A DNA stretch of 64,000 nt, from contig OY811976.1 in the NCBI GenBank assembly GCA_963681505.1, forward strand, positions 1,581,416 to 1,645,415, given 5' to 3'. The notes below the pieces were generated by a model. That model was not told the origin of the DNA. It ran no database searches and saw only the letters and a list, made by a program, of their open reading frames with translations. This DNA is from Eunapius fragilis (lineage: Eukaryota > Porifera > Demospongiae > Spongillida > Spongillidae). How positions within the stretch are numbered: the stretch's first letter is position 1; each line of letters begins with the position of its first letter. The translations under genes were made by a program, and so were the position numbers. Positions 1 through 64,000 of this stretch are shown one piece after another.

Positions 1-43
1 TTGCTCTGTTCATACCCTCATCATTGCTCTGTCCATACCCTCA
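1..43. repeat. Edge of 23-bp minisatellite
   Basis: The first bases hold nearly two units of the same 23-bp repeat found at 290-866 and 1352-1601, in the TTCATACCCTCATCATTGCT orientation. The array probably continues to the left of the window. Bases 45-115, just after it, are repeated at about 1800-1865 (shared TGATGGTCCTCAACTCCATA), so the minisatellite and its flank were duplicated together. Confidence 0.75.
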
Positions 44-289
44 AAGGTGTGAAGGTCCATCAAGACCTGATGGTCCTCAACTCCATAGTCCTGCATCATA
101 AAGATCCTAGGGCCATATATCAACCATTATGCACAACACACCAAAGGCATGCACTAGCAACAAGAAAGCATTTATCACCCATAATTCTACATTACATGTG
201 TAGCCTACATATAATTAAATTATTCCATTGATTATTGATTATGAGAGCAATATGACGGCATGAATTGAGCAATGATGTGCAATGAAGAA

Positions 290-866
290 TGTATGAACAG
301 AGCAATGATGGGGGTATGAACTGAGCAATGATGAGGGTATGAACAGAGCAATGATGAGGGTATGAACAGAGCAATGATGAGAGTATGAACAGTGCAATGA
401 TGAGGGTATGAACAGAGCAATGATGAGGGTATGAACAGAGCAATGATGAGGTATGAACAGAGCAATGATGAGGGTATGAACAAAGCAATGATGAGAGTAT
501 GAACAGCGCAATGATGAGGGTATGAACAGTGCAATGATGAGGGTATGAACAGTGCAATGATATCGATGAGGGTATGAACAGAGCAATAATGAGGGTATGA
601 ACAGAGGAATGATGAGGATCGAACAGAGCAATGAAGAAGATATGAACAAGCAATGAGGGTATGAACAGAGCAATGATGAGGGTATGAACAGTGCAATGAT
701 GAGGATATGAACAGTGCAATGATGAGGGCATGAACAGTGCAATGATGAGGGTATGAACAGTGCAATGATGAGGGTATGAACAGTGCAATGATGAGGGTAT
801 GAAGAGTAGAATGATGAGGGTATGAACAGAGCAATGATGAGTGTATGAACAGAGCAATGAACAATG
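290..866. repeat. 23-bp minisatellite array
   Basis: About 25 tandem, slightly degenerate copies of a 23-bp unit (ATGAACAGAGCAATGATGAG plus GGT), with units of 21-23 bp. On the minus strand the unit has no stop codon in any frame. Since 23 is not a multiple of 3, all three minus frames stay open for more than 160 codons with the same cycling peptide. This explains the long ORFs here and argues against a gene. The same unit occurs in the opposite orientation at 1352-1601. Confidence 0.92.
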
Positions 867-889
867 GATGATGGCTGATTGCTGATAGG

Positions 890-1215
890 AGGCTTGGTGT
901 TTTAGATAAGAACTATGGGTGCTTATTTTGTTGTGCTCAAGACATTATGGTACCTCTGTTTTGCTCAAAGCAATGATACAAATAGCCATAAGCAAGAAGA
1001 GTGTATAAACTATGATGGATGATGAGTACTGGTCAGAGGGAATTAAAACTATGAGAAAAGCAACAAAGCTAGAATATGAAAAGCAACATTGTCAAGATGT
1101 CACCCATGCACTAGTACTAGATATGTGTTGGCACGTTACTAGTACTGTACAACGACCATGGGGAAACACCATGCTGGTTAGAATAAAAATAAATGTGGCA
1201 TGCGTTAATGTTTAA
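890..1215. repeat. Dispersed repeat segment (also at 40.4 kb and, inverted, at 34.1 kb)
   Basis: Bases from about 930 to 1125 recur at 40480-40665 with few differences (shared AGCAAGAAGAGTGTATA and GATGAGTACTGGTCAGAGGG). Bases 1115-1200 recur inverted at 34130-34245. A 67-codon plus-strand ORF (1012-1215) lies in it, but the other copies do not keep it open, so I do not call a gene. It is probably part of an unclassified interspersed repeat. Confidence 0.7.
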
Positions 1216-1351
1216 TGTCCTGAAAGTCTACCCGGGACCCTGGTATACAACAAAAAAAAGTTTTTACCATTCAGTTAAACGGTTTAAGTTACACAGGATG
1301 CTACCGATAGAATTACCAACCTTCCATGAGGGTTGATATCATAGTTTGATT

Positions 1352-1601
1352 TCATACCCGCATCATTGCTCTGTTAATACCATCATCATTCCTCTGTTCA
1401 TACCCTCTTCATTGCTCTGTTCATACCCTCATCATTTCTCTGCTCATACCCTCATCATTGCTCTGTTCATACCCTCATCATTGCTCTGTTCATACCCTCA
1501 TCATTGCTAAGTTCATACCCTCATCATTGCTCTGTTCATACCCTCATCCTTGCTAAGTTCATACCCTCATCATTGCTCTGTTCATACCCTCATCATTGCT
1601 A
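1352..1601. repeat. 23-bp minisatellite, opposite orientation
   Basis: About eleven degenerate copies of the 23-bp unit seen at 290-866, here as TTCATACCCTCATCATTGCT on the plus strand. Some units carry the variant CTAAG instead of CTCTG. Having both orientations within 1 kb means the two arrays could pair as a large imperfect inverted repeat. Confidence 0.9.
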
Positions 1602-3070
1602 AGTGGTTCACATACCTTGTTTTGTTTTGTCAGTATCCACACTCCTCACCTCTTCTCAGTTCGGCTCACAACACCATGTGTCAGAGGAAACAAGTTGCCC
1701 TTGTGTTGTGTTTGTGATACAGTGTCATTCTCCTCCACCTTCAATATCCTCTTCCCATATATGTTCTCACCTTTGCTGGTCTCCAAACAGGAGAAAAAGG
1801 TGTAAACGTGCATCCTGAGCTGATGGTCCTCAACTCCATAGTCCTCCATCTCAAAGATCTTACTGCTAACTTCAAGAACCAGATTATCCTGTAGTGATGT
1901 GACGTCATAGGCCTCAGCTAAGAGAGGCAGAATATTATTCTTTCACACAGGCAATGCATTACAATAAGAAGTGGCTATGCAGTGAAGCACTTATAGGTAC
2001 AATGCACAATACACACTGCCATAGGGCCTACTACAGTAACAGGGCTGAAAGGTTTTCAGCCCTCAATTTTATGACTGGTCTGCCTATATTCTACTGCTCA
2101 TTTGTATGGTTCTCTTTTTAATGCCCACATTCAGCAACAGACATGCTAAATCAATCACCATAAGATAGTTTTATTTTTGTACATAAGGTTATGCTTCAAA
2201 ACTAGTGTGTAGAACGATAACATGCACTGGCATACTTCAGCAACACTCATATACTGGTCTTGCATAAGCTTGTGACTGCGGTTGTTAATACTATTCTTGC
2301 CATTCGGATAGTTTATTAGCTATAGGGCCTATACTGTAGCTATCTTAAGAACCATAGTTGTATCAGTATTTTCAATTTCTAATGTATATTGCTAAACCAG
2401 TCCTAGAAAGGGTTCTGAGTTACCATGGCGATGTGACAGGCTAGGACACTCATAACACATCAGATATCATTATTGGCAATTCCATTTTTTATTCATGCTT
2501 TGACTCCATGCATTCCGTCCATTAAGATGAATAAATGATATATTTTGTAGTTATGCTTGTGGCGTATTATGTGGACGTGGAAAAAATGAGAAATAAGATA
2601 AGTGGACAATAATATTGAGTCTGCAGCTGCATGACAGGGTATGGTGCCGGCACGAGGGAATGTTTTTTTCTTTTGTAGAATTTTGTTTGTAGTTCCACAC
2701 AAATGGTGGGAAAGCAGCAAGCCCTTCTTCCACATGTTATAGCGATCAGTGTTTACTGCAGTACATCCTTGCGACAAGTGAAGTAAATAGTACACACATA
2801 TTGCAAGGACTTATATCAGTGATCATTTGTAGGCGAACAAACGACATATCACTGTGCAGTCTAATCACCATCAATAAGGCTTGTAAACTAAAATAAAATC
2901 CTTAATTCGCAGAAATCTTGAAACTGGAAGATGCATATGGAGATGGACAGAAGAATTTGCATTAGTTTATTAAGACCAATTAATACTGTGTTATTTTGAG
3001 AAGTAATACAATTTGACAGGGATAATGATTCGGGTGAACAAGTTGCAATGAGATGGATCAATGACCTAGA
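1602..3070. other. No gene recognised
   Basis: Only short ORFs with no family signature. The region holds the second copy of the 45-115 segment near 1800-1865 and otherwise AT-rich, apparently unique sequence. I see no exon with convincing splice sites. Confidence 0.5.
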
Positions 3071-3076
3071 CGCAGG

Positions 3077-3510
3077 TCAAATAATACCTCCACCTGAGGT
3101 TGCCATGCATCTCTTATCCCCAAATAATGCCTCTACCTGAGGCTGCCATGCACCTCTTATCCCCAAATAATGCCCTCCACCTAAAGTTGCTATGTATCTC
3201 TTATCCTCAAATAATGCCTCCACCTGAGGTTTCCATTCACCTCTTATCTCCAAATAATGCCTCCACCTGAGGTTGCCATGCACTTCTTATCCCCAAATAG
3301 TGCCTCCACCTGAGGCTGCCATGCACCTCTTATCCCCAAATAATGCCTCCACCTGAGGTTGCCATGCACCTCTTATCCCCAAATAATGCCCTCCACCTGA
3401 GGTTGCCATGCACCTTTTACCTCCAAATGTGCCTCCACCTGTGGTTGACATGCACTCTTATCCCCAAATAATGCCCTCCACCTGAGGTTGCCATGAACCT
3501 CTTATCCAAA
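3077..3510. repeat. 43-bp minisatellite array A
   Basis: About ten copies of a 43-bp unit (core CCTCTTATCCCCAAATAATG followed by CCTCCACCTGAGGTTGCCAT). Related arrays lie at 8340-8650 and 9740-10185. The flank to the right (AAGTCACAGCCCATCATCTC) is shared with the array at 8650, and the next 600 bp are shared with the region right of the third array. The array is therefore part of a larger duplicated block. Confidence 0.92.
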
Positions 3511-3519
3511 TCAAGTCAC

Positions 3520-4195
3520 AGCCCATCATCTCCTGTGCTAACACCCAGACAACTGATTGCATACGTCCATACCTCTGAGCCGTCCCTTCTTGTAATCAAA
3601 CGGCATGCTAAAGGGTTAAGGTGGCCCCACGGCCATCACATCTGAGAGGTATAGACCTGGATGTCAGACTCCACCAATAATGCACATCTAGTAAGACCAT
3701 ATCGGAACAGCATAAAACGACATGCATGTGAAAGTGGACTTGCATTGTGTCAGTTGATGTCTTTCCTTTCATTGATCTTCGATGCTGTCTATCGATAAGG
3801 GGTACAGTAAAGTATGATGCTTTCAAATTGCAGCAGAGTAGTCATATTTTCCTTAGCCTTTCCTGGCATTACTCCACATAGAATGACAATCTCATCCTTA
3901 ATAGCTTATCTTACTACTGAAGGCAGTGCCCGTTACAGAGCAGTTGCAGTTGGATCATAATTTGCAAGACCAGCAAGGGAAAGCTAGCAATTTTAAAAAT
4001 GCTTTTTACTGTTCTATGAATAAATGAATTGCATATGTTCATGCATGTGGGAAATTCCTCCGGACAAACACATCACGTCACATTTTTAAAAACGTTCATA
4101 TATCATGTGCATGAAATAAATCATACAGGTCTAGATTGACAAGCGGTAAACGGGGTGTTTTTTTTTTGGTGCATAATACCCTGATCCAGCAAGCC
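3520..4195. repeat. Upstream flank of PGAP2-like gene, duplicated at 10186-10837
   Basis: No gene is visible. This stretch matches 10186-10837 over most of its length (shared TTGCAGTTGGATCATAATTT, AGCAAGCCATG and others) with small indels. It therefore belongs to the duplication that copied the PGAP2-like locus and probably contains its promoter. No TATA box is obvious. A T-run at 4158-4168 is replaced in the other copy by a G homopolymer. Confidence 0.7.
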
Positions 4196-5663
4196 ATGAG
4201 TCATATTCCAACTAAAGCCTACCCGTACTCCTATTTTTCCTTATTCATTCTATTTGATCAGCTATTTGTACTGATAGTGATGTACGTCATCTGCTTCGCG
4301 CTTTATTCCGACGTCGCCGGTGAAACGGACTGCTCTGTGAGTGATATGGCTCTGTATACTTGACGCTGCGCATGTTGCATAATCAGCTATAGGCCTAGTG
4401 CACGTGAGTAATGCTGGCACGCAATTAAGACAAACGTATTTAGAGGGAAAGACTTAAGGTAACCTGAGTAGACATGCGGCATTATATGAATCGTGAGCTA
4501 TAGCATCGTCACATACTCTATATAAGACGCATGCAATCTTGATCTTCAAGGTCCCTAATATCTGGCCCACCATCTCCTCGCTTATCAGCGATTGGTTGCT
4601 TATTCGTGGCATTTCCCGGGTAGCTGTGTGTATGGTTATACTCCCGCGGATCGTTGATGCTCTGGTGTTCTTCAGATATTTCTCCTACGCGCCTTCGATC
4701 CGCAAGAGGTGGTACCGATGGTTGAATGTTTTCAACCTCTTGTGCTATCTGGCTCTGCTCGGTATGTACTACACGACCGTATTCGTCAGCTACAGTGAAG
4801 AGACAGGTAAGTTAGGTACTCATGCATTCATGTTGCTGTTCAGTACTCATGTTACATTGCTCTGCCGGTTACCTATCGCCATGCAGTTATTCATATGTAT
4901 TCCTGGATTGCTTTCTTATTTTTGTCTGCGGGGCAAATGACATCATTTCTATTTCTCTACGCGTTTGGAGGCTACACATTCAAGGTATATCAACTCATAC
5001 ATGTGTGTATCAGTGTTAATTGCGTGGATGTGTATTAACCAATGTGCATGTGTATTTGAACATGTTATCTGCATAACGCCCGTTCCCCTTTGCAGATGCG
5101 TTCCGCGGTGCAGCTTCGTGTAGCATTACTAGTGGTGCACGTCTTCTCTATCGTCGCCTTCCTTTATTTCAGTTTCCAACATGGCAGGTGTAAACCATAC
5201 GGTATATCCTTATAAATAGAATTGAGTTTGTTTTATGTACTTCAGTTGTTACCGTGCACTTGACATGTGTATGTGCGTAAATGTATGTGTGTAAATGCAT
5301 GTATTTGTGTGCATGTATGCGTGTGTGTAAAGATGTGAGCACGTGCAAAGATGTGAGAATGTCTATGCGTGTGCACATTATCGGTGCATGTTTGCGCATG
5401 TGCATGATGGTAGTTGGGCGTAGCCTGACTACATGCATAGTGCACTTGTGCGCGTCGTATGTGGATGTGCATGAGGTGCGAAACATTCTACATCCACAAG
5501 TATGTAACCAGGACAACCCTTAACCCATTTATCCCGCTCCATCACAGCCCACACTGGTGGTGGAATATGTGAATGCATCTTCGCTCTCAGCCATGCCTTA
5601 TACCATGCTGTGAGCCTCATCGACTTCAGAGGAGTATATTGCGTCATTTCTCACGATCAGTGA
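4196..5663 (+). CDS. PGAP2/FRAG1-like multi-pass membrane protein, five exons
   Basis: Exons 4196-4336, 4551-4806, 4887-4984, 5096-5201 and 5548-5663 join in frame across GT-AG introns (phases 0, 1, 0, 1) to give about 238 residues; animal PGAP2 is about 250. PGAP2 is a Golgi-resident membrane protein needed for lipid remodelling of GPI anchors (PF10277 Frag1/DRAM/Sfk1 family). Visible family features are a short cytosolic N terminus then a membrane helix, a lumenal segment ending DCS-VPNIWPTISS, the R-x-P-R-I-V region and next helix (about residues 70-100), VIHMYSWIAFLFLSAGQMTS around the fourth helix, and a last exon with GICECIFALSHALYH. The start is the first ATG before the first helix and matches the family N-terminal length. 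A decayed paralogue lies at 10838-11812. The family call rests on recalled similarity, not a search. Confidence 0.82.
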
Positions 5664-6640
5664 CTGCTGCATGGAGCTTTTTCATGCTGTGCATCGGTTT
5701 CAGTGTTCAAACGTTTTCATAGCATTTTCACGTCATAAAAATATCACATTGATCGAATACATGCACACGCATATATTTGTGTCGAAGGTGTATATAGTAT
5801 ACGACGGAAACTTCTATATATATATAATTATATATATATATGTAATCTCTCTCGCCCCATTTCACATCCCCCGCATGTACGCACTGTTTGTTGCCGGTAC
5901 GACTCTGCATGCATAAACAATTCAAGTGCGTGCGCACATTTAATTCGAGCACGATTAATAGGTACACAGTGCTTTGGGGGTGCTAGAAACGTTGGAGAGT
6001 AATCTTTTTAATAACGTCCACAATTCATGAATATAATAATTACAGTGAGTATTACACAAAATCGGCCAAAAATGTGCTACCTGCTTGACTCATGGCTAAT
6101 AAACTCATTACCAATTTTTTTAAGGTCTACCAAATCCGTTTTAGTCTTGTGGACATGTAGAACCATGCACCAATTTAGCAGTTTATTATACTCATAACTG
6201 AATCTGATGCATGCTTTTATAAACGTATACTACCAAAGTGTGATACCACGTGCGTAGCTCTATTCATCTGTCTATTATAGTCACAATCGACTAATAGTTG
6301 CAGGCGCAAGGTGATAAATCGGCAGGAAGTCGACCTGTGTACTTTAAACAGACGATCGATAGTGCAGCATGCTTTGCTTACACCACTGAATGCTGTACAT
6401 TTCCTTTTTAAAATGGACTCCCAAAAATTTGGGGGTGCTTCAGCACCCCCAAGCACCCCCTTGTCTACGCCCTTGATACACATGCATCTGTGGTTTGACC
6501 ATACGGTATACGTATTTGGCGAAAATGCATGTACGGAGCTGGGAGATGCCCTGTACTGAATTTTTTTATAATTATTATTTTAAATATTACTGTGAATTTT
6601 ACAGGTGATGCTGTATGCACATGCGCATGACCATACAGAT
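5664..6640. other. No gene recognised; AT microsatellite and GC-rich hairpin
   Basis: 3' flank of the PGAP2-like gene. It holds an (AT)n tract at about 5815-5841 and a short hairpin with 9-bp arms GGGGGTGCT / AGCACCCCC at 6431-6450, followed by another AGCACCCCC. That motif resembles the end of a DNA transposon remnant, but I see no partner end. No coding exon is evident. Confidence 0.5.
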
Positions 6641-7035
6641 GCCTACATAATTAATGCGTCGATCGCGAGACCCCCCACCGGCGATTTGACCTTTATTAAA
6701 TCAGCCCGTGCAAATCACATGCTTCCGCGCGCACGTGGTAGAGGTCAAATAATGCCCCAACGACGATGCCATATGGAAAGACCATGACATATATTGCTGA
6801 CGATTCCTATATGCACCAATTATGATGTCTTCGTAGATCCAACGAGTTAATTCAATAATTGATGCTGCATTCAATCGATCAATTACCGTGTATGGTACCT
6901 GCCTAAAGGATGCCAGCTTCTCCCATTTTACACCGCGGGTACATATGTATCCACAATTGATCTCCCATATTGCAAATTTACTTATACCGTAATTATCTAC
7001 TGCGTTCATGAGCAGCATCCATCCCGCCATTGTAA
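6640..7035. mobile_element. Transposon-end-like segment, duplicated at 11905-12160
   Basis: Begins with CACCGGCGATTTGACC then TTATTAAATCA, which parallels the left part of the TIR element in the DNase I intron (GGGGGATTTGACATTAATTA from about 62043). The part from 6710 to about 6985 is repeated at 11905-12160, directly after the PGAP2 pseudogene. A 109-codon minus-strand ORF (6701-7030) spans it. The second copy breaks that frame, and I recognise no domain, so it is either a decayed transposon gene or chance. Classification is inference. Confidence 0.4.
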
Positions 7036-7271
7036 TAGTTTGTGGTTGTTGCTACATTTATACGTTCTAAATATATGTATAGATTTTGTCTATTCCTGTT
7101 CTCTTCCTTTTTACACCACCTTTGCCTCTATATCTTCTCGTTGAAGTTGTTTTTGTTTACTTGTAAAAACACATGCACTTACGCAAAAAGTAGCAGTACC
7201 TTCCTTTCCGCGTATAGTCATCACAATAAAATGCGGACATGTCTTAACCAAGTTTACTGGTTTCGTCCTGG

Positions 7272-7278
7272 TATATAA
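7272..7278 (+). promoter_or_regulatory. TATA box of the Cys-rich secreted protein gene
   Basis: TATATAA lies 78 bp before the start codon at 7350. Transcription would then start near 7303, leaving a 5' leader of about 45 nt. The AT-rich context GGTATATAAGAACG is the clearest core-promoter motif in the window. Confidence 0.5.
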
Positions 7279-7349
7279 GAACGTAAGCCAAAACTCCAAA
7301 AGAAGCACAAAGGATTAACTGTTGGAAGCTAAACATTTCAGCCAAAAAA

Positions 7350-8118
7350 ATGTACTCGACAATTGCGGTGTTCCTAGTGGCTTTGTCGGCTGTGTGTGAA
7401 GGAAGTGCGGGGCGGACTTCTAGGATAGCAGGTGACCACACAATAACATGCATGAATGCTCGCTTCATCATCGGATGTTGCAGGTAAAGATGTTGGAGCG
7501 ATGAAGGTTTGTGCTATGCTGATTGAAGTTCTTAAGAAGACTGATGGAAATGAAGTTGATTTCAGTTTCTGCGTGAGAAGCGGTACGTATTTATACGCGT
7601 GTGCTGAATGTGATGTGCTATGTGTAGAACACACATTCTTCGCTAAGTATATCTTATATCACGGTATTTGCAGGAGGTGGCGGGGTTTGCTCCAGCAGAT
7701 ATGTACCCGCTTGCAGCTCGCTTGCAAATAACTGTTACACTTTCCAGAGGAAGCTTGCTAAAGTTGTGGATAAAAATTTCCCGGACGTTTTTGGGAAAGT
7801 GTGCGTGGAGCCTACTGGAGAGCAGTGCGTGCGCACCAACGTTGAATACACCACGTGCAAAGATGATATATCCGGTTAGCATGCGCGAATGTAAATGAAT
7901 ACACTTACGTGCGTGCGACATTTGCATGCAGCCGAGGACGACGCAACTACAATCTGTATACCTATCAAGGGCGGTGACGCTGATTGTGCTGATCGTACGT
8001 TTCATTATATGAATGATGGTTCTCATGCGCTCCATGTTTACTCTCCTCCAATAATGGTACAGGCTCCAAGATTAAGCCCAGACGCGGACCGTATCAGGAG
8101 GAGGAGCAGGAGAAGTGA
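7350..8118 (+). CDS. Small secreted cysteine-rich protein, five exons
   Basis: Exons 7350-7431, 7484-7582, 7674-7874, 7932-7994 and 8063-8118 splice with GT-AG sites. All four introns are phase 1 and only 52, 91, 57 and 68 nt long. The product is about 166 residues: an N-terminal signal peptide (MYSTIAVFLVALSAVCEGSA), a first region with two Cys, a central region with about seven Cys (VCSS...PACSS...NNCYT...GKVCVEP...EQCVR...YTTCKDD), two more Cys, and a charged tail ending EEEQEK. Uniform phase-1 introns are typical of extracellular proteins built from shuffled modules. I recognise no family; it could be a venom-like, immune or matrix protein, but none of these is shown. It is intact, with a TATA box upstream. 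The central frame was chosen over the longer unspliced ORF because it preserves splice phase and the Cys pattern. Confidence 0.72.
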
Positions 8119-8339
8119 TTGAGTAGGGCGTGTGAGAAACATTAAGCTCAAATTGAGCAAATTGACTTTGTTAGGTTAGTGCAGTGATTAGCTTTGCAGT
8201 GTTATTGTTGAAGGAATTAATTAACTGAAATAGTTAAATCAAAATCATCATTTTTGTTTCAGATTAATCAAGTTTGTAAAACAACTATGAAGCAGTAAAA
8301 AATCTTTGTATTTACGTATTGTACAGGAGTGATTATTTT
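8119..8339. other. 3' flank of Cys-rich gene
   Basis: Short AT-rich stretch between the stop codon and the next minisatellite. No gene or clear polyadenylation signal that I would single out. Confidence 0.4.
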
Positions 8340-8650
8340 TATCCCCAAATAATGCCTCCACCTGAGGGTAACATGCACTCTCCAAATAATGCCTCCAACT
8401 GAGGTTTGCCATGCACCTCTTAATGCTTCCACTTGACGTTGCTCTTGATAATCCCCAAATAATGCCCTCCACCTGAGATTGCCATGCACCTCTTAATGCT
8501 TCCACTTGACGTTGTTCTTGATAATCCCCAAATAATGCCCTCCACCTGAGGCTGCCATGCACCTCTTAATGCCTCTACTTGACGTTGCTCTTGATAATCC
8601 CTAAATAATGCCCTCCACCTGCGGTTGCCATGCACCTCTTATCCCAAATC
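8340..8650. repeat. 43-bp minisatellite array B, with alternating variant
   Basis: About seven units related to the 43-bp repeat at 3077-3510. Full units alternate with a shorter variant (TAATGCTTCCACTTGACGTT GCTCTTGATAATCC), giving a higher-order repeat of about 78 bp. The variant also appears once in array C near 9840. The right flank matches the right flank of array A. Confidence 0.88.
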
Positions 8651-8682
8651 AAGTCACAGCCCATCATCTCCTGTGCTAGCAT

Positions 8683-8684
<2 letters not shown>

Positions 8685-8717
<33 letters not shown>

Positions 8718-8800
8718 AGACAACTGGTTGCATGCGTCCATACCACTGAGCCGTCCCTTCTTGCAGCCCCAATGAGAGGGGGGGGGGGGGGGGGGGGGCA
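8685..8800. repeat. Poly(C) and poly(G) tracts
   Basis: About 30 C's at 8687-8717 and about 22 G's at 8777-8798, separated by 60 bp shared with 3530-3590. In array A's flank the same site reads ACACCCAGAC with no C-run, so the homopolymer expanded after duplication. The two runs are complementary and could pair. Overlapping ORFs rich in Pro/Gly are artefacts. Confidence 0.85.
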
Positions 8801-8859
8801 AAATCCCCGAGCTCGGGCCTCAATGGGGCCCGGGCCTTTAGAGCCACGCCCTCTATAAG

Positions 8860-9698
8860 TCACTAGGCACGCCCCCTCAGGCCAATAAGGATGCTTGAAA
8901 CAGTTTTCTGGGATGGCTTGCAGATTTCATCCACAGGTACTCTTTCTTGCACTTCGGCAATATCTAGCAAGCGCTCTCTACGACCATTTACGTGTATAAC
9001 GGTGCCTCGATCTCTCATAGGATCATTTTCATGTTTGATCATATAGATTGATCAATGCTTACTAAACTGCATGCATACTTCAGTAAGAGTTAAATGTCCT
9101 ATTTCGTTCTTTAGAGTGCAGTGTGATATTGTAGTTTATTGCCGTATTGGGGAAGACTTTAAGTTACATCACCTCTTGCATGGTTGCATTATTCATATTG
9201 CATAGAGACGCGCATAAGAAAATCGATTACGCTATCACAGAACAAGCAATCACTATAGCGATCGTTTTAAATCCCGTGGAGTAGATTGTAAAACCCGACC
9301 TAAAATGCCACAGAAAGCTTGTGTTCAAGACAAGACAAAATCGCGGGTCCGTTACGCACAATTAATTAGGTTTCATTGTTGCAGTTTATACGAGGCACGC
9401 TGAACTTCAGAAGCCATCTTTTAGAATTGCTGTTAATTTTTGTTTAGCATCAGTACAGAAGCTATGTCACTTGATATTTTATAAAGAATACAGTTGTAAA
9501 GACAAAAACTCATAACACCACGCGCTAAGAATGATTGATCAATCTATGGTTAAAAACTGTACATGTGATTATTAATTACGATTAATGTCGCCTTTTGCCT
9601 TGCTAGTGTGGAAGCGCCTTTAGGAATCTTTCTCTTTTGTTCGTAATTTCCAATTAGTGAATGTTAATATTATTCTTTACGGGCCTGAAAGGGGTTGC

Positions 9699-9700
<2 letters not shown>
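8860..9700. other. No gene recognised
   Basis: AT-rich, apparently unique sequence with no ORF above 60 codons and no family signature. It separates the two copies of the PGAP2-containing block. Confidence 0.5.
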
Positions 9701-9729
<29 letters not shown>

Positions 9730-10185
9730 TTCCCTAAATCCGCCACTGACCTCTTATCAATAATGCGTCGATCCAACTGAGGTTGTCATGCACCTCTTAT
9801 CCCAATAATGCCTCCACGTGAGGTTACCATCATGCACCTCTTAATGCATCCACTTGACGTTGCTCTTATGCCCATGCAAATAATGCCTCCACCTGAGGTT
9901 GCCATGCACCTCTTATCCCCAAATAATGCCTCCACCTGAGGTTGCCATGCACCTCTTATCCCCAAATAATGCCTCCACCTGAGGTTGCCATGCACCTCTT
10001 ATCCCCGAATAATGCCTCCAACTGAGGTTACCATGCACCTCTTATCCCCAAATAATGCCTCCACCTGAGGTTGCCATGCACCTCTTATCCCCAAATAATG
10101 CCTCCACCTGAGGTTGCCATGCACCTCTTATCCCCAAATAATGCCTCCACCTGAGGCTGTCATGCACCTCTTATCTCCAAATCAT
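9700..10185. repeat. Poly(C) tract and 43-bp minisatellite array C
   Basis: A C-run of about 29 at 9701-9729 and TTCCCTAAATCCGCCACTGA, which resembles a worn hAT-type terminus. After these come about ten copies of the 43-bp unit, the most regular being 9880-10160 with an exact 43-bp spacing. It corresponds to array A at 3077-3510 and starts the duplicated block. Confidence 0.88.
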
Positions 10186-10837
10186 GCAACTGATTGCATG
10201 CATCTATTCCTCTGAGTCGTCCCTTCTTGCAATCCAGGGACACGCTGAAGGGTTAAGGTACAGCTACCACATCTAAGAGGTCTAGACCTGGAGGTCGGAT
10301 TCCACCAATAATGTATGGCTAGGCCATCTCAGAGTTGCATGTGAAAGTGCATGGTAGTTCTGAAGTGGAAGTGCATTGTGCGAGTTGATGTGGCTTTCCT
10401 TTCAATGATCTCTGTCGATAAGGGCTAAAGTTGCTCTCAAATTGCAGCAGGGTAGTCATATGTTCCTTAGCCTTACCTGGCATTACTTCACATTGGATGA
10501 CAATCTCACCCTTAATAGCTTACTTTACGACTGATGGCAGTGCCTGTTGCAGAGCAGTTGCAGTTGGATCATAATTTCCAAGACCAGCAAGAGAAAGCTA
10601 GCAATTGAAATAAAAGCTTTTTATTGTTCCTTCTAGTAACGAATAAGTGAATTGCATATAGTCATGCACGTGGGAAAATGCTCCGAACAAGACACATCAC
10701 CTCATATTTTTATAAATGCTCATTTAACACGTGCGTGCAATAAACCAGACAGGCCTAGGTTGACAAGCGTACGGGCAGGGGGGGGGGGGGGGGGGGGGGT
10801 GTCTTTTTTTGTGCATAATACCCTGATCCAGCAAGCC

Positions 10838-11812
10838 ATGGGTAACATTCCAACTAAAGCCTACCTGTATTCCTATTTTCCCTCATTCATTCTATTGATC
10901 AGCTATTTGTCCTGATAGTGATGTACGTCATCTGTTTCACACTTCATTCCGACGTTACCGATGAACGGACTGCTCTGTGAGTGATATGGCTCTGTATACT
11001 TGAATCTGCGCATGTTACATGATCAGCTATAGCCTGTAGGCCTAGTGCAAGTGAGTAATGTCTACACGCAATTAAGACAAACGCATTTATAGGGAGAATA
11101 CCTTGAGTAGAAATGCAACATTAAATGAATCGTGAGCTATAGCATCGTCACATACTCTCTATAAGACACATGCAATCTTGATTTTCATGGTCCCTAATAT
11201 CTGGCCCACCATCTCTTCGCTGCGGCATTTTCCGGGCAGCTGTGTGTATGGTTATACTCCCGAGGGTTGGTTGCTCTAGTATTCTTCAGTTACTTCTATG
11301 TGCCTTCGATCCGCAAGAGGTGGTACCCATGGTTGAGTTTCCAACCTCTTGTGCCATCTGGCTCTGCTCATTATGTACTACACGACCGTATTCGTCAGCT
11401 GCAGTGAAGAGACATGCATGTTAAGTACCCATGCATTCATGTTGCTGTTCAGTACTCATGTTACATTGCGCTGCTGGTTACCTATCGCCATGCAGCTATT
11501 CATATGTATTCCTGGATTGCTTTCTTATTTCTGTCTGCGGGGCAAGTGACATCATTTCTATTTCTCTACGCGTTTGGAGATTGCATATTCAAGGTATATC
11601 AACTCGTTTGTATATTAATTGTGTGGATTTGTGTGATTATAGTTTAACCAATGTTCATGTGTATTTAAGCATGTTATCTGAATACTGCCAGGTCCCCTTT
11701 GTGGATGTGTTCCGCATGCAGTGCAGCTTCATGTAGCTACTAGTGGTGTATGTCTTCTCTATCGTCGCCTTCCTTTATTTCGGTTTCCGACATGGCAGGT
11801 GTAAACCATACG
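10838..11812 (+). pseudogene. Decayed duplicate of the PGAP2-like gene
   Basis: Exon-by-exon copy of the gene at 4196-5201, highly similar, including introns. Lesions visible: one T lost in exon 1 (TTCTATT-GATCAG), shifting the frame; the exon 2 acceptor AAG changed to ATG near 11189; a gap of about 25 bp and other changes in exon 2; and the exon 4 acceptor TGCAG changed to TGTGG. Exon 3 is intact. Exon 5 is absent because the copy jumps to the 6710-like segment at about 11905. A poly(G) run of about 23 lies upstream at 10777-10799. A nonfunctional copy is well supported. Confidence 0.85.
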
Positions 11813-11904
11813 GTATCGTTATAAATAGAATTGAGTTTGTTTATGTACTTCAGTTGTTAGCGTGCCCTTAAAATGGCATGTGTATGTGTGTAAATATATG
11901 TGTG

Positions 11905-12160
11905 CATATGCTTCCGCGCGCACGTGGTAGAGGTCAAATAATGCCCCAACGACGATGCCATATGGAAAGACCATGACATATATTGCTGACAATTCTTATG
12001 TACTACCAATTAATGTCTTCGTAGATCCAACAAGTGAATTCAATAATTGATGCTGCATTCAATCGATCAATAATCTTGTATGGTGCCTGCCAAGAGGATG
12101 CCAGCTTCTCCCATTCTACACCGCGGGTACATATGTATCCACACTTGATCTCCCGCGTCC
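11905..12160. repeat. Second copy of the 6710-6985 segment
   Basis: Starts at ATGCTTCCGCGCGCACGTGG and follows 6710-6985 with scattered substitutions and small indels. It abuts the PGAP2 pseudogene directly, so the sequence matching 5290-6700 was lost from this copy or never carried. No intact coding frame. Confidence 0.8.
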
Positions 12161-12239
12161 TGAGATGCATAACTACTCATAATGGCTACATATTGAACCT
12201 AGGCATTGCTTTGTGGGAAGCTTGATCGGTGCACATAAT

Positions 12240-12600
12240 GCTGTTCAACCCCGACTACGAATGTCATTAAAAAAACGCGACCCATTTACGACGAGACTCC
12301 TGATCATCGTATAGTTGTTATAATCGAATGAGAAGACGAAAGGAGTAATTTCGTCATTTGTTTCATGTCGCAAAACCGCGCGGTTGTAGAGAACAAAAGG
12401 GTACTGCCGTCCTCGTACCCAGTTACGAAATTATCCTCCTTCTTCTTGACTTGGGATTGGAACACATTAAAAGAATGGAAATTTCACCAATAGCTTCTGA
12501 ATTGGCTGGTGGAGTGCCTACTGTGATCAAATAGTCGATTGTATATTTTGGTAATCGTATTGTTATATTTGGGTCGTACTAGCGTGGAAGGCTGCAAGAA
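12240..12600 (+). mobile_element. Composite-repeat 5' module, copy 1
   Basis: Matches 29448-29760 and 53040-53320 on this strand and the complement of 17200-17440. Shared blocks include CCGACTA-GAAT, the palindrome AACCGCGCGGTT (12374-12385), GAGAACAAAA and GAAAATTTCACCAATAGCTTC. The terminal stem-loop seen in other copies is missing here. The module is directly followed by a start codon at 12625 (SAP-like fragment), so it looks like a promoter and 5' leader. What element it belongs to is unknown. Confidence 0.6.
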
Positions 12601-12624
12601 AATGGTACCAGGCAAAAGAAGGTC

Positions 12625-12723
12625 ATGGTAACCTACAAGGAGCTAGATTTAGACAAGAGCTTGTCCAAATGGAAGAAACCTGAATTGGAGGCCTACCTCA
12701 GCCATCAAAAATTGCAAAGATAA
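12625..12723 (+). pseudogene. SAP-like domain exon fragment
   Basis: A 32-codon frame from ATG (MVTYKELDLDKSLSKWKKPE, then LEAYLSHQKLQR) to TAA. The pattern SLSKWKKPELEAYL..+.L resembles the first half of a SAP DNA-binding motif. From memory, SAP motifs begin many animal SWIM-YqaJ proteins, and such a gene (broken) lies at 48.6-52.5 kb. A second-helix-like segment may continue after the TAA, so a nonsense mutation is possible. It sits just downstream of the composite-repeat module. Assignment is tentative. Confidence 0.35.
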
Positions 12724-13560
12724 GGAACAAACCTTAACTCTTAAAGCACATGCACGCTACTACAACTGAGCAACAAAAGTTTGCAGTTTCATTGTTCTGC
12801 TCATGTATATAGGGGCACTTGTACTCATTGGTAGGGTATATGGTATGAGTTTTAACTATGGTAGTAATGGAAAACGTAATTACAAGCCAACAATTAACTG
12901 GCGTTTACGTTAAATATTTAGGTCTGGGGCCGAGTATATAGCTTCCTGGTTCCAACACTTCCGTACATGTAAATAGTCCTAAATCGTGAAACACTAAGTA
13001 TCTTATTGAGGTACAAACATCAGAGCAGTTTTTTTATTTTTAAATTTAAGACCCAAAATGTAAAGTGTACTTATTCTCGGGAAGGGTCTAACCGTTTCAC
13101 TTCCGACAAATGCTGCAAAGAAGCGCAACGACTTACAAAGTTAGAAATTGCACAAAATGTCCTGCAAAAGGTTAGGTAACTAATACATATACATGTGTGA
13201 GAGTTAGCACTTGTCTGACTAATTTTCCAAAATGTGAGTTCGACAAAAAAAAGGCCAAATTTACATGGAACCAGTGTATTAAGAAACTGTTTTCCTATAA
13301 GCGTTCATCATGGAGAGGCCGTATAAACACCATTGCATAGGAACTTTAGTGCTGCATGTAACGTTACTATAAACAGAAATTTTATGCTGACATTTAATAC
13401 TGAAAACCCGTGCATTTCGGCAAGTGCACTCCAATGTATGGGAGAGCTACCTAATAAGAAACAACCACAGAGACTTTCATCAAATCAATTGACCATATGA
13501 TCTCAACGCCTAGGCACTTGCGTGTACGGGCATGCTCTAGCCTGCTGCAAAGCTTTCAAA
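12724..13560. other. No gene recognised
   Basis: AT-rich sequence with no ORF of note. It could include downstream exons of the SAP-like fragment or 3' sequence of the minus-strand gene at 13563-14326, but I see no supporting splice sites. Confidence 0.4.
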
Positions 13561-13562
13561 CT

Positions 13563-14326
13563 TCAATCGTTTAGTTTGCTGCTATTTTCAGAGCTATCCA
13601 ATTTTGTTAACAATGTCTTAACCAAACATTCAATTTCATAGAACATATTATATGCCTCATCATGTATATGGAACAAGCCTCCCCGGTCTACTGCTAAAAG
13701 CCACCTCTTAGTGTACTCCAGGTAAGAGCTTGTAACAGAGTCTTCAACCTTTTGAGATAAACTTGATAGGCACACTATGAAATCCTGTTTATTCGGATGT
13801 GTACAGGTTGGTTTAGTATACTTCTGCAAAAGTTTCCATGGAACATACCCAGCAGCATAGCGAAATGCATTCAGGTCATTCTCAGTGAGGTCAACAACTT
13901 CAATTTGCTGCTCATTCACTTCGGATTTCGTCATCCCAAACATTTCAAACAAATTCTCGTGTACGTATTCCCTTAGCAAAGGATCTTCAAAGTACTTGAC
14001 ATCTAAAGCACTGCTTTGCAAGTAATCTTTCCAAAGTAAACGAAGCTCCGATATCCTTTTCGAATGGAAATTGTACCATAAATGCCTCTAATCTTACTGT
14101 CAAAAGCCTTCTTATTCTTTGGGACAGCAACAAATTTCTCAAATCTACCGACTATTTTCTCGGCAAAGCTCTCAAACTTGTCCTGGCCATTATGGTGGTC
14201 ATCAGCAATGGAGTCAAGTATGACTATTGCTGCTTCCTTAGCTAGCTTCATTCTAGCAGTGTCTAACTGACAGTCCTTGTCATCCAAAATGGAACAAATA
14301 GCGCTTCGAAGTATTGCAGCAGACAT
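13563..14326 (-). pseudogene. Unassigned protein with one frameshift
   Basis: Two overlapping minus-strand frames form one protein-like product. The N-terminal part (14326-14003, 107 codons) begins MSAAILRSAICSILDD and includes FAEKIVGRFEKFVAVPKNKK. The C-terminal part (14021-13563) has ELRLLWKDYL..., then DLTENDLNAFRYAAGYVPWK and a region ending KLND. The frame change occurs around 14060-14095. I recall similar uncharacterised proteins, with an N-ALRY-x-GYVP motif, in many copies in invertebrate genomes, often near transposons; no function is known to me. A single frameshift, a short unrecognised intron or a sequencing error are all possible. Confidence 0.5.
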
Positions 14327-14329
14327 TGA

Positions 14330-15395
14330 GAGAATGGCAACACAATTTACGGTATCGCGAAATGCGGATGAATCCCGTAATCTTTACCATTTCCAATCCC
14401 TGTATTCTATAATCTATGATTACATGTATGCCTTTACTAGAATAAATAATTAATGAACCGCGACTTGAGCTACTAGTACACCTGATTCAAGGCTGAGTGC
14501 TTGGTTCGAGCTGGGCCTAGGTTCAGCCTTCGTAGTTATATAGGGACCGCGAACTAGGCCTACAAAATTGCCTACAGGACAGCTTTTGGTGCCGCAGATC
14601 AAGGGAAACCAAATTCCTGGAATGCCCCCATAAACTTTGAGAAAACGGCTTGACAGGCAAGCATGCAGGCAGACATAGTACTAAAGAGTGAAAGTGCATC
14701 CGGCAGGCAGGTATAGTACTAAGAGCGAAAGCGTATCTACCATTTGCAATAACGATATATCATTTTACACAGAAACCGCATTATGCTGGCATCCGTAATT
14801 GTAGCATGTGATCATGTAAAGAGTTTAGTAACTGCAGGTGATTTAACTGTGGTTACGTGCTGAATATTTTATAATCTGATGCTGTTGTAATTATATTTTT
14901 GCCTTGATTAACATTGCTTGCTCTCATTACAGTGAAAACATTGAGATCGATTTTTAGAATTTTTTAACGCCATTTATAATTCAATTTGAAATAAAATGCA
15001 AGTTCGCCATTCTCAGACTCACTACCTCAAATTTTTTGAATCCCTCAAAAAGCTTCATGCCATCGCAGCATTGTGCCATGCAGATGTGGCAAGCATTCCT
15101 CTGTGGTTATGATGGGCCATGGGAAGGGGCATGTGTCTTGATGTGCGTACTGAGTTACCACCTTGTATAGTAGTATATCGCCAAATGGTACTCAGGCTTT
15201 TAAAGGTGATTATTTTTCATGCAAGTGGAGAACTTCAGAGAGCTTGGCTATTCTGTCATTTCACAGCCTTTCTTAAAATTCGAAGTTGCTCTCCTTCCCG
15301 TCTAGACTGAGTTTTTAACGGAAAGGGCATGTGTGATGTGTTGTACCATGTTCTACCTTATAGCATATTCCTGGAACACTTGGCTTGTTCAATAA
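14330..15395. other. No gene recognised
   Basis: AT-rich. Contains a small direct repeat (GGCAGGCA-GTATAGTACTAA) near 14650-14730 and short ORFs without signatures. Confidence 0.5.
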
Positions 15396-15399
15396 TACC

Positions 15400-15680
15400 A
15401 GTAAATAAAAAAACCTTCTCTATGAGAAAGTTGGTGCGATATAGGATTTGAAGGCAATGGTGGTGTAAAAAGCAAGGAAACAAGGATCTGTAATAGTAAG
15501 GGAAAATGTCATAGTCCTATATTTAGCACACAAACGTAGTATATGTACAAACGAGCTAATTATAGGACTATGACATTTTCCCTTACTATTACAGACTCTT
15601 GTTTCCTTGCTTTTTACACCACCATTGCCTTCAAATCCTATATCCTACCACTTTCTCATAGAGAAGGTTTTTTATTTACT
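15400..15680. mobile_element. Long hairpin (fold-back) element, copy 1
   Basis: A 281-bp near-perfect inverted repeat. Left arm starts AGTAAATAAAAAAACCTTCT and the right arm ends with its complement. Arms of roughly 120 bp or more surround a short loop near 15520-15560. Shared internal motifs (GTTGGTG, GGTGGTGTAAAAAGCAAGG, GTCCTATATTTAGCAC) identify five close relatives at 22023, 30107, 49835, 53511 and 60744. In copies that also carry the module it sits on the far side of the KR-rich coding start. Confidence 0.88.
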
Positions 15681-15689
15681 TGTTTAATT

Positions 15690-16545
15690 CATTTTTTCTT
15701 TGTTCAAGCACATTATTCCAATGCGTAATTGATCCGTTGTGCATGTACCCATGCAGACTAAAAAAGAACAGGTGTCGTCGTTGGGGCCAAATATTATCTA
15801 CGAAATAGTTGTAAGACCAAGCCCAATAACATGTTTAATATGCCACAAGGCACAGTAATATAAACGGTTAATTCAGCACAGAACTTTTAATTGTAATAAT
15901 AATATATCAGAATAAAAATTAAAAAATCCCCTTTTTTTCATTCAGTGCCTTTTTAAGCACTGCATCTGCACTAACTTTACTGACAGCAGCATGTGCAGAT
16001 CTGGTACACACCTTTTGTGCTAACCATGGGTGCGTCTTGCAAAAGGGATCATTTCACTTAACTAGTAAAGTGCTATTCTTAAGAATAGCCTTTTTGAGGC
16101 CACCCTTATACTCGCTTAGTACGATATCCTTTGGTTTGTACAGAGTAGCTACAGTGAAAAAGGAAGTGCGCAACATTATGTGTGTGCAAAACCATACGCC
16201 TAGGCTTGAAAGCTATACTCATTTAACCTCCAACAGTTGCCCACTAAAATGGAAAATTAGTTTCATGCCATGCAATCACACTATCTGCTCGTAACCTCAG
16301 GTGTAACTGAAGCCATATCAATGCACTGATGATATCAGCATTTCCCTATGATTGCTGTGCTCATATAGTTACAGTTACACAAATATACACAATGCATATA
16401 TATATATGATATATTTGCGTCAGACTTGCGTAAACTAGAGAGTTCAAACAATAACTGCATGCATCTGATCAGCAGCTGACACCGGAATGAAACTAAAGTC
16501 TATTCCAACATCACGTAACGGCACTGACAAAAGGAAACCCTGATG
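15690..16545. other. Extra sequence inside composite repeat
   Basis: In the copy at 29.4-30.4 kb the hairpin flank (TTCATTTTTTCTTTGTTC) is followed almost at once by TTCAGCCACCAAT. Here about 820 bp intervene (about 15725-16548), so this is probably a later insertion. I see no TIR or coding region in it. Confidence 0.5.
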
Positions 16546-16637
16546 CAACGTTCAGCCACCAATATCGTATTGTAAACCAAGCTTAGTAGTAAGAGTAAGT
16601 AGCTACATTTACATACCTTTGAATAACTTTATCGGTA

Positions 16638-16875
16638 GGGTAGCGTCAGGTATATTCGCCAGGGGGGAGTAGTCGCCACCCGCACTTTTAATAGCGTATA
16701 AAAACTAAAATAATAAGTTTGGATCTTTCTATATGAGTTTAAAACAACCCTAACAGGCTCCTTTGTTAGCAGCATACACAGTTTTACGCAAGTAACGTTG
16801 CTCTGTTGAATAAACAGGGGGGGTGGCGAACACTCCTGACGTTATCGCAGGTGGCGATCACTACCTACGCTACCC
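16638..16875. mobile_element. MITE with GGGTAGCGT termini
   Basis: 238 bp bounded by inverted GGGTAGCGT(C)AGGTA / TACCTACGCTACCC and flanked by TA on both sides. The homologous site at about 29975-29990 (inverted) lacks it, giving an empty-site comparison. Interior includes two G-runs (AGGGGGGAGT and AGGGGGGGTGG). A TA target suggests a Tc1/mariner-type or similar transposase; no coding capacity. Confidence 0.75.
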
Positions 16876-17300
16876 TAGTTCTCTTTCGATGGTTTTTCAG
16901 GGTACGCTTAGCCTTCCCGTACTGCACTCTCTTCGCCAAGCGAGCGGATTTAGAACTCTCCCAATAACGTTGCCTTTTAGCGGACCGTTTCTTTTCTGAG
17001 TCTTCAGAGTTCTTGATACCCGTTCGCGGACCGTTTTTATTCTGGGTCTGCTTGATACCTATTTTTTAAGATATCTAAAATTATGTCTTACAAGTTATCT
17101 AATTATGCGTCTTATATATACCGTATAGTCGATTGTTTACCAAAATATAACATCGGCTATTTTATATGAAAGCGACTCTTCCAGCTTATTCTGAAGCTAT
17201 GGGTGAAATTTTCATTGTTTAAAAGTGTTCGTTGCCAAGAAGGAGGAAACCATGTTCCGGGACTGAGTACGAGGGCGGGCAGTACCCTTTTGTTCTCTGC

Positions 17301-17312
17301 AACCGCGCGGTT
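17301..17312. promoter_or_regulatory. Conserved 12-bp palindrome AACCGCGCGGTT
   Basis: Perfect palindrome in the 5' module. Also at 12374-12385, 29586-29597 and, with one change, 53175-53186. Neighbouring bases vary more than the palindrome. A dimeric DNA-binding protein site is an inference. Confidence 0.45.
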
Positions 17313-17484
17313 CTATGACATAAAACAAAGACAAAACTGCTCATTTTTGACTTCTAGTTCGATTGCTATAACAAGCTAAACGATCAGATCGTTGGGAGTC
17401 TTGTTAGTGACGGTGGCGTATTTTAATGAATTCATAGTCGGGGTCAAATCCTATATGGAAGTTTCTAGCGAAACTTCCGATTTG

Positions 17485-18150
17485 TGCCGTTTCATATCAC
17501 GTGCACCATTGTTAAATGACGCATCTGCTTTACAAAAAAAAATATTCACGCAAATTGTAATTAGTTTTTTAGTAACGCATTCCTAATTGTGGTACAGTGG
17601 GAAAAACAATCAGATTTGGACTAATCTTTAGCATTCAAAACATACGTCTAATATTCAATTTGAAATAAAATTTCGGACGCATGAGCGCGTATATAAATGT
17701 AAGCGCAATTTCTTGATTATGTATTCTTCTCCCACACATGACCCCTTTTATATACAGGGGTAGACAACATGAGTTACATGCCTGCATGAAAGGGTTCACG
17801 ACCCCAATACAGCACATGAATGAAGTTCTGAGTAGAACTGAGCTCAGTGTCCTTCAGCCATCACATGCACAACTATGTTACCCGTACATGGTCCTAAAAT
17901 GGAACAGAATGAAGTACAATGGGGTTTTACTGGGGGTGCATTCTTTGCACACTTTGCATGTGCATCTGCACACAGTGTATATTTTATACAGCCCATATAT
18001 GTATACCATGTATATCTTCCAGTTGCACGCTGCACCCTCTTTAACTTTCTCAACAATTATCAATGGTTCTTCAATACTCATGTATGCATACATCAAATAA
18101 AATCATTAGAGTTAGACGGAATGATAAAGCCTATGACTGAGTTGGTTAAT
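17485..18150. other. No gene recognised
   Basis: Lies between the module end and the glycosyltransferase-like ORF. Several small overlapping ORFs on both strands have no family features. It may contain the gene's 3' UTR. Confidence 0.4.
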
Positions 18151-19145
18151 CAAGTTCTATGAAGCACTGTCCATACCTGATCAGGTATATTAGTATTCTC
18201 TTTGTACGCAATCCTCTCAAACTCATCAATCAGGTTCAACTTCATTAGTGCCTCAGAGGTAGTGGAGTAGGAGAAGTGTACAACAAGAGCATTCCCAATA
18301 ACACAGTGAGGTGCCATCTCCTTCACGTATTTCACTGTCCACCAGTCCTCATCATCAGAGTTGATTGGAAAAGATCTAATGAATGCTTTGAAGTTGATTG
18401 TTTCATTATTAATCATGAAGAAGTTGATACTGAATCTGTGCTTGTCTTTCAAGGATAAATTGCCAGCGAATAAGTATCTGCTCAACTGGCGGTTATTGTA
18501 TAAGGACAAGAATCTGTTCAGTGACAGTTTGGCACATTCTAATGAATTCCAGCCACAATTTGCAAATGGATCGTAGTTGAATTTGAGACCACCAGGATTG
18601 ATGAGGTTATCATTGTATAAGCCCATTTCCTGGTGGATCCAGCTGCATCTCCAGTTAGCACCTGCAATGTTGCCAAATGATATTGTGCAAGGCGTGCTTC
18701 TGTCTCTATGTATCATGCTCTCAAATGTTCCAGGGTGAATGTAAACCACATCATCATCTAGCTTGAAGTATGCATTGTTTGGATTTCTAATTATATCTTC
18801 TATGAGATCATAGTAGGCTGACTCATATTTGAGAGGAGGTTGTTTAGGAGTGTAACCCATGTAGTTAAGAGTAATCACTTCTTGCTGAAGTAACCTGTTC
18901 ACAACATCGCTCAAATGCAACAGTTTATCATGTGTGTTATTGTCATATTTAACCATCATATACATAATTCTGTCAATAACACCACCATTTGCTCGCAAGT
19001 TTGCAAATAAATATGGAAACTGTATCGTTAGAAATTTCCACCTTCCAGAAAACACAAATACTGTGTTAAGTCCTGGATATGGCTTTTGAGCACATAGTGT
19101 TGAATTGTGTGTCACATCGGTGCTTGGGTTTCTATCACTGGCCAC
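18150..19145 (-). CDS. Glycosyltransferase-like protein, DDD motif, N terminus incomplete
   Basis: An uninterrupted 331-codon minus-strand frame. It has a GT-A-type layout: a first strand-like segment VFVFSGRWKFL, a downstream KLDDDVVYIHPGTFE in which DDD would be the metal/sugar-nucleotide site, then NIAGANWRCSWIHQE, NPGGLKFNYDPFANCGWNSL and a C-terminal region EDWWTVKYVKEMAPHC. The frame opens with GTG after an upstream stop and has no early ATG or signal anchor. An upstream exon probably supplies the start, or the copy is 5'-truncated. The first 60 bp are duplicated at 19281-19345. The enzyme class is inferred from the motif only; substrate unknown. Confidence 0.5.
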   Translation of the reverse strand: MASDRNPSTDVTHNSTLCAQKPYPGLNTVFVFSGRWKFLTIQFPYLFANLRANGGVIDRIMYMMVKYDNNTHDKLLHLSDVVNRLLQQEVITLNYMGYTPKQPPLKYESAYYDLIEDIIRNPNNAYFKLDDDVVYIHPGTFESMIHRDRSTPCTISFGNIAGANWRCSWIHQEMGLYNDNLINPGGLKFNYDPFANCGWNSLECAKLSLNRFLSLYNNRQLSRYLFAGNLSLKDKHRFSINFFMINNETINFKAFIRSFPINSDDEDWWTVKYVKEMAPHCVIGNALVVHFSYSTTSEALMKLNLIDEFERIAYKENTNIPDQVWTVLHRT

Positions 19146-19280
19146 TTTGTGGTAAAGAGAGTATATCAGTTATGAACAGCTCATCATGAATTTTAGCTTA
19201 TTTACTTGTCGGGTTAGAGTATAATATAGATGAGTTTGATATAGTGATGTGTATTTTTATTTACAAGTGTACAAAGATAT

Positions 19281-19345
19281 GGCTTCAGGGCAGATTGTGT
19301 TGAATTGTGTGTCACAGATGTGTTCATGGTTCTATCACTGGATGC
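19281..19345. repeat. Duplicate of the 5' edge of the glycosyltransferase-like ORF
   Basis: TTGAATTGTGTGTCACA and TTCTATCACTGG recur here in the same order and spacing as at 19085-19145, about 195 bp further out. It is a partial tandem duplication of the ORF's first codons; the copy is not open. Confidence 0.6.
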
Positions 19346-19383
19346 CAATTCATCTATATTGCATCTATATGGTACTGTAACCT

Positions 19384-19497
19384 GACAAGTATATTAGCTC
19401 AATATAATGATGAATTGTTGTACATCAGTTATCAACAATTGTTGTACATCAGTTATCAACAATTCATCATTAAATTAAGCTAATATACTTGCCACCG
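19384..19497. repeat. Palindromic AT-rich element
   Basis: Left part GACAAGTATATTAGCTCAAT pairs with the right part (AAGCTAATATACTTGCC). The centre holds two tandem copies of TTGTTGTACATCAGTTATCAACAA-type sequence. It is likely a small fold-back MITE; a related half appears near 19165-19240. A run of about 27 A's follows at 19574-19600. Confidence 0.55.
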
Positions 19498-19567
19498 GAC
19501 ATTGTAGAATATGGTAGAAATCGAACGAGTAGTAAAAAAAAAAACAGAAACCTTTCCCGCTAGACGC

Positions 19568-19599
<32 letters not shown>

Positions 19600-19603
<4 letters not shown>

Positions 19604-21350
19604 AACGATGTTCATTTTTGGTTTGAACACTGCACATCGCAAACCATTTTTCGTCTTTGCTGGACCGATACATGAATTGATATTCTATGCAGGGCCGACT
19701 TGCAACAACGAAAAACTACACCCCGCAACAGAGACCTATTACAGACACTCATAGCTTTCCTTGCACCCACTAATTAATTTGCATGCAAGCTGATTACCCA
19801 GACTGAGTAAATTGCCCGTAGTCATGGGTTAGGAATACATTACTACTTTTAAACTTACCGGGTATTATAACTTGTTTAACCCCTATCCCAACTTATTAAT
19901 TACTGCTCTGGAGATTCACTTTCGTTTGCTTTCCTGAATCTGCATTTATACAAACAATATATAGATGTGCGAGTACATGTACCTTAGTACACGGGCAGAC
20001 AACACACGACTGAGACGAGGAACTAACCGTTCTATGTCTAATTAAAAACCATTGTTGATATGCATAACAGGGTGCTGGTAGTGATTGAAAGACCGGGATG
20101 AACAATCTAAATCTAATTACACTGCCAATAACGTATTTGATATGTGGAACCAAAATGTAGCTGGTTCAAATATAAAACTACAATTTTTATAGTACATTAA
20201 CCAAACTTAGCATGTGGTTAACTGTGATAACCCTGCCTGGTGTCAAATTGGTGTTTACTAATTATCAGTTGAGTCCTTCCAACCACACAAAACTTCCTTA
20301 TGGCCACATTGAACGGTAACTAGTTTTGGTTTCAACCACAAACCGCTACTCTGTAAGCCTGGACAAAAGGACCTAAAAATGAGAAGCGTTAGGTCCATTT
20401 TTGTGTTGGAGGTGGTGTATGGAAATCACACAAGTGGTGTTGGTTCAAATCCCACTCATGGCTAACTTTATTTTCAATTTAAATTACTGGTTCAAACTTC
20501 AGAGTATGGTTTGTAAAGTAAATATCATAGTTTCAACCTTATGCCAAGGTTAGTTTGCGCTATGTAGTCGAGACATGAAACCAAAGTTGGTATTAAATTA
20601 TTTGCAGTGAATTATATGTATGCAAGTATTAAATTTACTGTAATGCAGATTCTGTTTCCATGTGAACACCTGTGCACACTGTACACACAAGTACAGTGTG
20701 CACAGGCAGCTCTGTATTATTTAATCCAAATGAACAGTGGTCCTCCATTTTATATACTATGCACGCAAAGACTTGTGGCCATACGAACCCTGAGGTCATT
20801 AAGTATTAGAATATTTAACTGACTCCCAGCGTGTTCCAAGGTGCTAGCAACATTTATCATGTATAAGAAAATCTGCATTCATGTAAATACTCAACAATTG
20901 ATACTTCCTTGCACAAACAGCATTTTTAAGGCAAGCACTGTAGCAGAATGAATATATAAGAAGTGAAGGTATCTGATGCATGTGACCAACTGATGAGACA
21001 AGGTGGAGAATAGAATGTCAGACTGCTTAGACCACATTCCTCAGCACCACATTCCTATCTGTTATAGAGTATGTTTTTGGCATGATCTGGCATGCTCAAG
21101 GTGTTAATTATGCATGTGATACATGTTCAAGAACTTTCTAATGACCATTGAGAGTCTTGTACCAACCAACACTCGCAGCTGCAAATGGATTACATCACCG
21201 CTACGCGATAAATGGGTTTGGTAAACCAAAATTGGTTCTAGGACCATTCATAACAACAGTGACCGTCATAGGCCATAAGTGTCGCGGTAACACCCATTAA
21301 TGGTTAGTTGAAGGCGCACCTGTTTTAGTGAGCAGAAATAGGGGCATGTA
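19600..21350. other. No gene recognised
   Basis: Apart from the exact hairpin at 20670-20705, I see short ORFs without signatures. About 100 bp at 21061-21160 resembles 21735-21830 (TGATCTGGCATGCTC / TGACCTGGCTTGCTC and following bases), a short direct repeat. Confidence 0.5.
20670..20705. repeat. Perfect 15-bp-arm hairpin
   Basis: CTGTGCACACTGTAC and GTACAGTGTGCACAG are exact inverted repeats around the 6-nt loop ACACAA. No terminator or element context is visible. Confidence 0.7.
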
Positions 21351-21529
21351 GAGATCAAGATGAAAAAGGAAGGAATTGGCGAAGGGGTAGGTCGTCACAT
21401 ATAAATGGGCTAATCAGGATCAGTGGCACGGAACATTGAACACATACCCAATCAGATACTATATATGGGAAGTGGGTGCTACAGCCTACAACAGATATAT
21501 CAAAAGCAAGAGGCTCCAATGAGAATTTG

Positions 21530-21557
21530 CCCCCCCCCCCCCCCCCCCCCTCCCCCC
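21530..21557. repeat. Poly(C) tract
   Basis: About 27 bases, nearly all C with one T interruption. Pro-rich ORFs across it are artefacts. Confidence 0.8.
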
Positions 21558-22022
21558 TCATCTACAGAAACAGAACCCGGCAAAATGAAACATTCATTAC
21601 GCGTCAGTTGCCTTCAGTCCATGTGAAGAACCTGTCACAAATGTTTCGGTCCGCGTCTGATTTTGAAGCTTTGGGGATAATCACCAGGATTTTTAAAGTG
21701 AACATGGCCTTGAATCCTCAAGATCAGTGAGGGAGGTGTTTAGTATACCTTGGTATGACCTGGCTTGCTCTAGGTGCTAATTATACATGTGATGGGCATG
21801 CATGTTCTAAAATTTTCTACAGGTGTTGGGGGATAGTAGCTAGGCAGCATTTGGCGTGATTGGCTTCTCATCTGGCCAGATGTTATAATCAATCTAAGTC
21901 CCAAGCCGCCTCCAGTTTGTATGGGAAACTCAGCTTGGTCCTGGTGAAGGCAAATGTTCAAGTACTGCTGCCCCGATTGATGTCCTTCCAAGACACCTAC
22001 TAGATACTGAATAACTAATAAT

Positions 22023-22306
22023 AACAAGTAATAAAAACATTCTCTATACGAGAAGGTTGGTGGTATATAGGAATCAAAGTTGATGGTGGTGTAAAAAGCA
22101 AGGGAACAAGGCTTCTGAATGAAAAGGAAAAATGAAATAGACCCATATTTGCAGCATGTTGTCATATTTAACTGTGTGTGCTAATATAGGTCCATATTTA
22201 ATTTTTCCTTTCAGAAGCCTTGTTCCCTTGCTTTTTACACCACCATCACCATTGATTCCTATATACCACCAACCTTCTTGTATAGAAAATGTTTTTATTA
22301 CTTGTT
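22023..22306. mobile_element. Long hairpin element, copy 2
   Basis: About 284 bp. Left arm AACAAGTAATAAAAACATTC, right arm its complement, with the same GGTGGTATATAGG, GGTGGTGTAAAAAGCAAGG and GCTAATATAGGTC internal motifs as copy 4 (49835-50120). The bases to its right (TTGTATTTAGTTCTTGAAA) are also shared with copy 4, so the two composite repeats are co-linear. Confidence 0.88.
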
Positions 22307-22409
22307 TATTTTTCTTGTGGATTTGTTATTGTATTTAGTTCTTGAAAGTTATAGACCCAGGTAGCAAGAAGAGAGCGGAAGCAGAGAGCGAGATGCAATA
22401 CATCTATGC

Positions 22410-22598
22410 CTATGTAACTATTACAGAATGTGTTCCTTCCATTTTAGCGATATACCATGCGGCATGCTCATAATTTAGGATCCAACATTTATCCATGCTG
22501 TAACGTACCTTTGGGTGGTCATTTTGTTGGTCCTTTCGGGTAACACGCTTGACATGCACTCGGTTGGCAGATCTGGCAGCATCTGGATCTTTCCACAT
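22410..22598 (-). pseudogene. KR-rich protein start fragment
   Basis: A 62-codon minus-strand frame: DPDAARSANRVHVKRVTRKD, then KVRYSMDKCW. The pattern (P-x-x-AR-x-ANR-x-x-VKR) matches decayed fragments at 16885-17010, 50755-50870 and 54006-54092. From memory, repeated YWENPExxRxANRxxVKRK-type N termini occur on transposon helicase-like proteins in some invertebrates, but no helicase is visible here. It sits between hairpin copy 2 and the module at 22720-23160. Confidence 0.45.
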
Positions 22599-22719
22599 TT
22601 AGATGCTCGAATGGAATCAGAATTGTCCTTCAGATAGCATGGGAAACCCAATGAATTTGATAATGCTGGTTATTTTATACTGGTGTATCATGAACATTGT
22701 GATAGCTGATGTAATGTGC

Positions 22720-23160
22720 TATTTGTAGATCAAGACCAAATAAGGTACTACTCGTTTCAGCTAATTGCCCAATCGGTTAGGTGTTTAACAGACCCCTAAA
22801 GAGAACATCCGGACACATCCTGAAGCGATTGGTACACTTGGCGTTCTTAAACGTTCCTGTCGTGAGTTATGCTATCCCGAAGGAAGATGACGACGGAGGA
22901 GAAATTTTAGATGGGACTGAGTACGGACAATGGGGACGAGTATTTTTGTTCTCTAAAAGTGCACAGTCTTATGACATGGAAACAACGCAGAACTGTTCTT
23001 CTTTTTGATATTGCTCGATTGCCACTAAGAGCAAAGTGACCCAACTCTTGGCTGTCCTGCTAGATGCAAGTGACATTTTTAATGACTTCATGATATTGCA
23101 AAATTCCTATATGGAACCTACTCGCGTAGGTTCCGATGTGTACTTAGTGCCGACTATGCT
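22720..23160 (-). mobile_element. Composite-repeat 5' module, copy 3
   Basis: Co-linear with 51440-51870 (shared CAAATAAGGTACTA, TTGTTCTCTAAAAGT, CCTGAAGCGATTGGTACACT). Ends with the terminal stem-loop at 23113-23134: arms GGAACCTAC / GTAGGTTCC, loop TCGC, preceded by CCTATAT. The Ty3 element inserted about 130 bp further right. Confidence 0.65.
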
Positions 23161-23262
23161 TGGTGCTATGACTTTCTGAGTTTGAGTTATGCCCGGCACA
23201 ATTCCACAAACTTAGTTTTGTTAGTAATAGCCTAACCTATTTAGAAAGCAATGTGTGGAAAT

Positions 23263-23474
23263 TGTTGTGTTTTTAGCCTCGAAACTCGTAAGGATTTTAT
23301 ATTAGAATGAATCTGAGTGAACACACAGATAGAGTGCAGAACACATGCACATAATACATATTTATAGTGGGCTATTGAATATTCTAGAACAGAACCCCTA
23401 GAAAACATGAAGTGCGAATCATGGGATTCTAGACATTAGCACATACAAGTGTTCAACTTTGAGCTCATACAACA
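23263..23474 (-). repeat. 3' LTR
   Basis: 212 bp, aligned with 27872-28074 with roughly a dozen or two differences and small gaps (one copy has an extra TACATATTTA-like stretch near 23360). On the coding strand it begins TGTTGTATGAGCTC. A purine-rich CTGGGAGG just before it (plus-strand CCTCCCAG, 23475-23482) serves as polypurine tract. Confidence 0.88.
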
Positions 23475-23516
23475 CCTCCCAGTTAGCCTAAATTCCAGGG
23501 GTGCAAGGCTAACTTC

Positions 23517-26500
23517 TCATTTCTTGTGTCTCTGAGACCTCCAAGGATGTCCTGGACCATATTCTTCTCCAGTTGGTTGCCATGGATTGTGATACGCATG
23601 TTTCAGCCTTGGCAAGGCTGGGGCTGTCACTGGTTTTGTCTGTTGGTCAACCTGCACACTGACTTCTGGGGTTTCCCCTAGTAGGGGTTGATCCACTTCC
23701 TTTTGGGTGAATACTGGTGGTTCACCTGGTTCTGTATCCTCTTGGGAGGCGTACCGAGGCCTCAGCTGCTCAAAATGCCTTCTCCAAGTAACACCTTTAG
23801 GAAACACTCGCACCTGCAAGCTGCGAAAGCCAAAAACCTTGGTAACAATGGCAGGTAGCCATTATGGGTCTTTGTCACGTCCGGGATCAAAGTACAATGC
23901 ATAACAGGGAGTTTCCTATCTTGAAAATTGTGGCCACTTTCTCTACATGTCACCATCCTTGGTCATCTGCGACTTGGTGGCTTCCTTTGCCTGCTTGCCC
24001 TGAGCAATGTGGGCTGGAGGTGGCAACAGAACATCTATTTTAGCTCTGATTTGTCGTCCTTTGAGGAGTTCACTAGATGAATAACCCAGACTGAGTGGGG
24101 TGCACCCGTACACCATCAGATACTCTTGCAGAGCTGATCTGGGCGGAAGGGATGACTTTGTCAGGGCCTGCTTAAATGTCAACACTAGCCATTCGGCTGC
24201 CCCATTGGTAGCAGGATGGTAGGGAGCACCGGTCAGGTGGACGATTCCTTATCCCTGGCACCATGACTGGGACTCTGAAGATAGAAATGAACAAGAGTTG
24301 TCTGTGACGATGGTGTGGGGATACCCAAAGTGAGCGAAATCCTGCACTAACAGATCCATAGTTGCCTTGGAAGAAACTGTGGTGGTTGGATGAATGCAGG
24401 GATATTTGGAGTAGGAATCGATGATAACCAGCCAGATAGACCCCATAAAGTTGATTGCATGATCCTAGTGGATTCGGCTCCAAGGTTTCTTGGGTAGCAT
24501 CCATGGGTGATTTGGCTGTTTAGGAGGTCTGCTTTGATGCTCAGCACAGGTGCTACACTGATGACACTGATTTGCAATGTCTTCATCTATCTTTGGCCAA
24601 TAAACAGCTGTTCGAGCTAGCTGTTTCATTCTTTGCATCCAAAGTGTCCTAGAATATGCAGAACTTGAATCTGCAAACTCTGCGGGATCACCACCCTGGA
24701 ACCATATAACAAACACCCCCGTGAACTATAGACAAAGAACTTGAAATCCTCCTTAAGTCCTCCATGCCCGCTTGGTCCTGTATTTCAGTTTGAGGGGCCA
24801 TCCCTCCCGTGTGAACCACATGACATTTGCGATGACCGGGTCCCGTGATGACTCCTTGGCCAGTACACCTGGGTCTGTCGGGTTTAGTTGAGAGTCAATA
24901 GTCTTAATAGTACAGACCATGTCAACATCTGCCTCATTTTTCTCTCCATCAAAGTCATTGTCAGGACCACTCGGAAGTCGACTCAGGACATCTACATTTC
25001 CGTGAAGGCTAGTTTAGTTCTACGGTATTCAATGCTGTTGTTGTACTGGTTCAGGAGTAGGGCCCAATGTGCCAGTCGGTTGGCTGCCAATGCAGGGGTT
25101 GCCTTGTTTGGACCAAAAAGTGAGAGTAGGGGCTTGTGATCTGTCACTAAGATAAATTGGTGGCCATAGAGGAATTGATGAAACTTATGAAGAGCAAAGA
25201 CTATAGCCAGTGCCTCCTTCTGGATCTGTCTATAGCGTCTTTGAGTGTCTGACAGTGTTTTAGAGACATTAGCCACTGGACGTCGTTCACTGCCATCTGG
25301 ATATCTGTGAAAGAGTACTGCTCCCAGACCTGTTTCCAAAGCGTCGCATGAGATACCGACTGTTAGAGATGGGTCAAAGTGTGCCAATACTGTGTCTGCT
25401 GTCAGCATTTCCTTCAGCTTGGTGAATGCAGCCTGCTCAGAAGGGCCCCGATTCCATTTAACATCTTTTTTTGTGAGATGGTAGAGTGGTTCTGTAACTT
25501 TTGCCAAGTTTGACAAAATTTCCCATGGAACTGCACTGATCCTAGAAGTGAACGGAGACTGGACACATCTGTAGGTGCTGGCATCAGCTGAATTGCATCC
25601 ACCTTGAAACCCTTGGCTATGCCATTGCTGGACAATGTGTATCCCAAGTACTCGATAGACGGCTGAGCAAAATAACACTTCTCTTGTTGGCAGCAAAGGC
25701 CTTTATCTTGGAGCCGTTGCAACAAAGCACGAAGATTCTCAAGGTGCTCCGCTGCAGATACCCCACTCACCAGAATATCATCTATGTAGACTGCTACCCT
25801 TCAGGTCACTTGTAAGCTGGTCCATTATCTCCTGGAAATGTGCTGGAGCCAAACTAATCCCAAAAGGAAATTGGAGCTGTAGAAGAACACCTCGATGAGT
25901 GCTAAGAGCCAGGCGCTTCTGACTGTCCAGGCCTAACATTATTTGGTTGAATGCATCAGCCAAGTCGATCTTGGAGAAACCATAGCCGCCACTAAGCTTT
26001 TGCATCAGGTAATCTGGGAGTGGCATAGGGTACCTGTGAGGCTCCAGTTGAGGGTTGACAGTGACCGAATAGTCTCCACACACACGAATTGGTGGACTAG
26101 ACCCCTCTGCTGCTGGCTTTTTCCTGATCGGGACCACAGGAGTTCCGTAACTGTTAAACTGCGTTGGTTTCCACACACCCTTGGCCACACCTGTAGCGTA
26201 CACCTGTGTCAGATCCTCTTGGACTGCAAAGGGGATTACACGTGGTATACAGAATATGGGTTTGGAGTCTAGCTTGAACTGGATCTCAAGCTGGAAATCC
26301 TTTAAACAGCCCAGTTCCTGCTTGAAACGATCAGGAAAATCTTGGCACACCCTCTTGCACGCTTCCTGAAGTGCCACATCTGGTTTGAGATCCTTGAGTA
26401 TGGGAAGAACAGTTTTGGCACCATTAGATCCCTCGATAGAGGGAAGAACACTTGTAATGCCCAGGAGAGCCGGAAGGTTGATGCATGGTCGAACTATAGC

Positions 26501-26809
26501 GTCACGCCCCAGAAGATTAAGTCTTGCGACCTTGGAGACAGTGAAGGAGATGTTTTCCGTTTGGGTAGTAGAACCTTTCTCGAGAAGGGAAACTGCCACC
26601 CCAAACATTCCCAAGGTAAGAAGAGGCTGCCCATTCGCTACCTCATAGCGACTTGTTGAGGGTGTGAGAGCTGGTTTCCCAAGCTTGGTCCAAACAGCCA
26701 TGGAACAAAAATTATCACCCGCACCAGTGTCTACTTTGAAGCTGAACCGCTGACCACTGATCTGAATGTCTTGCTGGAGTTGTGAGACTGAATTGATCCT
26801 CTTGACTGA
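23517..26809 (-). pseudogene. Ty3 pol: protease, RT, RNase H, integrase
   Basis: Several frames in order. Protease near 26740-26700 with active-site VDTGAG. RT 26400-25420: IRVCGDYSVTVNPQLEPHRY, FSKIDLADAFNQI, LPFGI-like FPFGIS, and YIDDILVSG, the catalytic box in a shifted frame at about 25790. RNase H 25370-25000: ISCDALETGLGAVLF, QKEALAIVFALHKF, VTDHKPLLSLFG. Integrase 24700-23940: a zinc-finger remnant CHQCSTCAEH, IIDSYSKY, IVTDNSCSF, and NGAAEWLV carrying the third acidic residue. The C-terminal tail ends at 23517. At least three frameshifts and extra stops (for example before IIDSYSKY). Pol follows gag in the same frame after a single UAG. Confidence 0.88.
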
Positions 26810-27796
26810 CTAGAGCTTCTGTTCCATGATAGTTTTTACAGTATGGCTGTCCTTCCTCTTCTGCAAGCATACTGATTGGAGGTGGCCTATCTTCTGGCAG
26901 TAATTGCAAATTGATTTTTTGAATGGACAATCCCTGGCCCCGTGGTCCCTATTGCCACATTGTGGGCATGTGCCTTTGGGGAAATCAGTCTTGTGACGTG
27001 AATTTAAGGCTGCCTTGGACCTTGAGCTCTCCCTACTGGATGGAGATGTTCTTGGAGACTTGTCTTGAACCTTGTTCACTGCAACCACCTGCTTACCCGA
27101 CAATCCTTGAATGGTTTCTTTAGCCACCTTGGCTGCATCTTCGGTTTCAACTGCCACTGAGATAGCCTTGGCGAAGGTATGTTCTGCATCCTTTACCTTG
27201 AAAAGCACCTTGAGAACCACTTCATTATTCATGGAACACATGAAACGAGTTCTCATAGCCTCATCCAGTGGATCCTTAATGGAAACAAAATCGCATGCGA
27301 TTGTGTCCTGGCGAATTCTCGCCGCCAACTCGAGAATGGACTCACTGGGTCGGCACTTCATGTCCGACCAGATTTTAAAACGATCATGCACAATGTACTG
27401 GGTCAGGTCAAATTGAGTTCGCATGAACTCGGCAATGTCGTCAATAGAAAGTTCATTAATGTCATTTGCTGGTGACTGTTGCAAAATGTTGCTTAACAGT
27501 TTGTACGTAACGTTGGTCTGGTTTGTGAGGAATATCTGGGCCACTCAGTTGTCTGGGATAGCGTTGGCTGCCATGAAGGTTTGAAAACGCACCCAGCAGT
27601 CCATCCATAGTTTCAAGGTTGAGTCGAAAGATGAGAAAGTAGGAAAACTGACCTTCAGAGTGGAACGGTCCAATCCCTGGGTGATAGCTGTGATGATGAA
27701 GGCTTCTGTTTGTTTGCGTTGCTCTTCCATCAGCTGCTGAAACAGCTGGAGAAACTCTTTCATGTCCTCCATGAAAAGAGTAGAACGTGGCAGCAT
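26810..27796 (-). pseudogene. Ty3 gag
   Basis: About 328 codons in one frame from 27796, interrupted by an in-frame UGA at 27545-27547. The capsid-like region includes WVRFQTFMAANAI and later FDLTQYIVHDRFK. The nucleocapsid has two CX2CX4HX4C knuckles (CPQCGNRDHGARDC and CNYCQKIGHLQSVC) near 26980-26860. It ends at a UAG (26810-26812) with pol continuing in the same frame. Confidence 0.85.
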
Positions 27797-27849
27797 TCAC
27801 TCGCATCTGCAGTAAGGTAGAACATTTTCGGTTTCCCTCACACAATCCT

Positions 27850-27871
27850 GCTGACTACGCCAGAAAAATCC
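27850..27871 (-). other. Primer-binding site of Ty3 element
   Basis: On the coding strand, just after the 5' LTR, the sequence is GGATTTTTC then TGGCGTAGTCAGCAGGATT. The TGGCG-AGTC-G-AGGAT form is typical of this group's tRNA primer sites. Confidence 0.5.
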
Positions 27872-28074
27872 TGTCATGTTTCTGGCCCGGAGACTCGTAA
27901 GGATTTTATATTAGAATGAATCTGAGTGAACACACTGATAGAGTGCAGAACACATGCACATAATAGTGAGCCATTCTAATGTTCTAGAACAGAATCCCTA
28001 GAAAATATGAAGTGCAAATCATGGGATTCTAGACATTAGCACATACAAGTGTTCTACTTTGAGCTCATAAAACA
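27872..28074 (-). repeat. 5' LTR
   Basis: 203 bp. On the coding strand begins TGTTTTATGAGCTC and ends ACATGACA. Partner of the LTR at 23263-23474. Confidence 0.88.
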
Positions 28075-28590
28075 GATATACACCTAGCTAGCTTGTGGTT
28101 GAACATGTTCAGAAACTACTGCAGTGCTTCTCAGTGAGTAAACAGGCATCCCCACCCAGCGTAAACAGATGCCCAGGCCCTGGCCCCAGTGCTGCCGCGA
28201 TATGGTCTTTTGCCGATATCGTCTATATAGCGGCGTTAAGGCTGCGTTGTTGTGGTGGCGACAAAAGAACCAACACATAAATTGTGTAGGGGGGAGAGGG
28301 GGATATCGTGAATTCTATTCCACTTATGTTGCTAAACTGGTATACGGAAGTGTCTAGCTATCCTAAAGTCTTGACTGCACCTTCAAAAAAGACTTTCCTA
28401 CGGCATGAGTTATATAAACCACAAAAGAAATGACGAAGCCACTTACCAGAATGGTTGGGTAAGTGCATTCTTCAGTGGCATAATGCTAAGCAGTTTGTAT
28501 TGTAATTTTGCTGCTACACAAGTAGCCCCTTTCCATTATACAAGGCTCTAGTACAGGACTGCAGCGATATATCGCGATATTACTTAAACC
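28075..28590. other. No gene recognised
   Basis: Flank right of the Ty3 element. It has short ORFs only. Near 28560-28580 is ATATATCGCGATATT, with a related ATATCACGATATGCGATATT after the next element, so a sequence with this motif may have been split by it. Confidence 0.45.
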
Positions 28591-29359
28591 GGGTGTTTGC
28601 GAAAGAACGCAACGCTTTAAAATCCGTATAAGTCAGGATTGAAATTAATTAACTGCTTGACTTCATGACCATATGTTGCAGTGGTTAGGCAAATACAAAT
28701 AATCCAATTATTATAAGCGGTTAAATAATAGTATCAAATCCCTCATAAATATTCAAAGCCCTCTATTAACAAAGTTATTCAAGATTGCAGTTTACGATAA
28801 TAACTAGTTATAAGTTGCACATGATCTGGATATGCGGTGGAACAGTACTGATTTCAAGTTCCTAGGTTCAATAGTGAGTTATTAACATTTAAGACCATCA
28901 TTGCTTTAAACTTATTAAGGTTAAAGCTGTTATGTGGTAAATATTTTTAATAAACATCATAAATTATTCCAGTATAAAATGAAGTACAAAACACCATTTG
29001 ATTTGATAATGGATTATTTAATGATGCGTTATTAAAACTCAAAGTTAATAAAAGCGTTAGCTTTTTCAAGTTGGATTTGTTGTTCTAGTAAAACGCCAAT
29101 CAAATTTCATACTTTTTCAAATTCTCATCAATTATATTCTTCAGTTTATAAATCAGGTTATTAATTCAAAGTTGTCATACACATTGTTTTGTCATTTGTA
29201 AGCTATTTGATTTTATCTTTTGAACTGCTAAAGATAAACGAGTTGTAACAATGGGGTTCGTATTTGACTAAACGTGGTTATTGTAAGTTCATACATTCAT
29301 TTAGATTGACAATCCTGTTATATCAATTTAAAAGCGTTGCGCTCTTTCCGCAAAGACCC
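28591..29359. mobile_element. AT-rich element with long TIRs
   Basis: 769 bp. The left end GGGTGTTTGCGAAAGAACGC AACGCTTTAAA is the inverted match of the right end, which reads inward GGGTCTTTGCGGAAAGAGCG CAACGCTTTTAAA. The interior is very AT-rich without an ORF over 60 codons. A non-autonomous DNA transposon is likely; no clear target duplication. Confidence 0.65.
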
Positions 29360-29429
29360 TGTATATCACGATATGCGATATTTTGCGATACAAACGTGCA
29401 TGGGATATACGGAGATAGAGTAATTCAGT

Positions 29430-30065
29430 AGGTGTAACCATCGGAAGTTTTGCCCGACTATGAATCTCATTAAAAATACGCGACCCGTCTCTAACAAGAC
29501 TCCCGACGATCAGATCGTTAAGCTTGTTATAGCAATCGAACTTGAAGTCAAAAATGAGCAGTTTCGTCTATGTTTAATGTCACAGAACCGCGCGGTTGTA
29601 GAGAACAAAAAGTGTACTGCCCGCCTCGTACCCAGTCCAGGAACATGGTCTCCTCCTTCTCTTTGGCAACGCATAACTCGGGATAGGAACACTTTTAAAC
29701 AATGAAAATTTCACCAATAGCTTCAGAATCGGCTGGAAGAGCCGCTTTCATATAAAATAGCCGATGTTATATTTTGGTAAACAATCGACTATACGGTATA
29801 TGTCAGACGCATAATTAGATAACATTTATCTTAAAGTAAAAATGGCAGCATCAAGGAGACCCGGTCCGCTAAAAGGCAATGTCATTGATAGAGTCCTGAA
29901 TCTGCTCGCTTGGCGAAGAGAGCGCGGTACGGGAAGGCTAAGTGTACCCTGCAAAACCAAACGAGGCCATCGAAAGAGTAAACCGATAAAATTATACAAA
30001 GGTATGTAAATGTAGCTACCTACTCTTACTAAGCTTGGTTTACAATATGACATTGGTGGCTGAAC
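29430..30065 (+). mobile_element. Composite-repeat 5' module with KR-rich start, copy 4
   Basis: Complement of 16550-17450 without the MITE. Starts in a truncated stem-loop (CGGAAGTTTTG), then CCCGACTATGAAT, AACCGCGCGGTT (29586-29597), GAGAACAAAA, ATGAAAATTTCACCAATAGC, and at 29842 an ATG followed by a basic coding start with a GTATGT donor at 30003. One frame includes PGPLKGNVID; another matches ESARLAKRARYGKAKCTLQN, the KR-rich type. Hairpin copy 3 follows at 30107. Confidence 0.6.
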
Positions 30066-30106
30066 ATTACGGATCAATGTGCAAGAACAAAGAAAAAATG
30101 AATGAA

Positions 30107-30395
30107 ACAAGTAAATAAAAAACCTTCTCTATGAGAAAGTTGGTGGGATATAGAACTTGAAGGCAATGGTGGTGTAAAAAGCAAGGAAACAAGGGTCTGT
30201 AATAGTAAGAGAAAATGTCATATAGTCCTATATTCAGCACACGAACATAGTGTATGCTACAAACGGGCTAAATATAGGACTATGACATTTTCCCTTACTA
30301 TTATAGACCCTTGTTTCCTTGCTTTTTACACCACCATTGCCTTCAAATCCTATATCCCACCAACTTTCTCATAGAGAAGATTTTTATTTACTTGT
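30107..30395. mobile_element. Long hairpin element, copy 3
   Basis: About 289 bp. Outer arms ACAAGTAAATAAAAAACCTT and complement, very close in sequence to copy 1 (15400-15680), including GTCCTATATTCAGCAC at the centre of the left arm. Confidence 0.88.
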
Positions 30396-30399
30396 ATAT

Positions 30400-31640
30400 T
30401 ATAGAATACATGGATTGGAAACGCCATACCATAATACGTACGTGACGTCGTTTTCGAGGTACTTGAAATTCTCTGAAGTCTTGTCAAGCTAGCGCGTTTC
30501 CAAACTTACTACTTATTTCAGATAGCTTTTCTGATACTACAAATAAATTATACTTGCTTTGTATTGTAGTACTACGTAACACGGCCATAGTTGGCCTGAG
30601 TTCTTGGTTGTGTACTTTTTCTCGTTGAACGTAACGACTCTGCTTGATTTTTTATGGCCTACTACTTGCTGTTGCATAAGATGTATTGCCCTGTGGTATT
30701 TTTAAGGCTTGAAAGCCATCGCACACGAAGTTACAGTCAAAAATAGGCATTTTCTATACTACTAATGATCATTTTTTGTGGGATTTTACTCAAGAAACGT
30801 TGGAAAGTCATGAACTAGAGGCTATTTTATACGGATCTATAACCATCCTAGAATTGTTTAGTCAGTATACCATCTTTAAACTGTTTCTCGTGTGGCAGCT
30901 TCTTCTACTGGAAGTTAATTGATCGTCGAACCGGCTCGTCGTGGGCTCGAACCCCAAGAAGTGTTTTGGGCTATTTCTTTGGCCAGCTTCAATCACGGTG
31001 TGTTTAAACAGAACCGTCTCAACATCCAGTACCGAGGCAGAAGCACTCCGAATAATACCTGTAGACATCACAAGAACACCTGCAGGTCGCATATATAGTT
31101 TACTGAATCGAAACGCGCATGAAATTCGTAATCTTTATATATATCGTTTCCAATCCATGTATAATTAATGTATTCTATAATATAGTAACTGGTGTTCGGC
31201 CTTACACGCTGCCGGACAGCGTGCACTATAAATTATCGGCCCCCATGGAACCCATTGAAATAAAAATGGCTGGTATTTAAACATGTAACCGCGAACGCTT
31301 TTATTGCAGCCAAGACTAGGGGATAGCCATACGGCAAAATATAGTTTAGGATGAACTTCTGGTGAGGCCATGGCTAAACAAACAATGATAAAAGGTCAAG
31401 CAGCTTGTCATTGTCATCAGGGTCGTGCTTCCTGTGAACGCGCGAACGTTTGCAGAAGCCATTAGTTGTACCGACATATATAACAATCAATCTTTGAGCC
31501 ATAACTCATCAAAGTAGGTCTTCTTCGAAGTTTTCGGCAAAGCTATCGACTGCTAATGCTCACGTTGCTACGCGCACGCACTTGTGGAGGAATAATTAAA
31601 AATTAAATTAGGTAATCGTATGCGTTATCTAATTAATACG
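30400..31640. other. No gene recognised; tRNA-like promoter motif
   Basis: Mostly unique-looking sequence. At 30890-30960 a TGGC...CTACTGG stretch and GTGGGCTCGAACCCCA resemble A and B boxes of a polymerase III promoter at tRNA-like spacing. This could be the head of a tRNA-derived SINE, but I could not fold a tRNA and call it only as a possibility. Confidence 0.3.
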
Positions 31641-31650
31641 CGTACTAGGG

Positions 31651-32200
31651 CAGGGCTGGCGGAAGCTCTTTAGGATTGGTCCGGCGAGGGGGTGGAAGCT
31701 TACAGCAAGGGGGTATGGACGAGCGCTGTAAGCTTCCCCACCGCTCCGCCCCAGCCGCTTCGCACTTTTTAAGTCAAAATGCATCACTTTATATATGCTA
31801 GCAATCATTAAATGATTCAACCGTTGCTGGTTCATAGTGGCTCGCAGATAGCACTTCATTCGCCTCAAGGAGCGCTCACTCACTGCATTTGTTGCAGGCA
31901 TCACTAAATGAGATGGCCAACACGGCAAAGCTGGCCAAAAAACATCCTTTTTCCAATTGTGAGGGACCTTAAATGCGCTAAAATATGGTCCCTTTCATTT
32001 GAATTAGCAACCTTAAACCTTTCTCAAATACACGCTTTGCATGGAAAGGCAAATTGCATGGGAGGATGAAACTTTGAACATTTTGCAGCCATTATAATTG
32101 TACATGCGCTCTTAATTAATTAACTAGAAAATTGGCGTGGTTGGGTAAAAATATTGGTCCGGCGGCCGGCGGACCTGCCAGACCTGTTCCGCCAGCCCTG
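31651..32200 (-). mobile_element. hAT transposon remnant with dimerisation domain
   Basis: 550 bp between inverted ends CAGGGCTGGCGGAA and TTCCGCCAGCCCTG; internal GGTCCGGCG motifs are also mirrored. On the minus strand, at about 31925-31750, the frame reads VMPATNAVSERSLRRMKCYL then RATMNQQRLNHLMIASIYK, which is the hAT C-terminal dimerisation region. Flanking 8-mers (TACTAGGG, TCTAAGTA) are only weakly alike, as expected for an old insertion. Most of the transposase is missing. Confidence 0.8.
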
Positions 32201-32928
32201 TCTAAGTACACGACGTACGTGTGCATACAGATAGTACAGTCTGACCTCGTTAAGAGAACACTCTTTAGTAGCGCATTCCCTCGTTAGAAGTATTGAAAAT
32301 TATATTCATGGTTAATGCGGGTACCACACATTATCTATGTCTACAATGTGCAATCTATATGCCTTAAGTATATGGTAGTAGCGCAGGGAACAAACGTGGC
32401 GCTACTAACGGGGGAAGACTGTACTGCGTAGAGCAAGCAAGTGCAGTGTTAAACGTGCCATCTAATTTAATGCTAGCTCATTTTTATCGATTTTCCTGCC
32501 TATCCCTGACTTCCCAGTGATCAATAATGTTTTCCCTGATATTCCAGTTTTCCATTACTTTCCCTGACCTGCATGAACCTTAGACCGTGTGGGGAATACT
32601 GCGGGTTAATTATTTCATAATGCAAGGTTTGTCCAAAACCACATATCCGCGTAGCGGTGGTAATGAATCTAATGACGGAACCTGAATAGGATAATGTATT
32701 GATTTTTAAAATAAAGTCCCACAAGGCGCTTCATAGTTTCGCAGTTTGCGATACGTGCGTCAGGATTTTTCGACGTGTACCCGGTAGTCTGGTTAACCGC
32801 CCATAAAACTGCGTGCATCTGTGACACTGCATGTGTACAAAATTAATTCACAAAATCAATTCTTAAAGCCGGTGCTATTTTATACAACGTTTTGAACCTC
32901 TCCCAATACAACACGCGGTAGTTACTTT

Positions 32929-33054
32929 GTTCGGCGTAGTCCCGACCCTTCGCGGGGAAGGTCATGTACCCATCTGATAACGATTGTAATTATAACCCAT
33001 ATAGGCTTGATACCCGACCTTCCGCCAAAACGCAAAGGTCGGGCTACGCACAAC
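32929..33054. mobile_element. Small MITE
   Basis: About 126 bp with inverted ends: the left reads GTTCGGCGTAGTCCCGACC and the right, inward, reads GTTGTGCGTAGCCCGACC. No coding capacity. Superfamily not determined. Confidence 0.5.
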
Positions 33055-33059
33055 TAAAA

Positions 33060-33830
33060 GTTATATACTATCTGATACCTACTTGGTCTTGGTGAACTTG
33101 AAAACGAATGTCCTATTGTCCATCTTCCGTGGTACAGAACCCCACAAATGACACAGATGACAAAGATGACACAAGCCACCGTGAAAAACTTGTTCCAATT
33201 GAGCTTCATGACTACACACAATGCAATGGTCGGAAACTTTGTAAGGAATTAGTCAATTCTCTCTTCGCTGTATCGTCTCTGATAGTCGACCCCGTGCACC
33301 GAACCAGAGATGTCTTTTGTTAATCACCGCGCGTGCTCACACGTGATGCGCACAATGAATATGCATCTCATAACCCAAATCTCAATGGTCCGAGAATCAT
33401 TGCAGTTAATAAGGGAGGTGAACCAGCAGGTGAACCAGTGGCGTAGAAAGGGCAGGGAGCAGCAGGGGGAGTTGCCCCGGACGCCGACCCCAGGAGGGCG
33501 CCAAAATGCCTAGATATGTTTGGTATAAATTGCGCACTGGACAATGCCTCAGTGACGTAGCAAGGGGGGGGGGCATAACCCAGATGCAGGGTTGATGGGG
33601 CGCCAAAATAGAGGTTATTACTTATCGCAGCACACCTTAACACCCAGGCTCGTAGCCAGGGGGCAAACGGGTGCAATTGCACATGCACCCCCCACCGGGC
33701 ATGTAATGTCCGACAATATACTATCATGTGAAGTGTGTTTATGATGGTGATTCATACACCGATAGGGGCAGGGAACTGCGATCTCATACTGTACTCCTTC
33801 CAACCAATCAATTTGCCCCCCCACCCCCGC
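33060..33830. other. No confident gene; possible transposon-terminus motifs
   Basis: A 71-codon ORF at 33108-33323 has no recognisable features. Between 33430 and 33680, phrases such as CCAGTGGCGTAGAAAGGGCA, GTAGCAAGGGGGGGGGGCAT and GGCTCGTAGCCAGGGGGCAA resemble hAT-type termini, which suggests stacked worn elements. Confidence 0.35.
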
Positions 33831-33889
33831 TCACAATTCAGAATTCAGGAACCGCAGTATACCGCTAGAATCATGACCTCTTCCTTTGA

Positions 33890-34100
33890 ACAACCTGTTC
33901 GTACTGTCTGAAAGTACTGCACATATAGCCGTATAAAAGTTAGGAACGCATATTTTCTGACGTATAGGCCCAGTATGGTCGTGCTATGAAAGGAACGGTG
34001 AGGCTCAAATTATTTAATGTATGACTCACTGAGTATCCTTTTTGCTTCTGTCTTGTGGCTTCTTGGGGGTGTATGAATTTGTATATACATGTATACACTT
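33890..34100. repeat. Duplicated segment, MITE-free copy
   Basis: Matches 34975-35370 (GTTCGTACTGTCTGAAAGTA, CACATATAGCCG, CTATGAAAGGAACGGTGAGG, TTGTGGCTTCTTGGGG) but lacks the fold-back MITE present there. It is an empty site for that insertion. Confidence 0.8.
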
Positions 34101-34129
34101 ACTTAAAATTTTTTTTGCTGTACACCCGG

Positions 34130-34245
34130 GTTCCCGTGTGGACATTGAGGACAATAGCCACACACCACATTTATCTTTAGTCTAACCTGCATGGTGTTTT
34201 CCCATTGTCGTTGTACACTACTAGTAATGTGCCAACACATATCTA
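34130..34245. repeat. Inverted copy of 1115-1200
   Basis: The complement reads ATATGTGTTGGCACATTACT AGTAGTGTACAACGAC, matching the segment near 1120-1195. Just after it, AGTGGCGGATACAGGG resembles a hAT-type end. Confidence 0.65.
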
Positions 34246-34337
34246 GTGGCGGATACAGGGCCTGAACCGTACAGTTTCCCTAGTCTCGTACCCAATCCAC
34301 CCGCAGCTGTGAAAATATGGGTCTGGGTACGAGACTA

Positions 34338-34380
34338 CAGTCCCCCCTCCCTCCCCCCCCCCCCCCCCTCCCCCCCCCCC
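34338..34380. repeat. C-rich tract
   Basis: A run of C's with a few T's. A second C-run lies at about 34913-34936. Both follow ATCAATTTGC or similar sequence in the 33.8/34.9-kb duplicated blocks. Confidence 0.75.
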
Positions 34381-34993
34381 GCTTTTCGTATCGCGGGTCT
34401 GGTCTGACCTGTAAACGCATATGCCCATACATCCGCATCTTGCATTTTATTTCAAATTGGATTCTAAATAAACTCAAAATTGGTCTTAAAAATAAGTCGA
34501 ATGTTATTTTTCAGTGCGTTATTATATGTATGCAACGTTATACAAAAATCAAGACAAAAATTTAATTACTATCGCAGGTAATTATAAAATTCAACACCGC
34601 CGTTAGTTTCAATAACTACAATAAGCAGCGTTTCGTTAATAAACTCATATCCACACCTCAGGCCACGCCCACCCCCGTGGGTGGATGCGCATCAATTAGC
34701 ACATAGGCGACCAACCACATTTTTGTACAGGTGGGTTACGTACAATTGCGGATTGTTCTAAGTGCAGAATGGCACATTGTTACTGTTACAGATGTGGCGG
34801 ATATGCATATGTTTGCATATAGTACACCATTATACTAGTTGTTTAAACTTAACGCGATGACACCGATGGACTGCGATCGCGTACTGTACTCCTTCCAGCC
34901 AATCAATTTGCTCCCCCCCCCCCCCCCCCCCCCCCCATAATTCAACCGCTGCGATTATGACCTCATCCTTTGATCAACCTGTTCGTACTGTCT

Positions 34994-35220
34994 GAAAGTA
35001 CGTCACTGCATGATAGTTTGGATTTACAATATATTTACTACTAATCAAATTGGTGCAAATGTGTTAGTAAATATGGTATATGTGACATCAACACAATAGT
35101 AAATATGAAGGATTCATTTACGATAGCGGGAATGTAACATATACAATATTTACATACACATTTGCACCACATTTGAACAGTATTAAATATATTGTAAATC
35201 CAAACTTTCATGTATACTGC
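34994..35220. mobile_element. CACTG-ended fold-back MITE, copy 1
   Basis: Left arm CACTGCATGATAGTTTGGAT TTACAATATATTTACT; right arm is its complement, ending in a worn TCATGTATACTG. Relatives are at 58256-58456 and 59095-59290. The empty site at 33910 shows it inserted into an existing duplicate. The CACTG start would suit a CACTA-group non-autonomous element, but target duplications are unclear. Confidence 0.7.
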
Positions 35221-35640
35221 ACATATAGCCGCATAAAAGTTAGGAGCGTTCATATAGGCCTAATAGGGGTGGTCCGTGCTATGAAAGGAACGGTGAGGCT
35301 CAATTGAGTATCCTTTTTGCTTATGTGTCTTGTGGCTTCTTGGGGTGCATAAATTTGTATGCACATGTATGCCACTAGTATGCTATGCTCTTTACATCTA
35401 CCATTGTATGGTGCTTGTGTTTTACCATACTGGCTTCATCTCCTGGGAAACATCCGCTAGTATGACTTCGGGCAACATGGCCACCATGTGATCAAGCATA
35501 CAGGTGAGTTAATGTTGTCCTGCACAGTATTATACTCACCATCACACACATAACCCACAGATACTAACAAATGTGCACTCCCATAGGTGCCCCCAGCTTT
35601 TCTAGAAGAGGGGGGGACCAATTATAAGGAGGTGGGCGCA

Positions 35641-35815
35641 GGGGGGGGGGGGGGGGGGGGGGGGGGGGAGGCACATGTACGTAGAAATACTGGGACAGGG
35701 TTAAATAATTTAACAGGCATTTATTAGAAGGGGTTGGAGGTGGGGCGCCATTTAGTTTCGAGGGGGGGGGGGGGGGAGGGGGGCCATGGCCCCCCCCCCC
35801 CCCCTCCCCCCTTTG
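35641..35815. repeat. Poly(G) and poly(C) tracts
   Basis: About 29 G's at 35641-35669, then G-rich 35762-35782 and C-rich 35791-35812 in close inverted arrangement. ORFs here are artefacts. Confidence 0.8.
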
Positions 35816-35929
35816 TGGGTGCCCATGACTCCAAGTTCACAAAACACGCAGTCACACTCAGAATTCTATATTGCTCACCCAACAAACCAAATAACATTTT
35901 CATGAGTGTACACTCCCAGCATGCACAAC

Positions 35930-36345
35930 TATATGACCCCCATCAGCATACACACCCAACTCATATTCTCCACCAACCACATACCAGTACACACTAGCAA
36001 CAGTATGTACATTTCCTATGACCCTACACACCAGCATAGTTTCATTGATGGGGCGGGAGTGCCCCACACCTCCCATATTTTTGCCCCCTCTTGGCAATGA
36101 AAGGATAACAAGTTACACAACCCATGCACAGAATTGGCTCACTTGGTATAAAGACCTTCTAAAAGTCTCAACTTAACATTTATCTCTTCCCCCCCCCCCC
36201 CAACTGATGTTTTTTCTCGATGATGGGTTGTGTCCCTTAATAACAGCATGTACACACCAGGTTACCCCACAGGCACACCAGCACAGCGTATACCTGGCCC
36301 CAGCCACCTAACCTACACATCGTTAGACCAACATGAGTTTAATTC
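35930..36345. repeat. Dispersed repeat segment (also at 39135-39510)
   Basis: Shares CATACCAGTACACACTAGCA, TTCATTGATGGGGCGGGAGT, TGCCCCACACCTCCCATATT and CACATCGTTAGACCAACATGA in the same order with 39135-39510. Both copies end in a CA-rich stretch. No coding frame is kept between copies. Confidence 0.82.
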
Positions 36346-36356
36346 ACACGCGCGTG

Positions 36357-36358
<2 letters not shown>

Positions 36359-36394
<36 letters not shown>

Positions 36395-36410
36395 ACACAC
36401 ACACACCACT
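36359..36410. repeat. (CA)n microsatellite
   Basis: CA dinucleotide tract at the right edge of the 35930-36345 repeat. The companion repeat at 39.5 kb has only a short CACACACATACATACACACC there. Confidence 0.85.
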
Positions 36411-36703
36411 TACTTCGATGAACCCTGCAGAAGTGAACCCCACTGTAGCATTTAATACCACTTGGCGTCTTTAATTATTTTTGCCTCGTGTAAAACTGGG
36501 CAACTTTTGGCCGAGAAGAAGCGCATGGAAAATTGAGCACCATTACACGACCATAATCATCACTAACCTTCCGTGATCTCTCTGCAACCATTATACTATC
36601 TATGCCTTTTGAGAAACGCGCAAAGACCAGGTGACCGAACAATGATTGGATTATTGATAATAACCACATACCTACTTAAAAACATTGGTGGGTGGCATGT
36701 GTG

Positions 36704-36708
<5 letters not shown>

Positions 36709-36777
<69 letters not shown>
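36709..36777. repeat. (GT)n microsatellite
   Basis: About 34 uninterrupted GT units. Cys-Val repeat ORFs across it are artefacts. Confidence 0.9.
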
Positions 36778-36779
<2 letters not shown>

Positions 36780-37550
36780 GAATTGGGGGCAAATCCACTA
36801 TCCCACCGAGCATATGAAACCTGCATACAGTGTAATGATTTATTATAGGCTACATCCAGTGTAAGGTAAAGTGCTGAACCAAAGCATTATTCTGTATGAA
36901 CCCTTGCCACTCGCTTATTATATCTAAGTGGTAAGGTGATACTAGCATTTAGCTTTTGTGCGTTCTATTCTCTGAGCTTCCATTGTGCCAGAAAAATGAA
37001 AAAGAATTTGAGCCACAGACTCATTCAGGAACTGAATAGATGAACCTTTACTAATGAATGGGATTATATGGTTTCAGAATATTCCCATTATGGCTTGTTG
37101 AAATGTAATTGCAGCTTGTGGGCTGTACATGTAAGTATGAATATGATTAGGGAAGTGAGCATTGCAGTGTGAGTGATTGAGGCAGCCCTACGTGTAGGAT
37201 TCTTTAAATATAAGTTTGGAACAGGAATATGCAATGCAATCTAGTATTCTAATTTATGTATACAAATTTAGCAAACAAAAGTCCAATTGGTTGCAGTGAT
37301 TGAGGCCCCATCTGAGATCTCTTCAAAGCCAAACTTCAAGTAGCTCAGTAGATTTTGAGTCTGCATAAAATATTCTGATCATACAACACAAATCACATAA
37401 TAGCACCTTCAGAAAAGAAATGCCCATAATGACTGTGTGAACACAATCATGCTCATCCCAGCGGCAGGGTAACCTAACCTCCTTCCCCCCTTCTTCTGCC
37501 AATGTATGTGCACATGCAACTGACTGCCATGATTTGAGACATATGCACGT
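36780..37550. other. No gene recognised
   Basis: Moderately AT-rich sequence between GT tracts, with no exon-like ORF. Confidence 0.45.
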
Positions 37551-37551
37551 G

Positions 37552-37552
<1 letters not shown>

Positions 37553-37602
<50 letters not shown>

Positions 37603-37612
37603 TGTGTGTGTG
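37553..37612. repeat. (GT)n microsatellite
   Basis: About 29 GT units with one TT interruption near the right end. Confidence 0.9.
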
Positions 37613-37877
37613 CGAATGAAAAGTACAAATTATAACCCAAATCATCCATACCTGATGTGCGGTCCTCATTTTCTAACGAGGCCGCCAAGGGTGTCTCGCT
37701 AGCCAGGCGTACATCGGAATTCAACTGGAGGGACGTACGAGGGACGTTACTTCAGTCGTAGGCCTACATGTAGGAGAACACACAGACAGTACACAAAGCA
37801 GATCCATCACACTGTCAGTTTCTATCCATGAACCGAGCATGTTTTTGTGCAAACATGCATGTGCGCGTGTATTGTGC

Positions 37878-37880
<3 letters not shown>

Positions 37881-37947
<67 letters not shown>
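37881..37947. repeat. (GT)n microsatellite
   Basis: About 33 uninterrupted GT units, the third large GT tract within 1.3 kb. Confidence 0.9.
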
Positions 37948-37949
<2 letters not shown>

Positions 37950-38302
37950 CAAAGAGTTGTACATCTAACCGCGAATCAATTCCATCTCTTATGTGTTAGT
38001 CCTCATTATCAAAAGATGCTGCCAATCGCCTCCAGAGCCCAGTTTAAGAGTCATTATCATTGTAGTTAGGGAATATATAGGTGCATTCCTTTCGATGGTG
38101 CGTGCCACGGCTATACCTGAAAGGCAAGTTACACCGTGCTACGGGGAAATCCTCTGTGCTCTTAGCTCATGTAGGATAGACCATATATTATCTCTGGATA
38201 GACTAACCTCTGCCCTGGCTGTCCAGTGTGCTCATCGATCAATCTGCGGTCTAACTCGTAAGTGCTAGTCACATGATATTGCTATAAGGAAAACAATATT
38301 AA

Positions 38303-38734
38303 CCCTTGAAGTGCGAATTCTTCTAGCTCTGTGGAAGGCCATATCAATAAAGTAATATTCAGTACATGTACACTAACATGCTCTTAGTGGCATGTACTAA
38401 ATATTACTTTATTGATATGGCCTTCCATAGAGCTAGAATCTGAATTCTTAAACAGGCTTCTTTCTGTCTGTGGTTTTTCTTTGTAACAGTGTTCCACATG
38501 CGTGCGCGGGGTTTCGTGCATGTGTACCAGACGGAAAGAAGCCTGTTTACAAATTCTTCTAGCTCTATGGAAGGCCATATCAATAAAGTAATATTTTGTA
38601 CATGTACACTAACATGCTCTGAGTGGCAGCTGCAATTGATGAAACTGCGTTGTTGTTTTAAAATTGTGTGAGACTATAACATTATTCTATATCAAATTCA
38701 TGGGCACATAAAGGTGCCTTCCGCACTTCAAGGG
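38303..38734. mobile_element. piggyBac-type MITE
   Basis: 432 bp with inverted ends CCCTTGAAGTGCG / CGCACTTCAAGGG, flanked exactly by TTAA at 38299-38302 and 38735-38738, the hallmark target of piggyBac transposases. Inside, the segment TTCTTCTAGCTCTRTGGAAG GCCATATCAATAAAGTAATA occurs three times (38319, inverted at 38400-38440, and 38550), and an inverted AAACAGGCTTCTTTC pair surrounds the centre. No transposase is encoded. Confidence 0.85.
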
Positions 38735-39134
38735 TTAAGAGTCAAATACCTTGAATGCATGAAACCTTCTGACTTGCCGATGTGTAAAAGACAGCTGGTC
38801 ACATATTTGTACGAAAAGGCTGTCATTAGGTAACGCGCCATGCTCTGGTTTGTATATTAATAAGTATTAATTTTGTCATCTGAACTGTTAGTGTATTAGT
38901 CGTACGCACACCTTGGATTAATATATACTGAGTTCACCAACATCAAAATCTATGAAGCGATCATGAACCAGTGCGAAGTAGACGTAACAAGAGAACTGAA
39001 TTTACTGCAGCTTTTAGTGTGCTGAAATCTAAAGTATATATTTCCATGACAAGGTAATACAAAGGAAATTTTCAAAACGAGTCAACACCGTGTTTCCGTA
39101 CATTTCCTATCTAACTGAAACATATGAATTTTGT

Positions 39135-39510
39135 GTAGTGCACATACCAGTACACACTAGCAACAGTGTGTTCATTCCCAATGACCCTACACAACGGCAT
39201 TGTTTCATTGATGGGGCGGGAGTGCCCCACACCTCCCATATTTTTGCTCCCTCTTGGCAATGAAGGGATAACAAGTTACACAACCCATGCACAGAATTGG
39301 CTCGCTTGGTATAAAGTCCTCCTCAAAGTTTCAACTTAACATTTGTCTCTCCCTCCCCACTAATGCATTTTCTTGATGATGGGTTGTGTCCCTTAATAAC
39401 AACATGTGCACACCAGGTTACCCCATTGACACACCAGCATAGCATATAGCCGGCCAACCACCTAACCTACACATCGTTAGACCAACATGAATTTAATTCA
39501 CACACACATA
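39135..39510. repeat. Second copy of the 35930 segment
   Basis: Same order of conserved blocks as 35930-36345. Differs by point changes and has lost the poly(C) run (CCCTCCCCAC here against CCCCCCCCCC there). Confidence 0.82.
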
Positions 39511-39639
39511 CATACACACCAATAGCTCTGCACATCAGCACACTCTAGAACAATGAACATAACAGTTAATACTACCATCAGCCCACAGTCGCACACACTG
39601 GGTTTCTTTGAGGAGGGGGAATTTTAAAAATTGTTGTTA

Positions 39640-40670
39640 AGGCAACTCTGTGGGTTGTGTCAATTATTGCCAAGGGGCAACAATATGGCAAATGTCCATA
39701 CACCAACCCATATGTACACCAAAGGCATGCACTACATGTAACAAGATAACATTTATCACACACGCAGTTCCCTTCATACATGTACCCATAATCCTGCCTT
39801 ACATGTCGTGTAAGGGTCCTGTGTTCTTAGCCTACCCTTATCAGAGGTTCTGCCCCACATAAAAAAGGGGTAGTGATTAACAGGATAGGCTAAGAACACT
39901 AACAGTTTCTTTTTACTTATTTTTCCTACTCTACTTGAAATGTTCCTAGATGGCTGTATGATCAATGTGATACAGCCAGCATGACAAAAAGCTTCAGCAA
40001 CAACTCAAATAGAAGGGACATTGCAGGCTTTGTGTAGTCATCAAGTAGCTACAAGGCTCTGCAGACTTCATGTGATGCATGCATGTAGATTTGTGGTGTG
40101 CTTGGCATTTGTATTTGATGATGTATGATCTGTGCATGTGAATGTGGATAGTTACAGAAGGTGTTGGTGTGGAACTTTGGACAATGGTGGACTTGCTGAA
40201 AGCAGACAGGCTAGGAGGCTTGTAAGAACTATGTATATAGGAAGTTGTGGGTGATTAAGTAAACTTTTCCTTCCTCTTCATGAAAACTTGACCTGTTGAG
40301 TACAGATGCCTGTACATGTAATAATATAACATCCAGCCATTTGGTAATTTTTTTCCACTGAGTATCTACATCTGTGAGGTGTACTAGTACTGGTATGTGA
40401 TCTGTGCACATGTGAGGTGTGTAGGTATGGTTGCCGGTTAGGTTACACTCTTGTCTGATGTGCTTCAAGTGTTTATTGTGTGGTGCTCAAGTCATTATAG
40501 TACCTCTGTTTTGCTTAAAGCAATGAGCGTTCTGACCATAAGCAAGAAGAGTGTATACACTTTGAATGATGATGAGTACTGGTCAGAGGGAATTAAATCT
40601 ATGCAAAAAGCAACAAAGAATATGAAAAGCAACACTGTCAAGATGTCACACATGCACTAGCTCGAAATTG
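39640..40670. repeat. Dispersed repeat related to 110-1150
   Basis: CACCAAAGGCATGCACTA near 39718 matches 130-150, and 40480-40665 matches 930-1125. The middle parts are not alignable by eye, and the 23-bp minisatellite is absent here. No gene is recognised. Confidence 0.6.
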
Positions 40671-40685
40671 CTGGACATTTTAAAA

Positions 40686-40750
40686 GGAGCGATTCTAAGT
40701 GCTAGAGAATGGGGAATTCGAAATGCCCGGCACACTTAGAATCGCCCCTT
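40686..40750. repeat. Short inverted repeat
   Basis: GGAGCGATTCTAAGTG pairs with CACTTAGAATCGCCCC across about 30 nt. Probably a small MITE or one end of one; no flanking duplication found. Confidence 0.45.
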
Positions 40751-40859
40751 CTGGCTCTCTAGCCCCTCTAGAGGTTTCTACTGCGTACAAATACCTGCAA
40801 TTGATCAATCAGATTGCACTATTCACTTCTGCTATTGTCTAATGACATATGCACTTGCA

Positions 40860-40931
40860 CCCACACACACATACACATGCACACACACAAACACACACAC
40901 AAACACACACACACAAACACACACACACACC
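40860..40931. repeat. (CA)n / CACACAAA microsatellite
   Basis: Imperfect CA tract with regular CACACACAAA interruptions. Confidence 0.8.
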
Positions 40932-41384
40932 TCAGTGCAAACAATTTGTTATATGATAGTGTATTCTATAGCGTATATTTGAATATACCCCTTTAATATA
41001 CGCATCTGCGTATAGAACCATATACACGGGTGCGTATATTGAAATATAACTGATCACGTGACATTCATGGTCACTTAACAAGCATTTGAATTCACTTTGC
41101 GGCTATCTTGTCGGTCACCATATACTAAGTGTTTGATATTCCGTGTATTTGTCCTGCTCCCACCCCTCGTTCCCGATCCGATTTAGAATCCAATTGAAAT
41201 TTTAATAATTTGCACAAGTACAACAGAACAACAATCTAACAGTCCGAGGTGGCATTCATCATTCCAAGTCGCCTGTGCAGAATAACAACTGTGAATTCTT
41301 ATTGTCAAAATTATTCAACTCACCGCATATAGGCCTTATGCACACGCATATATGAATAAATTAGGGCGTGACTCACAGGGAAAT

Positions 41385-41650
41385 TTCACGTCAAATCATG
41401 TTATGATTTTTCACACGATTTTAGCTTTTGAAATCGTCTGTGAAATCAGAATATGATCTTTCAGAGAAAAATCAACTGTGAAATCATTATAAAATCATTC
41501 CCAAATAACTCAGAGATTTTAGTAGTGATTTTATACAGAAATGTACAGTAGAATCATTTCGAAATCACAAAAAAATCGTTCAGTGATTATCTTGATGATT
41601 TTTAAAGGAAATCATATACCAAATCACATACAAATAATTATTTGTAATCA
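41385..41650. repeat. Left subterminal repeats of CACTA element
   Basis: Closely packed GATTTT / AAATCA motifs in both orientations, such as TGATTTTTCACACGATTTTA and GTGAAATCATTATAAAATCA. Matched at 48290-48530. In plant CACTA elements such motifs bind the accessory protein TnpA; the same role here is inference. Confidence 0.7.
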
Positions 41651-41707
41651 CAAACACGAATGCATTTCTTTTAGAAATGAAAGGAGTACAGTTCAGTTCA
41701 GTTCAGT

Positions 41708-42900
41708 CTACATCTGATCCTGAAGTGAGATAATCTTCACTGCCAGCAGATGCACTTTCTTATACTTGGGATTGAGGGGGATACTGATCTCTGCTGGCCG
41801 CAGTACTACATATTTCTTCAACATCCTGATCAGTTGCATCTGAGTTGCGTGTGCACACATTATGTTTTTTCCATCATGCCTCTCGAGTCTTAGAAATACT
41901 CTCAAGCCGTCGCACCTTGCTGGCACCATCTTCATGATCAGCAACCTCTATTGTTAGATTTTCCAGTGGTATTGGCTTAACAGAGTCTCGTATTTTTGTT
42001 ATGCTCTCCATATCTCCAGATTGTACTGTTCCTTTGGAAATGGCTTCTTTTACAGCCTTGTCTCAAGCCACCTAAATTAAATAATTTTGTCAACCTTCAC
42101 ATTCTATTTCAATGTACTTACATAAGTAAGTCTGCTTCTCTTCATGCACAGTTTCCGCTCATGTAGCTTAACAGGATCAGCTTTTGCCAGTTCAGACGTT
42201 CGACGCATAGAATAGTAGGCCTTTGCAACAATCGATCAGTGAATCCAGTTACGAAATGCATACACTATAGCTAGCATATACGTACCTTAATCCGTTGCAG
42301 GATACGCTTATTTGTAGGAATCTTGCACTTATTGTACCTCAGCGCAGCTTCCACAGATGTAGCAGGCTGTTTTTTTGATTGAGAATCAAGATTACTCCAT
42401 GGAGTCGTTGTCATCAGTTTTTTCAAACGTGGTTGCTGCGAAAATGCGTCTTGCAATATCATCTACCAATGAGAAAACGAAACAGATAGACCAGCGTGAA
42501 CGTACGTGAATATACATGTATACACGCACCAGTGGCACGACGTCCTTTGCACCCTAACCGGCCTTCCTGTAGCGCTTAAGGATGATTCAAGGTTAGGATC
42601 CAGTACGGCGGGCTCTAAAATGCATGTGTTATAAGGATTTAAGCGCACAACACAGTGCAGTGATTTCAAGAATCATACACTGTATAACTGAACATACAAT
42701 TCCTCTATTTTCTCTTCCAAATCATCAATCTTGTCCACGATTGCTTCAAGATGTACAATTCTTTCTTTCAACAGTCTTAATTCTTCACGAAAACTTGCAG
42801 GTGTATCGGTGATACTATTCTTTGGAGTACTAGTTTTACGTCCTTCTTCATGTCTTCGCGCCATTTTTCTCATTAGAATGGACATGTGATTTTTACGCAT
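41708..42900 (-). pseudogene. Second gene of the CACTA element, multi-exon, unassigned
   Basis: Exon-like minus-strand frames in order. At 42900/42864-42675 it reads MARRHEEGRKTSTPKNSI, then a heptad coiled coil LRLLKERIVHLEAIVDKIDD. At 42600-42555: EPAVLDPNLESSLSATGR. At 42462-42290: DAFSQQPRLKKLMTT, then SVEAALRYNKCKIPTNKRIL, with a GTACGT donor. Around 42220-42120: YYSMRRTSELAKADPVKLHE. At 42060-41890: KAVKEAISKGTVQSGDMESI onward. At 41860-41708 the C terminus ends IISLQDQM. Most junctions have GT-AG candidates; one frame change near 41890 may be a mutation. An accessory DNA-binding protein analogous to TnpA is plausible but not shown. Confidence 0.5.
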
Positions 42901-45900
42901 GCGTGCAGATGCTTATTCTGAGATGTCGACATCAAAGAAAAGTTTGCAGTGTCTGTGTGACTGTTCACAGTGTCAAAATAAGCATTATTGTTCTTATCCC
43001 ACGCGCCAAAGGCATCGTGCCAAATATGGCCTATTAGCATTGTCTTCCTCAGCATCATGTACAAGTGCACGTGCGCAACAGATGCACATGACATCGACGT
43101 CTACTACTTTTCATCCATCCTGCGATGCTGGTTGTACAACCGAGCCTTTGGTCACTGATGATACAGTCACTGGTATGGTAATTATCGTTATAGTTGCACA
43201 TATATGAATTTTATATTTAATACTAACAAGTGGTTGATGAATGTGATCAGGCGACAACCACATGCAGTACGGCTTTGATGAATACAGAGAATGATGAAAA
43301 TGGTACTGTTGATTATACACATGCTTCCGTTTCAAGCCTTTCATCTGATTCAGATTCAGGTACTTTTCTTTTAGTTTTTTTTTTTAACTACGTGTTTAAT
43401 GACTATTGTTATTAATACATAAGTATGCATGAAATAAGATACAAAATACACTGACGCACAATTACATACACATAACAATTCAAGAGGCACAATCCTGGTG
43501 AGGATAGCCGAAGAAATGGATCTCATGAGGCAGGTGTTAAGCCTTCCGTAAATCTCATTTATGACGACTGATTTAGGCTTGGAGCATGCAATTGCCAGCC
43601 TGGATGCCAACTGCGCAAAAGTTTTAACTGCCTCTTGACCCCATGCTCCGTACGTCTCGACAACCAAAGGGATGCACACCCAACCTAATTCCCCACATTT
43701 AACATCATTACTGTTGTGTTTTCTTATCTCTGAGGCCTGAGCCGCCACTCCTGAAGACACTCCCACTTCCGAAAGGATAAGTGAATTTAGCGGAGAGGTC
43801 ACACAGAAGTCAAAGGCTGCAGGCTTGCCCAGTGACCAATTGTGGACAAGGACATCTGCGGGTCTACTGTGGTCATGGTCTGGAGTTAAATTATTACCTA
43901 CTTCGAGCTTGACCGGAAGGTGAGCCAGGCGGCAGGAATCTGCAAACACGTCTCACAGCAGGTTATGGCAATGAACTGCGTCTCCCCCTCGTTTGCACGT
44001 GGACGCATGGTGGCCTAGTGGATCCAGGATAGAATCTGGGCAGAATGCACAACTAGAGCCACATGATGTGCCTAAACCTAGCCACCATTTAAGGGCTACA
44101 TTGTATTGGTTTGGTTCGATATGGAGCCCAAAGCCTTCTGATGGCACAACCGAAAGCCAAGCAGAGGAATGAGGGGCAGAGATGGATAATAGGCGTGCCG
44201 TATCAGCGAGTGAGGACCTGTTAAATATGCCCTGAAGTTGATAATCATCCAGTTTGGATGACAGGATCTTTTGATTTATATATATATGTTGGAAGATGCG
44301 AGGGAGTCCAACGAAATCTTATCAGCTGGTGCTACACATACATTGAACATCTCCACAGCATGGGTGAGGTGGGTAAGAGACTGGAGGCCATAGCCGGATG
44401 AACAAATGGAGGCAATGTAAGCAGCTTGAGCATGAAGCATGAGAGAGCGCATACCCAAACCACCTCTACTCAAACTTAGCTGGGCCTGATTCCATGATAC
44501 ATCAGTCAAGTCTACCGAACTACTCTGAGACAGACAACATCTAACATCCTGGTCGAAAAGCTCCAGAGCTTTGACGGAGAGCAAGGGTGGAGTAGTGCGA
44601 GCCAGATGAGATAGTTTGCAAAAGCCACTACAAGTGCGAAGTAGCATTAAAGCTACTTGAGGATCAAGTGCTCCAACTTCTTCTATCTGTAGCATGAGTT
44701 GTTTAGCCAAACCATGCTTATGAGAAATAAAGGTGGTACAAAAATCTAGGTCACCAATGGGGATCCCCAAGATTTCAATGTTTGGCTGGTGGGATTGCTT
44801 CATTGATGGGGGGAAGTGACTTAGGTCGCTGTGACAAAAAAACTTCACATTTATAATGTTGACATGTAGTCCCAAAGAGTGACCTCTTTCTTCTGAAATA
44901 GCCAGCACTCTACATACCTCAGTGCTCGAGCCTGCCACAACACCATTACAACAGATTGGCACAGCCTGGCTCCAATACAATCTCAGACACTAAGATATTC
45001 AACACCAAAGAGAATAAGAGAGGGCCGAGGGGATCCCTATGCTGGACACCACATTCTGAAGCCATCGTGTGCCATAAGTATGGGTGCTGGCTATAACACC
45101 AATGAGCCCAAGGGTAGAGTTCAGGAAAATGTTTGGCACACTCTGAGAGGAGTGCCTGACGCGACACCAGATTAAACGCATTCTTCATATCTACTTTCAA
45201 CACTACAAAGTTTTCGTCCAGCCAATGCTTTTCGACACACGCTCCCCTTCCCTGTCCTCACGAACAAGGGCTAACTACGTACATGTATGTGGTTTTTTTT
45301 CTAGATGGTGTTCAGTTGGATTCCTACTCAGAATCAAATTTATTTGATACTTCATCACCATTTGAGCAAGGTATGACAAAGTTTAATGTTTTGCATATAC
45401 AGGCATGGTACACAATCTTGGAAAAGTAACAGTGTGCTGTTATTTAATTTAAAATTATCCAGGTTTCATTCAATTTTTTTGTATTTGTGTCTTTTGTCCG
45501 TTTGTTTGTATTGTGATGTATTGAAATATTGCTGATGGAGTTGATTTGAACACCCTATATATCATGATACACGTACTGAAATGCAGCAAATGGATAGCAC
45601 TCATGAAAAAAGTGAAGACCTGCCATCAGGTAACTTACTCAAATAGCATGCTGTTATCATGTAAACAGACACTAGTTTTAAAATAAATAAAACGCTACCA
45701 AATAAATATTAATGGGACAGATCTAAGGAAATAAAATAAAATACTATACAGCGTTACATTATTTTATATTTCACTTCATATTTACTTCTGTACACAATGA
45801 AAGTTCTTATAGCATTTTGTGGACTAATTTCAATTTTACTAAAATCAATTGCTCATCCACTGTATGAGATATTCCCAACCACATTAAAGGACTATATAAG

Positions 45901-48137
45901 ACTATTGGTGTCACTCATATGGACATGGTGATATACACAGTGTGTCCAAATAACAAATGTAACAAACTGTACAGTTCTATTGATGCAGAAACATCCATAA
46001 CCTGTACTAATGTTATACTTGGAAAACCTTGTGGGCATAAGCTTGGTTACCAAAGAAATCTAGCATTTAGTAGAACAAAAAGGACGCCCTACAAGAAATA
46101 CCATTTTCTACCTCCATCCACATGGTTAAAGTACATGTTCAAAGATCCGCAGTTTTGAAAGTTTATTGACAGTTCAAAGCAAGGTTTTGAATCACCTGGA
46201 GATGTCTTAAAAGATGTGCATGATGGAAATATTTGGAAAACTTTTGTCATTGATCAAAGCACATCTGAACCATTCTTCTTAACATCAAATAACATTGGTC
46301 TGCTTCTAAACATTGATTGGTTCAAACCTTTCAAGCGTTCTGAATATAAGGTTTCTGCAATTATGATCTCTGTTCTCAACTTACCAAGGCAAGAACGTTG
46401 TAAGACTAAATGGACTATGATTGTAGGAGTGATTCCTGGTCCATCAGAACCAAAGGGTAATATAAACACCTCCCTAGCTCCACTGGTTGATGATCTTTTG
46501 TTATTGAAGGATGGTTTGGATTTACTTCCCAATGGAGGTAATGTTAAAGCCGCTCTACTTGGCCTTTCAGCAGATATGCCTGCTTTGAGAAAAGTTGCAC
46601 AATTCCTAGGTCACAAGGCTGACTTAGGGTGCTCCCGTTGCACGTTTAAGGCAGAACGTGAACCAGGCAAACAGGGTGCATCAGGGAAGATGAGTTATTA
46701 CACACGGTCGTATGCACCACATAGAACGTAAGCCCAAACATTGATACAAGCAAAGGAATATCAATCTGCTGAGTCCTTAACACAGGCACAGAGCATTCAA
46801 AGAAAAAATGGTGTCCGACACAGTGAACTTCTTAGGTTACCATACTTTGACATTGTAAGGATGACAATTACAGACCCAATGCACACGTTTTTGCTAGGAA
46901 TGGTCCAAAATGAAACAAAACTATGTCTAGCATCTCTTTCAGGCACAAAACTATCAGAGTTTTATAAACTTTGAAAAACATAAAAGTGCCTTATGATATG
47001 GGAAGGCTACCAAATAACATCAACAGCAGTGAAGGGCTTTCAGGGCTCACAGCTCAGCAGTGGAAAAATTTTGCATGTATATATGCTAGGCCATGTCTGT
47101 CAGGGTTGATATCTGCCAATGCATACAAAAGTTACTGTCTACTGTGTGAAATAATTGAACTATTGATAAAGCCTACCTTTACTAGTGAAGAAATTGATGA
47201 ACTCTTTAGATTGTTAAATGAACATCACAAATTGTTTGCTACAGTGTATGGGAAGTGGGAAGTTACAATTAATTATCATATGGCCTTACATATACCTGAT
47301 GTGATTTATGACTTTGGGCCATCCCATGGATACTGGTGCTTTGCAAATGAACGCTTAAATGGGTTCTTGTCCGATATTCCTAACAACAATCAAAATATCG
47401 AGCTTCAAATCATGAACATATTTCATCAGCAATTCTCATCACAGGTTGTAGATATTGATATAAGTTCTGTGACAAAAGAAGACGTTTCAATGATTACTAA
47501 AGGCAGTGAAAGTGATACATCATTCAGTGATGTTTACTTTTGATATCAAATTTGCTTAAACCACCTGAAGATGGATTTCAGTTTCAAATAAAGTTAGACA
47601 GAGATGTTTTGAATTGGCCAATTGAACTTCTTCGTCCTAGTCAATTGAGAGTAAGAGTGAGTGATGAGTTTATAGGAGAATTAGAAGAACATTTGAGGAT
47701 GTTGTACAGCACTGATGTAAGTGCATTGCCACTAATAGATTAGTTTGGGCGTTGCTTTGTTAATGGACAAACATTTTCCTCTGAGTACAATTCAACAGAC
47801 AGAGGATCAGTCGTCAAATCCATGTTTGCTTTGAAAGAGAGCAATGATATTCATCCTTACTTTGGGGTGGTTCGATTCTATTTCAAAGTATATTTTACAT
47901 TGCAATGCAATATCAATGGGATTAATCAAACTGATGGAAGACAAGTTATTTGCGTATGTGACATGGCTGACATTTAGATCACCCAGCAAAGATAAAACAT
48001 CTGGCCTTTTCATGGTGAATAACACATTCTATGAACGTGATAGAATTTTAAGTCCAAGGCGTTTTGTGAACCGTTGTATTCTAGCTCCAGTTGCAGGGAA
48101 AACATCATCATTCTATGTGTGTGAACTTCCCCTGTGA
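42899..48137 (+). pseudogene. CACTA transposase (Transposase_21/Tnp2-like), interrupted
   Basis: Exon 1 (42899-43172) has a Cys-rich start CLCDCSQCQNKHYCSYPTRQ RHRAKYG. Exon 2 is about 43249-43359. Then comes the nested retroelement, small acidic exons (45304-45371; around 45590-45632), and the main body 45797-48137. In the body, WLKYMFKDPQF, NIGLLLNIDWFKPFKRSEYK, GVIPGPSEPKGNINTSLAPL, ADMPALRKVAQFLGHKADLG, CSRC, LRLPYFDIVRMTITDPMHTF, LTAQQWKNFACIYARPCLSG and FGPSHGYWCFANERLNGFL follow the family order. Breaks: a frameshift near 45905, in-frame stops at 46156, 46729, 46972 and 47741, and a further shift near 47960. Catalysis by this copy is not possible. Confidence 0.85.
43384..45280 (-). mobile_element. 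R2-type non-LTR retrotransposon fragment nested in CACTA intron
   Basis: 5'-truncated and on the minus strand. RT motifs: VDMKNAFN (motif A) and a B-like DPLGPLLFSLVL at about 45190-45010. The catalytic Y-x-D-D expected before GVVAGSSTEVCRVL is missing, a deletion near 44945. Then a thumb region, an R2-type CX2CX9HX4C knuckle (CAFCPDSILDPLGHHASTC, about 44080-44000), and a restriction-like endonuclease region with RPADVLVHNW and KPAAFDFCVTSPLN (about 43880-43790). Bounded on the plus strand by T-runs near 43372-43386 and 45292-45300. The insertion lies between a donor at 43360 and an acceptor at 45303, that is, in an intron of the transposase gene. Confidence 0.78.
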
Positions 48138-48289
48138 ATTACAATGTTGACAATAATACATGGATATATATTTTTAAGTTTTAATTAATGTCATGCATAT
48201 GGATGTGTATCAAAGGCTTTTGATTTCAAAATCACCCTTAGAATGGATGCATGGAATTTATTTGGTATAAAAACATGTACATGTGTATA

Positions 48290-48530
48290 CTGCATGAACA
48301 CGAATAAAAAATTTTACACAAGTGGATTCAAAATCATATTCAAATCGCATGAATCATATGACAAATCGTTTTAAAAATCCCAACGTTATTTCTGGGGAAC
48401 AAATGCGTAAAATAAAATAGTGATTTTCCACACGATTTTAAGAATCAACGCTTGATTTTAGTGGATTCGGAATCATACTCAAATAATATGAATCATCTGA
48501 CAAATCATTTGTAAAATCATTTGACGCATA
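48290..48530. repeat. Right subterminal repeats of CACTA element
   Basis: Repeated ACAAATCATTT / CACGATTTTAAG motifs mirroring those at 41385-41650, ending in the right TIR. Confidence 0.7.
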
Positions 48531-48583
48531 ATTTCCCTGTGACTGTCATGTGACATACAATCGTGCGGTTTCTAAAAGCTACA

Positions 48584-49793
48584 ATGTATGCTGAAGAATC
48601 CAAGGCTTACAAGCAGCTAGATGCTGTGGGGAAGCTGCGCTACACAGAGAAGCTCCAGCTGTTGGGCTTAACGGGCGATCCGTATGTTGCTCCGAGGGAT
48701 GCCTTTGTAGCGGATCCAGAAACATGGCCAGCAGTAGATTTCCCCGACATATGTGTTTATTTGATCCACTCACCAAGCCCATATACAAAAGAAGCGTTGA
48801 AAGCTTATAAAAGTACGGAGGCTTGGGCTTACTTTTCAGCTGGCTATGTAAGTGACATAAAACTGATGCAACTCAACAGCGAAACATGCCTTGTTCTAGC
48901 AGAGGTATCATATTAAATATTAGCTAGCAGCATTGCCTTCAATGTAGCAATTTTCATCAATCTCTCAGGTTCAGCATGGTCAGAAAAGAAGCTCTCCACC
49001 TCTGAGACCATGGATTGGTGTCCGTTACAACGGAGAAATCACTTGTACCCATTGCAACTGCATGGCGGGAACAGGAGAAGCCTGTTCTCATATTGCAGCA
49101 TTGTTGTATGCTGTAATGACAAAGGCAAAGTTGCGAAATGAAGTGGCTTGTACCTCTGTTCTATGCAAATGGATGGAAGCTTCGCAGACTAATGTGAGTT
49201 CACTGCTTTTGATTATGGCTTTTCACTGTTTTCTATTCCCAAGCCTTATTTGCCACTATTAAGGACATAAAATTCTTCAATCCTTTAAGACTTTTTAAAT
49301 GCAGCTTTTCAATGTTCTGATTCACAGCACTCAGAACAACATGATGCTGCAAAAAGTATTGATATAATGCCATGTACCACAAATTGCAGAAAAGAATGAA
49401 TTCTATGCAAGACTTCATGTTGCAAATCCAAACGCTGCCATTTTGTCCATCATTCCTGGCTATTCCGAAACATTCAACAGCAGTTCATCATTGCCACCAA
49501 TTATGCTGGATTTTGCAAAACCAGAATACATGGATTTAGAATATGCAGATCTCCTAAATGAGTGTGAAAAGATTTTCTGCTCATTGTTTGTTACTTCAGA
49601 ACAGGTAGCCCGCTTAGAGAGAGTAACAAGGAAGCAGGCAAAGTCTAGGTTGTGGTATAGTCACAGAACAGGCAGAATCACTGCATCCATGCAAAATAAG
49701 ACAAGTAGCACATTCACCTCCTGGCAGTCCATCAATGAGTCTTATTAATGCCATATGTTTTCCTCAAAATGTAAAATTTATAAGCTGTGCTAC
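48584..49793 (+). pseudogene. SWIM-YqaJ-PHD gene, N-terminal exons
   Basis: Exon A (48584 to about 48904): KQLDAVGKLRYTEKLQLLGL, then WPAVDFPDICVYLIHSPSPY and STEAWAYFSAGYVSD, with donor GTATCA. Exon B (48970-49192) has the SWIM zinc-binding pattern CTHCNCMAGTGEACSHIAAL (CxC...CxH) and a GTGAGT donor. Later exon(s) 49328-49793: EFYARLHVANPNAAILSIIP, QVARLERVTRKQAKSRLWYS, HRTGRITAS. A frameshift follows near 49700, after which PGSPSMSLINAICFPQNVKF resumes before a GTATGT donor. This is the entry to a YqaJ (lambda-exonuclease-like) nuclease domain. The C-terminal half lies beyond an inserted composite repeat at 51950-52506. The nearest upstream sequence is the CACTA right end. Confidence 0.75.
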
Positions 49794-49834
49794 AAGGTAT
49801 GTTGATATCTGAGTCAATTAGTGTTTTCTCTCCT

Positions 49835-50120
49835 ACAAGTGATAAAAACATTCTCTATGCGAGAAGGTTGGTGGTATATAGGAATCAAAGGCGGTGGTGG
49901 TGTAAAAAGCAAGGGAACAAGGATTGTGATTGAAAAGGAAAAAAGAAATAGACCTATATTAGCAGCATGTCGTCATGTTTAACTGTGTGTGCTAATATAG
50001 GTCTATTTCATTTTTCCTTTTCAATCACAATCCTTGTTCCCTTGCTTTTTACACCACCATCGCCTTTGATTCCTATATACCACCAACCTTCTCGCATAGA
50101 GAATGTTTTTATCACTTGTT
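49835..50120. mobile_element. Long hairpin element, copy 4
   Basis: About 286 bp. Left arm ACAAGTGATAAAAACATTCT and complementary right arm. Sequence closest to copy 2 (22023-22306). It lies in what would be an intron of the SWIM-YqaJ gene. Confidence 0.88.
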
Positions 50121-50754
50121 TCCTACATTTTTTGGTAGATTTAGTATTGTATTTAGTTCTTGAAAAGTAACCATGTAGCAAGAATGTCAAATGACAGTTT
50201 TATTTTAGAATCTCGTGGCCATGCAATTTTTTGAGGTGTGGGTGTACCATTAAAACACACAGTATTACTATTTAAACAATAAGTACAAGTATTTCATTTA
50301 CAACCCAGGAGCATGTCATCTTGTATAGGATATACTGCTGTATATTCTGGACCAGGATATACTTCTGTATATCCAGGATATATAGCAGGTAGAGCAGGTG
50401 GAGCTAATCCTGCAGCTGGACATGGACCTGAAACAGGTGATTTAAACAACCATTAGTTAAAACAAATCCTCCACTGGCAAGTGAAGCCATATAATACATC
50501 AGACAAAGATTACATGTACCCACTGATCTCACGCTATTATCAGATAAACCACAATACGTTGTCATCAGCAACTTTGATACTATTAGATATAAATTATGCA
50601 CCACAATACACGTTAACATTATTACGAAATTGTTGTCAGCGAACAGCGTGCACATATTTCAAACAACAGCACGGAGAGAGATGCAATATCTTCCGCTGTA
50701 AATGTTGCATAAAATATTTTAGCGATACACTATACATGCTATAATTTATGTCCA
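50121..50754. other. Composite-repeat spacer; no gene recognised
   Basis: Starts like the spacer right of hairpin copy 2 (TTGTATTTAGTTCTTGAAA), then contains sequence absent there, including a short repeat of GGATATACTGCTGTATATTC / GGATATACTTCTGTATATCC near 50330-50380. Confidence 0.5.
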
Positions 50755-50870
50755 GATCCAACATTCATGGTGTAACGCACCTTCGGGGTGGTCGCTTTGA
50801 TGGTCCTTCCAGTAGCGCGCTTGACACCTTGTCGTGTCTTGTATTGCACTCGTTTGGCATATCTGTAGGT
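50755..50870 (-). pseudogene. KR-rich protein start fragment
   Basis: Minus-strand frame RYAKRVQYKTRQGVKRATGR, then TIKATTPKVRYTM. It parallels 22410-22598 (KVRYSM) in the co-linear composite repeat. Too short and isolated to be functional. Confidence 0.45.
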
Positions 50871-51439
50871 GTACGAGTGGCTAGTTGTTGCCGGGTTTTT
50901 TTTCTGTAAGGGCGGTGGTGTGGGGGAGACACATTCTAATTGGAGCCTCTTGCTTCACATTATCTGCTGTAGACTGTATACCGTAGTATCTGATCGCGTA
51001 TGTAGTTCCACCGACATAATTCGAAAGTTATGCTATATAAGAAGCTATAGTATAGAAATCAATTCGGTGAAAACAATTATATGCGATAGTGTCGGGTACT
51101 TACGTGTATGGTAGTTTTGGCTTTCATTTCAAGCTGCGTAACGAATGATAAGAGTTGCAATTGAGAGTAACGCACAGGCGTCATGTAGAAAATGATACCT
51201 TGAATATTCCTCAGGAGCCTTCCTATAACGTTATCGCTGCTCCATTCCGTTTCTCAACCATTTGGCATTATGGTTGGACATTTATACATGGAGCCGTAGG
51301 GACCCGAAAAGGCTCTTGGATTCAGTGCGTATACCTCTTCCACAGCGTGCGGGATTATTAAGAATTTGAATCACGCCCACGACACGTGGCTATTAATGCA
51401 TTTAAAAATAGCTAGCTGATGTAATTGGGTATTTTTAAC

Positions 51440-51870
51440 CGAATACCAAATAAGGTACTATTCGCTTTAGTTAATTGCCCGAACAGTTAGCGTCTAACAG
51501 ACCCCCGAAGATAACCTGCGGACGCATCCTGAAGCGATTGGTACACTTGGCGTGCTTTACAAACGTTCCTGTCGTGAGTTATACTCTCCGGAAGGAAGAA
51601 GAAGAATAAGAAGAAGCCGACGGAGGAGAAATTTTAGGTGGAACTGGGTACGGACGATGGGGACGAGGATTTTTGTTCTCTAAAAGTACACCGTCTTGTG
51701 ACACAAATACAACGCAGAACTGTTGTCCTTATTTATATCGCTCGAATGCCACTAAGAGCGAAGTGACCCGATTCTTAAATGTCCCGCTAGACGTGAGTGA
51801 CGTTTTTTTAATGACATTCATGATACTGTTGGATTCCTATATGGAACCTACTCGCGTAGGTTCCGATACA
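51440..51870 (-). mobile_element. Composite-repeat 5' module, copy 5
   Basis: Co-linear with 22720-23160. Ends with the stem-loop at 51843-51864 (arms GGAACCTAC / GTAGGTTCC). The AACCGCGCGGTT site is degenerate in this copy and in 22720-23160. Confidence 0.65.
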
Positions 51871-51949
51871 CATCTAGGTGGGGCACTGAAAATGAATGTG
51901 CAGCAAGGGAGCAGTTCAAGGTAGTAATGAAAGCCTAACATAGTAACTT

Positions 51950-52506
51950 TTCCATACCAGTGAGTGGCCTTGTTATTAATTCACAATACCCACACCTTGG
52001 AGCATCCCCCCAGATGGAGTAACTATGTGTGAATGCTGTGGTAAGGGTGTGGTTGAGCCCATATTCTGCTAGAGATTATACTGTCCAGGAGTATGCATTG
52101 GATTATCTAGAATATGCAGCAGATAGCATTCGCTTAAAGAAGGAACACTCATACTTCTATCAAGTGCAAACCCAAATCTTTTTGTGTCAAGCACAATTTG
52201 CAGTATGACACCTAAAGGAATCCACATTGAATGTATAGAACCATGTGTTGAATTTTTTCATGGTGTAGTTGCGAAAGTAAAACCATTTTACCTCAGAGTT
52301 ATTCTTCCAGAGCTTATCGGAAAGTGGTACTCAAAGCAAAAATTAACATCATATACCAACAAAAAAATCATCTCGAGCACTGAGAGGAGGAACAAATAAC
52401 TGAAGAAGTGTGGTGCTATTGTAGAAAACCAGAGGAGATTGGTAAACTTATGATTGGCTGCGACAATACTGCCTGTCCAATTGAGTGGTATCAGGACCTA
52501 CGTTAG
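51950..52506 (+). pseudogene. SWIM-YqaJ-PHD gene, C-terminal part
   Basis: After an acceptor near 51960: SGLVINSQYPHLGASPDGVT (the YqaJ GASPDG motif), then a Cys-rich CECCGKGVVE. The following catalytic E-x-K is destroyed: after VVE the frame jumps to PYSARDYTVQEY, removing the expected I-K-C residues. Continues HSYFYQVQTQIFLCQAQF, then a shift, then GIHIECIEP and VILPELIGKWYSKQ. In another frame it ends in a PHD finger, VWCYCRKPEEIGKLMIGCDN then WY, stop at 52504-52506. At least three lesions. YqaJ domains are 5'-3' exonucleases of the lambda-Exo fold; PHD fingers bind histone tails. Confidence 0.75.
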
Positions 52507-52509
52507 TTG

Positions 52510-52900
52510 GTCCTATGTAGGATTTGAAGTGTGATGAATACGATTAGCAAAACACCAGATTCCACTATTGCCGTTGCACCGTAGAATCAGTTGGACTTTA
52601 GCGAGCGTGTTTGGATACAGCCAACAATTACCTACAATGTAATAAAACTGCCGACGCTTAGAAAGCTCAGACAACAGAGATAACGCTCTCTCGTTCCCAC
52701 ACTCGAACCTGAAAAAAAGTTTCTCATTCCGGATATGATATGATAAGATTTACTCGGATAAGAGGTTTATTGCATTGCATCTTTGTCACGATTGAAGTAT
52801 AATGTTAGCCGTTATGCGGAAGCACTAGAACCAACAAGTTAGAAACTTATTGTCGAGTTGAATTTGTTTTATTACGTTAGTAACGAGAGTTATGCTTGAC
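52510..52900. other. No gene recognised
   Basis: 3' flank of the SWIM-YqaJ-PHD pseudogene. The end (ACTTAGTTTTGTTAGTA near 52920-52940) matches sequence at 23210-23225, beyond the module of copy 3. Confidence 0.45.
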
Positions 52901-52904
52901 ACAA

Positions 52905-53320
52905 ATTTCAATCTCTAGCAAACTTAGTTTTGTTAGTATAGCCCACAACAGATTTTATCGGCCTTTGGAGGACATAAAAGTGGGCGGGAACGTACGTTCT
53001 ATATTTCATGTCGGAAGTCTCGCTAGAGACTTCCATATAGGTTTTGAACCCGACTATGAATTTAATTAAAATCCCGCGACCCTACCGTAGCTTCACTCCC
53101 GACGATCGGATCGTCTAACTTGTTGCGGCAATCGAGAAAAACCTGAGTAGTTTCGTTTTTGTTTCACGTCGTAGAACCGCGTGGTTGTCGAGAACAAAAA
53201 TACTGCTGTCCTCGTTCCCCTTCCAAACATAATGGGCGGGTCGTCTTCTTCTGCTTCTTCTTCTTGGGAACTCATAACTCGGGACATGAACACTTTTTAT
53301 TGCACCAATAGCTTTAGAAT
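52905..53320 (+). mobile_element. Composite-repeat 5' module, copy 6
   Basis: Begins with the stem-loop at 53013-53034 (on this strand arms GGAAGTCTC / GAGACTTCC, loop GCTA), then CCCGACTATGAATT, GTAGAACCGCGTGGTTGT (the palindrome with one change), GAGAACAAAA and CACCAATAGCTTTAGAAT. Hairpin copy 5 and then a KR-rich frame follow. Confidence 0.62.
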
Positions 53321-53510
53321 TTGCTGGAGGACTCGCCATAGTCGATGTCAGGCTTTGATACGCAAATGCCTAAAGACCTATATACGGTCTTATCAAGTCT
53401 AATTAAGCTAAAGTACCTAGATAATTTTCACAATACGTCCGGATTGAAGTTAAATGAAAGGGGGGAAAACTGCAATGCAACAGTGATTTGGTGTTAAAAA
53501 AATTAAGGAA

Positions 53511-53803
53511 ACAAGTAAATAAAAACATTCTCTCTGAGAATGTTGGTGGGATATAGGTTTTTCAGGCAAATAGTATACTGGTGTAAAAAGCAAGGAAACA
53601 AGTTTTATCAGAAAGGAAAATGTAATAGTCCTATATTTAGCACAGAAACAGCATATGCCTTAGTCAAAGTGTGCTAAATTTAGGACTATTACATTTCCCC
53701 GTCTGATAAAACTTGTTTCCTTGCTTTTTACACCAGTATACTATTTGCCTGCAAAACCTATATCCCACCAACTTTCTCAGAGAGAATGTTTTTATTTACT
53801 TGT
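53511..53803. mobile_element. Long hairpin element, copy 5
   Basis: About 293 bp. Arms ACAAGTAAATAAAAACATTC / complement, internal GGTGTAAAAAGCAAGGAAAC and GTCCTATATTTAGCACA as in the other copies. A diverged inner arm (TTTTCAGGCAAATAGTATAC) is mirrored exactly on the right side, so the stem is preserved despite sequence change. Confidence 0.88.
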
Positions 53804-53881
53804 ACATGTAGTACGCTACTATTCAATTTTTGTACGGTGTACTTTGCAAAAGCTTGACGTTTCTGGTTTGTTTTCTTCAAA

Positions 53882-54092
53882 ATGCCGTCACGTCGATCGC
53901 AAAGAGATAAGAATCGTGCAAAGAAGATCGCAAAGTTAAATGATGACTGTTGTGTGAGGAGCGTGACAGTTTTCAAGAAGCGCATGAAAAAAAGAAGACT
54001 TGCACAAAGCCGATCCTAAGAGTATGAAGGAGAGCGCGAAGGCCCAATACTGGCTTGATCCGGAAAGTAAGAAGGAGAGCGCGAAGGGTTGA
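53882..54092 (+). pseudogene. KR-rich protein start
   Basis: ATG at 53882 opens a 45-codon basic frame MPSRRSQRDKNRAKKIAKLN...KKRMKKRRLAQSRS. After a frame change near 54005 the sequence reads DPKSMKESAKAQYWLDPESK KESAKG, a tandem motif (x-DPxSxKESAKxQYW) of the same kind as at 22410-22598 and 17010-16885. Likely the N-terminal repeat region of a transposon-borne protein; the rest is absent. Confidence 0.45.
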
Positions 54093-54200
54093 GTGAGTGA
54101 TGTGCAAAAAAAAAATGAAAACACACCTTCCTGCAGCAAGGTTGTCCTTCCCTGAGCTGTTGCACACATGAAACCACACCTTCCTGCAGCAAAGTTGTCC

Positions 54201-54236
54201 TCCCCTGAGCTGATGCACACACACACACACACACAT

Positions 54237-54320
<84 letters not shown>
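54201..54320. repeat. (CA)n microsatellite
   Basis: About 120 bp, nearly pure CA with AAAC interruptions. It is preceded by two direct copies of CACACCTTCCTGCAGCAA (54123 and 54175). Confidence 0.92.
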
Positions 54321-54322
<2 letters not shown>

Positions 54323-54659
54323 TCATTGTCACAATCAGGCAATTGGCTGTACATGGATTTTAGTTGATTTCACTGTTTCTTTGCCTTTCTGTACCATTTG
54401 TTGATGACAGCATAATATGTGTATGTGTGTCTAATTTAAAAATCCCCAATGATGAAATGTGATCAATTTGCATTGGAGTATATGCTTGTGATACTCTCTG
54501 AGGGGATTTTTATACCACATTCACACTACACACTGGTTGTGTCTTGTGGACTAACTAACTTCCTGCATGATTCCATGTATGGTTTCCAAGCATGTGGTCT
54601 TAACATCTCTATACTGATCTTCCGACCAATTAAGACAGTATTTTTAAGAGCATGCATGT

Positions 54660-54720
54660 GATTGTGCCGGGATGAATTACTTCCTCGCCATGCGAAGTAA
54701 TTTTGCATGACACGGCACAA
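54660..54720. repeat. Short inverted repeat
   Basis: GTGCCG...GAATTACTTC pairs with GAAGTAATTTTGC...CGGCAC around a CTCGCCATGC centre. Possibly a tiny MITE. Confidence 0.4.
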
Positions 54721-54779
54721 GTGGCACGATTATTCAATACATGTATCTCTGATATAATACATGTTTATAATTTTAGCTT

Positions 54780-55010
54780 ATTACCAGAGGTGGATCCCGG
54801 CTTACATTTACAGCACCTAGCTGGGAGTAGGCGTGCCCTGCTCCGCCCATTGCACCCCACCTTTGCCCACTGTTCGATTGCATGTTAGCAGATCAAACGG
54901 TCTCTTGTGTTACGATAGAGTATGATTCTAAGGTTGCCCAATTCATGCCTCAATATGCATATATACTTCCTCCTTCATTTATTCTCATGCATAAAAATGT
55001 GTGAAAAAAG
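54780..55010. other. No gene recognised
   Basis: Short AT-rich gap. CCAGAGGTGGATCCCGGCTT resembles a hAT-type end but has no partner nearby. Confidence 0.35.
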
Positions 55011-55272
55011 ATATTTAAAATAAAATTGGTGATGTAGGATTTGTAGATAGCAATTGGTAAAGAAACAAGGAATTACGGATATTAGACATTCATTTAATTA
55101 TAAATATTACAGACCTACATTATTTAGCAAATCTACCTCCTTGAAATTCTGTGCTAAATGTAGGTATGTAATTTTTAAAATTAAATGAATGCCTAATATC
55201 CGTAGTTCCTTGTTTCCTTACTTTTTACTCAATTGCTATCTACAAATCCTACATCACCAATTTTATTTAAAT
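55011..55272. mobile_element. Long hairpin element, divergent relative
   Basis: 262-bp inverted repeat. AATAAAATTGGTGATGTAGG and the rest of the left arm pair with the right arm. Shares TTGTTTCCTTACTTTTTAC and GTGCTAAATGTAGG with the main hairpin family but little else. Not associated with a module. Confidence 0.8.
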
Positions 55273-55425
55273 TAAATTTTTATATCTTGTCATATGGCAT
55301 GTTTAAATAAGGAGTTGGTTCCAAGAGGAAAATGGTATCGTCCTGATTGTGAATAGCAATTTAAAAGTAATTACTCATGTATGATATGCATGTATTAATT
55401 GAATGGTACAACTGATTCACACATA

Positions 55426-55625
55426 TTACATAATGCAGAACACATAGTTCTTTAGTAGTGAAATTGGAATGACTCCCTTCAGAATTGTATGCTTAGCTTT
55501 TAGGAGTGAAATAACACGTTCAACATGAATCCTCACATGTGATATTTCCCTTGACCAATCAACCTCATGCCTGCTGAGTTGTTTTTTGCCTTTATGTGAA
55601 CAGTTGGGAAAGGTAAAGCAGGTTT
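55426..55625 (-). pseudogene. DDE_Tnp_4 (Harbinger/IS5-like) transposase C-terminal fragment
   Basis: Minus-strand frame PNCSHKGKKQLSRHEVDWSR, EISHVRIHVERVISLLKAKH, TILKGVIPISLL, then a TAA. The KGKKQLS...E..REIS..RIHVER.I...K pattern contains the third catalytic acidic residue (the E of HVER) of DDE_Tnp_4 nucleases. The upstream part is broken by stops, so this is a dead remnant. Confidence 0.7.
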
Positions 55626-55754
55626 AACGCTTACCGGACCTGTCAGCAACAAATCATGGAACTGTCTGATAATACCCCATGCACTTGTCAAAGTGTCCTG
55701 ATTCGTTCAACACGTAGCCAGTTACACGAACAACTTTAGACAAATGGATGAGTA

Positions 55755-56805
55755 AAAGAGCACTACGCAAACCACAAGAAATGACATACCTTTTTCAACC
55801 GCGTTCCGTTGTGCCAGTTTCGGTTGCTCAACGGGAACACTTGTAGTGAGAGGTGATTAGCAACACTATTTCTCGTTAAATTAATCTTACCATTCAAACA
55901 ATACGCTGATCAGACTAACATCTCAAGAGTCTATTTTCAGAGTCTTCACATTTTAGCAATCAATTAAACGTGGTGATGAAATAGCCTGCCTAAAATTTAC
56001 GAATCACGTGCGGTAAGCAAACCAGATTCCTAATTGGAGCAGCCCTAAACCATAATTTAAACATTGTACATAACAATTTAATATGTTGATCTTAATAAAG
56101 TGGTTCCACAGGCAACTAACCTATGAGCTAGTGTATATATTATAATATTAATACTGCAAAATTGATAAGTCTCACTTATACTGTATTGTAAGATGCATAG
56201 TTTTTTTGAAGCCTGTAATACACCTTGTATTGTTATTTCCTATCATGATAGAAATTCTTGGCTAGATTGTACAGTTGATCTATAAAACCAAAGAAATGTA
56301 CTGCACATTTACCTTGCCATTTATACATACTGACACAGTACTGAGTGGTTAAAATTGTACATAGTCATTCATGCATAAATATTCCTTCTTATCGACACTA
56401 ACTCCTATTTAATGGAAGCTGCATCAAAGTTGAAATTTGCAAGATTGACATGTACAGTCTTGTGAAAAAAAGACACATCTGCTTCTGTGACATTGCAGGC
56501 TTGTGTGAGAGTGTGCCGGGGATGTGTGATGCGTACTTGTGTGATGAATGGGGGAGCATGGGCCGGTGTATGTTGAGGAAATGATTGAGTGTAAGTGAGG
56601 GAGAGTGAATGTTGAAGGAGTGATTAAGTGTGAGCATGTGCGAGTAAGTAAGTGAGCGAGTAGTGAGAGAGTGAGCGAATGAGTAATGAGAGAGCAAAAA
56701 AGATGTGAGTTTGTTGAGTGAGTAATAGAGCGAGTCAGTAAGAGAGAGAGGGAATTAACAGTATTGAGCATTTGCGTGTGTCATTGAGTGAATGAGGAAG
56801 CTGGT
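55755..56805. repeat. 1.05-kb tandem duplication, unit 1
   Basis: Starts AAAAGAGCACTACGCAAA and runs through ACCGCGTTCCGTTGTGCC, CACGTGCGGTAAGCAAACCA and a GAGT-rich tail. The next unit repeats it at about 56806-57846 with few differences. No gene recognised; the (GAGT)n-like tail gives open minus frames that are artefacts. Confidence 0.9.
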
Positions 56806-57846
56806 AAAAGAGCACTACGCAAAAACACAAGAAATGACATGCCTTTTTCAACCGCGTTCCGTTGTGCCGGTTTCGGTTGCTCAACGGGAACACTTGAAGT
56901 GAGAGGTGATTAGCAACACTATTTCTCGTTAACTTAGTCTTACCATTCGAACAATACGCTGATCAGACTAACATCTCAATAGTCTATTTTCAGAGTCTTC
57001 ACATTTTAGCAATCAATTAAACGTGGTGATGAAATAGCCTGCCTAAAATTTATGAATCACGTGCGGTAAGCAAACCACATTCCTAATTGGAGCAGCCCTA
57101 CACCATAATTTAAACATTGTACACAACAAATATGTTGATCTTAATAAAGTGGTTCCACAGGCAACTAACCTATGGGCTAGTGTATATATTATAATATTAA
57201 TACTGCATAATTGATTAGTCTCACTTATACTGCATTGTAAGATGCATGAAGCCTGTAATACACCTTATATATCATTATTTCCTATCATGATAGAAATTCT
57301 TGGCTAGATTGTACTGCTGATCTATAAAACCAAAGAAATGTACTGCACATTTACCTTGCCATTTATACATACTGACACAGTACTGAGTGGTTAAAATTGT
57401 ACATAGTCATTCATGCATAAATATTCATTCTTATCGACACTAACTCCTATTTAATGGATGCTGCATCAAGTTGAAATTTGCAAGATTGACATGTACAGTC
57501 TTGTGAAAAAACACACATCTGCTTCTGTGACGTTACAGGCTTGTGATAGAGTGTGAGATGTGTGATGTGTACTTGTGTGATGAATGGGGAGCATGGGCCG
57601 GTTTATGTGTGAGGAAATGATTGAGTGTGAGTGAGGGAGTTAGTGAATGTTGAAGGAGTGTGAGCATGTGCATGTAAGTAAGTGAGTGAGTAGTGAGAGA
57701 GTGAGTGAATGACAATATGAGAGAGCAAAAAGGATGTGAGTTTGTGAGTGAGTAATTGAGCGAGTCAGTAAGAGAGAGGGAATAAACAGTATTGAGAATT
57801 TAAGTGTGTGAGTGAGTGTGTCATTGAGTGAATGAGGAAGCTGGTA
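56806..57846. repeat. 1.05-kb tandem duplication, unit 2
   Basis: Direct copy of 55755-56805. Small deletions (for example TTTTTTTGAAGCC reduced to GAAGCC near 57245) distinguish it. The GAGT-rich tail continues to about 57990. Confidence 0.9.
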
Positions 57847-58255
57847 AATATAGTATATGAGAGTGTGTGAGTGTTGTGTGCGTAAGGGAGGGAGTGATTG
57901 TGTGGGGAAATCAGAATCTGTGATGTGTTAGGTGTGAAATGAAGTGAGTGAGTGTGTGACAGTGTGTTAAAGGGTTGGAGTGTGTTATAGTGTGTGGAGT
58001 AGGATTTCGGCCAGACCTTACAGTTTTTTCTTTGTCTATTGTTGTACCAATCACTGATTATATTTTACAATAAACTTATAATAGTACATTCAGTGAGACT
58101 AGATAGTGTAATGCAAATACATGCATGCCATGAACATGCATCACTTAGCTGCAAGTCTTTTCTACTCAGAAGGCTGCATTTATCTGAATAGTCTCTACCA
58201 AATATAACAGGTGTATCTACTTCCAAGCTCATGCATGTGTCAAAAGATTCAGGCA

Positions 58256-58456
58256 TGTGCACTGCATGAGAGTTTGGATTTAAAATATATTTACTGCTGA
58301 TCAAATGTGGTATAAATGTGTTAGTAAATATGGTTATGTGACATCAACACAATGGTAAATATAAAGGATTCATTTACTATCTAGCGGAAATGTTACATAT
58401 ACAATATTTATACACATTTGCACCGCATTGATCAGTAGTAATTCCAAATTATCATG
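58256..58456. mobile_element. CACTG-ended fold-back MITE, copy 2
   Basis: Starts CACTGCATGAGAGTTTGGAT and ends ATCATGCAGTG. Interior matches the MITE at 34994-35220 (GTTAGTAAATATGGTTATGT, ACATATACAATATTTA). Confidence 0.7.
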
Positions 58457-58459
58457 CAG

Positions 58460-59090
58460 TGAGGGCTGTTCCTATTTGAGTCAGACATTGTCTTGTAATA
58501 CAGCAGTAGCATGTGATCTATACATGATTTAATGTTACAAATGCTCTAGTATACATTGCAATTCAAATTCAACATATTTTGTTCCTCACTCATGTCAGTA
58601 GGAGCACCAAAGAAGATCATCACCAACGCAGTGAATCATAGCATGTCTGTTACATGCAAGAAAGCGATGGAACCTAGATGAGATTACTGGAGAACCCGAA
58701 ATCATATTTACTAGCCTACGTATCTGACATTGTAAAAACTATATCCTAAAGTACATATCTTTTATTCATATATAAATGCAGTATGCTGCTATATACATAA
58801 TTTAGTATACAGCTAACATGCGATCATAGCGAACAAAAGTCAAGCTCTAGCCACTATCAGTCGATGAATGGAGCACTCCATGTACTGGTTACTCGAAGCT
58901 ATTCCCTATCAAATATTTTACCTCAGCCACTTGCGAGAGTGAGTATATATGTATTGTACTGGTACCTAAAAGGATGTTAAAATGACCATGTCAGCATTTG
59001 TAAACAAGTATGATTATAGGACAAGGTATGGTTTTAACCGGACCACTTACTCCCTGAGGGAAAAAGTCAGTTGTGCCCCCCTGACGTATG
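58460..59090. other. No gene recognised
   Basis: AT-rich interval between two MITE copies; short ORFs only. Confidence 0.45.
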
Positions 59091-59094
59091 CATA

Positions 59095-59290
59095 TCACTG
59101 CATGAACGTTTGGATTTACAATATATTTACTACTGCTCAAATGTGGTGCAAATGTGTTTGTAAATATGGTCAACACTGCAGTAAATATAAAGTTTTCATT
59201 TACTATAGCGGAAATGTTACATATGCATACACATTTGCGCCACATTTGAACAGTAGTAAGTATATTATAAATCCAAGCTTTCATGCAGTG
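59095..59290. mobile_element. CACTG-ended fold-back MITE, copy 3
   Basis: Starts CACTGCATGAACGTTTGGAT and ends TTTCATGCAGTG; arms pair over about 55 bp. Third member of the family. Confidence 0.72.
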
Positions 59291-60295
59291 CATTAACCGG
59301 CCCTCCCATACCAGACATAGTTATAACAGGAGCACTTACTATAGTGTGGCTACGGGCCTAGCCTGTATGATGAGAAGAGCATTTTAGCTGTGGCCAATAA
59401 ATTTGCAAGTGTAATATAAGCGCACAACGGGTTATTGCATGGTCATTACATTATAATGGTTGCCTATGTAAACTGTGACGCAAGTGCTTGTCATATACAT
59501 GTATTTCAAATGTACTGATCCGGCTTATAGTTCAAAGTATACAGTATCGTATAACAAACTTTTTGCACAGTGCTATTTCCCAGAATTCTTGACCTGGAAC
59601 CAAAATCCATTCATTTTGTACACAAACAGTTGTCCTGACCCGCCTAGGCCTTGAAGGAGGTCAGTATATACATGTATCGCAGGGCCGTAGCTTCCAATCC
59701 GGCCATGGCCGGACCGCGGATTTAGCCCAGCTCACGAGAACGTACAGTACGCGTTACAGTACCGTCCAGAGCCTCCCGAATGCGTTGTTCATGTGCACGT
59801 TTCGTTTCCTGCTACTCATAGGCATACCATGCGGGTGAGTTTAGAAGTTTACGCTGAATTTACCATGCTGCAGCTTGAGTATCATGCATCAGGAGCTTAT
59901 CGGTGGAGGTTCCGCCCACCCTTGTGTGTTTCAAGGTTAGATAATATGCAGTAGTGTAACTGACAGTAAGAATATGCAGCCCTGTGTCAACTCCAGTTTT
60001 TGCAAAGATCCCTGCATGGTTGATAATTAACAACTGAACCAATCTTTGAGGGTGAGAAAGTCAACAGTTCCAATACTAATCAACCCCAGAATATTTTTCG
60101 CCGTGTCTGACACTCATTTCGTGATTTAATAGCATGCATTTGTTCTCTAATCAGTCCGCCATATTGTGCTCGTTTACTATAGAGCTAGAAGTATAAGATT
60201 ATGCTTGTATGTAGTTCAGTGCGTCATAGATTATGGTGAAAACTGAATTTTCCTTGTTAGCCTAGGAACCGACGTAAGTTACCAAAACCACCTAT
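59291..60295. other. No gene recognised
   Basis: Contains CAGGGCCGTAGCTTCCAATC CGGCCATGGCCGGACCG near 59690, which resembles a hAT-type end, but no partner or coding region is visible. Confidence 0.4.
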
Positions 60296-60505
60296 TAAAA
60301 AACTAAGCATAAGCCCATTCCACAGTATACCTAACATAAGTTGATACAATTGATATTTCCACAGTAAACAGAGCACACACAAAATACAACATTCCAGAGT
60401 AAACCAAGCATAAGCCCATACAATATTTACACGGAAACCGAGCATAAGCCCATCATACAACAGGTCCACAGTATTTACCGAGCATAAGCCCATCACTGAT
60501 ACAAC
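60296..60505. repeat. Degenerate minisatellite, unit about 45-50 bp
   Basis: The phrase GAGCATAAGCCCAT (or AAGCATAAGCCCAT) recurs at about 60303, 60406, 60439 and 60478, with TACAACA and TCCACAGTA between. Four to five worn units. Confidence 0.65.
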
Positions 60506-60743
60506 ATTTCACGAGGACGTTGTGTAAGCGACCTCCCTGGGACTTTCTGTATACATGTGTATATCTACTGTGGCCGGACCGGTTATGCTGCGATACATAT
60601 CGCGGCAGCCTGGTGGTTACGGTATGCGATGACGAATTGAACAAAGCGAACGGGAAACTATTGTTGCATACGATAAAATTGGTGCCTCTGAGTGCGGATC
60701 TCCAAAAGCATCCGCGCACACCACCCTGCACCGCCCTATGTAT

Positions 60744-61019
60744 ATAAGTAAAGAAAAACATTCTCTGACGAGAAAGATGGTGGGATACAGGAATTGGAGG
60801 CAAAGGTGGTGTAAAAAGGAGGCGAGAAAAGGGTAATGAGACAAAAATCCTATATTTAGCACTTCTTTTGGTTCTGTTACATTTACATGTGCTAAATATA
60901 GGATTTTTGTCTCATTACCCTTTTCTCAAAACCTTGTTCCCCTCCCCTCCACCTTTAATTTGCCTCCAATTTCTATATCCCACCAACTTTCTCGTCAGAG
61001 AATGTTTTTATTTACTTGT
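60744..61019. mobile_element. Long hairpin element, copy 6
   Basis: 276 bp. Outer arms near AAGTAAAGAAAAACATTCTC / complement, internal GGTGGGATACAGGAATTGGA and CCTATATTTAGCACTTC. Slightly less regular stem than the other copies. Confidence 0.85.
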
Positions 61020-61129
61020 TTCCTCTATTTTTTTATTATCATTTTTTATCGATTATTAATACTGGCAATTCCCTCCGCCCCCACCCCCGCTTCAATTACC
61101 GTCACGAGCAGGCGTTTTATGCTTTATTC

Positions 61130-61460
61130 ATATATCTGATACCTGAAGATGTCCTTCCAGGCGATTCTAAAGCGATTGGTATAACTTGCACTCTTTAAAA
61201 CCATTGAGTTGCGAGAAGAATTAGACGGAGAAGAATTGGCCTGAGGACGAGGAAAAACAGCTATTTGTTCTCTTGAAGCAAACAGTTTGAAGACTGGAAC
61301 AAAACATTTAAATGACCGTCTTTGCCTTCTAGTTCGATAGGAACAAAGAGCTAAACTATCCGTTTCTTGGTACTCGAGTTATACGCAGGTCGCGTTTTTT
61401 AATGATTTCACGACCCGGGTCAATTCCTATATAGGAACTACTATCGTGAGAAATTGTTAT
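61130..61460 (-). mobile_element. Composite-repeat 5' module, copy 7
   Basis: Recognisable by GATTCTAAAGCGATTGGTAT, TTTGTTCTCTTGAAG, CGCGTTTTTTAATGATTTCA CGACCCGGGTC and CCTATATAGGAACTACT. The terminal stem-loop is present only in degenerate form around 61430-61460. Confidence 0.5.
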
Positions 61461-61713
61461 TAGACTAGACTAAAGCCGAATAGTCAACATGTTGCGCGCA
61501 ACACTATGCATTTAGCAAAATTCTAGTAAAGTATCAGTAAACTGAAGTTTTACTGAAAATATAATTGGATTCATTGAGTTGCACGCAGCATTGTTGCCTA
61601 GCGTATGGTCACCTTAACCCCCCTTTTTTCTTCCGGACCCGCCCCTGGCGTTAGTGCGCGGTAAGCATAAATACCCTGCCGCGGCCTCACATTGCGCACT
61701 GAACACTATACAG

Positions 61714-63738
61714 ATGCAGCCATTAGGTATATGTGTAGTCTTGATCTGCACAACGCTGTGGACGGTAAGCGGCCTGAAGATAGGCGCCTTCAACATCCAG
61801 GTATTTGGCCAGACCAAATTAAAAAATGAAGAGGTTATGAAGATTATTACCAAGGTATTTATTTTATAAAGGCTAGAATTCTACTGCGTATATTCATCGT
61901 TCGCTTCATGGGCAAAGGCCCTGTGACCAATATATACAGATTCGCATGCCAATTAACTAATGGGTGCGCTCATTTCCGCGCGCGTAATGCACTTGTCAAT
62001 GGTAACCGCACCCCCCCCCCCCCCCCCCCTCCGGGACATACGGGGGATTTGACATTAATTAAATCAAATGCCCCACTGTTGGAGACTAACAACTGGTCAA
62101 ATGACCCCTCATCGAACCAGTCACGCTACATGTTTGATACCTTACGGTTTCGTTACTGTTATTCGAAACGAACGCGCGTTAGCCTTTGTAAGTATACCGC
62201 TGATACATATAAGACCTTATTCGACCGCAATATGGATATATAAATGTCACACGCTCGTCCCAATATTGGTTCAATTACATCACGCGACAAGAAGTTCTCT
62301 AAAGGCGAGTGAGTTCAGAAACTATCAGCGATCACTTTTCAAGGCCAAAAACGTTCATACAAGGTTGGTTCCGTTCTTTTCTATGATCTGGTGAGACGCG
62401 TGGTGCGAGGTTATATAGTTTGCCGTTCCTGTATTGAAATCAATTTTGTAATCCATTTGGCCCTCCGTGTAAAGGGTAAAAAGGAACTGCAGCGACATAA
62501 ATAAGCTCTCTATCATACCGTGGGTGTAATAGGACTGATTTGACTTCACCTCGTTTTTTGTCATTTATAACAAAATCAAGACAGGCAATTTAATGACTTC
62601 TACTGTAAACCATTTTGCATTAAAATAGAACGCGCAACGGTATAGCGCCAAGCAGAATCCACGTGTAGCGGTGTCTGGTGGGTGTATTGAGATATAAAGC
62701 ATGTTGACACGGTGTATAGGGTTGTTGAGATTCTGCACCTCAATTGCGGAGTTTGAGCTGTCATTATCTACGCAGCCCTTGTGATATGCCTCGAAGAAAA
62801 CACTTTGTGTGCCGGCCAAATATCTTTATGGGTCGGTGGTTACCCCTCGCATACCAAGCTTCTCTTTATAGCGTAACTTTCCCACCGTATCAAGCTGCTT
62901 AAACGAATCCAACATATTAGTGTATCTCATTAACGGCGACGCCTTTCCAAATGCATGTCACACAAGAATATATTCATATTTGCGGTCGAATAAGCTCTAT
63001 AAGAGTTGTACTAGTAGTTTGGTATTAAAGCGCATGTTCTTGTTTCCGGTACTGTACAGGCTAGTTATGATGTTGCGTACCTACCGTGAATGTGTTCTAC
63101 CAAGGTCGTCACAAGTTTTGAGCTGCAAAACACGCCGATAGGGGGAGGTCACAAGCACGTTGATTAAAACGATAATTTTCCGCGGTGGAAGTCAAATCCC
63201 CGTGTACGGTCAAATGCGTACCGCAATAATCTGATTAGCCTGTCAAATCCCCTACTAATCCCCCATATGTCCCGGAGGGTGGGGGTGGGGGGGTTGCAGT
63301 TACCATTGACACTGAGGTGCATACGTTATGACTGTGTTGAATCCCTTGCCGGTACGCATGCAGATCATAAAGCGGTATGATGTCTTGCTGATTCAAGAAA
63401 TCAGAGATAAGACGGGACAGGTGGTTCCAGAATTACTTAATCGGCTGGAAGGGTGAGGATTAAATCACTGAAGAATGGTCAGTTTTAACTTCATAGATCC
63501 ATCAGAAAGTACAAAGCTAAAACCAGTGAGCCACTTGGGACAACGATATCAAAAGAACAATATGCATTTCTTTATAGGTGTGTTGTACTACGGGAATATA
63601 TACAACGATGGCTTTAATATTCCATGCCTTGCTTATTGCAGGAGCGATGTAATGGATATTAACCAAATACTCCAGGACAAGGGGGACTTTGAAAGGCCTC
63701 CATTTAGTGTTTTCATTACCCCTCGCAAAGACGGCGTT

Positions 63739-63739
<1 letters not shown>
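61714..63739 (+). CDS. DNase I-like secreted endonuclease, 5' exons
   Basis: Exon 1 (61714-61854) encodes a signal peptide ([20 protein letters not shown]), then [20 protein letters not shown], matching the start of mature DNase I, including the metal-site Asn of FNIQ. Exon 2 (63364-63452) reads [20 protein letters not shown] with the catalytic Glu in IQEIRD. Exon 3 from 63483 reads [25 protein letters not shown]..., after an apparent intron of only 30 nt in matching phase. The last visible part [30 protein letters not shown] (63643-63739) corresponds to the strand before the second active-site half. The boundary between exon 3 and this part (63577-63642) is unresolved because the best splice sites do not match in phase. 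The gene runs into a GT microsatellite and the C-terminal half lies beyond the window or is lost. Secreted DNases digest extracellular or dietary DNA. Confidence 0.75.
61995..63310. mobile_element. TIR DNA transposon in DNase I intron 1
   Basis: 1.3 kb. The left end GTCAATGGTAACCGCACCCC (with a C-run at 62012-62031, then CTCCGGGACATACGGGGGAT) is mirrored by the right end, inward GTCAATGGTAACTGCAACCC, then CTCCGGGACATATGGGGGAT. Both ends carry repeated GTCAAAT motifs. It contains minus-strand coding remnants at 62355-62965. Target duplication not certain. The motif GGCGATTTGACC at 6640 suggests a relative there. Confidence 0.72.
62355..62965 (-). pseudogene. Coding remnant inside the TIR element
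   Basis: The upstream part (about 62935-62840) reads [26 protein letters not shown], strikingly like KQLDAVGKLRYTEKLQLLGL TGDP of the SWIM-YqaJ gene at 48.6 kb. After a TAA the same frame continues [56 protein letters not shown], a second TAA, then [20 protein letters not shown] and onward to 62355. I recognise no domain in the second part. Two nonsense codons make it nonfunctional. Confidence 0.5.
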
Positions 63740-63781
<42 letters not shown>

Positions 63782-63940
63782 ATGTGTGTGTGTGTGTGTG
63801 TGTGCGCGCGCGCGCGCGCGTGTGTGCGTGTGTATATGTGTGTATTTGTGCGTACGTATGCGTGTGTATGTGTGCGTGTGCGCGTGCGTCGTGCGTGTGT
63901 GTGTGCGTGGGTGCTCGTGTACGTGCATGCTTGCGCGTGC
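63740..63940. repeat. (GT)n / (GC)n microsatellite
   Basis: Pure GT to about 63778, then GT with CGCGCG at 63805-63820 and degenerate GTGTATGTGTGCGT sequence to about 63940. It starts exactly where the DNase I-like exon would need its splice donor. Both strands give spurious ORFs. Confidence 0.9.
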
Positions 63941-64000
63941 ATGTGTGTCATAATACTTCGCATCAGATTGAATTCTCTGCTCAACTTTAAGTTTTCGAGA

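Follow-up and report, generated by a model that had tools for sequence, protein, structure and literature searches.

The composite repeats of the window (the whole stretch of 64,000 nucleotides analysed, from contig OY811976.1 of Eunapius fragilis) are very probably deletion derivatives of a Helitron that encodes a RepHel protein, the promoter-like module being the left end side and the long hairpin the right terminal sequence (RTS) of the element.

Copies in the window and their boundaries

A BLAST comparison of the window with itself located the palindrome at 15.39-15.69, 22.02-22.31, 30.10-30.40, 49.84-50.13, 53.51-53.80 and 60.75-61.02 kb, and the module at 12.25-12.55, 17.06-17.48, 22.91-23.14, 29.45-29.82, 51.81-51.87, 53.01-53.22 and 61.32-61.44 kb, with the module at the same end in 6/6 module-plus-hairpin pairs. 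These are the six paired copies and the one module-only copy for which a preliminary description of this DNA had claimed a fixed order and orientation, and the claim holds. Its span of 15.4-17.5 kb contains an element with exact limits of 15398-17480; its module-only copy at 12.2 kb indeed has no hairpin, with the correction that the 5' end has decayed; and what it had called a basic coding start is a remnant of RepHel exon 1. The features are as follows (+ and -, strand).

15398..17480 (-), 2.08-kb non-autonomous Helitron of subfamily A, starting with TC (17480-17479)
17060..17481 (-), module with the left terminal sequence: host A at 17481, TC, stem-loop, AACCGCGCGGTT, GAGAACAAAA
16922..16999 (-), RepHel exon 1 remnant ('basic coding start'), 65% identity over 26 aa
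15925..16146 (-), RepHel exon 2 remnant, 73% identity over 74 aa with the full-length copy in L035
15391..15689 (-), giant palindrome (~290 nt) forming the right terminal sequence
22025..23136 (-), non-autonomous copy, subfamily D, two ends present
29441..30394 (+), non-autonomous copy, subfamily A, left stem-loop without its 3' half (deletion)
49836..51866 (-), non-autonomous copy, subfamily D, two ends present
53011..53802 (+), non-autonomous copy, subfamily B, two ends present, empty-site relative in L037
60745..61454 (-), non-autonomous copy, subfamily C, with decay of the left end and of the right CTTG
12248..12554 (+), module-only relic, first 37 nt unrecognisable, without palindrome
55005..55281 (no strand assigned), diverged palindrome, probable right-end relic, no assigned left end

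Regarding the copy at 15398..17480, the 9+4+9 stem-loop occupies 17478-17457, and the CTTG end, at about 15398, has decayed. Within the window, Rfam at the gathering score gave 0 matches and a tRNA search gave none. Other features of the window are a 2.2-kb direct duplication (3089-5298 and 9772-11911, 81% identity, with tandem repeats at the start), a minisatellite array at 1-1604 (23 bp spacing, matches in both orientations) and a GC skew of 0.294 at 56001-58000, the remaining 2-kb intervals ranging from -0.160 to 0.078.

Read in the direction of the module, the copies are preceded by a host A, start with TC, end with CTTG and are followed by a host T. The host A was present before 17/18 left ends (15 two-ended copies and three full-length left ends), the sole exception being the G before the window copy at 53.0 kb; the common base ahead of the target A is T. 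A T followed CTTG at 23/23 right ends (the 15 two-ended copies, the full-length C7 copy and seven near-identical palindromes), and the CTTG 3' end itself was found in 15/15 copies chosen for intact ends and in 8/8 near-identical palindromes. The 15 two-ended elements are those in which both ends were placed, some of them from the stem-loop scan described below and others among 32 left-end matches; because the copies counted were picked for recognisable ends, the proof of the boundaries lies in empty sites.

The clearest of these is provided by a nested copy of subfamily C (L009, 5100-6045), which lies within a subfamily A copy. When its joined flanks were compared with uninterrupted A sequence, 113/120 positions agreed in L012 and 103/112 in L022, without gaps, and the target is therefore A|T without duplication. 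The sharp boundaries and target sites that had been sought earlier can accordingly be given as A|TC…CTTG|T, with no target-site duplication. Altogether, 4/16 joined-flank queries yielded junction-spanning matches outside their own copy, one of them clean and two agreeing at the junction with gaps nearby (window 53011 against L037; L018 4001 against L014 and L021), while the joined flanks of a copy in L011 matched the window at 58.4 kb with gaps at the junction itself. A genome search for the empty site of the C7 copy returned its own 3' flank only.

Two other assignments were considered and rejected. A TT target, as in Helentrons, had been suggested by the frequent T before ATCG and is ruled out by the nested A|T empty site. 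A MITE of a DDE transposon does not fit an element that has neither terminal inverted repeats at its two ends nor a target-site duplication.

The full-length element and its distribution in the genome

Matches to Helitron_like_N (PF14214) were obtained at 91 places in the genome (219 Mb, 24 contigs). In L035, L038 and L039 a RepHel gene lies behind a left end built in the same way, i.e., A|TC followed by GAGAGTTAC GTTA GTAACTCTC. The gene reads as two exons, with an intron and a splice predicted solely by inspection of the sequence. Exon 1 encodes MPSRQEKKK... and basic PEKKRAS..YRA repeats, whereas exon 2 is an open frame of 1995 aa with DUF6570, Helitron_like_N, PIF1 and OTU domains; for the exon-2 frame of L035 the Pfam E values were 3.6e-24 (Helitron_like_N), 1.1e-21 (PIF1) and 3.4e-7 (OTU), and HxH, YxxxY and Walker A motifs were recognised by sight at 829, 970 and 1287, respectively. 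The module consists of the left end (TC and stem-loop), the region upstream of RepHel and part of exon 1; the mobile promoter considered earlier agrees with the module in position only. The window copy at 15.4-17.5 kb still holds remnants of both exons. A relative of the RepHel protein in Ephydatia muelleri showed 85% identity over the 501 residues searched (P0006); a literature search for Helitron together with Ephydatia gave no match.

On C7 the left end, the RepHel gene and the giant palindrome delimit one element of ~13 kb, which is the full-length copy with Rep and helicase between the two ends that the preliminary description had proposed to look for. Its palindrome (L041, 565-859) lies ~13 kb from the left end and is 82% identical to the window palindrome. 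The C7 copy (L038) and a copy on C20 (L039) show no difference in the 9,790 bp retrieved from both (100% identity) and have different 5' flanks; their transposition is therefore recent. C7 is the one full-length copy read to its 3' end, the others being linked by spacing, and the palindrome itself was read in seven of the spacing-linked copies.

Used as a genome query, the C7 palindrome gave 15 places at 99-100% and 25 at 88-90% identity among the matches listed. With all 91 Rep matches considered, a Rep hit lay 9.0-10.9 kb upstream, in the coding direction, of 15/15 listed palindromes with at least 99% identity, and at that spacing of 0/25 listed palindromes with 88-90% identity. With the 78 stronger Rep matches only (the last 13 of the 91 omitted) the figure was 14/15, at a chance of about 0.005 each; the Rep hit of the fifteenth palindrome (C20:40077) is a partial domain match. 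Together with the C7 copy, the 15/15 spacings support the Helitron-like candidate named at the outset. Regarding the listed left-end places with 99-100% identity, a Rep hit (78 stronger matches) was found within 6 kb downstream of 6/40; those without a nearby Rep hit are probably mostly non-autonomous copies. Other partners were tried and rejected: L036, from the group with the highest PF14214 scores, had no match to the window element, and neither had L029-L034, while the L037 family gave a weak match of 68 nt (E 3e-4) to the interior of the window element and had no inverted repeat in the 1.3 kb read, short of its 3' end.

A second open frame of the C7 Helitron (202 aa, L040 2105 to L041 about 113) lies near the 3' end and is rich in RGG/RGAR repeats; it may perhaps encode a nucleic-acid-binding helper or be a captured gene. 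About 30 bp separate the end of the C7 copy from a downstream ATG, the start of a signal-peptide-like frame (L041, 859-890), and the frames further on resemble a subtilisin-type protease. On C20, a palindrome identical to that of C7 (C20:49302) lies 9,040 bp past the partial Rep match at 40.1 kb, and a left end with Rep is found on the opposite strand from it at 93-97 kb; the region C20:40077-97396 is perhaps two copies, or one copy broken by an inversion.

The module was found at at least 40 places genome-wide (1294 first-look candidates) and the hairpin half in at least 78 matches (1744 first-look candidates). In the 20 module loci fetched from these 40 or more places, the nearest downstream hairpin, in either orientation, lay within 1 kb in 15/20 and within 3 kb in 18/20 (the closest one in L018 being part of an adjacent copy), as compared with 3/20 and 5/20 for the nearest upstream hairpin. 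In the opposite direction, a left end in the correct orientation was present within 3.1 kb of 34/34 listed palindromes, a biased list, since 28/34 lie in module-picked loci and fragments such as those at 7.1 and 55.0 kb of the window were omitted. The 9+4+9 stem-loop followed by TATAGG occurred 20 times in 313,325 bases (28 sequences, mostly module-picked) and 0 times in five mononucleotide shuffles; the scan required TATAGG and left the letters after it free. The motif is found just inside the left stem-loop and recurs in the palindrome arms at the right end, in a form specific to each subfamily: TATAGGATTTGA (A), TATAGGTTTTG (B), TATAGGAATTG (C), TATAGGAAT (D) and TATAGGATTGA (E), with deviations in single copies.

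These data bear on the view that the two components are independent repeats, the module being the 5' region of a gene and the hairpin a fold-back MITE, and owe their association to a joint local duplication. The hairpin alone does resemble a fold-back MITE, with the ends ACAAGT...ACTTGT, and its first-look candidates outnumber those of the module. However, the independence that had been named beforehand as the outcome speaking against a composite element was not observed: the pairing extends over many contigs, with a hairpin within 3 kb downstream of 18/20 modules, full-length RepHel elements are bounded by both components, and the letters after TATAGG agree between left and right end within each of the subfamilies A to E. 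This view is refuted for the family as a whole and is considered almost certainly wrong.

Structure of the two ends

The left stem-loop keeps its 9+4+9 shape across the subfamilies, with different letters in each. In 13 aligned left stem-loops, standard pairs filled 117/117 cells, two-sided changes were seen in 7/9 pairs, and in 26/117 pair cells both partners had changed without loss of pairing. Of the shuffles, 0/500 attained the pairing or covariation score of the real alignment, and slid registers gave 21.5 to 52.4% pairing; one of the five measures, that of further pair types, was not above the shuffles (407/500). Because the 13 came from a scan demanding at least 8/9 pairs, their full pairing is partly a product of selection, and the left stems of other copies are plainly broken by indels; matching but different stem letters in each subfamily are not easily produced by such picking.

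A palindrome of ~290 nt, with 133-bp arms and a terminal CTTG, forms the right end. Its consensus fold has 119 predicted pairs, 45 of them with a compensatory change among 14 copies; these changes are by themselves no proof of selection, because copying from arm to arm gives the same pattern. Outside the TATAGG motif on the right follow a short TTCTC..GAGAA hairpin and then CTTG, and each arm therefore resembles a complete Helitron right end. The palindrome looks like an inverted duplication of one such end. That it began instead as a fold-back MITE which landed at, or replaced, a Helitron right end and then spread with the Helitron would agree with the symmetry of its two ends and with the gain of new 3' ends by read-through, which the text available of PMC4778049 describes for Helitrons. 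Since a left end was found near 34/34 listed palindromes (the biased sample mentioned above), and since arms that each resemble a full RTS fit an inverted RTS duplication at least as well, such an origin is regarded as quite improbable. A separate palindromic family of ~200 bp, with no visible likeness to this one, was noted in the window at 35009-35212, 58260-58462 and 59096-59290 and in L016 at 9085-9289.

The element is a Helitron by its RepHel protein, its A|T target and its lack of a target-site duplication, with Rep (HUH/Y2) and a PIF1-like helicase in one protein (Pfam; motifs by sight). Its terminal features are mixed, and it is best classed as a Helitron with the giant palindromic RTS as a trait of its own. 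Insertion at A|T and 5'-TC are those of Helitron1. The 3' CTRR of that group is replaced by CTTG (15/15 and 8/8), and in place of a lone short palindrome (16-20 nt) ~11 nt from the 3' end, the short TTCTC..GAGAA hairpin sits inside the ~290-nt palindrome. As far as the text available of PMC4778049 goes, RepHel, 5'-TC, A|T, the absence of target-site duplication, a subterminal 3' hairpin and non-autonomous copies are shared with Helitron1 and Helraiser; the RTS palindrome of Helraiser is 19 bp and its end CTAG, whereas the present family has the ~290-nt RTS palindrome, CTTG, a left stem-loop and an OTU domain in RepHel. With Helitron2, for which the excerpted text of PMC3627910 reports hairpins at both ends with compensatory changes, it shares this two-ended arrangement as well as a short motif that is inverted between the ends and lies beside a short 3' hairpin. 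It differs from Helitron2, as portrayed there, in the placement of the shared motif just inside the left stem-loop rather than within it, in the A|T target with 5'-TC, and in a far larger 3' palindrome. The shared TATAGG motif is a possible counterpart of the asymmetric terminal inverted repeats that take part in the 5' hairpin of Helitron2. Helentrons, HINE and DINE-1 elements, according to the portions available of PMC4067079 and PMC5148889, likewise have OTU, subterminal inverted repeats, a 3' palindrome and short non-autonomous partners; Helentrons are described there with TT insertion and an AP endonuclease domain, whereas the target here is A|T. A Pfam search of the L035 and L037 open frames gave no endonuclease domain at E <= 0.001.

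Parvoviruses are HUH nuclease replicons with a terminal palindrome that occurs in two orientations, and the present family resembles them in these respects; unlike them it is a chromosomal transposon with one palindromic end and a PIF1-like helicase. A literature search directed solely at long palindromic or hairpin ends found no Helitron with a palindromic end of this length. The term 'undescribed', used in the preliminary description, can apply only to the giant palindromic end and to the two orientations in which it occurs, and not to the kind of element.

Orientation of the palindrome core and possible mechanism

Eight near-identical palindromes were read (L041 and L042-L048). Their 133-bp arms are free of mismatches in 2/8 (L041 and L047) and have one mismatched position in the other 6/8, a persistence that speaks against the arms being necessarily corrected whenever the element transposes. 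L041, L045, L046 and L047 have one loop orientation in common ('flip'), and the core is inverted ('flop') in L042, L043, L044 and L048. Compared with the core of L045, the flop core agrees at 60/61 positions with the reverse complement and at 43/64 in direct orientation. The element sequence beside the flop palindromes is unchanged in orientation, with two substitutions, and one upstream substitution is common to the flop copies and L045/L046; the private arm mutation of L045/L046 sits on the opposite arm in the flop copies. At least one in-place inversion of the core has happened, and one in an L045-like ancestor suffices. Judged by the matched strand, 4/15 near-identical palindromes among the matches listed are in flop orientation.

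Inverted repeats are generally known to recombine with inversion of the sequence between them, and a host recombination event of this ordinary kind (cruciform exchange between the palindrome arms), with no relation to transposition, is the somewhat favoured source of the two orientations. One such event accounts for four flop copies with identical palindromes; on the other hand, the arms, close together and matched as they are, are short for homologous recombination. For a single inversion event, plain recombination between the arms is more economical than fold-back during transposition, and it is possible that the inversion and the matched arms both arose from such fold-back.

A transposition pathway for the family can be proposed on the Helraiser model, which the excerpted text of PMC4778049 gives as left nick, helicase displacement, pause at the right hairpin, second nick, circle and insertion at A|T; the short 3' hairpin of Helraiser is presented there as a terminator that is sometimes bypassed. 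By analogy, the HUH nuclease would nick at A|TC of the left end and the helicase would displace one strand, in which the palindrome would fold into a duplex of ~133 bp, halting the helicase. The folded palindrome would expose CTTG|T for the second nick, like the short RTS hairpin thought to act in Helraiser; a circle would form and insert at A|T, as in the Helraiser model. The palindrome may thus serve as a transposition terminator, and fold-back of the arms would keep them alike and occasionally invert the core.

A CTTG site occurs at each foot of the palindrome, so placed that both strands have one. A right end that works as a hairpin replication end, with Rep nicking the folded palindrome and fill-in copying the hairpin, is considered unlikely; if it were true, matched arms would be regenerated, both flip and flop isomers would be made, and Helitron transposition would be joined with rolling-hairpin replication. 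The young family is a natural system in which to ask whether a stronger hairpin tightens 3' termination, and its palindromic end also allows one to ask whether a Helitron hairpin end is processed as a hairpin.

Two of the flop copies, L044 and L048, located on C3 and C6, share their 3' flank as far as it was read, for which segmental duplication, a shared repeat target and 3' transduction are candidates.
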